DNA of 64,000 nt, from the NCBI GenBank assembly GCA_016235595.1, contig JACRJX010000007.1, positions 364,583 to 428,582 on the forward strand. The letters run 5' to 3'. Under the pieces are notes generated by a model. It saw nothing but the letters and a program-made list of their open reading frames with translations, was not told where the DNA came from and did no database searches. Of this stretch, positions 1-64,000 are shown in pieces (position 1 is the stretch's first letter; every line of letters begins with the position of its first letter). Position numbers and translations under genes: made by a program. The DNA comes from Verrucomicrobiota bacterium (lineage in GTDB: Bacteria > Verrucomicrobiota > Verrucomicrobiia > CAIQCK01).

Positions 1-49
1 CATCAAGAGCGGTGCCGATGATACGGTCGAGTGTTGCGTCGCCGGTCAT
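1..49 (-). CDS. N-terminus of a CDS cut by the window edge (MTGDATLDRIIGTALD...), possibly MqnC cyclic dehypoxanthinyl futalosine synthase
   Basis: Open frame from ATG at 49 (minus) to the window edge, directly downstream of and co-directional with mqnA; assignment is mostly by context. Confidence 0.4.
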   Translation of the reverse strand, partial: MTGDATLDRIIGTALD

Positions 50-83
50 GCTTTCCTGACGCTTTTCGCGTGAAGCCCTCTGT

Positions 84-854
84 TCATTTCACAAAGTTCA
101 ATTCGTAGGGTGCTTTCAATTCGCCGAGCTCGATCAACAGTTGACGGAACAACCGCATGGCGTCTTTTTCGCGCGGGCCGAGGTTGAAATAAACGTTCTG
201 GCCGAAATAGCGGCGGCGGAAGGCAGCGTCGCCGCCCTGCTCGCGCGCGATGATGTCCTCGATGTGCGCGGCGCCGGCAGTGCGCGCAGCGGCCAGCTTC
301 TTGACGAGGATGGGCAGTTCCGGATAGTCGGCATGGACGGCCCAGACGGCGAAGACGAACGGCATGCGCGTCCAGTCGGACCACGCCTGGCCAAGGTCGA
401 GTATTTGCCAGTCGCCGTGGGCCTGATGAAACCGAATGGCTTGGTCGCCGATGAGCATCTGCGCGTCGGCGTTGCTGCGCTTGTCGGCGAGGGATTCGGT
501 GACGTAGCGCAGCTTGAGACCGAAACGTTTTTGCAGAAGGACTTTCAGCAGGAGCGCGGAGGTGCTGGAGGAGGCATCCACAACGACCTCGCGCAGCGAT
601 TGCAGCGGGCCGCGGTGGGCGAGGATGACGCTGTAAACGGGGCCGCAGCACGCGATGGCGATATCGTCCACAATGACGTAGCCGGGACGGCGGAAGACTT
701 CGACAACGGGAACGAGGCCGGTGTCGATCTCTCGCGCAGCCAGGCGTTGGGCGAGTCGGGAGGGATGTTCAAGCACGACTTCTTTTTCCAAGCCGTAGAT
801 AAGCGGCTTGGCATTGAGGTAAGGGACGCTGCCGATGCGGGGGGAGGGACTCAT
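84..854 (-). CDS. mqnA: Chorismate dehydratase MqnA (futalosine menaquinone pathway)
   Basis: N-terminus RIGSVPYLNAKPLIYGL and overall MqnA/MqnD-like periplasmic-binding-type sequence; ATGA overlap with mqnE. Confidence 0.88.
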   Translation of the reverse strand: MSPSPRIGSVPYLNAKPLIYGLEKEVVLEHPSRLAQRLAAREIDTGLVPVVEVFRRPGYVIVDDIAIACCGPVYSVILAHRGPLQSLREVVVDASSSTSALLLKVLLQKRFGLKLRYVTESLADKRSNADAQMLIGDQAIRFHQAHGDWQILDLGQAWSDWTRMPFVFAVWAVHADYPELPILVKKLAAARTAGAAHIEDIIAREQGGDAAFRRRYFGQNVYFNLGPREKDAMRLFRQLLIELGELKAPYELNFVK

Positions 855-2014
855 GAATTGGACTTCCGCGCCGGCTCGGCGGCGGTCTTGATGATCTTGA
901 TGGGCCGAAAGAGCGAGTCGCGCTGGACGGGAATGCGGCCGGCTTCGCGGATGGCGCGTTCGAGTTGCTCGCGGGTTTGTTGCTGGCCGCCGCGGCCGCC
1001 GGCCATCTCGAAGATGCGTTCCTCAATGATGGTGCCGTGCAGGTCGTCCACGCCGAAGCTGAGGGAGACTTGCGCGAGCTTCATGCCGAGTGCGATCCAG
1101 TAGCCGGTGATATGGTCGAAGTTGTCGAGATAGATGCGGGCGACGGCGAGATTGCGGAGGTCGTCGAAGCCGCTGGCCGGCGTGAGGTGCGCGAGTCGTG
1201 TTTTGTTCGGCACAAAGTGCAGCGGCACGAACGAGGTGAAACCGCGCGTCTCCTCCTGAAGCTCGCGCAGCCGGCACAGGTGGTCCACGCGTTCTTCCGG
1301 TGTCTCGATGTGGCCGTAGAGCATGGTGCACGTGGAACGCATCCCCATGCGATGCCAGGTGCGATGGCAATCGAGGTATTGATCGGCGGTTTCCTTGCCT
1401 TTGCAGAGGATGTCGCGGACGCGCTGTGAGAAGATCTCCGCGCCACCGCCTGTGATGGAGTCGAGGCCGGCCTCGCGCAGGAGGGCGAGAATTTCGGCGA
1501 GTGGCTTCCTGGTCAGCGAGGCGAAATGGTAGAGCTCGACAGCGGTGAAGGCTTTGATGTGCAGGTTTGGGTCAAGCGCCTTTAGCGCGCGGATCATGCC
1601 GGTGTAGTAGCTGAACGGCAACGACGGATGCAGCCCGCCGACGATATGGACTTCGGTGATGCCGAGCCGCAGGTCATTGGAGACGCGCTCGACCATTTGC
1701 TCGAGGGTCAACTCGAACGCTCCGGCGTCGCGCTTCTTCCTGCCAAACTCGCAAAACTGGCAACAGAGGATGCAGATGTTGGAGTAGTTCAGGTAACGGT
1801 TGAGGATGTAGGAGGCGTGTTGGCCGTTCTTGCGCTCGCGGACGACGCTGGCGATCGCGCCGAGGGCGGCGAGGTCGCGGGAGCGATAGAGACGAAGGGC
1901 GTCGTCGTCACTGATACGTTGGCTGGCGGCGACCTTGTCGTAGATGTCGGCCAGATCGGAAATCATAACGCCGGCATGTTTGCCGGCGCGGCGGATGAGT
2001 GTCTCTAAAACCAT
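851..2014 (-). CDS. mqnE: Aminofutalosine synthase MqnE (radical SAM)
   Basis: CxxxCxxC-type motif CILCCQFCEFGR, HIVGGLHPSLPFSYYTGMIR; start taken at MVLETLIRRAG rather than the longer ORF. Confidence 0.88.
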   Translation of the reverse strand: MVLETLIRRAGKHAGVMISDLADIYDKVAASQRISDDDALRLYRSRDLAALGAIASVVRERKNGQHASYILNRYLNYSNICILCCQFCEFGRKKRDAGAFELTLEQMVERVSNDLRLGITEVHIVGGLHPSLPFSYYTGMIRALKALDPNLHIKAFTAVELYHFASLTRKPLAEILALLREAGLDSITGGGAEIFSQRVRDILCKGKETADQYLDCHRTWHRMGMRSTCTMLYGHIETPEERVDHLCRLRELQEETRGFTSFVPLHFVPNKTRLAHLTPASGFDDLRNLAVARIYLDNFDHITGYWIALGMKLAQVSLSFGVDDLHGTIIEERIFEMAGGRGGQQQTREQLERAIREAGRIPVQRDSLFRPIKIIKTAAEPARKSNS

Positions 2015-2940
2015 GTGAACAACCGTTTCGGCAAATAGACATCGGCGGCGACGGCGATGAACAACACGCTGCTCACCAGGGCGTTGACCCGGAAGAAGGC
2101 CACGTTGACCCATTTGAGCGATCGCCAGCTCGCAATGATGTGCTCAACGGCAAGCATGACGACGATGACCGCAAGCCCGCTCCAGAACGGCCCGCGCCGT
2201 TGCGCCACCAGCCCGAAGATCAACAGCAGCGCGACGGTGAAACCGTGCAGGATGCGCGCGAGCGTGAGCGCTCCGTAGGGGCCGAAGCGCACGACCATCG
2301 AGTGCAGGCCATGTTCGCGGTCGAACTCCTCGTCTTGGATGGCATAGATCATGTCGAATCCAGCGACCCAGAGCGTCACTGCCGCGCCGAGCAGGATCGG
2401 CGCGATGTGCAGAGTGCCGGTGACAGCGATCCACGCGCCGATAGGCGAGATGCCAAGCGCGACGCCGAGAAAGAAGTGCGAGTAGTCGGTAAAACGCTTG
2501 GTGAACGAGTAGAACAAGATGATGAAGAGCGCCACGGGCGAGAGCCAGAAGCAGAGCGGGTTGAGAAACCATGCGGCGGTGACGAGCGCGGCGGCGCCGG
2601 CGAACACAAGCAGCCATGCGCTGAAGAGGCTTAGCTGGCGTTGCGGCAGGTGTCGCATGGCGGTGCGGGGGTTGGCGGCGTCGAATTTGCGGTCCACGAT
2701 GCGGTTGAATGCCATCGCTGCCGTGCGTGCGCCAACCATCGCGACCAGGATCAGCAGCAGGGTGCCCCACTCCAGCGCCGGCGCGGGACTGAGCTTCTTC
2801 TCGAACGCGACCAGCATGGAGGCGAGCGCAAACGGCAGCGCAAAGATCGTGTGCGAGAACTTCACGAACTCGCCGAGTTTGAGCAGATAGGCCATTGGCC
2901 CGCGATTCGGTGCGGTGCTCACGATTCCGTTTCCATCCAT
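2005..2940 (-). CDS. ubiA: UbiA-family prenyltransferase (MqnP/UbiA-like)
   Basis: Hydrophobic multi-TM protein with NRIVDRKFDAANPRT and DMIYAIQDEEFDREHGLHS Asp-rich motifs. Confidence 0.88.
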   Translation of the reverse strand: MDGNGIVSTAPNRGPMAYLLKLGEFVKFSHTIFALPFALASMLVAFEKKLSPAPALEWGTLLLILVAMVGARTAAMAFNRIVDRKFDAANPRTAMRHLPQRQLSLFSAWLLVFAGAAALVTAAWFLNPLCFWLSPVALFIILFYSFTKRFTDYSHFFLGVALGISPIGAWIAVTGTLHIAPILLGAAVTLWVAGFDMIYAIQDEEFDREHGLHSMVVRFGPYGALTLARILHGFTVALLLIFGLVAQRRGPFWSGLAVIVVMLAVEHIIASWRSLKWVNVAFFRVNALVSSVLFIAVAADVYLPKRLFTWF

Positions 2941-3473
2941 CGCTTGGCCAGCTTGTGTTCGATGCCGAGGTGGTCGAGGACGCGTGCGACGACGGTGTCC
3001 ACAACCTGTTGGACGGTTTGTGGGCGGCCGTAGAACGACGGCGTGGCTGGGATGATGTCCGCGCCGGCTTCAAGGAGACGCTCCATGTTGCGGACGTGGA
3101 TGAGGTTGTAAGGCGTCTCGCGCGGCACGAGGATGAGCTTGCGGCGTTCCTTCAGGAATACGTCGGCGGCGCGGCAGATCGTGTCGTCGCTCGTGCCATG
3201 GGCGATCCGGCCGAGCGTGCCCATCGAGCATGGGATGACGACCATCGCATCGAACCGGGCCGAGCCGCTGACAAATGGCGCATGCATCGAGCGGTTGTCA
3301 TAACCGATGACGTCTTTGGCCACGACGAGCTTGCCGCCGTCCAGTTCCAGGGCGGCGACCTCTTTTGCGGGGTCGCTCGACACCAGATGGACCTCCTGCC
3401 CGTGCAGGTGGTCGAGCAACCGCTGGGCGTAAAGCGCCCCGCTGGCTCCAGTGATGGCAACGACAAGTTTCAT
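2919..3473 (-). CDS. ubiX: Flavin prenyltransferase UbiX
   Basis: MKLVVAITGASGALYAQRLL start; VIPCSMGTLGRIAHG and LVPRETPYNLIHVRNM motifs. Confidence 0.9.
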   Translation of the reverse strand: MKLVVAITGASGALYAQRLLDHLHGQEVHLVSSDPAKEVAALELDGGKLVVAKDVIGYDNRSMHAPFVSGSARFDAMVVIPCSMGTLGRIAHGTSDDTICRAADVFLKERRKLILVPRETPYNLIHVRNMERLLEAGADIIPATPSFYGRPQTVQQVVDTVVARVLDHLGIEHKLAKRWMETES

Positions 3474-3694
3474 GTGCACAGTAGAGTGCCGAACGGTGAG
3501 GGCGTTGACAAGAGGCGAGTGCCGCCCATTCGACGGTTTGACGCCGCCATGCGTCCTGCGCAAGCTCGCGGCAATCTGCCTGCGGGTATCCACAATGACC
3601 CTCTGCTGTCTGCGCTGGACACAAAACAGCGCCTGCCGGCTTGGGGGCCTCTTGTAATTGTATTGGGTGTGCTGCGACCGTTATAATGTCTTCC

Positions 3695-4864
3695 ATGGCA
3701 ACGAGCCGCACCATCCTGCATGTGGATATGGATGCGTTCTTCACGTCGGTGGAACAGCGGGACCGTCCGGAACTGCGTGGGAAGCCGGTTGTCGTTGGCG
3801 CGCCACCGGACAAGCGCGGGGTTGTGGCGGCGGCGAGCTATGAGGCACGAAAGTTTGGGGTCCATTCGGCCATGCCGTCGCGGACGGCGTACCGGCTTTG
3901 TCCACAGGCGGTGTTTCTGCGAGGCGACCACGCCAAATACAGCCGCGAGAGCGAACGGGTGATGATGATTCTGCGGCAGTTCACGCCGCTTGTGGAACAG
4001 GTGAGCGTCGATGAGGCGTATTTGGAGGCAACCGCATCGCTGCAACTGTTCGGCACGGGTGAGCAGATCGCGCGCGAGATCAAGCGTCGCATTCGCGAGA
4101 CAACCGGGCTGACGGCATCGGTGGGCGTCGCGCCAAACAAGTTTTTGGCGAAGCTGGCGTCGGACATGCGCAAACCTGACGGACTGATGGTGATCAGGGA
4201 CGAGGACAAACTCGACGTCTTGCGGCCGTTGCCGATTGGACGGGTTGCGGGCATCGGCAAGAAAACCGAGCCGATGTTTCACGATCTCGGCATTCACACG
4301 ATTGGTGACCTGCAACGATTTCCTGTGGAGACACTGCGGGCACGATTCGGCGTTTGGGCGGACGAGATCAAAGCGCGGGCATTGGGCGAGGACGACCGGC
4401 TCGTGGAGCCTTACAGCGAGACGAAGTCCATTAGCAACGAGACGACGTTCGAGAAAGACGTGAGCAACATGGATGCACTGGAGCGAGCCGTGCGCGAGCT
4501 GGCGGGCGAGGTGGGCCGGCGATTGAGGGCGGAAGGGGTTCGATCCCGCACCGTGCAGTTGAAATTGCGTTGGGGTGATTTCACGACACTGACGCGCCGG
4601 GCGACGCTGCCTGAAGCGACGGACGACGAGGGGCGAATCGCGGAGGTGGCGATGCAATTGTTGCGGCACGAATTGAGCGAGCCCCGACCGGTGCGGTTGA
4701 TTGGAGTGGGTGGACAAAACCTGCTGCGAAGCCCGAGGCAATTGGATCTGCTTGATCGCGGTTCCAACCGGCGGGATGATCTCAATCGTGCTGCGGACGC
4801 GGTGCGAGCCCGGTTTGGCGCGAAGAAACTCAGACGTGGCGGCGAACTGCAGGAAACTGCCTGA
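3695..4864 (+). CDS. dinB: DNA polymerase IV (Y-family)
   Basis: ILHVDMDAFFTSVEQRD, SVDEAYLE, GVAPNKFLAKLASDMRKPDG motifs. Confidence 0.93.
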   Translation: MATSRTILHVDMDAFFTSVEQRDRPELRGKPVVVGAPPDKRGVVAAASYEARKFGVHSAMPSRTAYRLCPQAVFLRGDHAKYSRESERVMMILRQFTPLVEQVSVDEAYLEATASLQLFGTGEQIAREIKRRIRETTGLTASVGVAPNKFLAKLASDMRKPDGLMVIRDEDKLDVLRPLPIGRVAGIGKKTEPMFHDLGIHTIGDLQRFPVETLRARFGVWADEIKARALGEDDRLVEPYSETKSISNETTFEKDVSNMDALERAVRELAGEVGRRLRAEGVRSRTVQLKLRWGDFTTLTRRATLPEATDDEGRIAEVAMQLLRHELSEPRPVRLIGVGGQNLLRSPRQLDLLDRGSNRRDDLNRAADAVRARFGAKKLRRGGELQETA

Positions 4865-4885
4865 AGAAGGCGAAAGGAGCGACTC

Positions 4886-6007
4886 GTGAGTCAATGCGCA
4901 AAGCAGTGCATGAAGATGGATCGTCGTGTGTTTCTGAAGACGGCTGGCGTTGGTGGAGTGATGTTACCAAACCTCGCGGGGGATGCGGGAGCACGGGAGG
5001 ATCAGGACGAGAAACACGCTGGAGAAAAAAACGCGGTCAGCGTCCGTCCGTATCAACTGCTGTGCGTTTTCTGTTCCATCGGTGAGGGCAAAGACGGGGA
5101 CGAAAAAATCGAGAAACTCAAGCAGGTCGTCCGCGACCATCCAGATGTTCCACTCCGGATTGTATGTAACGCCGGCGACGTCTATGTCTATCAAGACCCG
5201 GGCACGCGGGAAGACTCGCCGGAGGGCCGCGATTTCAACAGGAAGAGAGACCTGGACATTCTACAGCGCATGAGTTGGCAGCCCGGCACGGTTCTGCCCG
5301 CTAGGACGGTTTTTCGAAGCCTCCACAAGCACATCACGACCGTGGCGGGAATCTGCGGTTACGGCACCGTGACTTCACCGGCATGGAAAGGTTGTCCGAA
5401 GGCCAAAAGCGGATGCTACGAGAAGGGACGCCAGCAAGGAGTCCAGGCCATCATCCCGCCGAGAACGGAACAGGAGATGGCCAAGGAAAAGGAGCGGTCG
5501 ATTCAGGCGATGCTTTCGGCGAAGGAGATAACCATCCGTCCGCATATCCTGCTGTGCGCGGTCTGTCAGTATGGCGGCGGCACACGGCCGCCTTTCAAAG
5601 CAGACAACCTGCCGGATTTGCTGCAAATGATCCTCACCAAGAAACCGGATGTCTCGATCAAGATGGCGAGGCAGGCGGACTGGATGATGTGTGGTCCCTG
5701 TCCATCGCGAGTCGCCAAGTTGAACGCCTGTGTGAACGTCCTGGGTTCCGGCGGTCTCTCCAACGAGAAACGGGATCTGGACATGCTTCAGAAACTCGGC
5801 CTGAACTTCGGGAGCGTCATGCCGGCGCGAAAGCTTTACCAACTCATCTTCGAGCGCATTCCGACCACGCAGGACATCTGCAAACGGGAGGGCAATCAGT
5901 CGCCCTGCGTTTGGTGGGACGGCTGCGGCGAGAGCAACTGCAAGAAGGGAAATGCAAACTACGAGAAGGGGCGAAAGGAGCTGATGGAGAAGCTCCAACA
6001 AGTCTAG
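4886..6007 (+). CDS. Tat-exported protein with two tandem Cys-rich DUF1284-like units
   Basis: GTG start with AAGGAG upstream; RRVFLKTAG twin-Arg signal; two repeats beginning RPYQLLCVFC and RPHILLCAVC, both with KRDLDxLQ and a GC...CxKG tail. Confidence 0.7.
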   Translation: MSQCAKQCMKMDRRVFLKTAGVGGVMLPNLAGDAGAREDQDEKHAGEKNAVSVRPYQLLCVFCSIGEGKDGDEKIEKLKQVVRDHPDVPLRIVCNAGDVYVYQDPGTREDSPEGRDFNRKRDLDILQRMSWQPGTVLPARTVFRSLHKHITTVAGICGYGTVTSPAWKGCPKAKSGCYEKGRQQGVQAIIPPRTEQEMAKEKERSIQAMLSAKEITIRPHILLCAVCQYGGGTRPPFKADNLPDLLQMILTKKPDVSIKMARQADWMMCGPCPSRVAKLNACVNVLGSGGLSNEKRDLDMLQKLGLNFGSVMPARKLYQLIFERIPTTQDICKREGNQSPCVWWDGCGESNCKKGNANYEKGRKELMEKLQQV

Positions 6008-6259
6008 GTTTCCAACTCATGCAGGTGTGAAATCCCCGGCTGATTGGTAATGGCTGGCGTTGATTTGCGGACTGTGCGAGAATTCGCGAACTGCAAGATG
6101 GCAGGCATGATGATGCAGGACGCTTGTTTGGGAGCGGGACGAAGGTGCTGTGCGACGGAGGTTTGAGATCAGGTTTTGGAAACAGGAGCTCCCACAATAT
6201 CCTCCGCCGGTCATTTTGCTTGTCATGCGAGTTGCCGTAAGTAGCGTTTGGTAAAGACT

Positions 6260-6347
6260 GCCCGGGTGGCGGAATGGCATACGCAGTGGACTTAAAATCC
6301 ACGGGCCTGTAAAGGCTGTGCGAGTTCGAGTCTCGCCCCGGGCACCA
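6260..6347 (+). tRNA. tRNA-Leu (anticodon UAA), CCA encoded
   Basis: Acceptor GCCCGGG/CCCGGGC, anticodon stem GTGGA/TCCAC with loop CTTAAAA, long variable arm, GTTCGAGTC T loop, ACCA 3' end. Confidence 0.95.
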
Positions 6348-6441
6348 ACTTCTCCGCAACCCATCACACGGACAAAACCCGCTGTTGTCGCCGCTACGGC
6401 CTGTTTGCTATTGTGCATTGCTGATTGGTTCGAGCCAATCA

Positions 6442-9084
6442 ATGAAGAAGGAAACGATGCGGTTGTTTCAGAACATGTCGGTCAAGTGGAAGCTGGTGCT
6501 GACGATGTTGCTCGTCAGTATGATCCCGGTTGGGTTGATGGGGAGCATTTTGTTCTTCGGCGGGTTGTTTCATGTGCAACGTTTCGCGGTTCGGGAGGCT
6601 GCTGCGCTGGCCGAGAGCATCGGCGGAAACTGTGCCGGCGCGATGCTGGCCAGGGATCCAAAGGCGGCGCAGGAAGTGCTTTCTGTCATTGCCAGCGGAA
6701 CAACAGTCGAGGACGTCTGGCTCTATTCGGTGGATGGGCAGTTATTGGCGCGATATGCGCGTCATGGTTTGACAGTGCAACCACAATTGCCAGCCCGCGG
6801 GAAAGGGGAAATGTTCACGGGCAACTTCGTGGAACTGAGCCGGCTTGTCCTGTGCGATGGCAAACCGGTGGGCACGATCTGCCTGCGCGCCGACACATCA
6901 GCTCTGAAGGCGCGGTTTGCGGGTTTTGTTCATAATGGAGTTTTGGTGGCCGTCGTTTCCGTGTTGGTGGCGCTCATTTTTGCGGGTTGGTTGCAGCGGC
7001 TGGTTTCCGGACCGGTGTTGGAACTGGCACGCGTGGTGCGCGGAATTGCGGAACGGAAAGACTTCTCGCAGCGCGCGGTCAAGGTGGGTGACGACGAGAT
7101 CGGCGAGCTGACGGATGCGTTCAACAAAATGCTTTCCATCATTGAGGAGCACGACTGCAATTCACGTGTGTTGCAGAGCCGGCTGGAGCAGCGCGTGGCC
7201 GAACACACCATAGAACTGCGGCAGCTTGCCGCAACTTTGGAGCAACGCGTGGCTGAACGCGCTGCCGCGGCTGAACAGCGTGCGCTGGAGTTGGCGCACG
7301 CTGATGAGGCGTTGCGACAGAGTGAGAAGAAATTCCGCCGGATCGCCGCGCATATCGAGGACGCACTCTACAGCGTAGACATGCGGACACGAGAGTTCCG
7401 TTACCTGAGCCCGGCTTTTGAAAAAATTTGCGGTTACACGTTGAACGATATCCGCAATATGGGAGGTCGTTCCGCTTTTCTCTCTCGGGTGGTTTATCAG
7501 GGAGATGCCGACGAGCAGAAGCGCCGGTTGGAGCGGTTAACATCGCGGCGGTTGGAGGGAGTTGCAGTCCGCAGTGAGGAGTGGTGGCGTTGCAAGGACG
7601 GGACGTTGAAGTGCGTCGAAGATCGTTGGGTGCCCGTCTATGAGGCAGGCACTCTGGTGACGATTGAAGGAGCGTTGAGCGACATCACCGAACGGAAGCG
7701 GGTGGAGCGGCAGATGCAGCGTCTGGCTTCGTTTCCGCAATACAACCCGAATCCCATTTTCGAGGCAAGCCCGGCCGGGGAAATCACCTTCTGCAATCCC
7801 GCGGGCGCCGAGGTGCTGAAGCAGTTGGGTATGGGAGACGCTCGTGCGTTCATCCCGCAGGATTGGGGCGGGATCGTCAAGACATTGGGGCGGGAACGGT
7901 CAAAGCCGGTCCATCGCGAAGTCGGGATCAAAGACCGCGTGTTCGAGGAGAGTATTTGCTTCAGTCCGGGATTCGACACGGTGCGCATCTACACACGCGA
8001 CATCACCGAGCGGAAGCAGGCGGAAGATGCCTTGCGCAGGAGTGAGATCCGATACCGACGGTTGCATGAGAGCATGACGGACGCATTTGTGCGCGTCAGC
8101 ATGGACGGGTGGATCCAGGAATCCAACCGGGCCTACCAAGAGATGCTGGGATATTCGGATGAAGAGTTGCGTCGGTTCACCTACATGGACCTTACACCCG
8201 AACGGTGGCACGCGTTTCAGACAGAGATCATTGAAAAGCAGGTGTTGCGCCGGGGATTTTCGGATGTTTACCAGAAGGAATATCGCCGGAAGGACGGCAC
8301 GGTTTTTACCGTGGAACTGCGCACGTTTTTGCTTCGGGACGAACAAGGCGCCCCCAACGGCATGTGGGCGATGGTTCGCGATATCACCGAGCGCAAGCAG
8401 GTGGAGATGGCATTGATGGAGCAGCAGCAACGATTGCGCTCGCTCGCTGCGGAACTGGCGGTTGCCGAACAACGCGAGCGGCGGCGCATCGCGGCGCTGC
8501 TTCACGACGACGTGATCCAATCCCTTGCTCTGGCGCGGATTCAGTTGGGTGCGGTGGCGCAGTCCCCGTCGCCTGCTGACAGCTTGAAGGTGGTGGACGA
8601 GAGCCGGAAGATCATCGAGCAGTCGATTGATAATCTGCGGTCGTTAACCTATCAGCTCAGCCCGCCGATTCTCCACGAGCTTGGGCTGGAGGCCGCGCTG
8701 GACTGGCTCGCGGAGCAGTTTGCCGGGCAATACAAGTTTCAGTGCCAGTTTGAGGATGACGCGAAGCCAAAGCCGGTGGATGAAAACGTGCAAGCGTTGC
8801 TGTTTGCGGGGGTTCGTGAACTGCTTCTGAACGTGGCCAAGCACGCAAAGGCGACCCGGGCCGTCATCCGCGCGCAGACGGGCGACGGCGTGATCCGCAT
8901 CGCGGTCGAAGATGACGGCGTTGGATTCGACGCGAGTCAGGTGATTCTGGCGGACAAGACCGGCGGTTTTGGCATGTTCAACCTGCGCGAGCGTCTCACC
9001 TATCTGGGCGGGCGGTGCGAGATTCATTCGGAACTGGGCCGCGGCACAAAGGTGGTGTTGATTGCGCCACTGAAACAGGCGTAG
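6442..9084 (+). CDS. Membrane PAS-domain sensor histidine kinase (HAMP, multiple PAS, HisKA_3)
   Basis: N-terminal TM segments, HAMP-like LVSGPVLELARVVRGIAERKDF, repeated DITERK PAS/PAC endings, ERERRRIAALLHDDVIQSLA, GGFGMFNLRERLTYLGG. Confidence 0.88.
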   Translation: MKKETMRLFQNMSVKWKLVLTMLLVSMIPVGLMGSILFFGGLFHVQRFAVREAAALAESIGGNCAGAMLARDPKAAQEVLSVIASGTTVEDVWLYSVDGQLLARYARHGLTVQPQLPARGKGEMFTGNFVELSRLVLCDGKPVGTICLRADTSALKARFAGFVHNGVLVAVVSVLVALIFAGWLQRLVSGPVLELARVVRGIAERKDFSQRAVKVGDDEIGELTDAFNKMLSIIEEHDCNSRVLQSRLEQRVAEHTIELRQLAATLEQRVAERAAAAEQRALELAHADEALRQSEKKFRRIAAHIEDALYSVDMRTREFRYLSPAFEKICGYTLNDIRNMGGRSAFLSRVVYQGDADEQKRRLERLTSRRLEGVAVRSEEWWRCKDGTLKCVEDRWVPVYEAGTLVTIEGALSDITERKRVERQMQRLASFPQYNPNPIFEASPAGEITFCNPAGAEVLKQLGMGDARAFIPQDWGGIVKTLGRERSKPVHREVGIKDRVFEESICFSPGFDTVRIYTRDITERKQAEDALRRSEIRYRRLHESMTDAFVRVSMDGWIQESNRAYQEMLGYSDEELRRFTYMDLTPERWHAFQTEIIEKQVLRRGFSDVYQKEYRRKDGTVFTVELRTFLLRDEQGAPNGMWAMVRDITERKQVEMALMEQQQRLRSLAAELAVAEQRERRRIAALLHDDVIQSLALARIQLGAVAQSPSPADSLKVVDESRKIIEQSIDNLRSLTYQLSPPILHELGLEAALDWLAEQFAGQYKFQCQFEDDAKPKPVDENVQALLFAGVRELLLNVAKHAKATRAVIRAQTGDGVIRIAVEDDGVGFDASQVILADKTGGFGMFNLRERLTYLGGRCEIHSELGRGTKVVLIAPLKQA

Positions 9085-9111
9085 AATGCGCACGGTGTTA
9101 TTCTTGGATTG

Positions 9112-9765
9112 ATGAAGACACGAGTTTTGCTGGCGGACGACCACAAGATCATGCGCGAAGGGCTGCGCTCGCTGTTGGCCATCACGCCTGGTCTGGAGGT
9201 GGTTGGCGAGGCAGGCGACGGCAGGACGGCGGTGCAGATGGCTCTGAAGTTGACGCCGGATGTGGTGGTGATGGACATCGGCATGCCGGACCTCAACGGC
9301 GTGGACGCCACGCGACAAATCAAAGCACGCCTTCCAGGAACAAAGGTCATCGCTCTTTCGTTGCATTCCGACGAGCGGTTCATTACCGGAATGTTCAAGG
9401 CCGGCGCATCCGGTTACCTGTTGAAAGATGGCGCTTTTGAGGAACTGGCGTGCGCCATTCGAACTGTGATCGATGGTCACACCTACCTCTGTCCCCGCGT
9501 TGCCAAGACCGTGGTCAAAGACTACCTGCGTGATGCCATGGTTGTGACGAGCCCGAGAGGTCATGGACTTTCGGATCGGGAGCGGGAAGTGCTGCAACTC
9601 ATCGCGGAAGGCTGGAGCACGAAGGAGGTCGCCGACCGGCTGGATGTGAGTGTGAAGACCATCGAAACCCACCGGGCGCGGATCATGGAACGGTTGGGTG
9701 TGCACAGCGTGGCTGAGTTGACGAAATATGCAGTCCGAGAAGGTCTGACCTCGCTCGAAACATAG
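9112..9765 (+). CDS. NarL/FixJ-family response regulator
   Basis: Receiver (VLLADDHKIMREGLRSLL, VVVMDIGMPDLNG) plus LuxR HTH (LSDREREVLQLIAEGWSTKEVADRLDVSVKTIETHRARIMERL). Confidence 0.92.
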   Translation: MKTRVLLADDHKIMREGLRSLLAITPGLEVVGEAGDGRTAVQMALKLTPDVVVMDIGMPDLNGVDATRQIKARLPGTKVIALSLHSDERFITGMFKAGASGYLLKDGAFEELACAIRTVIDGHTYLCPRVAKTVVKDYLRDAMVVTSPRGHGLSDREREVLQLIAEGWSTKEVADRLDVSVKTIETHRARIMERLGVHSVAELTKYAVREGLTSLET

Positions 9766-10091
9766 ACGCATCCTTGCGTTGCACAACGAGCAGGAGAACC
9801 GACAGCCGCGTCTGTCAGGGTTTTCGGAGGAGAAATTAAGGGTTTTCCTGATAGTCCGTTCCCACGCTTTGCCTGTAGACTTGAAAACTAGTGTTCGAGA
9901 ACAGCGTGGCAAATGGTTTTGCCCGCTCCGAGGAAGATGAACAAGGGCACCGTAGGACGCGAAGCCATTGGCTGGCGAAGTGGGTTTGCTGAACTTTTTG
10001 CGCAGCCTGAGCTTTCAAGCTTGCACAGTCGTCATGCAAAGACTGTGGTGTGCGAGTTTGGAGACGGCGCAGTTGAGGAGGGGATTTCACA

Positions 10092-13000
10092 GTGAAAGCC
10101 ATCCCGCGATGGCTGATTGCGGTTTTTGCCGCGATGATGCTTGTCACGCTGGGTGCGGGCGCATGGTTCTACCATGCGCAACGGCGGTCTGCGCAACAGG
10201 ACGCCGGGTCAACTCTCGAAAGCGTCGCGCGCTTGAAGGTGGAGCAGGTTGTTCGGTGGCGGGAGAATCAGTTGGCTGAAGCGGCCGAATTGATGGCCAG
10301 CCGCTTCTTGATCGAAGGTGTGGCGCGCTGGCTGGCGGATCCGCGCATGGAGGCAGCCGAGGAAATTCTCAGTCGTTTTCGGGGTGTGCAGGAGCATTAT
10401 CGTTACACGGACGTCCTGTTGGTGGATGCTGACGGCCGCGCGCGGCTGAGCCTGAGTCGTCGGACAGAACCGCTTCCATCGCAGGTGTTGACGGGTGTGG
10501 CGACGGCTCTGCGCGAGCGCAAGCCCGTGTTGACGGATTTGCGCATGGACAACGATTCCGTGCCGCGTCTGGAGGCCATTGCGCCGTTGTTTGCCGGCGA
10601 CGCGTCATCGCCCAAACCCGTCGGCGCAATCGTTTTGCAGAACGACGCGCGCGAGTCTTTTTATCCGTTGGTCCTCTCCTGGCCTCTGCCCAGCCGCAGC
10701 GCCGAGAGCCTGCTTGTTCGCCGGGAGGGCGAGACGGTGTTGTTTTTGAACGAGTTGCGCCACCGGCCTGACACGGCGATCAAGTTCCGCATTTCCCTGA
10801 AGGAAACAGACGTGCCCGCGGTGATGGCCGTGCTGGGTAGGGAGGGAATCGTAGAGGGCGCGGACTATCGCGGTGTCAAGGTGCTCTCTGTGGTAAAACC
10901 CGTTCCGAATTCGCCGTGGTTTCTGGTGACCAAGGTGGACTCGGCGGAGGTTCTCGCTGCCTGGAGTTCCCGATCCTTCCTGATCCTTGCGCTGATTCTC
11001 GGATGTGTGATCGCCGCCACGGCCGGCATTGGAATCGTCTGGCAGCGAAACCTCAAGGCTCACTATCGCGCATTGTTCCAGACCGAGGCCAACCGCCGGG
11101 AAATCGAGAAGCTCTATCGTTCCCTGTTTGAGAACATGCTGAATGGATTTGCCTACTGCCGGATCATCTGTGAAGGGGATCGCCCACGGGACATTGTCTA
11201 TCTCGCCGTCAATAATGCCTTTGAAGCTTTGACAGGGTTGAAAGACGTGGTTGGGAAAAAGGCATCGGAGATTATCCCGGACATCTGGGAAAAAGACCCG
11301 GAGTTGCTGGAAATCTACGGCCGAGTGGCGCGAACCGGCGCGCCTGAGAAGTTCGAGATCTACGTGAAATCCATGAGGACGTGGCTCTCGGTGTCGGTCT
11401 ATCGGCCGCAAGAGGGCCATTTTGTGACCGTGTTCGACGTGATCAGCAGGCGCAAACAGGCTGAGCAGGCGTTGCGCGAGAGCGAGGAGCGTTATCGTCT
11501 TCTGGCCGACAACGCCGAGGACTTCGTCATGCTCAACGACACGCATGGCAATCGCCTTTACGTCAGTCCCTCCTTCTTCCGTGTCACCGGCTGGACGCCG
11601 GATGAAGTTCACCAGACACATTGGCGCACGCGGCTGCATCCGGACGACGTCTCTCTTGTTGAACAGACCCGGCAGGCCAACCTGGCGGGACAGATTACCA
11701 TCATTGAGCATCGTTTCCGCTGCCGGGACGGTTCGTGGATTTGGGTGGAATCGCGCTGCAAGCCGATCTTCGGCTCCGATGGCAAGGTCGAGCACATGTT
11801 GGTTTGGTCCCGCGACATCACTGCTCGCAAACGCGCCGAACTGGCCCTGCGTGAGAGCGAGACACTGGTGCGTTCCATTACCGACCACTCCGAGGACATC
11901 ATCTTTGTCAAGGACCGCGATTCACGGTTTCTCTTCATGAATCCGGCGGGACTGAAGCAGAACGGTTTCACGCTGGAACAGATTCTTGGCCACAGCGATA
12001 TGGAACTGAATCCCAACGCCGCCGAGGCGGCGACGTCCATGGCGACCGATCTTCGCGTGATGAGTTCCCGGCAAACCGAGACGACCGAGGAAGACGTTGT
12101 CCTGCCGGGCGGCGAAAAGCGCGTCCTGCTCACGACGAAGACGACGCGGCTGGATCCCAACGGCAACGTGATCGGTCTGGTCGGCATCTCTCGCGACATC
12201 ACCGATCGCAAGCGTGCGGAGGAAGCCCTGCGGGAAAGCGAAGAGCGGTTCCGGAGTCTCTACACTTCCATGACGGAGATTGTGGCGCTTCACGAGATCG
12301 TCACAGACTCGAAAGGACAAGCGGTGGATTACCGCATACTGGACACAAACCCGGCCTATACGAAAGTCATGGGGATTTCCCGCGATCGCGCGGTTGGCGC
12401 GCTGGCCTCGAAACTATACGGCGTGGACAAGATGCCCTACCTGGACATTTATGCTCGCGTTGCGGCGACGGGAGAGCCGGCGTCGTTTGAGGCTTTCATC
12501 CCGCTGTTGTCCAAGCATTTTGAAGTCTCCGTGTTCTCACCCCAACGGGGGCACTTTGCAACAGTGGCCAGCGATATTTCGGATCGCAAACAGGCGGAAT
12601 ACCGTCTTGCCAAGCAGCAAGCCCTGCTCGAGGGAATGAACCGGATTCTTCGCGAAGCGATCCGTTGTGAAACCGACACGGAACTGGCTGACAAGTGTCT
12701 GATCGTTGCGCAGGAACTGACTGGCAGCCAGTTTGGCCTGATCCAGGAACTCAACGCGACGGGCACTGTGGATTGCCTCGCGTTGACGAGTCCCGGTTGG
12801 GAAGTCTGCAAGATACCGCAATCGGATGCCGCCGTACTGTTGAAAGACATGCCGGTGCGGGGCCTCCTGGCCAGCCTTGTCCAAAAGGGAGAGACGGTGC
12901 TTTCCAATGATCCTGCTTCCCATCCTGATTGGGAGGGTCTGCCGTCGGGACATCCGCCACTCCACCGTTTTCTGGGAGTGCCTCTGAAGGTGGGGGACAA

Positions 13001-13859
13001 GTCCATCGGGTTGATCGGGTTGGCCAACAAGCTGTCGGATTACGACACAGAGGACCGGGAGGTGGCGGAGTCGGTGGCTTCCTCTTTCGTGGAAGCGTTG
13101 CAGCGGTTGCGCGCCAAACACCACCTCCGCGCGCTCAACACCTTCCTGGATCGCCGCGTCCAGGAGCGCACGATCCAACTGGAAACCGCCAACCAGGAAC
13201 TCGAATCGTTCTCCTACTCAGTGTCGCACGACCTGCGCGCGCCGTTGCGTGCGATCAGTGGGTTTGCGGGCATCCTGGCGGAGGACCATGGGCAACGGCT
13301 CGACGATGAGGGACGGCGCCTGTTGGAAACCATCACCCGCGAAGCCAGGCAAATGGGGCAGTTGATTGATGATCTGTTGCAGTTCTCGCACGTGGGCCGT
13401 CGAGCCATGCAAGCCGCCGAGGTGGACATGAGGATGTTGGCGCAGAACGCGTGGCTCGATTGCACGGCGCAGTCGCCGGGCCGAAACCTCCGGTTCAACC
13501 TGCACCCGTTGCCTGCGACGCGGGGCGACGCGGCCATGTTGCGCCAAGTGTGGGCCAATCTCATCTCCAATGCCGTTAAATACACGCGTCCCAAGGCCGT
13601 GGCCGAGATCGAGATCAGCAGTCACACCGACAACGGCGAACTGGTGTATTACGTGAAGGACAACGGTGTCGGTTTCGATCCGGAATATGTGGACAAGCTT
13701 TTTAATGTGTTTCAGCGGTTGCACAGCGAGTCTGAGTTTGAGGGCACGGGCGTTGGACTGGCGCTGGTGCAGCGCATTATCCGGCGACATGGTGGGCGCG
13801 TTTGGGCGGAAGGCAAGCCAAACGAAGGTGCAACATTTTACTTTACACTGCGGGCATGA
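10092..13859 (+). CDS. Multi-sensor histidine kinase (extracellular sensor, multiple PAS, GAF, HisKA/HATPase)
   Basis: Two TM segments around an extracytoplasmic domain, several PAS/PAC repeats, GAF-like segment, [18 protein letters not shown]-box, [18 protein letters not shown]. Confidence 0.9.
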
Positions 13860-14350
13860 AAGGAATGACCATGCATGCGATGAACGAGGTTGAGATCCTG
13901 TTGGTGGAGGACAATCCGCGGGACGCCGAATTGACGATTCGCTCGCTGCAAAAACGCAGTCTAGCCAACAAACTGGTTTGGATGAAGGATGGTGCTGCGG
14001 CGTTGGAGTTCATCTTCGGTCCCCATTGCAACGCAGACAGCAAAGTCCGCCATCGTCCGCGCGTCATTTTGCTGGATTTAAAACTGCCCAAGGTGGACGG
14101 CATGGAAGTCTTGAGGCAGATCAAGTCCAACAACAAGGCCAGGAACATACCGGTGGTGATCCTCACCTCGTCCCGGGACGAGTCGGATATCGTGCAGAGC
14201 TATGAGTTGGGCGTGAACAGCTACATCGTCAAGCCGGTCAGCTTTGACAGTTTTTCCGAGGCGGTGTCGCGATTGGGATTGTATTGGGTTTTACTTAACC
14301 AGCCGCCAGAGTATTCTCCGACGCAGTCAGGTGCTGGCGCGAAGACATGA
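13856..14350 (+). CDS. Single-domain response regulator (Rcp1/phytochrome-associated type)
   Basis: [70 protein letters not shown] overlap with the upstream kinase. Confidence 0.88.
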
Positions 14351-17124
14351 CCGACGAACTTCAGATTCTTATTCTCGAAGACCGCATTTCGGACGCCGAG
14401 TTGATGATGCACGAGTTGCGGCGCGAGGGCATCCAATTCAAGGCGAAGCGCGTCTGGACGAAAGCCGAGTTTCTGGCCGAGCTGCGGAATGCACCGGACA
14501 TGATCCTGGCCGATTACTCGTTGCCTGCCTATGACGGCCTCTCGGCCCTGAAGCTCACACAGGAGGAGCGGCCGGATATTCCCTTTATCTTCGTGTCGGG
14601 CAGCTTGGGCGAAGAAACAGCCATCGCCGCCATGCATCATGGCGCGCGCGATTATGTGCTGAAACAGAAACTTGCGCGGCTGGGGCCGGCGGTGCGCCGC
14701 GCTTTGCAGGAATCAGAGGCGGTCAGGGAACAGCAACGCGCAGAGGCACAAATCCGGCATCTCAACGAGGTGTTGCAGTCAGTCCGGGATGTCGAGAATC
14801 TGATCGTGCGGGAACGGAACCCGGAGAAGATTTTCGCCGAGGCGTGCAAGATTCTCGTGCGGACCCGTGGTTACCAACTGGTCTGGGTCGGTCTCGTCGT
14901 GCCGGACTCAAAGCGCGTGATCCCCGCCGCTTCCGCCGGGTTGGGGGCTGATTATCTGAAGGCCATCACGGTGACGTGGGACGAAACGGTAACCGGGCGC
15001 GGCCCTGTTGGAACGGCTCTTCGTCAGCGGAAGGTGAGCGTGTGCCAGAACACAGCGACGGATCCCGACTTTGCCTCTTGGCGGGAACAGGCTCTGGCTC
15101 GTGGCTATGAGTCCGTGGCAGCCGCGCCGATGATTCATGCGGAGCGTTTGTTTGGCGCGATCGCCGTTTATGCCGACCGGCCCAAGGCTTTCGACGACAA
15201 GGAACTTCACTTGTTGAAGGAGTTGGCGGACGATCTGGCGTTCGCGCTGCAGAGCATCGAAGACGAGCAGGAACGCAAACGGGCTGAGGCGAACTATCGC
15301 AGCATCTTTGAGAATGCGGTTGAGGGCATCTTTCAGACGACGCCGGACGGCCGTTTTCTGGCCGCGAATCCTGCGATCGCTCGCATGTTTGGCTATGGCA
15401 GCCCGGCGGAACTGATTTCTGCCGTGACCAACCTCGCGCAGCATATGTATGTGGACGCCGACCATCGGACGGAAATCACACGCCGCCTGGAGCGGGATGG
15501 AGAGGTCACGGGATTCGAAACACAAGGGCGCTGCAAAGACGGCCGGATTATCTGGGCATCCATCAACAGTCGCGCGATCCGCGATGCCACCGGCAAGACC
15601 CGGTATTACGAAGGGACCTTGGTGGACATCACCGCGCACAAGCGGTCTGAGGAGGCGTTGCGCAATGCGGAAGCGCTTTATCACTCACTGGTCGAGAACC
15701 TGCCTCAGTGCATGTTCCGCAAGGATTTGTCCGGACGGTTGACGTTTGCTGATCGGCACCACTGCCAGATGCTGGGACGTCCGCTGGAAGAGGTGCTGGG
15801 CAAGACGGACGCCGATTTCTACCCGGCGGAAATGGCCGAGAAATATCAACGCGATGACGAGCGGGTGATCAAAAGCGGCGAGAAGTTCGAAACCATCGAA
15901 AAAAACTACGGGTCGGACGGTCAGGAAAGATTCGTGAACGTGGTGAAAACACCGCTGCGCGATGCCGACGGGCAGATCGTGGGCGTGCAGGGCGTCTATT
16001 GGGACGTTACCGAGCGCCAGCGTGCTGAACAAGAGCGGGTGCGTCTGGCCACAGCAGTTGAGCAGGCTGCGGAGTCCATCGTCATTACCGATGCCAACGG
16101 CACCATCCAATACGTCAACCCGGCTTTCGAGCAGATTTCCGGTTACACCAGGCAGGAGGCCCTTGGCCAAAACCCGCGGGTTCTCAAGAGCGGCAAGCAC
16201 GACGCGGCGTTCTACAAGGCGGTGTGGGATACCCTGCTGCGCGGCGAGGTCTGGCACGGCCACTTCATCAACAGGAAGAAATGCGGTGAGATATTCGAGG
16301 AAGACGCCAGCATCACGCCAATACGCAATAATGCCGGCAATATCGTCAATTTCATTGCCGTCAAGCGTGACGTGACCCAGGAAGTTGCGCTGGAGAGCCA
16401 GCTTCGCCAATCGCAGAAGATGGAGGCCCTGGGCACACTGGCCGGCGGTGTGGCCCACGAAATCAACAACCCCATCAACGGCATCATGAACTATGCGCAG
16501 TTGATCAGTGATCGGCTGCCGCCGGACAGTGTTTTGCGGAAGTTCACCACGGAGATCATCAAGGAAGCCGATCGCGTGGCGCAGATCGTCCGCAACCTGC
16601 TGACTTTCGCGCGCAAGGAGAAGCCGCTGCGCCAGACGACGAGCCTGAACGATATCATCAACGACTCACTGGGCCTCATGCGCACCGTGATGCGGCACGA
16701 TCAGATCACGCTCGCCCTGGATATTCCCGAAGGCCTGCCTCCGGTGGATTGTCACGCCCAGCAGATTCAACAGGTGGTGATGAATCTCCTGACCAACGCG
16801 CGGGATGCCTTGAACGAGAAGTATCCGCAATACCACGAAAACAAGATCATCCTTATGGCTGCGAGACGATTCAAGAAGGAGGATAGACCGTGGATACGGC
16901 TGACCGTGGAGGATCACGGCCCCGGCATCCCGCGAGAGATTCGCACACGGCTTTTTGACCCGTTTTTCACCACCAAACTGGGCAAGGGCGGAACGGGCTT
17001 GGGTCTCGCGATCAGTCACGGCATCGTGAAGGACCACAGTGGAGAACTGCATTTTGACACTGAGACAGGACATTTCACCCGGTTTCACGTGGATCTGCCG
17101 GTGAGTGAGGAGAAACAACCATGA
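14347..17124 (+). CDS. Receiver-GAF-PAS-histidine kinase hybrid
   Basis: N-terminal receiver ([20 protein letters not shown]), GAF, several [24 protein letters not shown]-box, [19 protein letters not shown]. Confidence 0.9.
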
Positions 17125-18266
17125 CACGCGTATTAGTCGTTGATGACGAACCGAGCATCCGACTCACATTGCAGGAGTTCCTGCAGGAGGCGGGTTATCA
17201 GACGGCGGTTGCCGAGGATGCGAGAGTCGCGCTACAGTTGCTCAAGGCTGGAGAATTTGATGTGGTCGTTTCGGACATTGTCCTGCCGCGCATCTCCGGT
17301 GTGGAATTGCTCCAAACCATCCGCAAGGAATCTCCACGCGTCCAGGTGATCATGATGACCGGACAGCCTGCTGTGGAAACGGCCGCCGCTGCCGTTCGTG
17401 CCGGCGCATTTGACTACCTGTGCAAGCCGGTGACCAAGGATGCGATCCTTCGATGCATAGCCAACGCTGCCAAACTCAAAGCCGCCGAGGACGAGCACGC
17501 GCGTCTGGCCGAGGCCAACCGCCGCCATCAGGAAGACCTTGAACGGCAGCACCAGCAGTTGCGGGACAACTATGCCCGCCTCCGCGAACTGGAGACCTTG
17601 CGCGATAATCTCACGCACATGATCATCCATGACCTGCGTGCGCCGCTATCCATTGCCCTCGGCTATCTGGATTTGATCAAGGAGCGCGCTGCCTCGAAGC
17701 TCGGAAGTGAAGAACGGGGTTACCTGGACACAACTCTCATCAACATCTGCCGGCTCAACGACATGATCGGCTCGCTGCTGGACATCAGCCGCCTTGAAAC
17801 GGGCAATATGCCGCTCAACCGCCACGCCTGCGATGTGACGGTACTGGCCAAGTCCGTCATGGAATCCTTCAACTCGCTTGTGGAAGAGCGTCATCTCCAT
17901 TTCGAGGCGCCACCAGAGCCGATCAAAGCGTCGTGCGACGAGGAAGTCACCCGCCGCGTGCTTGGCAACCTGCTCCAGAACGCCCTCAAATTCACACCAA
18001 GGGACGGCACCATCCGCGTTGCCGTGAGCAAGAAGGATACCATGGTGCGGGTGGATGTGTCCGATAATGGCACCGGCATCCCCCCCGAATATCACGCAAA
18101 AGTCTTCGAGAAATTCGGCTATGTCACAAAGTCCGCCCACCAATACTCCACCGGTCTGGGATTGACCTTCTGCAAACTGGCAGTCGAAGCCCAGGGCGGC
18201 CAGATTGACTTGGAAAGCGAAGTCGGCAAGGGTAGCACCTTCTGGTTCACGCTGCCGGCGATCTGA
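17121..18266 (+). CDS. Receiver-histidine kinase hybrid
   Basis: RVLVVDDEPSIRLTLQEFLQEAGY receiver, MIIHDLRAPLSIALGYLDLI H-box, HATPase GLGLTFCKLAVEAQGG. Confidence 0.9.
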   Translation: MTRVLVVDDEPSIRLTLQEFLQEAGYQTAVAEDARVALQLLKAGEFDVVVSDIVLPRISGVELLQTIRKESPRVQVIMMTGQPAVETAAAAVRAGAFDYLCKPVTKDAILRCIANAAKLKAAEDEHARLAEANRRHQEDLERQHQQLRDNYARLRELETLRDNLTHMIIHDLRAPLSIALGYLDLIKERAASKLGSEERGYLDTTLINICRLNDMIGSLLDISRLETGNMPLNRHACDVTVLAKSVMESFNSLVEERHLHFEAPPEPIKASCDEEVTRRVLGNLLQNALKFTPRDGTIRVAVSKKDTMVRVDVSDNGTGIPPEYHAKVFEKFGYVTKSAHQYSTGLGLTFCKLAVEAQGGQIDLESEVGKGSTFWFTLPAI

Positions 18267-18329
18267 GATTTTCACGAAATTGCCGTTGAAACCGCCGCCG
18301 TGCTGCACTATAAGTTTCGGCCCTCGGTT

Positions 18330-18404
18330 GGGCGCTTAGCTCAGTGGGAGAGCACTTGCTTCACACGCAAGGGGTCGTTGGTTCAATCCCAACAGCGCCC
18401 ACCA
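18330..18404 (+). tRNA. tRNA-Val (anticodon CAC), CCA encoded
   Basis: Acceptor GGGCGCT/AGCGCCC, anticodon stem CTTGC/GCAAG with loop TTCACAC, GTTCAATCC T loop, ACCA end. Confidence 0.95.
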
Positions 18405-18439
18405 TTCTCCAGCCGATCCGGAAGTGTTTGCCGCCGGTT

Positions 18440-19531
18440 ATGAAGCATTTGTTGTCCAGTTTTATCCATGCCGTCGGCGCGCTGCTGTTCTCGCGCCGGG
18501 ACCGGCGTGTGCCATCGCCGGAAAATGTGCGGCGCATCGTGATCACGCACTTCCACTACCTCGGCGACGTGTTTTTCACGACGCCCGCCATCACCGCGCT
18601 CAAGCGCCGCTTCCCTGGCGCGGCGATTGACGTCGTTGTCAAATCGCGCGCCCGCGACGTGTTGCTCGGGAATCCCGATATTCGCGAAATCATCTGCTTC
18701 GACCGGCTCTGCAACGATCGCACGCGCGAGCCGCGCACGGATTGGCGGGGGCTGCGGGCGTTGGCACGGCGACTGCGCGGCTGCGACTTGCTGGTGGATT
18801 TCACGGGCGTCCCGGCCAGTTGTGCGCTGGCGATGCTGGCACGGCCGCGATGGAGCGTTGGCTTTTCACGGGCCGGGTTCGGCTTTGTGTTCGACCGGGA
18901 GTTGCGTCCAGTGCCGGAGATTCCACTGGTGGAGCGATACAATGCGCTGTCAACGCTGGCCGGCGCGGACGCCAGTGGGCTGATGCCGGCTATTCATCTG
19001 GAGGGTGATGCCGTTCCCGGAAGCCCGGACAAGAATGCCGCGCTCCCAAGCCATGACATTCTCTTGCACGTCGGCGCGGGTTTCCCGCTGAAGCTCTGGC
19101 CGGTTGAGAACTTTCGCGCCGTCGCTGAACATTTCCGGGCGCGCGGGCTGCGCGTGGCGCTGGTCGGCGGACCGTCCGATCCGGCGGAGATCATCAACCT
19201 GACTCTCCGGCAGGTGGCGGCGTTGGCACGCGGATGCCGCGTTTATGTCGGACTTGACACAGGGTTGACGCACATCGTCGCGAGCCTCGGCGTGCCGACG
19301 GTGGCCGTCTATGGGCCAACAAACCCGCGTTTTTTGCCACGCTGGCCGAACGAGCGGGTGGTCTGGACGGAGTTGGCTTGTTCGGCGGCTGAAAATGAGC
19401 AACAGTGCGCCGCGGTCCGGCCGATGCGTTGCAGTTACGAACATCGCTGCATGCAGCATCTTGGCGTGGATCGCATGATTCAGGAAATCAACCAATGCCT
19501 TGCCGTGTCCTCAATTTCATCACAGAACTGA
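18440..19531 (+). CDS. Glycosyltransferase family 9 (heptosyltransferase-like)
   Basis: RIVITHFHYLGDVFFTTPAITALKRRFPGAAIDVVV; GLDTGLTHIVASLGVPTVAVYGPTNP. Confidence 0.87.
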   Translation: MKHLLSSFIHAVGALLFSRRDRRVPSPENVRRIVITHFHYLGDVFFTTPAITALKRRFPGAAIDVVVKSRARDVLLGNPDIREIICFDRLCNDRTREPRTDWRGLRALARRLRGCDLLVDFTGVPASCALAMLARPRWSVGFSRAGFGFVFDRELRPVPEIPLVERYNALSTLAGADASGLMPAIHLEGDAVPGSPDKNAALPSHDILLHVGAGFPLKLWPVENFRAVAEHFRARGLRVALVGGPSDPAEIINLTLRQVAALARGCRVYVGLDTGLTHIVASLGVPTVAVYGPTNPRFLPRWPNERVVWTELACSAAENEQQCAAVRPMRCSYEHRCMQHLGVDRMIQEINQCLAVSSISSQN

Positions 19532-20568
19532 ACGTAGGCGGAGCCGAGCGGCTGCTGGTAGAGGTGCTGCCGCGGCTGGACCGCGCGAAGATCGAGCCGC
19601 AAGTGGCCTGCCTTTACGGCGACGGGCCACTGGCCGCGGCGCTGGAAAAGGCCGGTATCCGCGTGCATCGCCTGCGCTCGTCGCAGAAGTTTGACCCGCG
19701 ACCGTTGTGGCGTTTGGTGCGGTTGCTGGAGCGCGAGCGGATCGAGGTGCTGCACACGCATTTGATCCAGGCGGACATCCTGGGCTATTGGGCGGGGCGG
19801 CTGGCGCGAACGCCGGCGATTGTTTCCACCAAGCACAACGTCCGCTATTACGAACGGCAGGAGCGTTGGTTGCGGCCCTTGGCGCGGTTGGGCGAGCGCC
19901 GGATGGACGCAATCGTGGCGGTGTCGAGCGCGGTGGCCGGGGAGTATGGGCACGCGCGGCGGTTGTGGGTGATCCACAACGGTGTGGATTGCCAGAAGTT
20001 CTCGCCGCTGCCGGTGCCCTCGCACGGGCCGGTGGTGTGCGTGGCAAATTTTACCATGCAGAAAGGCCATCGCATCCTGCTGGAGGCCGTGGCGCGGCTT
20101 GTGCCGGATTTTCCTGGTCTGCAAGTCGAACTGGCTGGCAGTGGGCCGATGCGGGACGATTTGCAGGCGCGCGCGGCGCGGTTGGGGTTGGCCAGCCGGG
20201 TTGCGTTTCTCAATACCGTGAGTGATGTGCGGCCGGTGTTGGCGAGGGCTTCCATGTTCGTGCTGCCGGCGTTGTGGGAAGGTTTGGGGCTGGCGGTGCT
20301 GGAGGCGATGGCGATGGGCCGGCCGGTGATCGTGACGGACGTGGACGGCCTGCGCGAGATCGTGACGCACGAGCGCAGCGGCCTTGTGGTGCAGTCGGGC
20401 AATGTGACGGCGCTGGCGGAGGCCATCGCGCGGCTGTTGCGCGATCATGCGCTGGCGCAACGCCTGGCCGAAACCGCCCGCGCTCACGTGGTTGAGGATT
20501 TTGGACTTGAGCGGATGGCGCAGCGACTGGAGGACTTTTACGAGTCGATGGCGAGGAGAAAAAGTTAG
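19495..20568 (+). CDS. Glycosyltransferase family 4
   Basis: NVGGAERLLVEVLPRL, PALWEGLGLAVLEAMAMGRPVIVTDVDGLREIV. Confidence 0.9.
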   Translation: MPCRVLNFITELNVGGAERLLVEVLPRLDRAKIEPQVACLYGDGPLAAALEKAGIRVHRLRSSQKFDPRPLWRLVRLLERERIEVLHTHLIQADILGYWAGRLARTPAIVSTKHNVRYYERQERWLRPLARLGERRMDAIVAVSSAVAGEYGHARRLWVIHNGVDCQKFSPLPVPSHGPVVCVANFTMQKGHRILLEAVARLVPDFPGLQVELAGSGPMRDDLQARAARLGLASRVAFLNTVSDVRPVLARASMFVLPALWEGLGLAVLEAMAMGRPVIVTDVDGLREIVTHERSGLVVQSGNVTALAEAIARLLRDHALAQRLAETARAHVVEDFGLERMAQRLEDFYESMARRKS

Positions 20569-20654
20569 AAGTTAAGTATGAAAAGTTAAGAGTTGAGGAC
20601 TTTGGAATCCTTCACTCTTCACCTTCACTTTTTTGACTGGCCGCCGTCCGCCGG

Positions 20655-21995
20655 CTACTTCGTCTTCGCCGCACCAGCATCCCCCAGTTCCTTTCCGCTC
20701 TTGCCGCCGTGGGTGCGGAGAATATCTACGATCTTATCGGCTTCTTCTCTATCCGACTCTTTTGCCAGATCAAGCGGGGTGCGTCCCCTCTCGTCCCTGG
20801 AGTTCATGTCGGCGTGGTTGGCCAGCAGCGTTTCGACAACACTTTTGGATCCGCAATCAGCCGCGAAGTGCAAAGCGGTTTTGCCTCTGTTCGTCTTGGC
20901 GTTCACGTCGGCCTTGTTTGCCAGCAACTTTTCGACGGCTTCCTTCTTGTCGAACTGTGCCGCGCACATTAACGGTGTGGAACCTCGATCGCACCTGGCG
21001 TTTACGTCGGCCTTGTTCGCCAAGAGCAGTTGAATTAACGGCAGACTGCCGCCGCCAGCTGCCCAATGCAGCGGCGTGTGGCCGCTCTTTTCTCTGTTGT
21101 TCACGTTTGCGTTGCAGGCGATCAGAAACTCCGCCATCGGCAGGTTCTTCTGCATAATAGCCATTGCGAGCGGCGTGCCTCCACGATCGCCTTTTGCGTT
21201 GATGTCTGCTTTATACGACAACAACAGTCTCACCAGTTCCATATGGCCTGAAAAAACAGCCGCTATCAATGGTGTGATGCCGATCTTCTCTCTGGCGTTG
21301 ACGAGCGTGGGATCTCGGGCCAGCAACTCCCTGACCTTTGCCACATCGCGGTCTTCGATCGCATCGAAGATCGGCTGGTCGGAGTAAGTGCCTCCGTGAC
21401 TGCGGAGAAGCGCCGTCAGTTCGGGGTTGTCCCGGCGCATAGAGGCCATCGGCATGAGGCCGTCGTTATCCTTGGCGTTGACGTTCGCTTTGTAGGCGAA
21501 CAGGAGTTCCACAATGGCTTTCCCGCCTCGGAATACTGCGTAATGCAGAGGCGTCCGTCCTCCCTTGTCTCTTTCGTTTACAAGCTCTGGCTTCTCTTCC
21601 AACAACTGCTTCACCTTTGCCACATCGTTGTCTTCGATCGCATCGAAAATTGGTTGGTCGGAGTAAGTGGCTCCGTGACTGCGGAGAAGTGCTGCCAGTT
21701 CGGGGTTGAACAGGCGCACAAAGGCTATTGGAGTGAAGCCGCCGCCATCCTTGGCGTTGACGTTCGCTTTGTAGGCGAGCAGGAGTTCCACAATGGCCTT
21801 CTTGCGTTGGAACACTGCGCAATGCAGAGGCGTCGATTCGTACTTGTCTCTTTCGTTTACAAGCTCTGGTTTGGCTGCCAACAACTGCTTCAACTTCTCC
21901 AAGTCTCCGCTCTTCACTGCGTCGTGGATTTCCCCTGCTTGCATTGGCCCACAAGCCATCAACAGCAGCACCAGAATCTTCAGCCAGTTCTTCAT
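20655..21995 (-). CDS. Secreted ankyrin-repeat protein
   Basis: Signal peptide MKNWLKILVLLLMACGPMQA; many GxTPLHxAxxxGxxxxVxLLLxxxADVNAxxxxGxTPL units. Confidence 0.9.
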   Translation of the reverse strand: MKNWLKILVLLLMACGPMQAGEIHDAVKSGDLEKLKQLLAAKPELVNERDKYESTPLHCAVFQRKKAIVELLLAYKANVNAKDGGGFTPIAFVRLFNPELAALLRSHGATYSDQPIFDAIEDNDVAKVKQLLEEKPELVNERDKGGRTPLHYAVFRGGKAIVELLFAYKANVNAKDNDGLMPMASMRRDNPELTALLRSHGGTYSDQPIFDAIEDRDVAKVRELLARDPTLVNAREKIGITPLIAAVFSGHMELVRLLLSYKADINAKGDRGGTPLAMAIMQKNLPMAEFLIACNANVNNREKSGHTPLHWAAGGGSLPLIQLLLANKADVNARCDRGSTPLMCAAQFDKKEAVEKLLANKADVNAKTNRGKTALHFAADCGSKSVVETLLANHADMNSRDERGRTPLDLAKESDREEADKIVDILRTHGGKSGKELGDAGAAKTK

Positions 21996-22149
21996 CGTCT
22001 CTGCCCCAATCCTGGCGGCGTTTCTACCAGAAGCGGCGAGCGAAGTCACGCGGGCAAGCTGGATAGCTGTAGCGACGGTCGTTGGCCATCGTTGTTGAGA
22101 TGATTCTGCGGCGGTCGGAGACCGCCGCAACAGGGCTGCAAATGATCTA

Positions 22150-23400
22150 CTACACGAAGCGCTTGGCGACGAGGGAGCAGTTGTGGCCGCCGAAGCCGAG
22201 GGCGTTGTTGAGGATGGCGTCCACCTTCATCTCGCGCGGAGTGTTGGGCGTGTAGTCAAGGTCACACTCGGGATCAGGCGTCTGGTAGTTGATGGTCGGG
22301 GGGACGACGCCGTGGGTGATGGCCAGGGCGCAGACGATCATCTCGGTGGCGCCGGCGGCGCCGAGCATGTGGCCGGTCATGCTCTTGGTGGAGCTGATGG
22401 CCACTTTGCGGGCGTGTTCACCGAAGACGGTCTTGATGGCGGCCGTCTCGAACTTGTCGTTCAGTTCGGTGGAGGTGCCGTGGGCGTTGATGTAGGAAAT
22501 CTGGTCGGGCCGCAGGCCGGCGTTGTTGAGGGCGTGGGTCATGCAACGAGCCGCGCCCGCGCCGCCGGGGGCAGGGGAGGTGATGTGGTGCGCGTCGGCG
22601 GTCTGGCCGTAGCCGACCACCTCGCAGTAAATGCGCGCGCCGCGCTTCTTGGCGTGCTCGAGTTCTTCCAGGACGACGACGGCGGAGCCTTCGCCCATGA
22701 CGAAGCCGTCGCGATCCTTGTCGAAGGGACGACTGGCGTGCTTGGGGTCGCTGTTGCGGGTGCTCATGGCCTTCATGGCCGCAAAGCCGCCGATGCCGGT
22801 GGGCAGGATGGTGGCCTCGGTGCCGCCGGCGACCATGATATCAGCATCGCCGAAACGAATGGAACGGGCGCTTTCGCCAATGGCGTGGTTGCTGGTGGCA
22901 CAGGCGCTGACCGTGGCGAAGTTTGGCCCGCGCAAGCCCAATTCCATGGAGGCGATGCCGCTGGCCATGTTGCCGATCATCATCGGGATGGTGAACGGCG
23001 ACATGCGGGCGGGGCCTTTTTCGAGGAGAATCTTGTGCTGCTGCTCGAAGGTGGAGAGGCCACCGACGCCGGAGCCGATGACGCAACCGGCGCGATCGAG
23101 GTCTTCCTTGGGCAGGTCGAGACCGGAGTCCTGGACGGCGAGCTTCGCGCCGGCAACGGCGAACTGGATGTTGCGGTCGCTGCGGCGCGCATCCTTGGGC
23201 ATGTTGAAGAACGGCGCAGCGTTGAAGTTGAGGACTTCCGCGGCGATCTGGCAGTCGTAGGCGGTCGGGTCGAAGGCCGTGATGCGGTCCACCTTGGTCT
23301 CGCCAGCGAGCAGCGCGCGCCAGAAGCTATCCAGGGTCTGCCCGAGTGAGCAAACCACGCCCATGCCTGTGATGACTACCCGTCGTCCGTTGTCTGCCAT
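22150..23400 (-). CDS. fabF: 3-oxoacyl-ACP synthase II
   Basis: [30 protein letters not shown] (active-site Cys), [21 protein letters not shown]. Confidence 0.95.
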
Positions 23401-23487
23401 AAGATTAGACAGTTGGGGCATTGGGAGCGGCCCTCAGCCGTCGCGTCGCCGCTGCCAATGCCCCGTGTGAACTGCAAGAATCGAGGC

Positions 23488-23742
23488 TCAGCTCTTGGGA
23501 GCTTTTTCCTCGATGTACTTGACCGCGTCGCCGACGGTTTGGAGCTTCTCCGCATCCTCGTCGGGGATTTCGGTTCCGAACTCTTCCTCAAAAGCCATGA
23601 CCAACTCCACCGTATCCAGCGAATCGGCGCAGAGATCCTCAATGAACCGCGCTTCCATCTTCACTTGATCGGGGTTAACGCCGAGTTGTTCGACAATGAT
23701 GTCTTTCACTCGTTCGAAGGTGGGTTTCTTGTTGTCTGCCAT
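23488..23742 (-). CDS. acpP: Acyl carrier protein
   Basis: [24 protein letters not shown] phosphopantetheine site (DSL). Confidence 0.96.
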
Positions 23743-23778
23743 GTGTGTGTCTCCTTAGTTGGTTCCAAATGTTGCTCT

Positions 23779-24522
23779 TTACATCACCATTCCACCGTCC
23801 ACTGTCAAGACCTGACCGGTGATGTAAGCGGCCTGGTCACTTGCCAGAAAACGAACTGCATTGGCCACGTCGTCGGGCGAACCGAGCCGGCGCAGCGGGA
23901 TATTGGCCATCATCTTTTGCCGCAACTCCTCGCTAAGCCCCGCGGTCATCTTGGTTTCGATGAAGCCGGGCGCGACGGCGTTGCAGGTGACGCTGCGGGA
24001 GGCCAGCTCGCGGGCGACGGACTTGGTGAAGCCGATGACGCCGGCTTTGGACGCGCCGTAGTTGCACTGGCCGGCGTTGCCGACCAAGCCGATGACGGAG
24101 GCGATGTTAACGATGCGGCCGGAGCGTTGTTTGACAAACTCGCGCGCCAGGGCCTTGGTGAAGAGGAATGTGCCCTTGAGATTGATGTCCAGCACCGCGT
24201 CCCAGTCCGCCTCGCTCATGCGCATGAGCAGCGTGTCTTTGGTAATGCCGGCGTTGTTGACCAGAATGTCCACCTTGCCGCAATCGGCGAGGACCTTCGC
24301 AACCGTTTCCTCCACGGAAGCGGCTTTGGACACGTCAGCGCCATAAGCCCAGGCGCGGCGGCCCAGCGCGCGAACCTTGTCGCATGTCTCGGCGCAGAAT
24401 TCAGGTTTGAGGTCCACGACGGCTATGTCAGCGCCGTCAGCGGCCAGTTTCAGCGCGATGGCCTGGCCGATGCCGCGGCCCGCGCCGGTTACCAGTGCGA
24501 TTTTGTTGTCTTGATTACCCAT
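23779..24522 (-). CDS. fabG: 3-oxoacyl-ACP reductase
   Basis: VTGAGRGIGQAIALKLA, YGASKAGVIGFTKS, VAPGFIETKMT; TGQVLTVDGGMVM end. Confidence 0.95.
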   Translation of the reverse strand: MGNQDNKIALVTGAGRGIGQAIALKLAADGADIAVVDLKPEFCAETCDKVRALGRRAWAYGADVSKAASVEETVAKVLADCGKVDILVNNAGITKDTLLMRMSEADWDAVLDINLKGTFLFTKALAREFVKQRSGRIVNIASVIGLVGNAGQCNYGASKAGVIGFTKSVARELASRSVTCNAVAPGFIETKMTAGLSEELRQKMMANIPLRRLGSPDDVANAVRFLASDQAAYITGQVLTVDGGMVM

Positions 24523-24689
24523 AGAAAAGCCGCGCGTATCCTAGGAATCGCCCCTGACTTGTCAAACAATTCTTTGTGAATTGAGAAGGGATATGGCCCA
24601 ACGCGCACTCGTGGTTGCCATTAGGACGGCCCATCAGGAGCCGACTGAGCTAATGAAAGAGGAGCAAACGCACGCCGCGCAGAACCGCG

Positions 24690-25112
24690 CTAGCTGGCGA
24701 CTTCCGAGAAGGAGAGGTTCTTGACGCCCGAAGCAGCGCAGGCATCCAGCACATCAATCACGCGCTGGTGCATGACGTTCGAAGCGGGTGTGATGTAAAC
24801 GGGGAGCTTGTCGTTGTATCGCCTGACGATGGCCTGGAGTCTGTCGCGCAACGACTGCAGTTTGTCGTCCATTGGCGTGCCGATACGCGCTTCGTTGAAA
24901 GTAACGGAGCCATCAGGCTGGATGCCGAGATAGACCTCCATCGCAAACATCTGGCCTTGGCCGACGCCGCCAGCCAGTGCGACACCGATCTGTCCTTCGG
25001 GTTTGACCCTGGACGCCGTGCACATGAAGAACATGATCAACAACGCGACGATGTCCACGATCGGCGTGATTTGAAAACCGACCTCCTGCTCTTCCGGTTT
25101 CTTCGTTCTCAT
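24690..25112 (-). CDS. ExbD/TolR-family biopolymer transport protein
   Basis: MRTKKPEEQEVGFQITPIVDIVALLIMFFMCTA; single N-terminal TM. Confidence 0.85.
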   Translation of the reverse strand: MRTKKPEEQEVGFQITPIVDIVALLIMFFMCTASRVKPEGQIGVALAGGVGQGQMFAMEVYLGIQPDGSVTFNEARIGTPMDDKLQSLRDRLQAIVRRYNDKLPVYITPASNVMHQRVIDVLDACAASGVKNLSFSEVAS

Positions 25113-25184
25113 GTTTGGCAACTCCAGCAGCCGTTGCTCCCGCCCCGCCAGCCTCGTGGGTGCCAAAACCGCAATGGGACCGCG

Positions 25185-25607
25185 CTAGCCGGCGACTTCC
25201 GAGAAGGAGAGGTTCTTGACGCCCGAAGCAGCGCAGGCATCCAGCACGTCAATCACGCGCTGATGCATGCTGTTGGGTGACGGTGCGATATAAACAGGAA
25301 ACTTGTCGCCGAAACGCTTGATGAGGCCCTGAAGCTTGTCGCGCAACGCCTGCAGTTTGTCGTCCATCGGCGTGCCGATAGGCGCTTCGTTGAAAGTCAC
25401 GGAACCTTCAGGCTGGATGCCGAGATAGACTTCCATCTCCACCACCGCGCCGCCTTCGCCGGAGCCGGGGAGTGAAACGCCGATCTGGCCTTCGGGCTTG
25501 ATTTTGGATGCGGTGCACATGAAGAACATGATCAGCAGCGCGACGATGTCCACGATCGGCGTGATCTGGAAACCGATTTCCTGCTCTTCCGGTGTTTTTG
25601 TTCTCAT
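25185..25607 (-). CDS. ExbD/TolR-family biopolymer transport protein (close paralog of 24690-25112)
   Basis: MRTKTPEEQEIGFQITPIVDIVALLIMFFMCTA; C-terminus HQRVIDVLDACAASGVKNLSFSEVAG. Confidence 0.85.
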   Translation of the reverse strand: MRTKTPEEQEIGFQITPIVDIVALLIMFFMCTASKIKPEGQIGVSLPGSGEGGAVVEMEVYLGIQPEGSVTFNEAPIGTPMDDKLQALRDKLQGLIKRFGDKFPVYIAPSPNSMHQRVIDVLDACAASGVKNLSFSEVAG

Positions 25608-26074
25608 GGCTTTTTGGCTGCCGCTGCTTTCGCTGCTGCACCGCTGGAATCGTAGGTTCCGAAGACGATGTTCGCAATGCCCGCTTCGGCGATGACCTTC
25701 GTCAGGCGCGAGATGAAGACATACGGGCAATCCTTCTGGGCGCGGATGTAAGCGCTCTTAAAGTCGCGCCGGCTGAGGATCGGCGCCAATTGCTCCGGCT
25801 CAGTGTACTTGCGGTCGTCGAAGAAGGTGTCGGCGACGCGCTTGATTGGATCCCAAGTCACGTGGATGTAGCCCCAGCCGTTGCGCTCCTTGATCTCACG
25901 CGCGCTGATTGCGTCCGGCAGCGTCACTTCCTTGGTGGCGCGTTGGACGTCCAGCGAGGAGATGGCCATGAAGAAGGTCAGGAGCACGAACAAGCAGTCC
26001 GCCATGGCCGCGATACAAATATCGGGGTCCTCCATGTCGTTCATGAACGCGTTGGCTTTAGACTCTTCCTTCAT
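25604..26074 (-). CDS. Divergent third ExbD/TolR-like protein
   Basis: DICIAAMADCLFVLLTFFMAIS N-terminal TM with Asp, ExbD-like size and context. Confidence 0.7.
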   Translation of the reverse strand: MKEESKANAFMNDMEDPDICIAAMADCLFVLLTFFMAISSLDVQRATKEVTLPDAISAREIKERNGWGYIHVTWDPIKRVADTFFDDRKYTEPEQLAPILSRRDFKSAYIRAQKDCPYVFISRLTKVIAEAGIANIVFGTYDSSGAAAKAAAAKKP

Positions 26075-26132
26075 GGCTTGTCGCGCTTCCTGGGTAAACT
26101 AGATCATGACGATGCAGGACGCCAGTGCCTGA

Positions 26133-27080
26133 TTACGCCCATTCCAACGTGGACTTGCAGTTCGGGCAGGTCGGTATGCCCTGCGGAATCTGCGCGTTGC
26201 AGTTGGGGCAGGGGACCATGACTACGCCCTCGGCTGGCGCCGCTTTGGGCATCTCGCTTGCGGCTGCCGGAGCAGCAGTGGCATCGCCCGAAGCGGCTGC
26301 CGGGGCTGCACCGCTCAACTCTGCTTCGAGTTGCGGGCCGATCTTGATGCCCTGAAGCTGCTCGTAGGGGACATCTTCCAACAGGATGTTGATGACGTCC
26401 TCAACGGCAACGATAATCTCCTGCGTCTTGTTGCGGAAGAAGTAGAAGCCCATGAACCCTGGTACCGCCACGAACAGACCGGCAGCGGTGTTCACGAGCG
26501 CCTCTGAGATGGCGCCCGCCAGCTTCGTCGGGTCGGCAATAATGCCGCCGCCGGCGAGAGCGGCGAACGCGTGAATCATACCCACGACCGTACCCATCAG
26601 ACCGAACATGGGGGCGATAACACCGATCATCGAGAGGTAACTGCAGCGGGCGCGCCATCCCATGGCTTCTTTCAAGGCGTGATCACCCAGAATCTCGCGC
26701 ACGGTTTCCTTGCCGCGGCCGACGCGCTGGATGGCCGGCTTAAGCACGTTGGTCAGGAAGCAGGGGTTCTTGTCGCATACGCGCCACGCCTCTTGATAGT
26801 TGCCGTCGGTGACGGCCTTCTGGAGTTGGTCCACAATCGGCTTCGGCGCGGCCTTGGGCACGCGCAACCGGAAGGCGCACTCAAGCAACAGGCCGACGGT
26901 GATGACCGAAAGAAGGAGCGTCAGGAACAACATCGGACCGCCCGCCTTGAGCGTATCCCACAACGTCTCTTGTTGGGCGGCGGATGCGCTGGCTGGCCAC
27001 ATGGCTCCAAAGGCCAGCAGCGCAACGACTGCCGTCCAGCGGCGGGGCATGGTGAAAAGAGTGGTGAGTCTGTTTCTCAT
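26133..27080 (-). CDS. MotA/TolQ/ExbB proton-channel family protein with C-terminal zinc ribbon
   Basis: Three TM segments, YLSMIGVIAPMFGLMGTVVGMIHAFAALAGGG; C-terminal CPNCNAQIPQGIPTCPNC. Confidence 0.87.
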   Translation of the reverse strand: MRNRLTTLFTMPRRWTAVVALLAFGAMWPASASAAQQETLWDTLKAGGPMLFLTLLLSVITVGLLLECAFRLRVPKAAPKPIVDQLQKAVTDGNYQEAWRVCDKNPCFLTNVLKPAIQRVGRGKETVREILGDHALKEAMGWRARCSYLSMIGVIAPMFGLMGTVVGMIHAFAALAGGGIIADPTKLAGAISEALVNTAAGLFVAVPGFMGFYFFRNKTQEIIVAVEDVINILLEDVPYEQLQGIKIGPQLEAELSGAAPAAASGDATAAPAAASEMPKAAPAEGVVMVPCPNCNAQIPQGIPTCPNCKSTLEWA

Positions 27081-27136
27081 ATTTTGTGTTTCTCCTGCTC
27101 TGATGCGATACGCATTTCCTTCCACGGCAAAAAATT

Positions 27137-27919
27137 CTATCGGTCGGCCGCCTTGGCGGCTGTTGGCTCCAGTTTCTTTTTTAACTCATCCGCTTTGGTC
27201 TGCGCCAGGCGGGCGCTTTGTTCGTCCTGATAATATAGGACGGTCGTCGTCAGATAGCACTCCAGCGCCTTCTTATCGTCGCCTTTGCCGGCGTAGCAGT
27301 CGCCCAACGTCAGGAAGGCCTGGCCGAACATCCGGGCCTCGGCGGGTGTCAACACCAGCTTGCCGACGGAGGTTTTGGCCACTTCGGCGAGCGCGGTGAT
27401 GGCCTCGTCGTATTTGTTCTGGCCTGCCAGCGCGACAGCCAGGAACGGTTTCACACGGTTTACCTGCGCCGGCTGACATTCCCCGAACTTCTTCGCCACC
27501 GCGTCCGCTTCCGCAAACTGCTTCAGCTCGGTATGGCATCGAACGATCGCAACAACAACGTCCTGAACCCACGGGGCGGGCAGTACCATATAGCGTTCCG
27601 CCAGAGGCTTCAACACCGCCAGCGCCTCGGCATACTTGCCTGCGTCAACACCGGCCATCGCTTCCTTCACGCCCCGGCGCTCAGCCAGATTCCAACTGCC
27701 CGCTTCGGCCCGGATGCTCGTCCACGGCATCGGCGCGTCGCCGCTGGGGGTCTGATAGTAAAGGTTCTTCGAGTCGGCACGGGTGATGACCACGTCGCGG
27801 CGCTGGCCGGTCTTGAGGAAGAAATAGTCACCCGCAGTTTGCGCCATCGCCATCGAAACCATTGCGCTGATTGCGATGATGCCACCGACCGCTCGAGCTA
27901 GCTGAATTCTGAACAACAT
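27137..27919 (-). CDS. TPR-like secreted/periplasmic protein
   Basis: Signal-like N-terminus (MLFRIQLARAVGGIIAISAMVSMAMA) and TPR-like helices (AEARMFGQAFLTLGDCYAGKGDDKKALECYLTTTVLY); start uncertain. Confidence 0.65.
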   Translation of the reverse strand: MLFRIQLARAVGGIIAISAMVSMAMAQTAGDYFFLKTGQRRDVVITRADSKNLYYQTPSGDAPMPWTSIRAEAGSWNLAERRGVKEAMAGVDAGKYAEALAVLKPLAERYMVLPAPWVQDVVVAIVRCHTELKQFAEADAVAKKFGECQPAQVNRVKPFLAVALAGQNKYDEAITALAEVAKTSVGKLVLTPAEARMFGQAFLTLGDCYAGKGDDKKALECYLTTTVLYYQDEQSARLAQTKADELKKKLEPTAAKAADR

Positions 27920-28082
27920 GGCCATGAAAGGTGCCGAGGCTTTTAGCAAATCAATGCGAAGCCCGTCAAACAGGAATTGCACATGACGAGAAGAAAACTG
28001 CGGCGCCTCGGAGAAGTGCCGCAGGACATCTTCGTCTGGAGTCACTGTGCAAACCCACCGCTGCCGTGTATATTCGCCTGTA

Positions 28083-29651
28083 ATGAATCCAAAAGCAAAC
28101 AATCCGCCGACACCGGAAGAGGTTCAAAAGAAACTCTCCGAGTTCATGAAACAGCAGTTCGGCGAGAAAGCTGTCTTTGTCGGCATGCCGGGCCAGCCGG
28201 AGGAGGCCGCCACCGAGGAACCCGGCGAAAACGTCGAAGAGAAACCGCTGGCGTTCGAGTTTCATTTCAAGCCGAAGGACATCAAGGCGCACCTCGACCG
28301 CTTTGTCATCCGGCAGGACGAGGCCAAAAAGGTCCTTTCCATTGCCGTCTGCGACCACTACAACCACGTCAAGCTCACCGAGGCTGGCAAGGCCGGCCGC
28401 GAGTATCACAAGCAGAACGTTGTGCTCATTGGCCCGACCGGCGTCGGCAAGACCTATCTCATCAAGTGCATCGCGCAACTCATCGGCGTGCCGTTTGTCA
28501 AAGGCGACGCCACCAAGTTTAGCGAGACCGGTTACGTCGGTGGCGACGTCGAGGACCTCGTGCGCGAGTTGGTGACGCGTGCCGATGGCGATGTCAAGCT
28601 CGCCCAATACGGCATCGTCTACGTGGACGAGATAGACAAGATCGCCGCGGTTTCGCACAACGTCGGCCGTGACGTTTCCGGCCGCGGCGTGCAAAGCAAC
28701 CTGCTCAAGCTCATGGAGGAAACCGAGGTGCCGCTGCGTTCGCAGACCGACCTTGCCGGCCAGCTTCAGGCGGCGATGGAGTTCCAGCGCCACGGCAAGG
28801 TCAAGCGCCAGACCATCAACACCCGCAACATCCTCTTCATCGTCAGCGGCGCGTTCGACAAGCTGGAGGACATCGCCCGCTCCCGGCTGCGCGAGGCGCA
28901 AATCGGTTTCGGCGCGAAACTTCGCGGCGAGATACCGCGCGCCGACTTGCTGCGGAAGACGACGACGGAGGACTTGATCCAATTCGGTTTCGAGCCGGAG
29001 TTTGTTGGCCGGCTGCCGGTGCGGGTCGTGTGCGACGAGTTGTCAGAGAACGACCTGTTCGCTGTGCTCAAACAAAGCGAAGGTTCGGTGATTCACCAAT
29101 ACGAGCAGAGCTTTCGCGCGTTTGGCATTGACGTGCTCTTCTCCGACGACGGCCTGCGGGCCATCGCCCGGCTGGCGGCGGTCGAGCGGACTGGCGCGCG
29201 GGCGTTGATGACGGTGTGCGAGCGCGTGTTGCGCGACTTTAAGTTCCACCTGCCGTCCAGCGACATCCACAGCTTCGTCGTCACTGCGGAATTGGTGGAG
29301 GACCCGGCGCGCGAACTGGAGAAGCTTCTGGCCGACCCGGACTACGAGCCGCGTCTTGTGACCCGGCTGTTGGCGGACCAGTGGGCGGAGCGTTTCGGCC
29401 AGAAGCACGACCTGAGGATTCGTTTTGAGCCGGAGGCGGCGGAGGCTGTGGTGGAGCGCTCGCTTGCGGCGCGTCGTCCCGTGCGTGACGTGTGCGACGA
29501 GTTGTTCAAGGACTACGAGTTTGGCCTCAAGCTTGTCGGGAAGAACTCCGGCAGGAACGAGTTCGTCTTGACGCGCATTGCCGTGGAGAATCCGGAGCGG
29601 TTCATCAGCGAGATGGTGGTTGCGTCGTATCGGGAACACAATAACAGTTGA
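28083..29651 (+). CDS. ClpX-like AAA+ ATPase, no N-terminal zinc domain, extended C-terminus
   Basis: [16 protein letters not shown] Walker [12 protein letters not shown] Walker B, GYVG pore loop, IGF motif (REAQIGFGA), [13 protein letters not shown]. Confidence 0.85.
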
Positions 29652-29726
29652 TCTGTGCCGGGGCGAAGAGCCAGTGCTTCCGAAATCCGCTTGCGCGGCG
29701 TGCCCGGTGTGCGCATTTTAACATAG

Positions 29727-30920
29727 ATGAGAATTTCAGCAGCCATCACAAGCGAAACCGACGCGGACAAGATCGTGTCTGAGTTGTGTGGACAGGCTCG
29801 CGCGCATCTCGGCGCGGCGAAAGTGGATCTGGCCTTGCTTTTTGTTTCGCCGCGGTTCGTTGGCGCGTTGCCGGATCTCATCGAAGACATTCACCTCCAC
29901 CTCGGCGCGCGGTGTCTTGTCGGATGCACCGGCGCCGGCATCATTGGCGAGGACCGCGAGGTGGAGCGGGCGCCCGCCGTTTCGCTCTGGGCGGCCTCAA
30001 TGCCCGGTGTGACGGTCCAGCCGTTCCGGATCACGCAGCACCAGGTGGAGGAATCCAACGGCCCTGCGTTCTGGCACTCGGAGCTGGGCATTGGGCCGGA
30101 GGATGAACCGTCCCTCATCTTCCTGCCGGATCCTTTCAGCATAGACGCCACGCGCGCGGTGGAGGAGCTGGGCGCGGCGTATCCTGGCCGGCCGCTTGTC
30201 GGCGGGCTGGCCAGCGGCGGTCGCCAGGCGGGCGAGAACCGTGTGTGGATCAACGAGAAGGTTTTCGAGGACGGGGCGATTGGGGTGGCGTTGTGCGGTG
30301 CGGTGCGGTTGCGCGCCATCGTCAGCCAGGGTTGCCGGCCCATCGGGGAGCCCCTCATCGTCACCAAAGCCCAACGGAATGTCATCGTCGAGTTGGCCAA
30401 TCAGCCGCCGGTGGTGGCACTGCAGGAAACGCTCCGGGCCCTTTCCGAGCAGGATCGCCAGCTTGCGCAACAGGCGCTGTTTGTCGGCCGCGTCATCAAC
30501 GAATACCAGTCCGAGTTCCATCGCGGCGATTTCCTCATCCGCAACATCGTCGGCCTCGACCCGAACAACGGCGCCATTGCCATCGGTGACCGCGAGATTC
30601 GTCCCGGTCAGACGATCCAGTTCCAACTGCGCGACGGCGCCACCGCCAATGAGGATATGCGCGAGATGATCGAGAAGCAGGAGGCGTCGCTTGCGAAGCA
30701 CCCGCCGGGGGGCGCGCTGATCTTCTCCTGCCTCGGCCGCGGCGAGAACCTGTTTGGCAAGCCAAACCACGACGTGAACCTCATCCGTGAGAAGATTGGC
30801 CCCCTGCCGCTCGCGGGTTTCTTCTGCAACGGCGAGATCGGCCCGGTCGGCGACAAGGTCTTTGTCCACGGCTTCACCAGCGTGATCGCGCTCTTCGAGC
30901 CGGTTGACAAGGAGAACTGA
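29727..30920 (+). CDS. FIST-domain sensory protein
   Basis: LALLFVSPRF...LVGCTGAGIIGEDREVE FIST_N-like; GALIFSCLGRGENLFG...PLAGFFCNGEIGPVG FIST_C-like. Confidence 0.8.
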   Translation: MRISAAITSETDADKIVSELCGQARAHLGAAKVDLALLFVSPRFVGALPDLIEDIHLHLGARCLVGCTGAGIIGEDREVERAPAVSLWAASMPGVTVQPFRITQHQVEESNGPAFWHSELGIGPEDEPSLIFLPDPFSIDATRAVEELGAAYPGRPLVGGLASGGRQAGENRVWINEKVFEDGAIGVALCGAVRLRAIVSQGCRPIGEPLIVTKAQRNVIVELANQPPVVALQETLRALSEQDRQLAQQALFVGRVINEYQSEFHRGDFLIRNIVGLDPNNGAIAIGDREIRPGQTIQFQLRDGATANEDMREMIEKQEASLAKHPPGGALIFSCLGRGENLFGKPNHDVNLIREKIGPLPLAGFFCNGEIGPVGDKVFVHGFTSVIALFEPVDKEN

Positions 30921-30941
30921 CGCGGCGCGAAGTCTCCGCGG

Positions 30942-31778
30942 CTATGCCGCATTCGCAGGGCCGGCCGGTGTGTTCAGCATCCGAACCTCGTGCTGGGGGA
31001 ACGGCATTTCGATGCGTTTTTCGCGGAACTTCTCGATGATGGCCTGGTAGATTTCCTGCTGGGCCGGCCCGTAGTCTTGCAGCACGACCCATGCGAAGAT
31101 GGAGAAATTGATGCTGCTGTCACCCAGTGAATTAATGATAACGGACGGCGCCGGGTCCTTCAAGACGCGCGAGTTGGCGTTGAGAATTTCGCTGATCGTG
31201 GAGGACACGAGGTTCATGTCGGAATCGTAAGCCACGCCGACGCTGAGCTTGAGCTGTCGCGTCGTGCCGTAGTTGTGAAGGATTTCGCCGATGATCTTCT
31301 TGTTGGGGATGACGACCTTGGATCCATCTCCGAGAACCAGCACGGTGGAGAACAACTCGACGTTGGCAACCTGGCCGGTTTCTCCCAGAATCTCGATGTA
31401 TTCACCGACGCGGAATCGTTTGACGAAAATGATCTGCAAGCCGGCGACGAGGTTGCCAAGCACACCCTGCATGGCCAGCGCGATGCCGGCGCCGGCCACG
31501 CCGATGCCTGCGACCATCGGCGCGATGGCCACGCCGAGCTTTTCGAGCGCCAACACGCCCGCCAGCATAAACACCAGCAGCTTGACGACACGCACGATGA
31601 GCGTGCGCACCGGCAGATCCAGTTTCTGCTTGGTGAGCCAGCCCTCGAGCTGTCTGCCCAGCCAGCGCGCGACCAACGCGCTAATGACGAGGATCGCTAT
31701 CACGCCGAGGATGTCGAACCCCTTGCGGATGACGAAGTCCACGATGGTGTCTTTCCATGTCATCAGAGTGTTGTGCAT
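30942..31778 (-). CDS. Small-conductance mechanosensitive channel (MscS family)
   Basis: GIGVAGAGIALAMQGVLGNLVAGLQIIFVKRFRVGEYIEI. Confidence 0.92.
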   Translation of the reverse strand: MHNTLMTWKDTIVDFVIRKGFDILGVIAILVISALVARWLGRQLEGWLTKQKLDLPVRTLIVRVVKLLVFMLAGVLALEKLGVAIAPMVAGIGVAGAGIALAMQGVLGNLVAGLQIIFVKRFRVGEYIEILGETGQVANVELFSTVLVLGDGSKVVIPNKKIIGEILHNYGTTRQLKLSVGVAYDSDMNLVSSTISEILNANSRVLKDPAPSVIINSLGDSSINFSIFAWVVLQDYGPAQQEIYQAIIEKFREKRIEMPFPQHEVRMLNTPAGPANAA

Positions 31779-31958
31779 GTGTTGCTCCTATCTGCGCTCT
31801 CGGTCTGAAAAAGATGGTGCATTCTACACGCGGTCGCTGGTTACGCAAGCAGACCGTGCGAATGCGAAAGAACATCCAGCCTCTGCGCGCCACTTCTCGT
31901 CCCCGGCGTCTCTGTGTTGAAATCTTCCACCCCTCACAACGGTTCCCGGATTGCCTTG

Positions 31959-32492
31959 CTACTTCGCCTGCCGTTGGGCTTCGGCCATCTTCTTGTTCAT
32001 CGCTTCGCGCTCCTTGTAGAACGCGTTGAGCTTTAAGCGCACTGTCTCCGACTGCATGCGGGCCGCATTCGCACGCGTTCGGACTTCGGCTTCACGCTTG
32101 TCCAACGCCGTCCGTTGCGTTGCGGATTCCTTGAGCCTGTTGCGGCTGCGGATGAAATTTTCGAGCGTCTCCTGGGCCTTGGCGGCGATTTTTTCACGAT
32201 GGATGACTTCGTTCTCGGCAGCCTTGATCGACATGTCGAGGCGTTCCTTGTCTTTTGGCCCGAACGCGATGTTTTTAGCTGCCTCACTATCCTTAACCTC
32301 GGCGATGTCGCCCTTGTTGATGGTCATGCGGTAGACGCCGTTGGACGCCTGCACGAGGATGACCAGCTTCTCGCTGTTGTCCACAAGGACTGCCCCCGTC
32401 ACTTTTTTGCCGTTCTTGAGCGTGACATCCACTTCTGCCGCGTTCGCGGTCACAGCAGCGAAGAGGAGGATCAGAAAGAGAAGATGTTTCAT
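31959..32492 (-). CDS. Secreted protein: one SH3-like LKNGKKVTG unit plus coiled coil
   Basis: Signal peptide MKHLLFLILLFAAVTANAAE, VDVTLKNGKKVTGAVLV, charged helical C-terminus. Confidence 0.6.
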   Translation of the reverse strand: MKHLLFLILLFAAVTANAAEVDVTLKNGKKVTGAVLVDNSEKLVILVQASNGVYRMTINKGDIAEVKDSEAAKNIAFGPKDKERLDMSIKAAENEVIHREKIAAKAQETLENFIRSRNRLKESATQRTALDKREAEVRTRANAARMQSETVRLKLNAFYKEREAMNKKMAEAQRQAK

Positions 32493-32610
32493 CGCAGGCG
32501 CCATTCTACCAGTGGCGATCAAGAAAGTCGCCCAGATTCATGGCGACGCCCGCTGCAAACGAATCCTTGCGCGGGGCCATCCCGTTATTGGCTTGCTGAC
32601 AGCGGCGCGC

Positions 32611-33336
32611 TTACTCTGCGCTATAGGCTTTGGTTTTGTCCGTGCTGCAATCGCCGTTGACGTTGATGACGGTCAACTTGCCGTAGCCATGTTTGAGGTC
32701 GTTGGCAAAGTCATAAAGCGCGCCGATGACGGTGAGTTTGCCTTCCTTCACTTCCGGCTCGAACTTCCTGACCGCCGCATTCACCTGATTGTTCACGTTG
32801 AGGGTGACGTTCTCCACCATGTTGCCGCCCTTGGCGATCTTGAGCGTGTTCAGTTCCTTGCAGATGGGCTGGGATTCGGACGAGTACTCCCCCGAGGCGG
32901 CCTTGATGGCGCCGCAGCGCGTGTGCCCGATAATCAGCAGCACGGGCGTGTGCAGATGATGCACGCCGTATTCCACAGACCCCTCGGCGGTGGAGATTTG
33001 GTTGCCGATGTTGCGAATGACGAACAGTTCGTTGTCCGGCTCGGCGCTGATGGCCTGCATCTGGACGCGCGAGTCGCAGCATGAAATGACGGTTGCCTTG
33101 GGATGTTGCGCCTCCAGAAAGGGATGGAAGTGGTTCGGGCCGGTCCTGTTCACAAAGCCGGCGTTGGCGGTCAGGATGTGGTGGAGAATCGCCTGGACCT
33201 GCCCGGCATCAACGTGCGCAGCGCCGTGGCCGGCGTGGTCGTCGGCGAAGACCGGAGTCAATGTGATTGAAACGACGGCCAGGATGCCGAAGGCCAACGT
33301 TCTCAAGGCAGCATACGTCTGTGTGACATGTGTCAT
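32611..33336 (-). CDS. Secreted/periplasmic beta-type carbonic anhydrase
   Basis: Signal-like N-terminus; VISCCDSRVQ and IIGHTRCGAIKAA zinc-site motifs. Confidence 0.88.
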   Translation of the reverse strand: MTHVTQTYAALRTLAFGILAVVSITLTPVFADDHAGHGAAHVDAGQVQAILHHILTANAGFVNRTGPNHFHPFLEAQHPKATVISCCDSRVQMQAISAEPDNELFVIRNIGNQISTAEGSVEYGVHHLHTPVLLIIGHTRCGAIKAASGEYSSESQPICKELNTLKIAKGGNMVENVTLNVNNQVNAAVRKFEPEVKEGKLTVIGALYDFANDLKHGYGKLTVINVNGDCSTDKTKAYSAE

Positions 33337-33445
33337 AGCGATATCCTGTGTTGTGTTGACGGGATATCGGCAGATGTCGAGAGGCTATGAAGCTGTTTTG
33401 TCGGCCAAGGTCTGCGAACCGGCTGGTCAGATGCAACTGATGCGT

Positions 33446-34288
33446 CTACTTCACAAAGCCTCTTTGCTTCTCCAGTCTGGAGAGGTCACGGTTCACAAAC
33501 TCGAGTTCGTTTCGGAGTGCCTCAACTTTTGCTTTTGCAGTGTTTGCAGCGATTTGTGCCCCTTTGAGTTGCACTCGGAGTTCATTTTCCTTTTGGTCTG
33601 ATTCTTTTCTCTGCTTCAGTGATTCCGGATTCGCTCGCCGTTGGCGGAGAAAACTATCCATCAGATTCTGGGCTTTGGGGACATTCTCCTGACGGCGGCG
33701 CACTTCTTCTTCGGCGGCAGTGATATCCTTTTCAATTCTCTCTTTGGTTTGCCTGGCGATGGCCAGTCTTTGTTCCGCCCGATGATCCACGAACTCGACG
33801 ATGTCAGCCTTGTTGATGGTCTTCTGCACGCAGTGATCGGCATCCCAAGCGCGTAGCGATATCACCCTATCGTCTTGCGAAACGAACAGCCCCGAAATCC
33901 TGGAGCCGTCTTTCAGTTTCAGTTCTATTTCGGATTCACGAATGAACCCGTTTGGGAGCGAGCCGGTTTTCTTTCGCTCCTTCTCCATTAGCTCCATGAG
34001 CTTCTTGGTTTCTTCTGTCCGCTTCGCGCTTTCCACCGTTATTGCCTTGATCCTTGCGATCTCTGCTTCGCGCTCCGCTGTCAGGTCTGCGATATCGACG
34101 ACATCCTTCTTGTCCACCGATCTCATTGAGGCGCGCCCATCCTTGGATGTGGCGATTCCCATTTGCTTGTCGTTCTGCCAGACTAGAATGCCAGACACAT
34201 TCGATCCGTCCTTAAGGGTGACGCGCACCTCCGCAGCGTTGACACAAATCGCTGCAATGAACAGGAGCAGCAGAAGAACTCGTTTCAT
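33446..34288 (-). CDS. Secreted protein: two SH3-like LKDG(S)xxSG units plus coiled coil, related to 31959-32492
   Basis: Signal peptide MKRVLLLLLFIAAICVNAAE; VRVTLKDGSNVSGILV and IELKLKDGSRISGLFV. Confidence 0.6.
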   Translation of the reverse strand: MKRVLLLLLFIAAICVNAAEVRVTLKDGSNVSGILVWQNDKQMGIATSKDGRASMRSVDKKDVVDIADLTAEREAEIARIKAITVESAKRTEETKKLMELMEKERKKTGSLPNGFIRESEIELKLKDGSRISGLFVSQDDRVISLRAWDADHCVQKTINKADIVEFVDHRAEQRLAIARQTKERIEKDITAAEEEVRRRQENVPKAQNLMDSFLRQRRANPESLKQRKESDQKENELRVQLKGAQIAANTAKAKVEALRNELEFVNRDLSRLEKQRGFVK

Positions 34289-34351
34289 GTATGGTCGCGA
34301 GCGTTCACTTCATCTTGTCGCCAAATAAAAAACCTCTGCGCCCGCCCCCTC

Positions 34352-35500
34352 TCACGGCGCCGATGGCCGCTCCACGAGTTCGCCGGGCTGCGGCGGTGTG
34401 GTGGTGTCAACGTAGGAGCCCTGGCCGTAGGTTGATGCTTTCCCGGATGGACGCTGCTTCTCGATCAGGATATTTGTGACCTCGCATCCTCCGGTTGTTA
34501 TCGTCAGCGGAGAGCGCGTGTATTTGTAGCCTTCGTATTCCGTGAAGAAGTTGACCGTGACACGTTTGCCGGCATCCTTCTGCGGGATGGGGAACGATCG
34601 GCTGAGTGGATGCCGCACGGTCTTCGCGTCCTTGGCGGGAGGAAGCTCGCCGCAGAGCGTCACGGTGGGCTTCGGCCCGGTCACGCGCACCACGTCGAAC
34701 GATGTCGAATACCACCCCGCGATGACTGGCGCGCGCGTGCGGCCATTGCTGCCGCCTTCCCAGAGATTCTCCACCCGCACACCGCAGCCGGGCCGCCGCT
34801 TCGGCACAGCGGCACGGTCCTTGACGCCCAGTCCTGCGGCGATCGCGTCGGCCAGCAGCTTTCCCAGCACCTTGTAGCCTTCCCGGGTCGGGTGCAGCTT
34901 GATCATCGGGCCCCAGTTCTCGATGGCGCGGACCGGCTTTTCGAGTTCCACCCAAACCACCTTGTCCTTCGGGAACGCTGCCATCTTCTGCCGCAACACC
35001 ACGTTCGTCGCGGAGTTGGTCTTGTCGCGAAGCGGGTTGGCCGTCGAGCAAGGGAGGATGCTGCACAGGAACACCTTTTTGACCGACGGCTTCTTCAACA
35101 ATCCCTCCACGATGGCGATGATGCGGCCGGCGGTGGCGGCGGCGTGCGTCTCGATGGCGGACGCGTCCTTGATGCTGTTGTCGTTCGTGCCGATGTGCAG
35201 CGAATAGTAAGGACAATCCGGGATGTCGTCGAGGCGCGCGAGCACCCTGTGCGTGCTGTTGCCGCCTTCGCCCGCGTGGCTGTAGCCGAGCTTGGCCGTG
35301 TGCGTGCCGACAAAAGCCAGCGCGGGAAGCTGCTCAAGGAGATATTGCCGCCAGTAATCGCCTTCGCCCGCCCAAGTGATGCTGTCGCCGATCATGCACA
35401 GCGGAATTTGCGGCACGTCAGTGGGCGCCGGCCTGTCCGAGGCCAGCAGAACGAATGGCAGGAACCACATCGCGACCGTCGCTGCGGTGAAACGTTTCAT
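34352..35500 (-). CDS. Secreted SGNH/GDSL-family hydrolase
   Basis: Signal peptide; IPLCMIGDSITWAGEGDYWRQYL, LHIGTNDNSI, KLHPTREGYKVLG. Confidence 0.83.
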   Translation of the reverse strand: MKRFTAATVAMWFLPFVLLASDRPAPTDVPQIPLCMIGDSITWAGEGDYWRQYLLEQLPALAFVGTHTAKLGYSHAGEGGNSTHRVLARLDDIPDCPYYSLHIGTNDNSIKDASAIETHAAATAGRIIAIVEGLLKKPSVKKVFLCSILPCSTANPLRDKTNSATNVVLRQKMAAFPKDKVVWVELEKPVRAIENWGPMIKLHPTREGYKVLGKLLADAIAAGLGVKDRAAVPKRRPGCGVRVENLWEGGSNGRTRAPVIAGWYSTSFDVVRVTGPKPTVTLCGELPPAKDAKTVRHPLSRSFPIPQKDAGKRVTVNFFTEYEGYKYTRSPLTITTGGCEVTNILIEKQRPSGKASTYGQGSYVDTTTPPQPGELVERPSAP

Positions 35501-35690
35501 GGAGGATATTCTTAAACCTACACGGGACTGGTCACAAGTCACTACGAAGTGAAAGGAACACCAGCCACGCTGGCATGTGAAATCCAAACACACTGCAAAC
35601 CTGTTGCAGTTTCACTTTGGGTTTCGTGTTCTTCTCACCACCATCACCCTTCTCATTCCGCAAATATCCAGGTGCAATCTAGGGTGCGAC

Positions 35691-36845
35691 CTAATGCGCG
35701 ATCTTATCATCCTCGATGATACCTCGTTCGATCAAAGCATCTCGGACGATGGTAAGCAATTCGTCGTCAGACTGAAGGAAACGCCCCATGCTTTTGTGGT
35801 TCTCGATTCCAAGTTTGAGCTTCCTGGCAATCGCCAGGATCAGCTTTCGGCGATCCTGGGAAAATGTTCTTTGGTTCGCAGGATATGCGTCCAGAAGGCA
35901 CTTATAAAGAATCAACCCATCATCCTGATTGCCATACCAGATTAGCGGTAGGATGCCGAAACTCCATCGGTACCGCTCGTTGCAGTTCGGTTCTTTTGCG
36001 ACGACACGATAGATGGGAACCAAACGAGCGCATTTCTTGTTCCCCTCAAACTTCCGCTCAAAGAAGAAGTAATGACGAAACAGCTGACGATAGGCGCGTT
36101 CAGTTCCACTGCTGCCCCATGGCTCCATATTAAAAGACAACTGATCCGTCGGCAGCGTGCCTTTCAGAAACCCTCCGATGTCATCCGCAGCCATCTGCAT
36201 ATAGGACTTATCGCCTGTTGCATAGAGAACAGCAGCGAGTGCGGCTCGCTTCACCCAGATGTTCTTGCTTTCCAGGAATGGCGAAACACGCCGAACATCT
36301 TCGACTGACAAGATCGGCCCCAGTTGCATAATCAGATGGCGCTGGCGGTTTTCCGATTTCTCATCGGCGAGTTCATCGAGTATCTCGTGAGCCAATACTC
36401 GTATCGCTTCATTAGGTGTCTGAACTGGTGAAAAGACACGCTGATGAGCTGGCACCACACTCCCCATGACGTAGTTACTGGAACTCGGGCTTGGATGGTA
36501 ACGATCTGGAAACAGCAGAATGCAGAATGCGCCGTCTTTGAGCGGGACCAACACCTCCGGCCAGAAAAAACCAGACGAGAAAACCTCGATTCTTGAGCCT
36601 TTCAATGTTGCCGGCCCAAAGATTACCGATTCGATCTCGAAGGTGATGCGTGAGGGAACTTGTTCCGCGTCGTGTTTTCGCCGCATGTCTCTCTCAACAA
36701 CTCGCCCGGCCACAGCCAGAGACTTCCAATGAAGAGCATCATTTATATCCATATTGCCCACAACTATGAAGGCAGACGCTGAGCGCGCGAAGTAGAGCAG
36801 TGCCGATGCGAAGACCAGCGTCTTGAAATATGGCCGAAACATCAT
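35691..36845 (-). CDS. Hypothetical secreted protein
   Basis: Long ORF with N-terminal hydrophobic signal, oriented with neighbours; no recognised domain. Confidence 0.6.
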   Translation of the reverse strand: MMFRPYFKTLVFASALLYFARSASAFIVVGNMDINDALHWKSLAVAGRVVERDMRRKHDAEQVPSRITFEIESVIFGPATLKGSRIEVFSSGFFWPEVLVPLKDGAFCILLFPDRYHPSPSSSNYVMGSVVPAHQRVFSPVQTPNEAIRVLAHEILDELADEKSENRQRHLIMQLGPILSVEDVRRVSPFLESKNIWVKRAALAAVLYATGDKSYMQMAADDIGGFLKGTLPTDQLSFNMEPWGSSGTERAYRQLFRHYFFFERKFEGNKKCARLVPIYRVVAKEPNCNERYRWSFGILPLIWYGNQDDGLILYKCLLDAYPANQRTFSQDRRKLILAIARKLKLGIENHKSMGRFLQSDDELLTIVRDALIERGIIEDDKIAH

Positions 36846-36869
36846 GGCGTCTCCGATCTGCAGTATAGG

Positions 36870-39431
36870 TTACTTCACCTTATCCCCGAACAAAAACAAC
36901 TGCGGGGGCGGCTCGCTGACTTTGCCGGGCTTGCCTGCCGCTTTCCCCTTGCCTTTTCCCACCTTCCCCTTGCCGCGTCCGTGCTCGTGCTGGGCGATCT
37001 TGGGCTGGCCTTCGGGCGTCAGCTCGCTCTCTTCGAGGTTGCGCAGGATTTCCTTGGCGCGTTCGATGACGGGGCGGGGCAGGCCGGCGAGGCGGGCGAC
37101 GTGGATGCCGTAGCTCTTATCGGTGCCGCCTTCGACAATCTTGCGGATGAAGATGATCTGGTCGCTCCACTCGCGGACGGCGACGTTGTAGTTCTTGACG
37201 GCGGAACAGGTGCGGGCCAGTTCGGTCAGCTCGTGGTAGTGGGTGGCGAAGAGGGTCTTGGCCTTGACTTCGTTGTGCAGATGCTCGGCGACGCTCCAGG
37301 CGATGGAGAGGCCGTCAAAGGTGCTGGTGCCACGGCCGATCTCGTCAAGGATGACGAGGCTCTTGGCGGTGGCGTTGTTGAGGATGTTGGCGGTCTCGTT
37401 CATTTCCACCATGAACGTGCTCTGGCCGCGCACGAGATCGTCGCTTGCGCCGACGCGGGTGAAGATGCGGTCCACGATGCCGACGGTGGCCTTGGCGGCG
37501 GGAATCCACGAGCCGATCTGCGCCATGAGCACCAGCAGCGCCACCTGCCGGATGTAGGTGCTCTTGCCGGCCATGTTCGGGCCGGTGATGACGAGCACGC
37601 GCGCCTCGGAGCCGTTCATGACGGTGTCGTTGGGCACGAACCGCTCCTCGGTCATGAGCTGCTCGACGACCGGATGCCGCCCGTCGCGGATCTCGATGCG
37701 GGCCTCGTCGTTGACCTCCGGGCAGCAGTAGTTCTGGTGCCGCGCCAGCTCGGCGAACCCGGCCAGCACGTCGAGCTGCGCCAGCGCCGCGGCGGTGTTC
37801 TGGATCGAGGCGGTCTGCTCCAGCACCTTCAGCCGCACCTGCTCGAACAGCTCGCGCTCCAGCTTCGACGCGCGCTCGTCGGCGCCGAGGATCTTGCCCT
37901 CGACCTCCTTCAACTCCGGCGTGATGAACCGCTCGCCGTTGGCGATGGTCTGTTTGCGGATGTAGTTCTCCGGCACCTTGGCGAGGTTGGACTTGGTGAT
38001 CTCGATGAAGTAGCCGAAGACCTGGTTGTAGCGGACCTTCAGCGAGGAGATGCCGGTGCGCCCGATCTCGTCCTGCTGCAGCTTCGCGATCCACTCCTTG
38101 CCTCCTTTCGAAGCCCGGCGCAGTTCGTCCAGCTCCGGGCTGAACCCGTCGCGGATGAGGCCGCCCTCGTTGAGCGAGAGCGGCGGCTCGTCGGTGATGG
38201 CGCGCTGGATGAGGTCACAGACATCGGGCAGTTCGATGATGCCGCCGCGCAGCAGCACGCCGAGCGGCGTGACGAGCGGTTCGAGGATGCTCTTGAGCAA
38301 CGGCAGCACGGCGAGCGATTCCTTCAGGCCGAGCAGGTCGCGGGCGTTGCCGTGGCCGGTCGTGAGCCGGCCGAGGATGCGCTCGAGGTCCTTCACCTCC
38401 GTGAGCTGGTCGCGGAAGTCGGCGAGCACGTCCACCGCCTCGTGGAACTCGCCGACGACCTTCTGCCGCGCCTTGACGGCGTCGGCGTTGCGCAGCGGGC
38501 GCGTGATCCATTCGCGAAGGAGCCGCGCGCCCATCGGCGTGACGGTGCGGTTCATCGCGCCGAAGAGCGTCGAGTTCTTCGGCGCGTCGGGCCGGAGCGA
38601 CTCGACCAGTTCGAGGTTGCGCTGCGAGATGGTGTCGAGCACGAGGAACTCGCCGGGCTGATAGACCTGCAGCCGGCGGACGTGGGCGACGTTCCGGCGC
38701 AGGGCGTTTTGCAGGTAGTAGATCGCCGCGCCGGCCGCACCGATGCCGAGTGTCATGCCCGCGCAGCCGAAGCCGTCGAGCGACTGCGTCTTGAAATGGT
38801 CGCGCAGCGCGAAGAACGCCGTCTCGTTCTCGAAGACCCAGTCCTCGTAGCCGGTGAAGACGATGCGCGTGTCGGGCAGCAGCTTCGAGAGGTCGCTGAC
38901 CTTCGCGGCCGGCGCGACGACCTCGGCGGGGCGCGTGCGGGCCAGTTCGCTCGCGAGCGTCTCGGGCGTGTCCAGCTCGGCGAGCTTGAAATCGCCGGTG
39001 GTCAGGTCCACGACCGCGAAGCCGAACCGTTTGCCGTCGGTGGTGAGCGCGGCGAGGTAATTGTTTCGCGAGGCGTCGAGCATCCGGCCGTCGAAGTGCG
39101 CGCCGGGGCTGAGGATCTGGCTGATCTCGCGCTTGACGAGCACGCCGGGGCGCGGCTCCTCCATCTGGTCGCAGATGGCGACCTTCCGTCCCGCGCGCAG
39201 CAGCCGGCCGATGTAGCTCTCGGCGGCGTGGTGCGGGATGCCGCACATCGGGACGTGGTTGCGGTGGGTGAGCGTGACGTTGAGGATCTGCGCGCTGACC
39301 TTGGCGTCGTCGAAAAACATCTCGTAGAAATCGCCGAGCCGGAACAAGAGCAGCGCGTCGGCGGGAATCTCGCGCTTGACGCGGCGATACTGCTGCATCA
39401 TGGGCGTATGTGTGGGGGCGGGCGTCGTCAT
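36870..39431 (-). CDS. mutS: DNA mismatch repair protein MutS
   Basis: TPMMQQYRRVKREIPADALLLFRLGDFYEMFFDDA, ITGPNMAGKSTYIRQVALLVLMAQIGSWIPA, ILDEIGRGTSTFDGLSIAW. Confidence 0.97.
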   Translation of the reverse strand: MTTPAPTHTPMMQQYRRVKREIPADALLLFRLGDFYEMFFDDAKVSAQILNVTLTHRNHVPMCGIPHHAAESYIGRLLRAGRKVAICDQMEEPRPGVLVKREISQILSPGAHFDGRMLDASRNNYLAALTTDGKRFGFAVVDLTTGDFKLAELDTPETLASELARTRPAEVVAPAAKVSDLSKLLPDTRIVFTGYEDWVFENETAFFALRDHFKTQSLDGFGCAGMTLGIGAAGAAIYYLQNALRRNVAHVRRLQVYQPGEFLVLDTISQRNLELVESLRPDAPKNSTLFGAMNRTVTPMGARLLREWITRPLRNADAVKARQKVVGEFHEAVDVLADFRDQLTEVKDLERILGRLTTGHGNARDLLGLKESLAVLPLLKSILEPLVTPLGVLLRGGIIELPDVCDLIQRAITDEPPLSLNEGGLIRDGFSPELDELRRASKGGKEWIAKLQQDEIGRTGISSLKVRYNQVFGYFIEITKSNLAKVPENYIRKQTIANGERFITPELKEVEGKILGADERASKLERELFEQVRLKVLEQTASIQNTAAALAQLDVLAGFAELARHQNYCCPEVNDEARIEIRDGRHPVVEQLMTEERFVPNDTVMNGSEARVLVITGPNMAGKSTYIRQVALLVLMAQIGSWIPAAKATVGIVDRIFTRVGASDDLVRGQSTFMVEMNETANILNNATAKSLVILDEIGRGTSTFDGLSIAWSVAEHLHNEVKAKTLFATHYHELTELARTCSAVKNYNVAVREWSDQIIFIRKIVEGGTDKSYGIHVARLAGLPRPVIERAKEILRNLEESELTPEGQPKIAQHEHGRGKGKVGKGKGKAAGKPGKVSEPPPQLFLFGDKVK

Positions 39432-39520
39432 CGGCGGACACTTTTGTAGCCACGGATGGAACACGGATGGAACACGGATTTTCCCTGAATCAGAGAGTTG
39501 CGGTGCCGACGGTTGGGCCA

Positions 39521-40378
39521 TTACCGCTTCTGCGACGGCTTGTCGGATAAATAGAGCTTGGCGAAGGCGGCGATGGCGTCGGCCACCTTGGCTGCGGTGG
39601 TTTTGAGATTCTCCTTCTTTCGAAGATCGGAGCCAAATTCCAATTGGATGGCGCCGATGCCCTCGCGCGCGCCGCAGGTCTGGGTGATGTAGCCGCCGGT
39701 GAAGCCGGCTGTCTCGCGGCTGGTGTCGGTGGGCTGGACCGTCAGGCCCCGCGCGGCCAGCAGCCCGCAGAAGCTTTCCGGGCCGGCATGGACTTTCTCG
39801 CCGAACTGCTGCACCAGCGCACGGTCGGTCTTGCCGTTCTGCGTGCCTCGGAAGACCGTGTCGCGGGCGGTGCCTTGGCCGTGGATGTCCAGCACCAGGC
39901 CGTGGCCGAACGCCTTCTGCACCTCGCCGCAGAACCGCGCGAGCGTCTGGTGGTAAGCATCATAAACCTGCCTGGCTTTCGGATCTTCAACGGCGATGTC
40001 GGCGGGCCGGTTGGGGTCAATGAACTTGCGGTGGAACTTCGCCACGACGTAGTAAGGCTTCTTGCCCAGCTTCGTTTCCAGCGCCGACGCCACCGCCAGC
40101 GCCAACTGCTCCGTGTTCACGTCGCGCTCGGTGCGGAAGCCGCTCGCGCCTTTTTGCAAGCCATCGCCCTGCCGTGCCGACACGCCGGGGATCTCGCCCT
40201 GCCCGCCGTGGGGCGCGGAGAGGATGACCGGCAACTGCCCTTCCTGGATGGCGATGAAGCCGGCCGGGGCGGACTTCTTCTGTTCAGCGCCCGCGCCGGT
40301 GGCCAGCGAGATCGCGGCCACGACGCAGGCAAGAAGCGGCCGGAATGCGGAAGCTCTCGCCCGTGCCTTCGGATTCAC
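39521..40378 (-). CDS. Secreted N-formylglutamate amidohydrolase-like protein
   Basis: Signal peptide; VILSAPHGGQGEIPG, FRTERDVNTEQLA, HGLVLDIHGQG. Confidence 0.6.
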   Translation of the reverse strand: MNPKARARASAFRPLLACVVAAISLATGAGAEQKKSAPAGFIAIQEGQLPVILSAPHGGQGEIPGVSARQGDGLQKGASGFRTERDVNTEQLALAVASALETKLGKKPYYVVAKFHRKFIDPNRPADIAVEDPKARQVYDAYHQTLARFCGEVQKAFGHGLVLDIHGQGTARDTVFRGTQNGKTDRALVQQFGEKVHAGPESFCGLLAARGLTVQPTDTSRETAGFTGGYITQTCGAREGIGAIQLEFGSDLRKKENLKTTAAKVADAIAAFAKLYLSDKPSQKR

Positions 40379-40573
40379 TGCGGTGATTGTATAGCGGCGG
40401 CGGGCGCGGGATTAAACCAAAATGTCAACGGCGGCGCGGGGCGTCCCGCCGCGGGGAGCCGGATGGATTGACGGCGCGGGGCGATTGCGATAGAAAGCCG
40501 GCCATCGAAGCCCAAAGGAACCAACGGGAGTGTTTGCCGTCCTGGAGAAACAACGCGGAAGGAAAGTGAGGAC

Positions 40574-41032
40574 ATGAAACTGATCCACGCCATCGCAGCA
40601 GCCGCATTTCTGTTGTCCATCGCGCCGCCACGGGCCGCCTCTGCCGACAACCGGCCGCCAACGCCGGCGGAGGCGCAGCTTCAGTTGGTCGAAGTCAAAC
40701 AGACCAACCGGAAGAAGGACGGGCGCGAGAGCCGCGAGTTGGCCATCACGATACGGAACAACGGCCCGCAACCGGTGGCGTGCGTGACGTTGCGCTGGGG
40801 CATCGTGAGAACCCACTCCTCCTCGCCCCACACGGTTGCTTATGGCGCGGAGAAGACCGTGGACTTCAAGCCGTTGCAGACGGAGGTGGTCCACACGGGC
40901 GCGCTCTCAGCCCCCGCGGGCCGGATCATCGGCCACGGCGCGCAGATCCTGGTCGGGGCGAAGGTGGTCGTGGAGCAGTTTTTTCCCGACTCGGTCAAGC
41001 CGGCGTTTGAGAAGCTCAAGCCGTTGCCGTAA
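40574..41032 (+). CDS. Hypothetical secreted protein
   Basis: MKLIHAIAAAAFLLSIAPPRAASA signal peptide; beta-rich remainder. Confidence 0.6.
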   Translation: MKLIHAIAAAAFLLSIAPPRAASADNRPPTPAEAQLQLVEVKQTNRKKDGRESRELAITIRNNGPQPVACVTLRWGIVRTHSSSPHTVAYGAEKTVDFKPLQTEVVHTGALSAPAGRIIGHGAQILVGAKVVVEQFFPDSVKPAFEKLKPLP

Positions 41033-41047
41033 ACGCCGCACGGCGCT

Positions 41048-41569
41048 TCATTGCGCCACGGGGCTGCGGATGAGGTGGAAGAGCAACAGCGCCACGGCCA
41101 GGTAGCCGAGCCACAGCCCGTAGAGCGCGAGCGACAGGCCGCCGACGACCGGCGGCGAGTGCCGGAACCGCCACTGGGCGAAGTGGCCCAGCCCGATCGC
41201 GAGGAGGGCGAGCGGACCGGCCCAGAGTCCCGCGATGCCGCAAAGGAACGCCCCCGTCGCGAGCCGGCACGTGGGGCCTGCCTGCCAGTGGGTCCGGCGC
41301 TCCTCCGGCAGCGGCGGCGCGAACACCGGCTGGGCGAATTTCTCGCCGGACAAGGCCTCGGTCTCCACCGACGGCGCCATCACGGCCGCCAGCTCGGTCA
41401 GTTCGCCCGCGAGCCGCCAGCTCTGGTCGCGCGAGTTCCACACCCACGTTGCGGGTTGGACTTTGCCCCGGCGCATCCAATCCAGCATCGTGGCCCAGTC
41501 CACCGGACCGTGTTCGCGGAACGACTCATCCAGGACCCGGAACATCGTATCGGACAGATTGCTCATCAC
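41048..41569 (-). CDS. GYF_2-like/DUF4190-like membrane protein
   Basis: GPVDWATMLDWMRRGKVQPATWVWNSRDQSWRLAGE followed by two TM segments. Confidence 0.6.
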   Translation of the reverse strand: MMSNLSDTMFRVLDESFREHGPVDWATMLDWMRRGKVQPATWVWNSRDQSWRLAGELTELAAVMAPSVETEALSGEKFAQPVFAPPLPEERRTHWQAGPTCRLATGAFLCGIAGLWAGPLALLAIGLGHFAQWRFRHSPPVVGGLSLALYGLWLGYLAVALLLFHLIRSPVAQ

Positions 41570-41763
41570 GCCCGCCTTGCCCTAACCTGTAACACACCGG
41601 GGTGCGGGCAACAAGTTTGCCGTTCGCCACGCGCGTTTTGTTTGAACGGATTTTTCCAAAACATTGTCATAGACGGGCCAAGACACCGTGTGTAGAGTGC
41701 GCGCCTTCTGTCCGCCGGGCGCAAGCGCGGCGCGCAGCCAAAAACCGAATCAAAGGAAAAACG

Positions 41764-42093
41764 ATGCAAGACTTTGTGAAAAAACTGTTGGTGCCGGTCG
41801 CCATCCTGCTGGCGGCGGGCAGCATGGTCCTGGCGTGGACGCGGGTCAGTAAGCATGAGCAACTTTTGGACGACGGGCGGAAATTGCAGCCCGAACTTAA
41901 CAACATCCAGATGCGGCAGCTCGTTTTCCGCGGCCTGGCTCAGGATCTTCTGGCTTACAGCCAGCAGAACCCGAACATTGACGCCGTGCTTGTGCCGATG
42001 GGCCTGAAGGCTGCGCCGGCACGACCCCAGACAGACCCGCCGGCCCAGCCCCAGCAGCCCAGCGCGGGTTCCACCACCACTCCCCGGAGATAA
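41764..42093 (+). CDS. Small single-TM protein with Pro/Ala/Gln tail
   Basis: ATG at 41764 after AAGGAAAAACG; TM LLVPVAILLAAGSMVLAW; low-complexity tail. Confidence 0.6.
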   Translation: MQDFVKKLLVPVAILLAAGSMVLAWTRVSKHEQLLDDGRKLQPELNNIQMRQLVFRGLAQDLLAYSQQNPNIDAVLVPMGLKAAPARPQTDPPAQPQQPSAGSTTTPRR

Positions 42094-42095
42094 CC

Positions 42096-42491
42096 ATGAG
42101 CGAAATGAATTCCAACAAGTGTTCGGGCACCCCCATCGTCAGCCTTTCCGTCGCTGTTCTGGCCATCCTCGTTGCCGTGCTGGCGTGGCTGTTTAGCGGT
42201 TTCATCAAGCAGCAGAATGAGAATCTCACCACGAACATCGTGGCAACCCGACAGCAGGCTGAAGCCAGCTCTCAGCAATTGAATAACTTGATTCAGTTGC
42301 TCGGGCAGTATCTGCAGCAGACCCGTGACCCCAATGTCGTCATGATCATGAATCGCCGCGGCCTCAACGTGCAGCTCCAGCAGCCGCAGGCCGGCGCTCA
42401 ACAGCCCGCTCAGCCTGCGACGGGTGCGCCTGCCACTCCCCGGCCGGCCGCAACCGGCGCCACCACGCAGCCAGCCCAGCCGCGGCGTTAG
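42096..42491 (+). CDS. Small single-TM protein with coiled coil and Pro/Ala/Gln tail
   Basis: TM IVSLSVAVLAILVAVLAWLFSGFI; starts 2 nt after the previous stop; similar architecture. Confidence 0.6.
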   Translation: MSEMNSNKCSGTPIVSLSVAVLAILVAVLAWLFSGFIKQQNENLTTNIVATRQQAEASSQQLNNLIQLLGQYLQQTRDPNVVMIMNRRGLNVQLQQPQAGAQQPAQPATGAPATPRPAATGATTQPAQPRR

Positions 42492-42702
42492 CCGGCGGCA
42501 ACGGCAGCCAGTATCCAGGACGCGCATCCGCGCGTGCGGTTCCCGACGTGTCTGGCGTGTGGACACCGCGTTGTCTGCCCGCATCCGGACGGCGGCGATC
42601 CAGATCGGCGGCGCAAGCCACCCTGCGCCGTCAGATGGCGGACCTTTTTCCGTCGGGCAGGGCTTGTGAACGGCCGCAACGCCGGTTTAGAGTCTGCCGT
42701 CC

Positions 42703-44739
42703 ATGTCCGACCCCGATCTCGAAATACCGGGCTACGAAGTCCTCGGCCACATCGGCGAAGGCGGCATGGGCACCGTCTATCGCGCCCGGCAGCTCTCGCT
42801 CGATCGCCTCGTCGCCATCAAGGTCCTCCGGCCCGAGATCGCCAAGGACGCCGCGTTCACCACGAAATTCCTCCACGAGGCGCGCGCCGCCGCCAAACTC
42901 TCCCACCCCCACATCGTCCAGGCCATCGAGGCCGGCGAACACAACGGCGTCTGGTATTTCGTCATGGAACTGGTCGAGGCCGGCACGCTCCACGACCGGT
43001 TCACCCGCGAAAACAAAATCCTCGAACTCGACGCCATCGAACTCGGCCTCCAGATCGCGCAGGCCCTTGACTTCGCCTGGCGCCGCGCCCGGATCGTCCA
43101 CCGCGACATCAAGCCCGCCAACATCCTCCTCACCTCCGACGGCCAGGCCAAGGTCGCCGACCTCGGCCTCGCCCACCGCCACGGCGCCCCCACCGTCAAG
43201 GACGGCTTCGCCGAAGGCACGCCCCAGTATTGCTCGCCCGAACAATGCCGCGCCGACAAGGACCTCGACACCCGCACCGACCTCTACGCGCTCGGCTGCA
43301 CGCTCTACCACGGCCTCTGCGGCCGCCCCCCCTTCGACGACAAGGACCCGTTGCAGGTCATGGCGATGCAGATCCACGACACGCCCGAGCCGCCGCGCAA
43401 GCTCAACCCGGAGGTTTCAACAGAACTGGAAGCGTTCATCCTCAAGCTCATCGCCAAGAACCCGGCCGACCGCTACCAGACGCCCGCCGAAGCCATCGAG
43501 GAACTCGAACGCATCCGCGCCCTCCGCACCGGCAAACCCCGCGGCGGCCCGCGCACCGGGGCACGCCCGCCCGAAACGCGCACCTCCAAACCGGCGCCGC
43601 GCCGCTCATCCATCGGGCCGCTCCTTGGCGTGGCCGTGTTGATTGTCGTCACGGCAGCCGCCGGCTACAGATTCTTCCAACAACAGCGGCAACAGCAGCA
43701 ACAGGCGCGCCCGCCCGCAACCTCCACGCTCCAGAGGGTCCGCCAATCCGGAACCAACATCGTCCTCATCATCCCGCGCGCCACCAACGCCGCTGTCAAG
43801 GCCGACGTCACGCCGCCCCTGCCCGCCCCGGCGGATGTCCCGGCCGCTGCGGTCGCGCCAGCCACCCACATCCCGGCTGTCGCCGTTGCGCCCGCGACCA
43901 ACGTCATGCCCGCCGCTGCGCCCGCCCCGGACACCAACATGGCCGTCGTCCTGCCCGAACAGCCCGACCAGCCTGACGACCGTCCGGTGTTGCTCGCGCA
44001 GATCAAGCAACTCATGGGCGACGTGGACTCCCTCCAGCAGTCCAACAAGTTCGTTGAAGCCGAAGCCGTCCTGACCGGCAGCCTCACCAACTTCGCCGCG
44101 CGGCCCGTCCTCCAGAAACTCGTCGAGGCCCGCCTCGACGAAATCAAGGCCGTCCACGCCGACTTCGACAAGAAACAGGCCGACGCCGAGCGCGCCCGCC
44201 TCCAGCAACTCGACGCCGCGGCGCGCTCCATCGTCGCGCCGGCCGACCCGCTCGTGCGCACGTTCAACTTCGAGCGCGCCCAGCAATACGTCGCCGCCCT
44301 CGCCGCCAAGACCACCGACCCCGACCTGCGCCCGCGCATCCAGACCCGCGCCGACGAACTCCAACTCCTCGTCGAGTTGAAGACCCGACTTATCGTCATC
44401 ATCGGCAAAGGCACCCTCCCCGCCCGCAACCTCGCCCTGCGCACCGGCGGCGCCATCAACGGCCGGCCCGCCGCCGCCGATGTGGACACCGTCAGCATCG
44501 CGCTCGCCAGCGGCGCCGGCTCCATCGCGCTGCCGTGGGGCCACTTTGCCGAGCAGACCCTTTACGAACTGCTCCAACAAAGCGTGACCTACCAGGACGG
44601 CCGCGCGCTCGCCGCCATGGCCCTCTACGCGTGGGAAACCGGCCGCGCCGCCGACGCCAAACGCTACTACGACGCCGCCCGCGCCGTGCTCGGCGACGCC
44701 AACGTCCCGCCCGCCCTCAAACGCCGCGCCGGGCCGTGA
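42703..44739 (+). CDS. Membrane-anchored Ser/Thr protein kinase (Hanks type)
   Basis: YEVLGHIGEGGMGTVYRARQ, VAIKVL, IVHRDIKPANILL, DLGLAH, EGTPQYCSPEQ; single TM LLGVAVLIVVTAAAGYRFF. Confidence 0.92.
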   Translation: MSDPDLEIPGYEVLGHIGEGGMGTVYRARQLSLDRLVAIKVLRPEIAKDAAFTTKFLHEARAAAKLSHPHIVQAIEAGEHNGVWYFVMELVEAGTLHDRFTRENKILELDAIELGLQIAQALDFAWRRARIVHRDIKPANILLTSDGQAKVADLGLAHRHGAPTVKDGFAEGTPQYCSPEQCRADKDLDTRTDLYALGCTLYHGLCGRPPFDDKDPLQVMAMQIHDTPEPPRKLNPEVSTELEAFILKLIAKNPADRYQTPAEAIEELERIRALRTGKPRGGPRTGARPPETRTSKPAPRRSSIGPLLGVAVLIVVTAAAGYRFFQQQRQQQQQARPPATSTLQRVRQSGTNIVLIIPRATNAAVKADVTPPLPAPADVPAAAVAPATHIPAVAVAPATNVMPAAAPAPDTNMAVVLPEQPDQPDDRPVLLAQIKQLMGDVDSLQQSNKFVEAEAVLTGSLTNFAARPVLQKLVEARLDEIKAVHADFDKKQADAERARLQQLDAAARSIVAPADPLVRTFNFERAQQYVAALAAKTTDPDLRPRIQTRADELQLLVELKTRLIVIIGKGTLPARNLALRTGGAINGRPAAADVDTVSIALASGAGSIALPWGHFAEQTLYELLQQSVTYQDGRALAAMALYAWETGRAADAKRYYDAARAVLGDANVPPALKRRAGP

Positions 44740-44954
44740 CCCCGCGCGTCACGCGCAGATGAACGCGAAGTCCGAAAGCCGAAGCTCGGACCGGAGCCTG
44801 CGACAGGCGGATTCGTTGGACTGAAGTTTTTTGAAAAGTTGCCGATAATGCAATTGACTCATCGGAGGGTGGCGCGTAGTGTCGGCCACAGCCGGGAGAC
44901 AACGGCACGGATTTGCGGCAGCCTAGATCCAAAAGATAGGCCGGCCGCTTTTAA

Positions 44955-44989
44955 GGTTCAGGCGTCCTAGGGACGCCTGAACCGTTTTT
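44955..44989 (+). terminator. Rho-independent terminator
   Basis: Perfect 13-bp stem GGTTCAGGCGTCC-TAG-GGACGCCTGAACC followed by GTTTTT, downstream of the kinase gene. Confidence 0.85.
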
Positions 44990-45034
44990 GGCCGCTTGAC
45001 TTGACCCGCTCCAGCCTTAAGCTGCCGCCCGCTC

Positions 45035-46126
45035 ATGGCCAACACCGTCCACGTCGCGCTCGGCGAGCGCAGCTACGACATCCTCATCGGCAACGGCTTG
45101 CTTCCGGCGAAACTGCCGGAGCTTGCCGCGCAACTCAAGCTGGGCCGCCGCTGCGCGATCATCACTGACTCGACCGTCAGCCCGCTCTACGGCGTCGCCG
45201 TGCGTGACGCGCTGGCGGGCGCGGGCTTGCAGGCCAGCGTGCTGGCCGTGCCGGCGGGCGAGAACTCCAAGTCGCTCAAGATTTCCGGTGGACTTTACGA
45301 GCAACTCGCGACCGCAGGGTTGGGCCGGCGTTCGTTCATCGTCGCGCTCGGCGGCGGCGTGGTCGGTGATCTCGCAGGCTTCATCGCGGCGACCTATCTG
45401 CGCGGCGTGGATTTCGTGCAGGTGCCGACGACGCTGCTCGCGATGGTGGACAGCTCCGTCGGCGGCAAGGTCGCCATCAACCTCCCGCAGGGCAAGAACC
45501 TCGTCGGCGCGTTTTATCAACCACGCCTGGTGCTGGCCGACCTCGCCACGTTGCGCTCGCTGCCCGAGCGCGAGTTCCGCTCCGGCATGGCCGAGGTCAT
45601 CAAATACGGCATCATCTGCGACGCGAAGTTGTTCGAGTTGCTGGAGCAGCGGCTCGACGCGTTGATGGCGAAGGACATGGCCCAACTCGCGCCGGTCATC
45701 GCCCGTTGCTGCCAGATCAAGGCCGAGGTTGTCTCCCAAGACGAACGCGAGAGCGGCCCGCGCGCCATCCTCAACTTCGGCCACACCGTCGGCCACGCCA
45801 TCGAGGCCGTCACGGGCTACGGCGGCTATCTGCACGGCGAGGCGGTCGCCATCGGGATGCTCGCTGCGGCGCGCCTGTCCCAGAAGCGCGGCGGCCTCGG
45901 CGCGGCCGGCGTGGCGCGCATCGAGTCGCTGTTGCGACGCGCCGGGTTTGATCTCACGCTGCCTGCCGTGCCGTTCGCGAAGATCATCGGCCCGATGCGC
46001 GTGGACAAGAAGGCCGTCGAAGGCAAACTGCGCTTCGTGCTCGCGCGCCGGATTGGCGAGGTGTTCGTCAGCGACGCGGTGACCGAAGCCGATATCGAGG
46101 AGGTCTGGAATGTCAGCCGTCGGTGA
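45035..46126 (+). CDS. aroB: 3-dehydroquinate synthase
   Basis: ALGGGVVGDLAGFIAATYLRGVDFVQVPTTLLAMVDSSVGGKVAINLPQGKNLVGAFYQP. Confidence 0.95.
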   Translation: MANTVHVALGERSYDILIGNGLLPAKLPELAAQLKLGRRCAIITDSTVSPLYGVAVRDALAGAGLQASVLAVPAGENSKSLKISGGLYEQLATAGLGRRSFIVALGGGVVGDLAGFIAATYLRGVDFVQVPTTLLAMVDSSVGGKVAINLPQGKNLVGAFYQPRLVLADLATLRSLPEREFRSGMAEVIKYGIICDAKLFELLEQRLDALMAKDMAQLAPVIARCCQIKAEVVSQDERESGPRAILNFGHTVGHAIEAVTGYGGYLHGEAVAIGMLAAARLSQKRGGLGAAGVARIESLLRRAGFDLTLPAVPFAKIIGPMRVDKKAVEGKLRFVLARRIGEVFVSDAVTEADIEEVWNVSRR

Positions 46127-46733
46127 ATCCATCGTCAGGGAATTCTTCGAGGCGCACGGTTTTCTGGTGAGCCAGCGGCGCAAATACGCCGTCGTGGCCC
46201 GCGAGAAGACCGCGACCGAGGAGATTGACTTCATCGTCTATAATCCGCGCGCCGACCTCGCGGCCGGGCCGCCCAGCTTCGTGCTCGGCCTCGACGACCT
46301 TCAGCGCGTCGCGCGGGCCATCGTCGTGGTCAAGCCGTGGCACACCGAGCGGTTCGGACCGTCAATCGTCTCGAAGAAGCAAATGCTGAAGTTTGTCGAG
46401 AAACAGTCGCTCGATGCCGCCGAACTGCTGGTGGGCAGTGAGGACGGTCCGTTGCTGAAACTGCTGGTCGTGCCGGGACTGCCTGCGAGCGAATCGCTCA
46501 AGTCGAAGACCATCGAGTTGCTTCGCGCGGCGGGCGTGGACGGCGTCATCATCTTCCGCACGATGCTGCTGTCAATCATCGCCTCCATCGAAGTGAATCG
46601 CAATTACACCAAGAGCGACCTGCTGGAGGTCATCCGCATCCTGAAGCTCTACCATCTCATGAAGGATCCGCAGCTTGAGTTGTTCGCGCGGAAACGCCAG
46701 CCCGCGGCGAAGAAGAAGGCCGAAACGGCCTAG
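46110..46733 (+). CDS. Uncharacterised protein, possible PD-(D/E)XK-like fold
   Basis: ORF overlaps the aroB 3' end by 17 nt; GESIVREFFEAHGFLVSQRRKY...EEIDFIVYNP...RAIVVVKPWH pattern. Confidence 0.55.
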   Translation: MSAVGESIVREFFEAHGFLVSQRRKYAVVAREKTATEEIDFIVYNPRADLAAGPPSFVLGLDDLQRVARAIVVVKPWHTERFGPSIVSKKQMLKFVEKQSLDAAELLVGSEDGPLLKLLVVPGLPASESLKSKTIELLRAAGVDGVIIFRTMLLSIIASIEVNRNYTKSDLLEVIRILKLYHLMKDPQLELFARKRQPAAKKKAETA

Positions 46734-46753
46734 ACGGAGGGAAACGTTTCACC

Positions 46754-47860
46754 ATGGAGGCTCGCGACGCATATATCGCGCTCAACATGATTGACCATGT
46801 CGGGCCGGTGCGCGTCAAGCGGCTGCTGGAGCGGTTCGGCCAGCCGCAGGCGATCCTAGCCGCCAGCGCGCGTGAGTTGATGCGCGTGGACGGCGTTGGC
46901 GAGGAAGTGGCCCGCGCGATCACGGGCTGGCAGTCGCAAGTGGACCTCGACCGCGAACTGAAACGCATCGCGGATTTCGGCGCGCGCGTGCTGACGCTCG
47001 ACGACGCCGATTACCCCGAAAACCTCCGCCAGATCTACGACCCGCCGTTGGCGCTCTATGTGAAGGGCGCGCTGGAGCCGCGCGACAAGCACGCTGTCGC
47101 CATCGTCGGCTCGCGCCAGACGACCTACTACGGGCTGGAGACCGCGCGCAAGCTCGGCTACCAGCTCGCGTTCGCCGGCATCACGGTTGTCAGCGGCCTG
47201 GCGCGCGGCATTGACACCGCGGCGCACCAAGGCGCGCTCGCGGCCAACGGCCGCACCTTGGCCGTGCTCGGCACGGGCCTCGATGTGGTCTATCCGCCGG
47301 AGAACGGCGCGCTCTACGAGAAGATCGCCGCGGGCGGCGGCGCGGTGATGACGCAGTTTCCGTTCGGCGTGCGGCCCGACCCGCAGCACTTCCCGCTTCG
47401 CAACCGCATCGTCAGCGGCCTCTCGCTGGGCATCATCGTCGTCGAGGCGGGCCTCGGCAGCGGCGCGCTCATCACGGCGAACATGGCGCTCGACCAGGGC
47501 CGGCAGGTGTTTGCCGTGCCAGGCCGCGCGGACTCGCCGCAATCCAAAGGCTGCCACCGGCTCATCAAGGGCGGTGCGAAACTGGTCGAGGACGCGGAGG
47601 ACGTGCTGACGGAGTTCGAGGATCTGTTCCCGAAATCCGCGCGGCCTGCGGCGCCCGAAACCACTCCGGATGCGGTCGAGCTTTCCGATGTCGAGCAGAA
47701 GGTGCTCGCCGCGATCGGCGACGAGGAGACCGACCTCGATGCGGTCATCCGGCAAAGCGGGTTGACATCGGCGGAGGTTTTCGCCACGTTGCTGCGCCTT
47801 GAGATGAGGCGCTTGATCAGACAGTTGCCTGGCAAGCGCCTCGTCCGCATAAAGCCATGA
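46754..47860 (+). CDS. dprA: DNA processing protein DprA
   Basis: HAVAIVGSRQTTYYGLETARKLGYQLAFAGITVVSGLARGIDTAAHQGAL, HFPLRNRIVSGLSLGIIVVEA. Confidence 0.95.
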   Translation: MEARDAYIALNMIDHVGPVRVKRLLERFGQPQAILAASARELMRVDGVGEEVARAITGWQSQVDLDRELKRIADFGARVLTLDDADYPENLRQIYDPPLALYVKGALEPRDKHAVAIVGSRQTTYYGLETARKLGYQLAFAGITVVSGLARGIDTAAHQGALAANGRTLAVLGTGLDVVYPPENGALYEKIAAGGGAVMTQFPFGVRPDPQHFPLRNRIVSGLSLGIIVVEAGLGSGALITANMALDQGRQVFAVPGRADSPQSKGCHRLIKGGAKLVEDAEDVLTEFEDLFPKSARPAAPETTPDAVELSDVEQKVLAAIGDEETDLDAVIRQSGLTSAEVFATLLRLEMRRLIRQLPGKRLVRIKP

Positions 47861-50800
47861 GTGACAAAAACCTGGTCATCGTCGAATCGCCGGCCAAGGC
47901 GAAGACCATTAATAAATATCTCGGCCGCGACTACGTGGTGAAGGCCTCGATGGGCCACATCCGCGATCTGCCCAGCAAGGGCCTGAGCGTGGACATCGAG
48001 AACAACTTCGAGCCGACCTACGAGGTCTCGCCGCTGAAGAGAAAAGTCGTCGCCGAGCTGAAGACGGCCGCCGAAACCGCCGCGACCGTCTTCCTCGCGC
48101 CCGACCCCGACCGCGAGGGCGAGGCCATCGCGTGGCACCTCTGCGAACTGCTCGCCAAGAACAAGAAAGACCGCGCCCGCTTCAAGCGCGTCACGTTCAA
48201 CGAGATCACCAAGAACGCCATCCAGCAGGCGTTCGTCGCCCCCGGCGACATTGACCAGAACCGCGTGGACAGCCAGCAGGCGCGCCGCATCCTCGACCGG
48301 ATCGTCGGCTACAAGATCAGCCCGTTGCTCTGGCGGCGCGTGCGCGGCGCCCGCAGCGCCGGCCGCGTGCAGAGCGTGGCGGTGCGGATCATCGTCGAGC
48401 GCGAGCGCGAGATCCGCGCGTTCAAGGCGCAGGAATACTGGTCGGTCGAGGCCGAGCTGCGCAAGCTGGTGGATCCGCGCACGCCGTTTCGTGCGCGGCT
48501 CATGCGGATCAACGAAGAGCGTCTGATTGACGCCGAGAAAGGTCTGTTCCTGCTCGGCGACCAGGCCACTGCGGACGCGGTGAAGGCCGAACTGGACGGC
48601 GCATCGTGGAAGGTCGAGAAGGTCGAGGAGCAGCCGCGGAAGCGGAACCCGTTCCCGCCGTTCATCACGAGCACGCTCCAGCGCGCCGCCGCCACGAACC
48701 TCCGGTTTGGCACCGACCAGACGATGCGCATCGCACAGCAGCTTTATGAAGGTGTCGAACTGGGCGACGAAGGCTCGGTCGGTCTCATCACCTACATGCG
48801 CACCGACTCGCTGACGGTCTCGCGCGAGGCGCAGGCCGAGGCGCTCGCCTACATCCGCGAGACGCACGGGGCCGAGTTCGCGCCGGAGACGCCGAACGCC
48901 TATCGCTCGCGCGAGACGGCGCAGGGCGCGCACGAGGCGATCCGGCCCACGTCGGCGCGGCGGACGCCGGAGAGCGTGGCGCCCTATCTGGACCGCCAGC
49001 AGCTCGCGCTCTACACGCTGGTCTGGAAACGGTTCGTCGCCAGCCAGATGACGCCCGCGCAGATGCTGATCAAGAGCGTGGAGGTCCTCGCGAAGAACGA
49101 CCGCGTCGCGCAGCCGCGCAACTTCTGGTTCCGCGCCAGCAGCACGCAGGTCACGTTCCCCGGTTTCCTGAAAGTCTATGGCGTCGAGGAAGGCGACGAG
49201 GACAAGATGGCCGAGGAAGGCGGCGAGCCGATTCCGCCGCTGGTTGCGGGCGAGGGTTTGGAATTGATCGAGCTGAAGCCGGAGCAGCATTTCACAGAAC
49301 CGCCGCCGCGTTACTCCGAGGCGACGCTGGTGAAGGCGTTGGAGGAACTCGGCATCGGCCGGCCCAGCACTTACGCGCCGACGGTCTCGACGATCCAAAA
49401 GCGCACCTACGTCGAGAAGGACAAAGGCCGCCTCAAGCCGACCGAACTGGGCGAGATCACGACCGACCTGCTGGTCGGCGCGTTTCCCGACCTGCTCGAC
49501 GTGCAGTTCACCGCGAAGATGGAGGAGGAGTTGGACGAGGTGGAGAGCGGCAAGGTCGAGTGGCACGAGCTGCTCGCGAGGTTCTACAAGGACTTCAAGC
49601 CGACGCTGGACAAGGCGTTGGAGACCAAGCCGCCGGAGTTGACGCATTTCAAGTGCGAGGACTGCGGCTCGCCGATGGTCATCAAGCACGGCCGCAACGG
49701 CGAGTTCCTGACCTGCTCGACCTACCCGAAGTGCAAGAGCGCCGCCAACTTCACCCGCGACGAAGCCGGCAACCTCCACATCGTCGAGCCGGAGAAACTC
49801 CACATCAAGTGCCCGCGCTGCAACGCGCACATGATCGTCAAGGGCGGCAAGAGCGGCGAGTTCCTCGCCTGCTCCAATTACCCCGACTGCAAAGGCACCA
49901 TGAACTTCACCCGCGACGACTCCGGCGAGATCCACGCCGCGCCCGCCGAGAAGACCGAGGTCGCGTGCCCCAAGTGCAACTCGCCGATGGTGGTCCGCAG
50001 CGGCAAGACCGGCGAGTTCCTTGCCTGCTCGGCCTACCCCGACTGCAAGAGCACCATGGGCTTCACCCGCAGCGCCGAAGGCAACATCACGCCGCAGAAG
50101 CTGGAGGACAGCGGCATCGCCTGCGAGAAGTGCGGTTCGCCGATGGTCGTCCGCAACAGCCGGCGCGGGCCGTTCCTCGCGTGCTCGGGCTACCCGAAAT
50201 GCCGCAACGCGATGAGCTTCACCCGCGACGAAGCCACCGGCAAGATCACGCCCAAGCCGCGCGCTGCCGCGATGGTCGAGGTCAGCGAGAAGTGCGAGAA
50301 GTGCGGCGCGCCGATGGCCATCAAGGGCAGCCGGCGCGGTTCGTTCCTCGCCTGCACCGCCTATCCGAAGTGCAAGAGCACCAAGCCGCTTTCCGACGAA
50401 CTCAAACAGAAACTCGAAGAAGCCCGCGCGAAAATCGGAGGCGTCGAGCCTTCGGCTGGCGGCGCCGTGAAACCTGCCGCGAAACCAAAAGCGCAGCTCA
50501 CCGACATCGCTTGCGAAAAATGCGGCAAGCCGATGGCCGTCCGCACCAGCGCGCGTGGCCAGTTCCTGGGCTGCTCCGGTTACCCGAAATGCCGCAACGC
50601 CAAGCCGCTGCCGCCCGATCTTGAAATCAAAGCCGCCGCGCCCGCCGCTGAAGCCGCATCCAAAATGCCGGTGGAAGCGACGGCGCAGCAGTTGAAGCAA
50701 AAGAAATCCGCGGCGCGCGCCAAAGCGGGCGCTGCTACCGATGCCGCGCCGAAAACTGCCGCCAAGCCGAAAGCGCAGCTCACCGACATCGCCTGCGAGA

Positions 50801-51090
50801 ATTGCGGCGAGCCGATGGCGGTCCGCGCCAGCGCGCGCGGCACGTTCCTCGGCTGCTCCGGCTACCCGAAGTGCAAGACCACCAAGCCGCTGCCGCCTGA
50901 ACTTGCCGAAAAGCTCGGCGTGAGCGCCACGGCCCCGGCCGCGCCCGCCAAGGCCGCGCCGGAGATGACCGATGAGAAATGCGAGAAATGCGGCTCGCCG
51001 ATGCTCATCCGCGCCGGGCGGTTTGGGAAGTTCATGGCCTGCTCGGCCTATCCCGCGTGCAAGACCACCAAGAAGCTGCCGCCCGCGTAG
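47857..51090 (+). CDS. topA: DNA topoisomerase I with eight C-terminal zinc ribbons
   Basis: LVIVESPAKAKTINKYLGRDYVVKASMGHIRDLP, DPDREGEAIAWHL, TYMRTDS; eight CxxC...C(x5)C modules at the C-terminus. Confidence 0.96.
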   Translation: MSDKNLVIVESPAKAKTINKYLGRDYVVKASMGHIRDLPSKGLSVDIENNFEPTYEVSPLKRKVVAELKTAAETAATVFLAPDPDREGEAIAWHLCELLAKNKKDRARFKRVTFNEITKNAIQQAFVAPGDIDQNRVDSQQARRILDRIVGYKISPLLWRRVRGARSAGRVQSVAVRIIVEREREIRAFKAQEYWSVEAELRKLVDPRTPFRARLMRINEERLIDAEKGLFLLGDQATADAVKAELDGASWKVEKVEEQPRKRNPFPPFITSTLQRAAATNLRFGTDQTMRIAQQLYEGVELGDEGSVGLITYMRTDSLTVSREAQAEALAYIRETHGAEFAPETPNAYRSRETAQGAHEAIRPTSARRTPESVAPYLDRQQLALYTLVWKRFVASQMTPAQMLIKSVEVLAKNDRVAQPRNFWFRASSTQVTFPGFLKVYGVEEGDEDKMAEEGGEPIPPLVAGEGLELIELKPEQHFTEPPPRYSEATLVKALEELGIGRPSTYAPTVSTIQKRTYVEKDKGRLKPTELGEITTDLLVGAFPDLLDVQFTAKMEEELDEVESGKVEWHELLARFYKDFKPTLDKALETKPPELTHFKCEDCGSPMVIKHGRNGEFLTCSTYPKCKSAANFTRDEAGNLHIVEPEKLHIKCPRCNAHMIVKGGKSGEFLACSNYPDCKGTMNFTRDDSGEIHAAPAEKTEVACPKCNSPMVVRSGKTGEFLACSAYPDCKSTMGFTRSAEGNITPQKLEDSGIACEKCGSPMVVRNSRRGPFLACSGYPKCRNAMSFTRDEATGKITPKPRAAAMVEVSEKCEKCGAPMAIKGSRRGSFLACTAYPKCKSTKPLSDELKQKLEEARAKIGGVEPSAGGAVKPAAKPKAQLTDIACEKCGKPMAVRTSARGQFLGCSGYPKCRNAKPLPPDLEIKAAAPAAEAASKMPVEATAQQLKQKKSAARAKAGAATDAAPKTAAKPKAQLTDIACENCGEPMAVRASARGTFLGCSGYPKCKTTKPLPPELAEKLGVSATAPAAPAKAAPEMTDEKCEKCGSPMLIRAGRFGKFMACSAYPACKTTKKLPPA

Positions 51091-52088
51091 CCGTCCCGCC
51101 GGACGACCTGACGCGCGACTTCCTGCAATACCAGCAGGCCGAGCGCAACGCCTCGCGCCTCACGCTCCGCAACTACGAGCAGTGCCTGCGCGAGTTCCGC
51201 GTCTGGCATCAGGGTGGGCCGGGCGTCCCGCACGGCCAATCATCAAATCAATCCGCCGCGCGGGACGCGCGGCCCACTCTAAACTGGCGCGCGCTCGAGC
51301 CGTTCCAGTTCCGCCGCTATCTCATGGCGCTGATGCAGGCTGAAATGAAACGCACCACCATCGCGCTGCGCATCTCCAGCCTGCGCTCGTTCTACCGGTT
51401 CCTCGTCCGGCGCGGCGTCGTGAAGGACAACCCGCTCAGCGGCCTGATAATGCCCAAGCGTGAGAAACGCCTGCCGCGATTCCTCACCATCCAGCAGGTG
51501 GAGACGCTCTTCAACGCGCCGCTGAAGGCCGCCGAGCCGCCCGCCGAAGGAAAGAAACGCCCGCGCGGCCGGCCCGTCGCGCCGTGGGTGCCGCATCGCG
51601 ACAAGGCCATCCTCGAAACCATCTACAGCGCCGGCCTGCGCGTCCACGAACTCGTCGGCCTCAACCGCGAACACATTGATCTCCTCGGCGAAGTGCTGAG
51701 CGTCCGCGGCAAGGGCGCCAAGGAACGGCTCTGTCCCGTCGGCCGGCCCGCGCTCGACGCCATCGAGACCTGCTGGGCCAGGCTGCCGCCGGAGTTTCCC
51801 AAGGGGCGCAACGCGCCGGCGTTCCTCGGCAACAACGGCCGCCGGCTCAACGCCCGCGAGGTCCAGCGCGCGATGAAGAAGTATCTGAGGATGGCCGGCC
51901 TCGGCGTGGACATGACGCCCCACAAGCTGCGCCACAGCTTCGCGACGCACCTGCTCGACGCCGGCGCCGACCTGCGCAGCGTGCAGGAACTCCTCGGCCA
52001 CGTCAGCCTCTCGACCACGCAGGTCTATACCCACGTCACCAGCGCGCGGCTGAAACAGGTTTACGACAAGACCCACCCGCGCGCGTGA
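51057..52088 (+). CDS. Tyrosine recombinase XerC/XerD-like
   Basis: LRVHELVGLNREHIDL, GKGAKERLCPVG, TPHKLRHSFATHLLDAGADLRSVQELLGHVSLSTTQVYTHV; start uncertain (GTG 51057 proposed, overlapping topA). Confidence 0.88.
   Translation: MQDHQEAAARVAVPPDDLTRDFLQYQQAERNASRLTLRNYEQCLREFRVWHQGGPGVPHGQSSNQSAARDARPTLNWRALEPFQFRRYLMALMQAEMKRTTIALRISSLRSFYRFLVRRGVVKDNPLSGLIMPKREKRLPRFLTIQQVETLFNAPLKAAEPPAEGKKRPRGRPVAPWVPHRDKAILETIYSAGLRVHELVGLNREHIDLLGEVLSVRGKGAKERLCPVGRPALDAIETCWARLPPEFPKGRNAPAFLGNNGRRLNAREVQRAMKKYLRMAGLGVDMTPHKLRHSFATHLLDAGADLRSVQELLGHVSLSTTQVYTHVTSARLKQVYDKTHPRA
51211..51280. repeat. 70-nt palindromic element inside the XerC/D ORF
   Basis: Arms 51211-51236 and 51255-51280 are inverted copies (23/26 matches) around an 18-nt loop. 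Confidence 0.85.
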
Positions 52089-52170
52089 CGGACGTTTCCA
52101 GATCTTGAGAAGCCGCGTAAGGCGTATTGAGATCGTGAACATGGACGCTCCCTCCATCCCAGAGCGCCAG

Positions 52171-52245
52171 AGGGCTGGCGCACTCCAAGACGCTCGCGCG
52201 CTTCTGAAGGCCGCATCAACAACGCGGCAGCGTCTTGGCGGCCCT
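52171..52245. repeat. Intergenic inverted repeat
   Basis: CCAAGACGCT (52185-52194) and AGCGTCTTGG (52229-52238), with outer AGGGC/GCCCT. Confidence 0.6.
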
Positions 52246-52332
52246 CCGCCGCTTTACAGACGCCCACCGAACACGCGGTGAACAACGCCAGACTCTCCAT
52301 GAGGTTCATGGACCGTCGGCTGTCAATTCCCG

Positions 52333-52443
52333 GCCGGCCTGAAAGGCCGGCAGTAAACCAGCCCAGGGCAAGCACGCGAAGCGTGCGCCACCCTGGGTTT
52401 ACGACGTAAAATCAATAGCCGCCCTGACAGGGCGGCGGTAAAC
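52333..52443. repeat. Composite palindromic element with GAN-triloop hairpins and GTAAAC flanks
   Basis: Hairpins GCCGGCCT-GAA-AGGCCGGC (52333-52351), GCACGC-GAA-GCGTGC inside CCCAGGG...CCCTGGG, and GCCGCCCT-GAC-AGGGCGGC (52418-52436); GTAAAC at 52353 and 52438, GTTTAC at 52397. Confidence 0.85.
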
Positions 52444-52458
52444 TCGCCGCAACTCACC

Positions 52459-55239
52459 ATGAAGCCCATCCTGTCTCTCATCTCGCTCGGCGCGCTGCTG
52501 CTGTCCTGCGCTGCCACCGGGGCCGCAACGGTGCCCGACGGCACGCTCCGCCTTCATCCTGACAACCCGCACTATTTTCAATGGCGCGGCAAGCCGGCCG
52601 TGCTCATCACCTCCGCCGAACACTACGGCGCGGTGCTCAACCTCGACTTCGATTACGTGAAGTATCTCGACACGCTCGCCCGCGACGGCCTCAACAACAC
52701 GCGCACGTTCACGGGTGGCGCTTACTTCGAGCCGGAAGGCGCGTTCAAGATCGCCCGCAACACGCTCGCGCCAGCGTCCGGCCGATTCATCGGCCCGTGG
52801 GCGCGCAGCGACCAGCCCGGCGCGGCCGACGGTGGCAACAAGCACGACCTCACGCGCTGGAACGACGCCTACTTCGCCCGCTTCCGCGACTTCACGGCGC
52901 AGGCCGGCAAGCGCGGCGTGGTCGTCGAGGTCAATCTTTTCTGCCCGTTCTACAAGGACGACCAGTGGCGGCTCAGCCCGTTCCACATCGCCAACAACGT
53001 CAACGGCCTCGGCGGCATCACGCGCACCAACGTCTATACGCTCGACAAACACGGCGGCCTGCTCGCGGTGCAGGAGCGGATGGTCCGCAAGTTCGTCAAG
53101 GAACTGCGCGGCTTCGACAACGTCTATTACGAGATCTGCAACGAGCCTTACTTCGGCGGCGTCACGCTGGAGTGGCAGCGCCGCATCGCCGACGTCATCG
53201 CCGACGCGCAGAAGGACCATCCGAACAAGAAGCTCATCGCGCAGAACATCGCCAACAAGACCGCCAAGGTGCGCGACCCGCATCCGGCCGTCTCGATCCT
53301 CAACTTCCACTACACCTATCCGCCCGTGGCCGTTGCCGAGAACTACGCGCTCAACCGCGTCATCGGCGAGAACGAGACGGGCTTCCGCGGCACGCGCGAC
53401 GAGGTCTATCGGGTCGAGGCGTGGGATTTCATCATCGCGGGGGGCGGGCTGTTCAACCACCTTGACTACTCGTTCACCGCCGGCCACGAGGACGGCACGT
53501 TCGCCTATCCGCCGACGCAGCCCGGCGGCGGCAGCGTGAAGTTCCGCCGCCAGCTTCGCGTCCTGCACGACTTCATCAACCAATTCGACTTCGTGAAGAT
53601 GAAACCCGCTGACAAACTGGTGTGCGCGGGCCGCAGCGACGACGTTTCCATCCGCGTGCTGGCCGAGCCGGGCCGGCAGTATGCGATCTACATCCACAAC
53701 AGCCCGATGCCGCGCTGGAAGGACAAGGCGAAGCTCAACACCGGCGAGTTTCAGGTGAACCTCGAACTCGACGCGCCCGCCTCCAGCTATCGCGCCGAGT
53801 GGATCGAGCCGGCGACCGGCAAAGTGCTGCTTGCCGAAACGAAGCAACACGCTGGCGGCGCGCTCCCGTTGAGTTCGCCGCATTACGCGCAGGACGTGGC
53901 GTTACGGCTGACGGCGGCGACCGACCGGGTCATCGCATCGGCCAAGGACGACGGCTATCGCGGCATCTGGTTCACGCTGGGCCAGAAGTCCGAATTCGGC
54001 GACAAGTATTCCGGCGGGCTGGGCACCTACACGGCCAACCACGTGCCGATGGCCATCTACTCGAAGGAGGCGGACAAGACGTTCTTCGTCTATGGCGGCG
54101 CGAAGCAGGGCAAGCGGCACCTGCTGGCGATGGCGTCCTACTACGATCACCGCCGCGGCGTCGTGCCGCGCCCGACCATCGTGCATGACAAGCAGGGCGT
54201 GGATGATCCGCACGACAACCCCAGCCTCGCCATGGACGGGAAGGGCCACCTCTGGGTCTTCGTCAGCGGCCGCGCGAAGAAACGGCCCGGCATCATCTAT
54301 CGCAGCACGAAGCCCTACAGCACCGACGAGTTCGAGCAGGTTGGTCAGCGCGAGTTCACCTACCCGCAGCCGCGATGGTTCGAGGGGCGCGGCTTCCTGT
54401 TCCTGTTCACCAAATACACCAAGGGCCGCGAGCTTTACTTCAACACCAGTCCCGACGGGCGGAACTGGACGCCCGACGTGAAATTCGCCGGCATGGGCGG
54501 CCACTACCAGACCAGCCACGTGCGGGGCAACCGCGTCATCACCGCCTTCAACATGCATCCCGGCGGCAACGTGGATAAGCGGACCAACCTCTACTTCCTC
54601 CAGACCGACGACTTCGGCAAAACGTGGCGCAATGTCCGCGGCGAGCCGGTGGAGTTGCCGCTCGCGGATCCGAAGAACCCCGCCCTTGTGCATGACTACC
54701 AGGCCGGGCAACGGAACGTCTATATCCACGACCTCGATCTGGACCGCAATGGCCGGCCAGTGATTCTGTTCATCACGAGCGCCGGCCACCAACCGGGGCC
54801 GGGCGGCGACCCGCGATGGTGGACCGTCGCGCACTGGCTTGGCGACAAATGGAAGTTCACGCAGGTGACCCGCGCGAACCACAACTACAGCACCGGCTCC
54901 CTCTACATCGAGGCCGACGCGTGGCGGATCATCGGGCCGACCGAACGCGGCCCGCAGCCGGTCGGTTCCGGCGGCGAGGTCGGCGTCTGGGCGAGCCGCG
55001 ACGCGGGCAAGACCTGGAGCAAGGAGCGCGACGTGACGCGGGGCAGCGCGAGGAACCACAACTACGTCCGCCGCCCGGTGAACGCGCATCCCGGTTTCTA
55101 CGCGTTCTGGGCCGACGGAAACCCGGACGAGCTCTCGCCGTCGAAGCTCTACTTCACCAACAAGGCCGGTGACAAGGTCTGGCAGTTGCCCGACGCCATG
55201 AGCGGCGGCGGCAGCGCGCCGGCAGAATTGAACCGCTGA
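52459..55239 (+). CDS. Secreted two-domain protein: GH clan A-like TIM barrel fused to BNR_4-type propeller
   Basis: Signal peptide; YYEICNEPYF (NEP motif) and VIGENETGF; C-terminal DGYRGIWFTLGQ...SEFGDKYSGGLGTYTANH BNR_4-like. Confidence 0.75.
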   Translation: MKPILSLISLGALLLSCAATGAATVPDGTLRLHPDNPHYFQWRGKPAVLITSAEHYGAVLNLDFDYVKYLDTLARDGLNNTRTFTGGAYFEPEGAFKIARNTLAPASGRFIGPWARSDQPGAADGGNKHDLTRWNDAYFARFRDFTAQAGKRGVVVEVNLFCPFYKDDQWRLSPFHIANNVNGLGGITRTNVYTLDKHGGLLAVQERMVRKFVKELRGFDNVYYEICNEPYFGGVTLEWQRRIADVIADAQKDHPNKKLIAQNIANKTAKVRDPHPAVSILNFHYTYPPVAVAENYALNRVIGENETGFRGTRDEVYRVEAWDFIIAGGGLFNHLDYSFTAGHEDGTFAYPPTQPGGGSVKFRRQLRVLHDFINQFDFVKMKPADKLVCAGRSDDVSIRVLAEPGRQYAIYIHNSPMPRWKDKAKLNTGEFQVNLELDAPASSYRAEWIEPATGKVLLAETKQHAGGALPLSSPHYAQDVALRLTAATDRVIASAKDDGYRGIWFTLGQKSEFGDKYSGGLGTYTANHVPMAIYSKEADKTFFVYGGAKQGKRHLLAMASYYDHRRGVVPRPTIVHDKQGVDDPHDNPSLAMDGKGHLWVFVSGRAKKRPGIIYRSTKPYSTDEFEQVGQREFTYPQPRWFEGRGFLFLFTKYTKGRELYFNTSPDGRNWTPDVKFAGMGGHYQTSHVRGNRVITAFNMHPGGNVDKRTNLYFLQTDDFGKTWRNVRGEPVELPLADPKNPALVHDYQAGQRNVYIHDLDLDRNGRPVILFITSAGHQPGPGGDPRWWTVAHWLGDKWKFTQVTRANHNYSTGSLYIEADAWRIIGPTERGPQPVGSGGEVGVWASRDAGKTWSKERDVTRGSARNHNYVRRPVNAHPGFYAFWADGNPDELSPSKLYFTNKAGDKVWQLPDAMSGGGSAPAELNR

Positions 55240-55360
55240 GAGGCCAGAGGCGCGCCGTTGACGTCATCGGCGGCGCGGGAGGCGGGTTTCCGGATCGAGC
55301 ACGATGTCAGGCAGGTTCGGGGGATCCGGCGTTGAAGCCGGGTTGTGCCAACGGTATAAG

Positions 55361-56125
55361 ATGGAGCGTCTTATGAGAATCATGACCTGCGGGTTGACCG
55401 CGCTGTTCATTGCCGCGTTGACACTCACTGCTGCTGAGCCGCAACCGCCGGCCTCGAAGCCGGGCAAGCGGCTGTTGAGCGAAGACTTCGGCGGCGCGGC
55501 GCTGCCGGCGACGTGGCAGCCGGGCGGGCGGCCGAAAAGTTTCAGCATCGTGGACGGCGCGTTGCAGGGCGTCTGCCTGCCCGACGACAGCCACGGCCCG
55601 GCCATCGGCGTGCCGATCGAGGGGCGCAATCTGACGATCCAGTTTTCGGTGAAGCTCGCGAAGCCCGGCGTCGTGCTGTTCCTCGTGGACGGCGACAGCC
55701 AGTTTGGCGGCACGGCGCATCTGCTGCGCGTCGCGCTCGGCGGAAAGTTTGCCGCGTTGCAGCAGGACCGCGGCTGCCTTGAATCGAAGCAGGCGCAAGC
55801 CGCCGGGAAGGCCAAGGCAGTGAAAGAGGGCCGCAAGCTTGCGCCACCAACCAAGGAACAACTCGCCGACCCGAAGTTCTATCGCACGGAGATGCTCGAC
55901 CGGAAAGCCGCCAATCTCGACGACGGCCAGTGGCACCATGTGCGGGTCGAGATCAACGGCAACGACGCCGTCGCGCAGGTGGACGGCGTCGTGCTCCGCG
56001 CGAAAGGCGCCGTCTTCGACGTAAAGAAGTCCCGCCTCGTCTTCCTCATCGGCCTGAGCGGCACGATGCTGATTGACGACGTGAAGGTTTGGGAAAACGA
56101 GGCGCTCAAGGAGAAGGGCCGGTGA
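55361..56125 (+). CDS. Secreted LamG/concanavalin-like protein
   Basis: Signal peptide ...[63 protein letters not shown]; several possible starts. Confidence 0.6.
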
Positions 56126-57309
56126 AATCATCCCTGCTTTCTCTTCTCGCGGGCGCCTGCCTGGCCGTTGTGGCGGATGCGGGTGACGTGGATTGGGGCA
56201 AGCAGGCCGCGGAGGATGCAAAACAGGACCGCACGACCATCGCCTACGACGGCAAGTCGCCGGACAAGCTCGTCTGCGACACGACCCTGCGCGAGTTGCC
56301 CGACGGTTCGTGGGCGCTGTTCATGCTGGCGGGCGATGACTTCGAGCCGTCGCCGAAGAACTACACCGGTCTCACCCGCAGCACCGACGGCGGCAAGACG
56401 TGGTCGCCGTTGCAACCCGTGGACATCGGCTTTCCGCGCGAGGGAAAAACCAGCGGCCAAGGCCCGACGGAACTGATGGTGCGCGGCAACCGCTGCACGC
56501 TGTTCTTCTCCACGCACTCCCAGACGTGGGGGCGCGACTGGAAATCGTGGATGATGCACAGCGACGATGGCTGTCGCACGTGGGGCAAACCGCGACCGAT
56601 GCCCGGCCGGCTGGCGAACTTCACCTTCATCCGCAACCACATCGTCACGCGCGACGGGCGGATTCTCATTCCGTTCCAGCATTACCTCGGCCCGCCGCCC
56701 GGCACCCCGCCACCGCCGCCGGAAGAGAAGCCGTGGCACAAGGCGCTCGCTCACTACGTCAGCAACCCGCGCAACGGCGTGCTCATGAGCCGTGACGGCG
56801 GCAAGACGTGGACCGAGCACGGCAACGTCCGGCTCACCGACAACGACCGCTACCACGGCTGGGCGGAGAACAACATCGTCGAGCTGTCCGACGGCCGCAT
56901 CGCCATGATCATCCGCGGCGACCGTCTCGGTGGCGTGCTTTACTACGCGGAATCGAAGGACGGCGGCCGCACGTGGCCGGAGTTCGCGACGAAGACCGAC
57001 ATCCCCAATCCCGGTTCGAAAGCCACACTCTATCCGCTCGGCGGTGACACCGTCGCGCTGTTGCACAACCCGAACCCGAAACACCGCAGCCCGATGGCGC
57101 TCTGGATCAGCTTCGACGGCATGAAGACGTGGCCGTATCGCCGCGTGCTCGTGCCGGAATCCTGCGACGGCCCGAAAGGGCGGATGAACTACCCCGACGG
57201 CTTCGTCAGCAAGGACAGGCAATGGCTCCACTTCGCCTTCGACGACAACCGCCACCGCGCGGTCTATTACGGCGCCAAGCTGCCGCCGCTTGCGCGATCA
57301 CACCCATGA
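56122..57309 (+). CDS. Exo-alpha-sialidase/BNR-repeat protein
   Basis: GTG start overlapping the previous stop (GTGA); BNR-like [44 protein letters not shown]. Confidence 0.8.
57181..57290 (+). repeat. Direct repeat copy 1 (3' end of sialidase CDS)
   Basis: 105/110 identical by eye to 58301-58410, constant offset of 1120 nt, no indels. Confidence 0.95.
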
Positions 57310-58298
57310 GTCTTCGCATCGCTGCCCGCCGCCTGACGGGCGTCATCGCCGCGCTCCACCTCGCAACCTCCGCCAACTGCCACGCCGCCGACAGCGCGCT
57401 GCTGGATGCGCTGCCATCTCCTATCCTGTTCAAGGGCGACGAGAAGACCGGTTACCGCGACCCGTTGTTGCTGTGGCATGAGGGCACCTTCCACATGTTC
57501 TTCACCGTCGGTGAGCGAGAGCCTGGCGCGGTGTATCTCTACCTCGCCAGGAGCACCAGCCGGGACCTGCGGCATTGGACGCCCGTGAAGAAACTCACGG
57601 CCCGCGACTTGAAGTTGAACTTTGTCAGCCCGGGCAGCGTCATTCGGTTCGACGGCCAGTGGCTGTTGTGTGCGTCCACTTATCCCCAGCCGAACGGCGA
57701 ACTCTACGGCAACGCCACCGCCCGGCTGTATCTGATGCGCAGCCCGGACTTGGAACGCTGGTCGGAGCCGGAACTGATCCGCGTGAAAGGCCCCGACGTG
57801 CCGGTCGAACAGATGGGACGGATGATTGACCCCTATCTGATGCCGGACAAAGACGATCCGGGCAAGTGGTGGTGTTTCTTCAAGCAGAACGGCGTCAGCA
57901 TGAGCTGGTCGCGCGACTTGCGGACGTGGACCTTCGCCGGCAGCGCCAAGGCGGGCGAGAACGTCTGTGTGCTCGTGCGCGACGGCGAATACCTCATGTT
58001 TCATTCGCCACAGGATGGCGTCGGCGTGTTGAAATCGCCGGACCTGAGAAACTGGACGCCAGCCGGGCCGACGATCACGCTGGGGCAGAAGGATTGGCCT
58101 TGGGCGCGGGGGCGATTGAGCGCCGGCTACGTCGCGGACCTGCGGCGGGTCGCGGGCGTCGGCAAGTATGTGATGGTGTTCCACGGCACCGGCCCGGAGC
58201 CGGAGCCGGTCAAATTCCTCACGCACGGTTGCATCGGCATCGCTTGGAGCGACGACTTGAAGTCGTGGGACTGGCCCGGCAAGAGCAAGGAACCCTGA
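57306..58298 (+). CDS. GH43/GH32-like five-bladed propeller glycosidase
   Basis: Signal peptide; [43 protein letters not shown] overlap with the sialidase. Confidence 0.7.
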
Positions 58299-58300
58299 GA

Positions 58301-58423
58301 CGGCTGAACTACCCCGACGGTTTCGCCAGCAAGGACAGGCAATGGCTCCACTTCGCCTTCGACGACAACCGCCACCGCGCGGTCTATTGCGGCGCCAAGC
58401 TGCCGCTGCTGCCCGATCCGTGA
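58301..58423 (+). pseudogene. Orphan duplicate of the sialidase 3' end
   Basis: [40 protein letters not shown] vs [42 protein letters not shown]. Confidence 0.9.
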
Positions 58424-58528
58424 TCGAACCGCTGATGAACGCGGACTTGCGCTGATGCTGAACCGCCACGGGGAAGCTGCCTCAACTCCGGCATTTCAAG
58501 ACTCCCGTCGGTGCGCCATAGTTCGCAC

Positions 58529-58687
58529 ATGGCCAGGCCGACCAAAGCTGAAATGCTCGCCGCCATCCGGCGCGCACGCGGCAGCCTTCGTCGCAAACCG
58601 GGCGGCAAGCCATTCGGCGTGCGGCGGGCGGAATACAAGGCGGAGGAAATGGAGTTGGAGGAACGAAAACTTCGCCGTCATCGCTAG
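58529..58687 (+). CDS. Possible small basic protein (52 aa)
   Basis: MARPTKAEMLAAIRRARGSLRRKPGGKPFGVRRAEYKAEEMELEERKLRRHR*; below the ORF-track length cutoff. Confidence 0.3.
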   Translation: MARPTKAEMLAAIRRARGSLRRKPGGKPFGVRRAEYKAEEMELEERKLRRHR

Positions 58688-58725
58688 CCCGGTCATCTGC
58701 TCCGCATCCGTGTCAACAACCACAA

Positions 58726-58836
58726 GGCAAGAAAATTTCAGGGCAGGAAAATCACCAAATCTTCTTGCCCCGTAAGCCGCGCTGATGGACGACGTCGCCT
58801 TGTCCTGAATCTTCTTGCCCTCAAATCTTCTTGCCC
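58726..58836. repeat. Dispersed AATCTTCTTGCCC repeats with inverted GGCAAGAA
   Basis: AATCTTCTTGCCC at 58758, 58808 and 58824; GGCAAGAA at 58726; CTTGCCCCGTAAG occurs twice. Confidence 0.8.
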
Positions 58837-58900
58837 CGTAAGTCCCTCCTCATCCGTGTGCATCCGTGGTTAAGTTCCGTGCCGTTTCCCCGACGCTCAA

Positions 58901-59033
58901 CGTTTCACGTTTCACGCTTCACGTTTCACGTTTCACGCTTCACGTTTCACGTTTCACGCTTCACGTTTCACGTTTCACGCTTCACGTTTCACGTTTCACG
59001 CTTCACGTTTCACGCTTCCCGCTTCACGCTTCA
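58901..59033. repeat. 19-copy heptamer tandem array in a 21-bp higher-order unit
   Basis: Five copies of CGTTTCA-CGTTTCA-CGCTTCA plus four further heptamers, no interruptions. Confidence 0.97.
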
Positions 59034-59034
59034 C

Positions 59035-59193
59035 GGCCGCAAGAATCTTCCCCACACACCGCTCCGCGTCGCGCAGTTCATGCTCTCAAATCCGCACCAC
59101 CCGCCAGCCCATCCGCCGCAGCGTCCGCGTCACCCGCCGGTCCCGCGCCTTGTTTGCCACCAGTGATTGCGTGATCTTCACTTTCCTAGTGCG
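59035..59193 (-). pseudogene. Remnant of a Vsr/DUF559-type endonuclease C-terminus
   Basis: Minus-strand reading SLVANKARDRRVTRTLRRMGWRVVRI*EHELRDAERCVGKIL; the TGA (59086-59088) replaces the expected Trp of RIWEHEL; 5' portion missing. Confidence 0.72.
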
Positions 59194-59213
59194 GTCTGGC
59201 ATTCTCTCGACCA

Positions 59214-61226
59214 ATGGAACTGCCCACCACCAATACCAACAAGCCCCGTTCCCTGTTGCGTGCTTGGTATGGCGCGTCTATTGCCGAGTTCCTTCAGTCG
59301 GAACCAGACGCGATTCTTGGGCATCTGACAGCGAACAGCGACTTCGCTGTGGTTCCAACTCAGCGCGACACATGGATTGCTCAAATCCAGTTTCTGCGTG
59401 AACGCCTCTCCGGCTTGGATGGTTCGTTGTTTCTGGAGTTCAACATTCCGCGGATGGGGCGTCGCATTGATGCGGTTCTCGTCATTGGCCCTGTTGTTTT
59501 TGCGATCGAGTTCAAAGTGGGGGAAAGCAGGTTTGACCGTGCCGCAATCGAACAGGTCTGGGACTACGCTCTCGACCTCAAGAACTTCCACGAAGCGAGC
59601 CACGCGGTTCCGATTGTGCCGATTCTCATTGCAACAGAAGTGCAGCAATCCGCTTCCGTCGAGCTTCGGATGGACGATGACCGAGTTTATCGGCCAGTCA
59701 TGGTGAATCCAGAGAGGTTTCGGGAAGTGTTGGATACGGCTCTGAAGAAAATCACAGGATACGGCATTGATGCGTCGCAATGGTCCCGCGCACCCTACCA
59801 TCCCACACCAACAATCGTAGAAGCAGCGCGGTCGCTCTACGCTCAGCACTCGGTCGAAGCGATTGCGCGCTTCGATGCAGGGGCGGAGAACCTGCGCATC
59901 ACTTCCCGTCGCATTGAGGAACTGGTGGACGAAGCGCGAGACGCCGGGCGAAAAGTCATTTGCTTCGTCACCGGCGTGCCGGGCGCAGGCAAGACACTGG
60001 TTGGCCTCAATATCGCAACCCGCCGTCGGGAAGAGGGCACGCCAACTCATGCTGTTTACCTTTCCGGCAACGGCCCGCTCGTTGCCGTGCTGCGTGAAGC
60101 GCTCACCCGCGATGAGGTCGCGCGTCGGCAGAAGCAGGGCGAAAAAGTGCGGAAAGGGAAAGTTCGAATAAGCGTTGAGGCATTCATCCAAAATGTTCAC
60201 CATTTTCGGGATGACGCATTGATTGATGCTGGCCCGCCCGTAGAACATGTTGTCATTTTTGATGAGGCCCAGCGCGCTTGGAACTTGAAGCAGACAGCCA
60301 GCTTCATGAACCAAAAGAAAAGGCGGCCCGGTTTCTCGCAATCGGAGCCCGAGTTTCTGATCTCCTACATGGACAGAAAAAAAGATTGGACTGTCATCGT
60401 TTGTCTGGTTGGGGGCGGGCAGGAGATTTACAGGGGCGAAGCGGGCATCGACGCTTGGCTCAACGCGATAAACGCGTCTTTCCCCGAATGGCACATGTAT
60501 ATCTCCTCAAGACTGACTGACAGCGAATACGCCGCAGGGAAAGCACTGGAGCGAGTTCGTCATCGGCCACACACCCACTTGGACGACTGCTTGCATCTCG
60601 CGGTTTCGATGCGGTCATTCAGAGCGGAGAATGTCTCAACGTTCGTGAAAGCGCTTCTCGACTGCGAGAAGGAGCACGCGCGGCAACTCTTCACGAAGCT
60701 CGCCAGCCGATATCCAATCGCGATAACACGAGACCTGAATCTCGCTAAGCAGTGGGTTCGGAAACATGCCCGAGGCTCTGAGCGTTTCGGGATGGTGGCG
60801 TCGTCAAAGGCTCAACGGTTGAAGCCTCATGCCATTGATATCCGGGTGGACGTTGACCCCATTCATTGGTTCCTCAACGACAGAGACGATACGAGGTCGA
60901 GCTACTACCTCGAAGACGCTGCGACCGAGTTTCAGGTGCAGGGGCTTGAGCTAGACTGGGCATGCGTGACGTGGGATGGCGACTTGCGCTTCACAGGCTC
61001 TGGTTGGAGCCACCACGACTTTCGAGGCGACAAATGGACCAACATTTTCAACCTGGAAAACCGGTCCTATTTGCGCAACGCCTACCGTGTGCTGCTGACT
61101 CGCGCGCGACAGGGCATGGTAATCTTCGTTCCGCCGGGTGAGTCAAGCGACCGAACTCGCTTGCCCTCGTATTACGACTCAACTTTCAACTACCTAACCG
61201 AGATCGGCATTCCGTTGCTCAAGTGA
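59214..61226 (+). CDS. DUF2075-like superfamily 1 helicase with N-terminal PD-(D/E)XK-like nuclease region
   Basis: RRIDAVLVIGPVVFAIEFKVGES nuclease-like; GVPGAGKTLVGLNIA Walker A; VVIFDEAQRAW Walker B; RVLLTRARQGMVIFVP. Confidence 0.78.
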   Translation: MELPTTNTNKPRSLLRAWYGASIAEFLQSEPDAILGHLTANSDFAVVPTQRDTWIAQIQFLRERLSGLDGSLFLEFNIPRMGRRIDAVLVIGPVVFAIEFKVGESRFDRAAIEQVWDYALDLKNFHEASHAVPIVPILIATEVQQSASVELRMDDDRVYRPVMVNPERFREVLDTALKKITGYGIDASQWSRAPYHPTPTIVEAARSLYAQHSVEAIARFDAGAENLRITSRRIEELVDEARDAGRKVICFVTGVPGAGKTLVGLNIATRRREEGTPTHAVYLSGNGPLVAVLREALTRDEVARRQKQGEKVRKGKVRISVEAFIQNVHHFRDDALIDAGPPVEHVVIFDEAQRAWNLKQTASFMNQKKRRPGFSQSEPEFLISYMDRKKDWTVIVCLVGGGQEIYRGEAGIDAWLNAINASFPEWHMYISSRLTDSEYAAGKALERVRHRPHTHLDDCLHLAVSMRSFRAENVSTFVKALLDCEKEHARQLFTKLASRYPIAITRDLNLAKQWVRKHARGSERFGMVASSKAQRLKPHAIDIRVDVDPIHWFLNDRDDTRSSYYLEDAATEFQVQGLELDWACVTWDGDLRFTGSGWSHHDFRGDKWTNIFNLENRSYLRNAYRVLLTRARQGMVIFVPPGESSDRTRLPSYYDSTFNYLTEIGIPLLK

Positions 61227-61239
61227 TTGCTACCTGTCT

Positions 61240-61488
61240 CTAGCCGTCTTCCTGCTTCCGATCCGCTGCGCGGTCTTCGAGCAGTTCCTGCACGGCGGAC
61301 TTTTGGCCGGGCTTTTGCTTGAAGATGCCACGGAAGGAGTTGATGTATTCGCGCGTTACCGGCTGAAGGATGATCCGGCCTTTTTCCTCCATGAAGACGA
61401 TGCGAGTGCCGGGCTGGATGTTGAATCGCCGTCGGATTGCGGCAGGCACCACCACCTGTCCCTTGCTCGACATATAGACCGGTTTCAT
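61240..61488 (-). CDS. AbrB/MazE-like (SpoVT-AbrB) DNA-binding protein, antitoxin-like
   Basis: MKPVYMSSKGQVVVPAAIRRRFNIQPGTRIVFMEEKGRIILQPV. Confidence 0.85.
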   Translation of the reverse strand: MKPVYMSSKGQVVVPAAIRRRFNIQPGTRIVFMEEKGRIILQPVTREYINSFRGIFKQKPGQKSAVQELLEDRAADRKQEDG

Positions 61489-61563
61489 GGCTGTCTCTGA
61501 TTCTGCACTGAATATGCCGAACGGCGAGCAATAGTGCAGCATTGAACGTTAACGTTTCGGTGT

Positions 61564-61580
61564 CGTGGCTGAAAGCCACG
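61564..61580. repeat. GAA-triloop hairpin
   Basis: CGTGGCT-GAA-AGCCACG, perfect 7-bp stem. Confidence 0.7.
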
Positions 61581-61603
61581 GCTCCCGACGCGGTCTAGTT
61601 CTT

Positions 61604-61681
61604 CTCAAGCACCAACTCCACGCCGCAGAGGGCCGGACCGAGGGTGGATGCGGCTGACTTTTGCAGGCGGACTTCAAGCTG
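61604..61681 (-). pseudogene. Orphan duplicate of the 3' end of the 62891 gene
   Basis: QLEVRLQKSAASTLGPALCGVELVLEKN* vs QLEVRLQKSAASTLGPALSGVELVLEQQPR*; 69/78 nt identical to 62906-62983. Confidence 0.85.
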
Positions 61682-62828
61682 CGTTCACCAGTTCCGTCAG
61701 GGGCACGACCTCGATTTTCCGGGCCAGCGAGTAGCGTTTTGCGCCCGGATAGACAACGCGAAGTTCATCGAGTTTCAGGTCGGCGAGGGTGATGCACATG
61801 GACGGGGTGAGCGTGGGCGCGTCGGCGCGCTTGCACTCGACGCCGATGCGCCGGCCGCGCTTGAAGAGCACAAGGTCAATCTCCGCGCCGTTGTGCGTGG
61901 CCCAGTAGCAGGCGTCATCGGGACGCAGCGCCTTGAGCACTTCCTCGACGGCGTATCCCTCCCACGAAGCGCCGACCTTGGGGTGATGCTCGAGGTCGCG
62001 CTGGTTGGCGATGCCCAGCAGAGTGTGCAGCAGGCCGCTGTCGCGGACATAGACTTTCGGCGCCTTGACCTGGCGTTTGCCGATGTTCTCAAACCACGGA
62101 GGCAGTTGCCGCACCATGAACACGCCGGTCATCAGGTCGAGGTAACGGCGCACGGTGGATTCGTTGACGGCCAGGGCGCGGGCCAGTTCGGCGGCGTTCC
62201 AAATCTGGCCGTGATAGTGGGCAACCATGTTCCAGAAGCGGCGCAGCGCCACGGTGGGAATGGTCACGCCGAGTTGCGGCATGTCCCGCTCCAGGAACGT
62301 CTGGAGAAACTGGCGCCGCCACGCCACGGAGTCGGCCTCGTTGCGCGCGATGAAGGACAAGGGGAATCCCCCGCGAACCCAGTGCCGTGTTTGCGCCGCC
62401 GCGCCCAGGTCGGCCAGCCGGAAGCCTTCCAGCGGAACGGTCTCCAGCCGGCCGGCGAGCGTTTCAGAAGACTGCTTCAGCAAATCCGGCGACGCGCTGC
62501 CGAGGATCAGGAAACGCGCGGGCAGCGGCCGGCGGTCGGCCAGCACGCGAAGCAGCGGGAAGAGGTCGGGCCGGCGCTGGATCTCGTCAATGACCACCAG
62601 TCCCCGGAGCGGACGCAAAGCCGTGTCCGGCTCAGTGAGGCGGGCGAGGCTGGCGGGGTCTTCGAGATCGAAATAGCGGAGGGAATCGGCGGGGACAAAT
62701 TCCCGCGCGAGCGTGGTCTTGCCGCACTGGCGCGGGCCGAGCAACGCGACGACGCGGCTGCGTTTCAAGGCGGCGCGAACCAGTTCCCGATCAGTCTTGC
62801 GGTCAATCACGCGGGCACAATGCACCAT
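61674..62828 (-). CDS. AAA_14/DUF4143-family ATPase
   Basis: VVALLGPRQCGKTTLAREF, GLVVIDEIQRRPDLFPLLRVLADR, FLILGSASPDLL; C-terminal DUF4143-like region. Confidence 0.87.
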   Translation of the reverse strand: MVHCARVIDRKTDRELVRAALKRSRVVALLGPRQCGKTTLAREFVPADSLRYFDLEDPASLARLTEPDTALRPLRGLVVIDEIQRRPDLFPLLRVLADRRPLPARFLILGSASPDLLKQSSETLAGRLETVPLEGFRLADLGAAAQTRHWVRGGFPLSFIARNEADSVAWRRQFLQTFLERDMPQLGVTIPTVALRRFWNMVAHYHGQIWNAAELARALAVNESTVRRYLDLMTGVFMVRQLPPWFENIGKRQVKAPKVYVRDSGLLHTLLGIANQRDLEHHPKVGASWEGYAVEEVLKALRPDDACYWATHNGAEIDLVLFKRGRRIGVECKRADAPTLTPSMCITLADLKLDELRVVYPGAKRYSLARKIEVVPLTELVNAA

Positions 62829-62890
62829 GAATATCCCGCAGTCAATGCGGGAATTTCATGGTCTTGAATCGCGTCCGGAAACGACAGTGG

Positions 62891-64000
62891 TCAGCGCGGT
62901 TGTTGTTCAAGAACCAGCTCCACGCCGGAAAGGGCGGGGCCGAGGGTGGACGCGGCTGACTTTTGCAGGCGGACTTCTAGCTGGGGGCTGAGTTGCACGT
63001 TCTTGAATTCCTTCACGACGCCGCAGTAGGCGGCGCCGGCGGTTTTGACGATGTCGAAATCCTTCAACGCCGGCTGGCCTTGCAGGAGCACGTCGAACAC
63101 GCGCCGGCCCGGCGCGATGCTGTCCGGTTCCATGAAATAAAGCCGGACGGTGTAGCGCGCGGGCGGCAGCGCGGGAAGCGTTGCGGCTGGCGCTGTCGCC
63201 GACGCAGCAGGCGTTTCGGCAGCAGCGGGCGCGTCCGCAGCGGCAGCTTCGCCCTTGGCGGCAGTCTTGCCCTTCCCGGGATCTTTGTCGCCTTCGTCCT
63301 CGTCCTTCGAGCCGGCGGGCGCTGATGGCGGAGGCGCTTTCAGTGTCTGCGGGGTGATGACGAGGGTCTCGATGTCGCGCAGGCCGGACGCGACGACCCA
63401 CGCGGGGCCGCCGCCGGAGACGGCGCTGGCGTGACGGCGGAAGACGTTGGTGGAGGCGCCGGTGATGGTCACGGGCAGTTGCGGGGAGATGCCGCCGGCG
63501 GAGGGGTATTCGAGCCAGAGCGTGCCGTCGTCCGCGACACGGTCGCCGGCCGCGCCGAGGTTGATGCCGACGCGCGCGATGCGCTTGCCCTCCGGCGTGT
63601 CGAGGCCGGCGAGGTTGCAGGTCCACATCTCCACCTCCGGCATCGAGACGAGGGCGAGCGAGGTCTGGTTCTGATACGGGCAACTGCACGTGCGGGTGTA
63701 GTCGGGGGCGTTGAGGACGCCGTTGGCGATGATGAGGCTGGCGCTGCAACCGCTCTTGAAGCCGCCGAGGTTGCCGGTGCCGGCGTGGGATTGCAGGTCG
63801 TAGAACCCGGCCGCGCCGGAGCGGAAGGTCATCACGTTCTCGGATGCGACGGGCGTGTTGCAGCCGTGGGTGCGATAGATGCGCCAGGGCTGCGCCTCGC
63901 CGGTGAGCGGATTGGTAATCGTGTGCGGCTTGCCGTCGAGCAGGCTGTAGGCGCCGGCGGACTGCTTGTAAGAAGTCGGCGTGGTGATGATGAGGTCGTG
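62891..64000 (-). CDS. PQQ-type beta-propeller protein with C-terminal malectin-like domain, partial (continues beyond window)
   Basis: Frame stays open to 64000; GCNTPVASENVMTFRSGAAGFYDLQSHAGTGNLGGFKSGC...CSCPYQNQTSLALVSMP; C-terminal YTVRLYFMEPDSIAPGRRVFDVLLQGQPALKDFDI. Confidence 0.75.
   Translation of the reverse strand, partial: HDLIITTPTSYKQSAGAYSLLDGKPHTITNPLTGEAQPWRIYRTHGCNTPVASENVMTFRSGAAGFYDLQSHAGTGNLGGFKSGCSASLIIANGVLNAPDYTRTCSCPYQNQTSLALVSMPEVEMWTCNLAGLDTPEGKRIARVGINLGAAGDRVADDGTLWLEYPSAGGISPQLPVTITGASTNVFRRHASAVSGGGPAWVVASGLRDIETLVITPQTLKAPPPSAPAGSKDEDEGDKDPGKGKTAAKGEAAAADAPAAAETPAASATAPAATLPALPPARYTVRLYFMEPDSIAPGRRVFDVLLQGQPALKDFDIVKTAGAAYCGVVKEFKNVQLSPQLEVRLQKSAASTLGPALSGVELVLEQQPR

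Follow-up and report, generated by a model that had tools for sequence, protein, structure and literature searches.

Results

A three-hairpin unit between two genes

The window analysed here, a 64,000-nt stretch of a Verrucomicrobiota genome (assembly GCA_016235595.1, contig JACRJX010000007.1), carries on its forward strand a gene for an XerC/D-like tyrosine recombinase (50979..52088; Pfam Phage_integrase, E 5.5e-36) and, downstream of it, a gene for a 926-aa protein with a BNR_4 domain (52459..55239; Pfam BNR_4, E 5e-17). Both lie outside the element described below, which is located in the interval between them. The same interval contains, past the xerC-like gene, an imperfect inverted repeat of 23 nt (52185-52238, 78% complementary), of which no further clear copy was seen among the loci examined.

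Direct reading of positions 52333-52443 reveals two matched hairpins, H1 and H2, with a bulged middle stem, P, between them, all on the plus strand. H1 (52333..52351) has 8 bp and a GAA loop, its arms being GCCGGCCT (52333-52340) and AGGCCGGC (52344-52351); it is followed by an A and then by GTAAAC (52353-52358), within the adjoining motif GTAAACCA (52353..52360). P (52362..52397) pairs CCCAGGG (52362-52368) with CCCTGGG (52391-52397) and is capped by the apical hairpin GCACGC-GAA-GCGTGC (52372-52386). H2 (52418..52436), again of 8 bp, has a GAC loop between GCCGCCCT (52418-52425) and AGGGCGGC (52429-52436), and is followed by a G and a second GTAAAC (52438-52443), making up GGTAAAC at 52437..52443. 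From the end of this last hairpin to the ATG at 52459 there are 22 nt. Folded as DNA, the region reaches -37.6 kcal/mol (z -5.1) and none of 200 shuffled sequences was equally stable, so the cluster is not a product of chance; folded as RNA, it has a z of -4.0.

Every one of these hairpin parts had been noticed in an earlier sequence-only reading, which described two hairpins flanking a separate middle part. The copies in related genomes revise that description: H1, P and H2 belong together as a single unit, which is not a native leader of the downstream gene. That reading also drew attention to an inverted GTTTAC following the middle stem (52397-52402), which turns out to be specific to the window copy, its position varying in other copies.

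Copies in relatives stand as convergent pairs

The window's own genome (G000; 6.65 Mb in 48 contigs, 96.75% complete, 5.6% contamination) yielded no second copy of the window subtype by BLASTN, by a model of the two outer hairpins or by a full covariance model; BLASTN with the composite sequence returned the query locus itself and otherwise matches at chance level. The outer-hairpin model found matches in genomes of the same genus and the same family, many at a fixed spacing of 83-86 nt. Its matches in four genomes at class level (G030, G057, G081 and G114) look like chance hairpins, and a search of a plasmid collection gave nothing relevant. The copies in relatives read as H1, NGTAAAYCA, P, about 20 nt and H2, and this unit is usually followed by its inverted copy. 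We therefore call it a half-unit.

From 42 aligned related half-units, all of the window's taxonomic family, we built a covariance model, which places the window half-unit at 52329..52446 (plus strand) with 101.6 bits (E 1.2e-25), the window copy being itself one of the 42 training rows. At E<=0.001 the model finds one half-unit in G000, three in G001, 15 in G002, 29 in G003, 23 in G004, one in G005 and 49 in G006. Among 91 strong half-units, 76 stand as 38 convergent pairs and none as a pair in any other orientation; the spacing is 107-141 nt in 34 pairs and 567-598 nt in the remaining four. Several unpaired strong half-units lie at contig ends. The window holds a half without a partner, far from either end of its contig. 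Dispersed copies and inverted doublets, as in canonical REP/REPIN sequences, are seen in the sister genomes, and the copy in G000 is single. The sequence-only reading had staked its case on further copies in the genome; none of this subtype exists in the G000 assembly, and the gap is explained by the copies in sister genomes together with a sibling subtype in G000 itself, described below.

The compensatory stem changes proposed from the single locus are real across the 42 copies. H1 and H2 vary on both sides of their pairs with pairing kept: seven of the eight H1 pairs show two-sided changes, as do three in H2, where 98.5% of cells are paired. There are 106 double-change cells, as against 39.5 in shuffles, and the covariation score is 0.289 versus 0.120 in shuffled alignments (0/500) and at most 0.063 in slid controls. 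P is almost invariant (97.3% of cells paired) and for that reason tells little about pairing, and its apical part is variable or missing in other copies. The motif adjoining H1 is NGTAAAY in most copies, which on the opposite strand reads RTTTAC immediately 5' of H1; alignment columns G25, T26 and A27 and the bases CAG are almost invariant there. At the 3' side of H2, GGTAA is partly conserved.

Sites occupied in one species and empty in another

Upstream of an araB-like gene, G003 and G004 carry a transposase-bearing element, G000 and G002 have a short intergenic gap alone, and G001 also lacks the element. Within a respiratory-type operon, identified by eye, a pair of half-units separates two genes in G002 that abut in G003. 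At the sites compared, the ends do not join exactly at H1, beyond which there are about 40-50 nt of additional sequence. The G002 pair (L270, about 1450-1790, on G002:C8) has at its borders an 8-nt direct repeat, TTTCATCG, present once in G003, which may be a target duplication or may reflect the overlap of the genes' stop and start codons. Both the inexact junctions and this repeat, which an IS200-type insertion does not predict, count against the explanation we favour below. Mobility at the window locus itself is not observable, since the copy there is single and unpaired and its cognate transposase is absent from the assembly.

A cognate Y1 transposase in four sister genomes

The sequence-only reading had suggested looking for a Y1/RAYT-type transposase. 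We checked 33 Y1 loci, including three from G000, for the flanking subtype, and exactly four were positive: G002, G003, G004 and G006 each have one Y1 gene with the window subtype on both sides, in inverted orientation, the gene spanning the stretch from one H2 hairpin to the other. The enclosed gene encodes a 150-aa HUH/Tyr (Y1) protein. All four proteins carry DH[IV]H, WQ and YIxxQxxHH; measured against the first, the others show 62, 82 and 63% identity. They match by sequence solved transposases of the IS200/IS605 family, including that of ISHp608. In the tree, the four form a single clade (support 97/90), with the three Y1 proteins of G000 outside it; our reading of the tree is confined to its eight-row clade. 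The NCBI IS200 model NF033573 gives them 59.4, 54.8, 53.7 and 47.3 bits (cut-off 55), and the RAYT model NF047646 lists one of them, at 24.0 bits (cut-off 80).

The window was rightly said to lack a RAYT gene, and the cognate transposase of the window subtype was likewise not found anywhere in the G000 assembly (96.75% complete). The three Y1 genes of G000 were rejected as candidates: besides falling outside the clade, they have different hairpins beside them, and two are flanked by sibling subtypes. No relatives of the transposase were found in viral contigs.

Ends of the same kind in other phyla, and Acido-Lenti-1

In named genomes we gathered 80 transposase relatives, of which 78 were testable for flank repeats and 76 were scanned with the unit model. 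An inverted repeat between the flanks exceeded 40 shuffles at 63 of the 78 loci (controls, 3/43 and 3/45). The model matched on both sides at 41 of the 76 loci, on one side at 18 and on neither at 17; in the 41 cases, many outside Verrucomicrobiota, same-orientation matches flank homologous transposases. The hosts are labelled Verrucomicrobiota, Planctomycetota, Acidobacteriota, Chlamydiota and others, and labels of metagenome-assembled genomes may be wrong. On two Verrucomicrobiota contigs (L183 and L201), the relatives sit amid several half-units in both orientations, not within one enclosing pair.

On the minus strand, P plus H1 of the window copy (52335..52397) matches the Rfam family RF01687, Acido-Lenti-1, with 24.6 bits (E 0.0023), which is less than the gathering score (37); family copies score slightly under this threshold. 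In named genomes, RF01687 also matches beside transposase genes, on both sides and pointing outward; some of these matches exceed the threshold, the highest at 46.2 bits. Two above-threshold matches (38.4 bits) flank a resident Y1 gene of G000 (C14:101368-101706), which places a sibling subtype in the same genome as the window. Two Y1 genes of G000 (L015, C14:101180-101833, and L016, C32:115712-116613) have RF01687-like inverted ends of sibling subtypes, the matches on C32 being weak; the sibling hairpins are of the kind GTCCCNNNGGGAC, with further copies at C38:113340 and C10:54230. Across the phylum, RF01687 matches occur in 65 of 241 genomes, often many per genome, and 5 of 30 loci (the best match per genome) have a related transposase within 1.5 kb. 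Tandem arrays of Acido-Lenti-1 with spacings of about 72 and about 124 nt, in one orientation per array and unlike the inverted pairs, were seen in G280 (C1:769620-769882 and C1:1701174-1701838).

Discussion

We propose that the window carries a single, orphaned half of a REPIN/REPtron-like element whose mover, an IS200-type single-strand transposase, is absent from G000, and we put the probability of this reading at about 0.87. The half-unit would be one end of an originally inverted-symmetric mobile element, whose autonomous form would consist of two inverted half-units around the 150-aa transposase gene and whose common non-autonomous form would be the two half-units alone, about 230 nt overall. 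In IS608 and in TnpA-REP systems, a Y1 dimer recognizes hairpins in single-stranded DNA and carries out strand transfer. By analogy, and because NGTAAAY is conserved beside H1, we suggest that H1 is the recognized hairpin and the adjoining motif its guide. H1 and the motif would fold in single-stranded DNA, such as the lagging-strand template; a transposase dimer would then bind them and, like the enzymes of IS200/IS605 and TnpA-REP systems, cut and rejoin single strands. We infer this mechanism, as we do past mobility; the window copy would then be a relic half.

It is conceivable that the hairpins are instead a cis-regulatory element in the 5' UTR of the downstream glycosidase/BNR gene, blocking ribosome entry or terminating transcription. 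The short distance to the start codon, which had already been taken to hint at an effect on translation initiation, and the stable fold would both suit such a leader. However, the regions upstream of the closest homologues in G002, G005 and G017 have, by eye, no such element, and copies elsewhere adjoin genes unrelated to one another, which argues against a gene-specific regulator; we consider this reading highly improbable. The closest homologue in G002 follows a sulfatase-like gene and not xerC. The window hairpins may still affect the BNR gene through their position.

A structured RNA is an equally improbable origin, the repeats then being copies of the gene for an Acido-Lenti-1-like sRNA that acts as RNA. 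The minus-strand RF01687 matches, here and in related copies, are what this would predict, and strong covariation is expected of an RNA as well. Yet the inverted pairs at fixed spacing make both strands equivalent, ends of this same kind stand on either side of a transposase gene, and the positions of the copies are polymorphic between species. The elements may still be transcribed. Weinberg et al. (2010; PMC2864571) described the Acido-Lenti-1 motif, from Acidobacteria and Lentisphaerae, as probably an RNA, and not a cis-regulatory one. The motif shares with our unit the P stem, a CUGAUUUAY-like linker and the H1 hairpin, and its above-gathering matches adjoin transposase genes, whereas the Rfam model has no H2, inverted partner or transposase. 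We read Acido-Lenti-1 as what would be half of the transposon end, seen on the opposite strand.

Resemblance to REP/BIME organization was suggested from the window alone, and the relatives bear it out with dispersed copies, inverted pairs, the conserved NGTAAAY beside the hairpin, covariation and, in four sister genomes, an enclosed Y1 gene. With REP, REPIN and REPtron systems and their TnpA-REP (RAYT) proteins, the element has in common dispersed intergenic hairpins, inverted doublets and a motif at the hairpin foot (PMC6006769, PMC2817692, PMC3116915), as well as, for each family, a single cognate Y1 gene that the repeats enclose, which is the case in four genomes and, for the window subtype, not in G000. 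Hairpins with an adjoining constant motif, inverted pairs and a Y1 protein are all in place; even so, a GTAG REP/BIME of the canonical type with a standard RAYT is the least probable of the alternatives. The GTAG or GTRG at the 5' foot of a canonical REP hairpin is missing, and beside H1 the 42 copies have NGTAAAY or close variants (RTTTAC 5' of H1) instead; the ends comprise three hairpins and about 110 nt; and the IS200-like 150-aa protein has Y---Q--HH in place of the RAYT motif, with at most 24 bits from the RAYT model, against a cut-off of 80, and 47-59 from the IS200 model. The element would work like REP/RAYT, yet it has no GTAG tag and falls short of the NCBI RAYT cut-off.

The REPtron-like element that we favour also differs from other known systems. 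From IS200/IS605 elements such as IS608 and ISDra2, which share a sequence-related HUH/Tyr transposase and hairpins near the ends, it is set apart by inverted-symmetric three-hairpin ends and mostly non-autonomous copies. TIRtrons resemble it in having a Y1 transposase between non-GTAG inverted repeats, some of whose families are dimeric, but most TIRYT repeats share GGGGWSAS (Di Nocera et al., 2013; PMC3733652), and of 26 TIRYTs, 20 fall in subclass 2.1, with HTH tails (PMC6006769). With subclass 1.2 of TnpA-Y1, the transposases share their length (about 148 aa) and, as read in the alignment, DH[IV]H, WQ and Y---Q--HH. Quentin et al. (2018; PMC6006769) reported this subclass mostly from Cyanobacteria and Bacteroidetes, at low copy number, tabulating no REPs for it and describing it as generally without ends of IS200 type; the genes with these motifs here have composite ends and come from Verrucomicrobiota, Planctomycetota, Acidobacteriota and others.

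We consider it likely, with somewhat less confidence than we attach to the window copy, that these elements represent a distinct, phylum-spanning class of REPtrons, in which three-hairpin ends in inverted orientation border the subclass 1.2 IS200-like transposases, reported to be without cognate ends, and proliferate in addition as non-autonomous pairs, with Acido-Lenti-1 as one half of an end of this sort rather than an RNA in the first place. A widespread transposase subclass would thereby gain a substrate, none having been on record in the openly accessible main texts, and re-examination of a curated RNA family as a DNA element is suggested. The striking 5' hairpin cluster of the window would be an insertion relic and not a dedicated leader. 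Matched pairs of transposases and ends from many phyla also provide material for testing how domesticated REP systems originated from single-strand transposases.

We note, finally, two further repeats in the window: a 110-nt direct repeat with 95% identity, its copies 1120 nt apart (57181-57290 and 58301-58410), and a tandem heptamer-like repeat, ACGTTTC/ACGCTTC, across about 170 nt (58872-59046).
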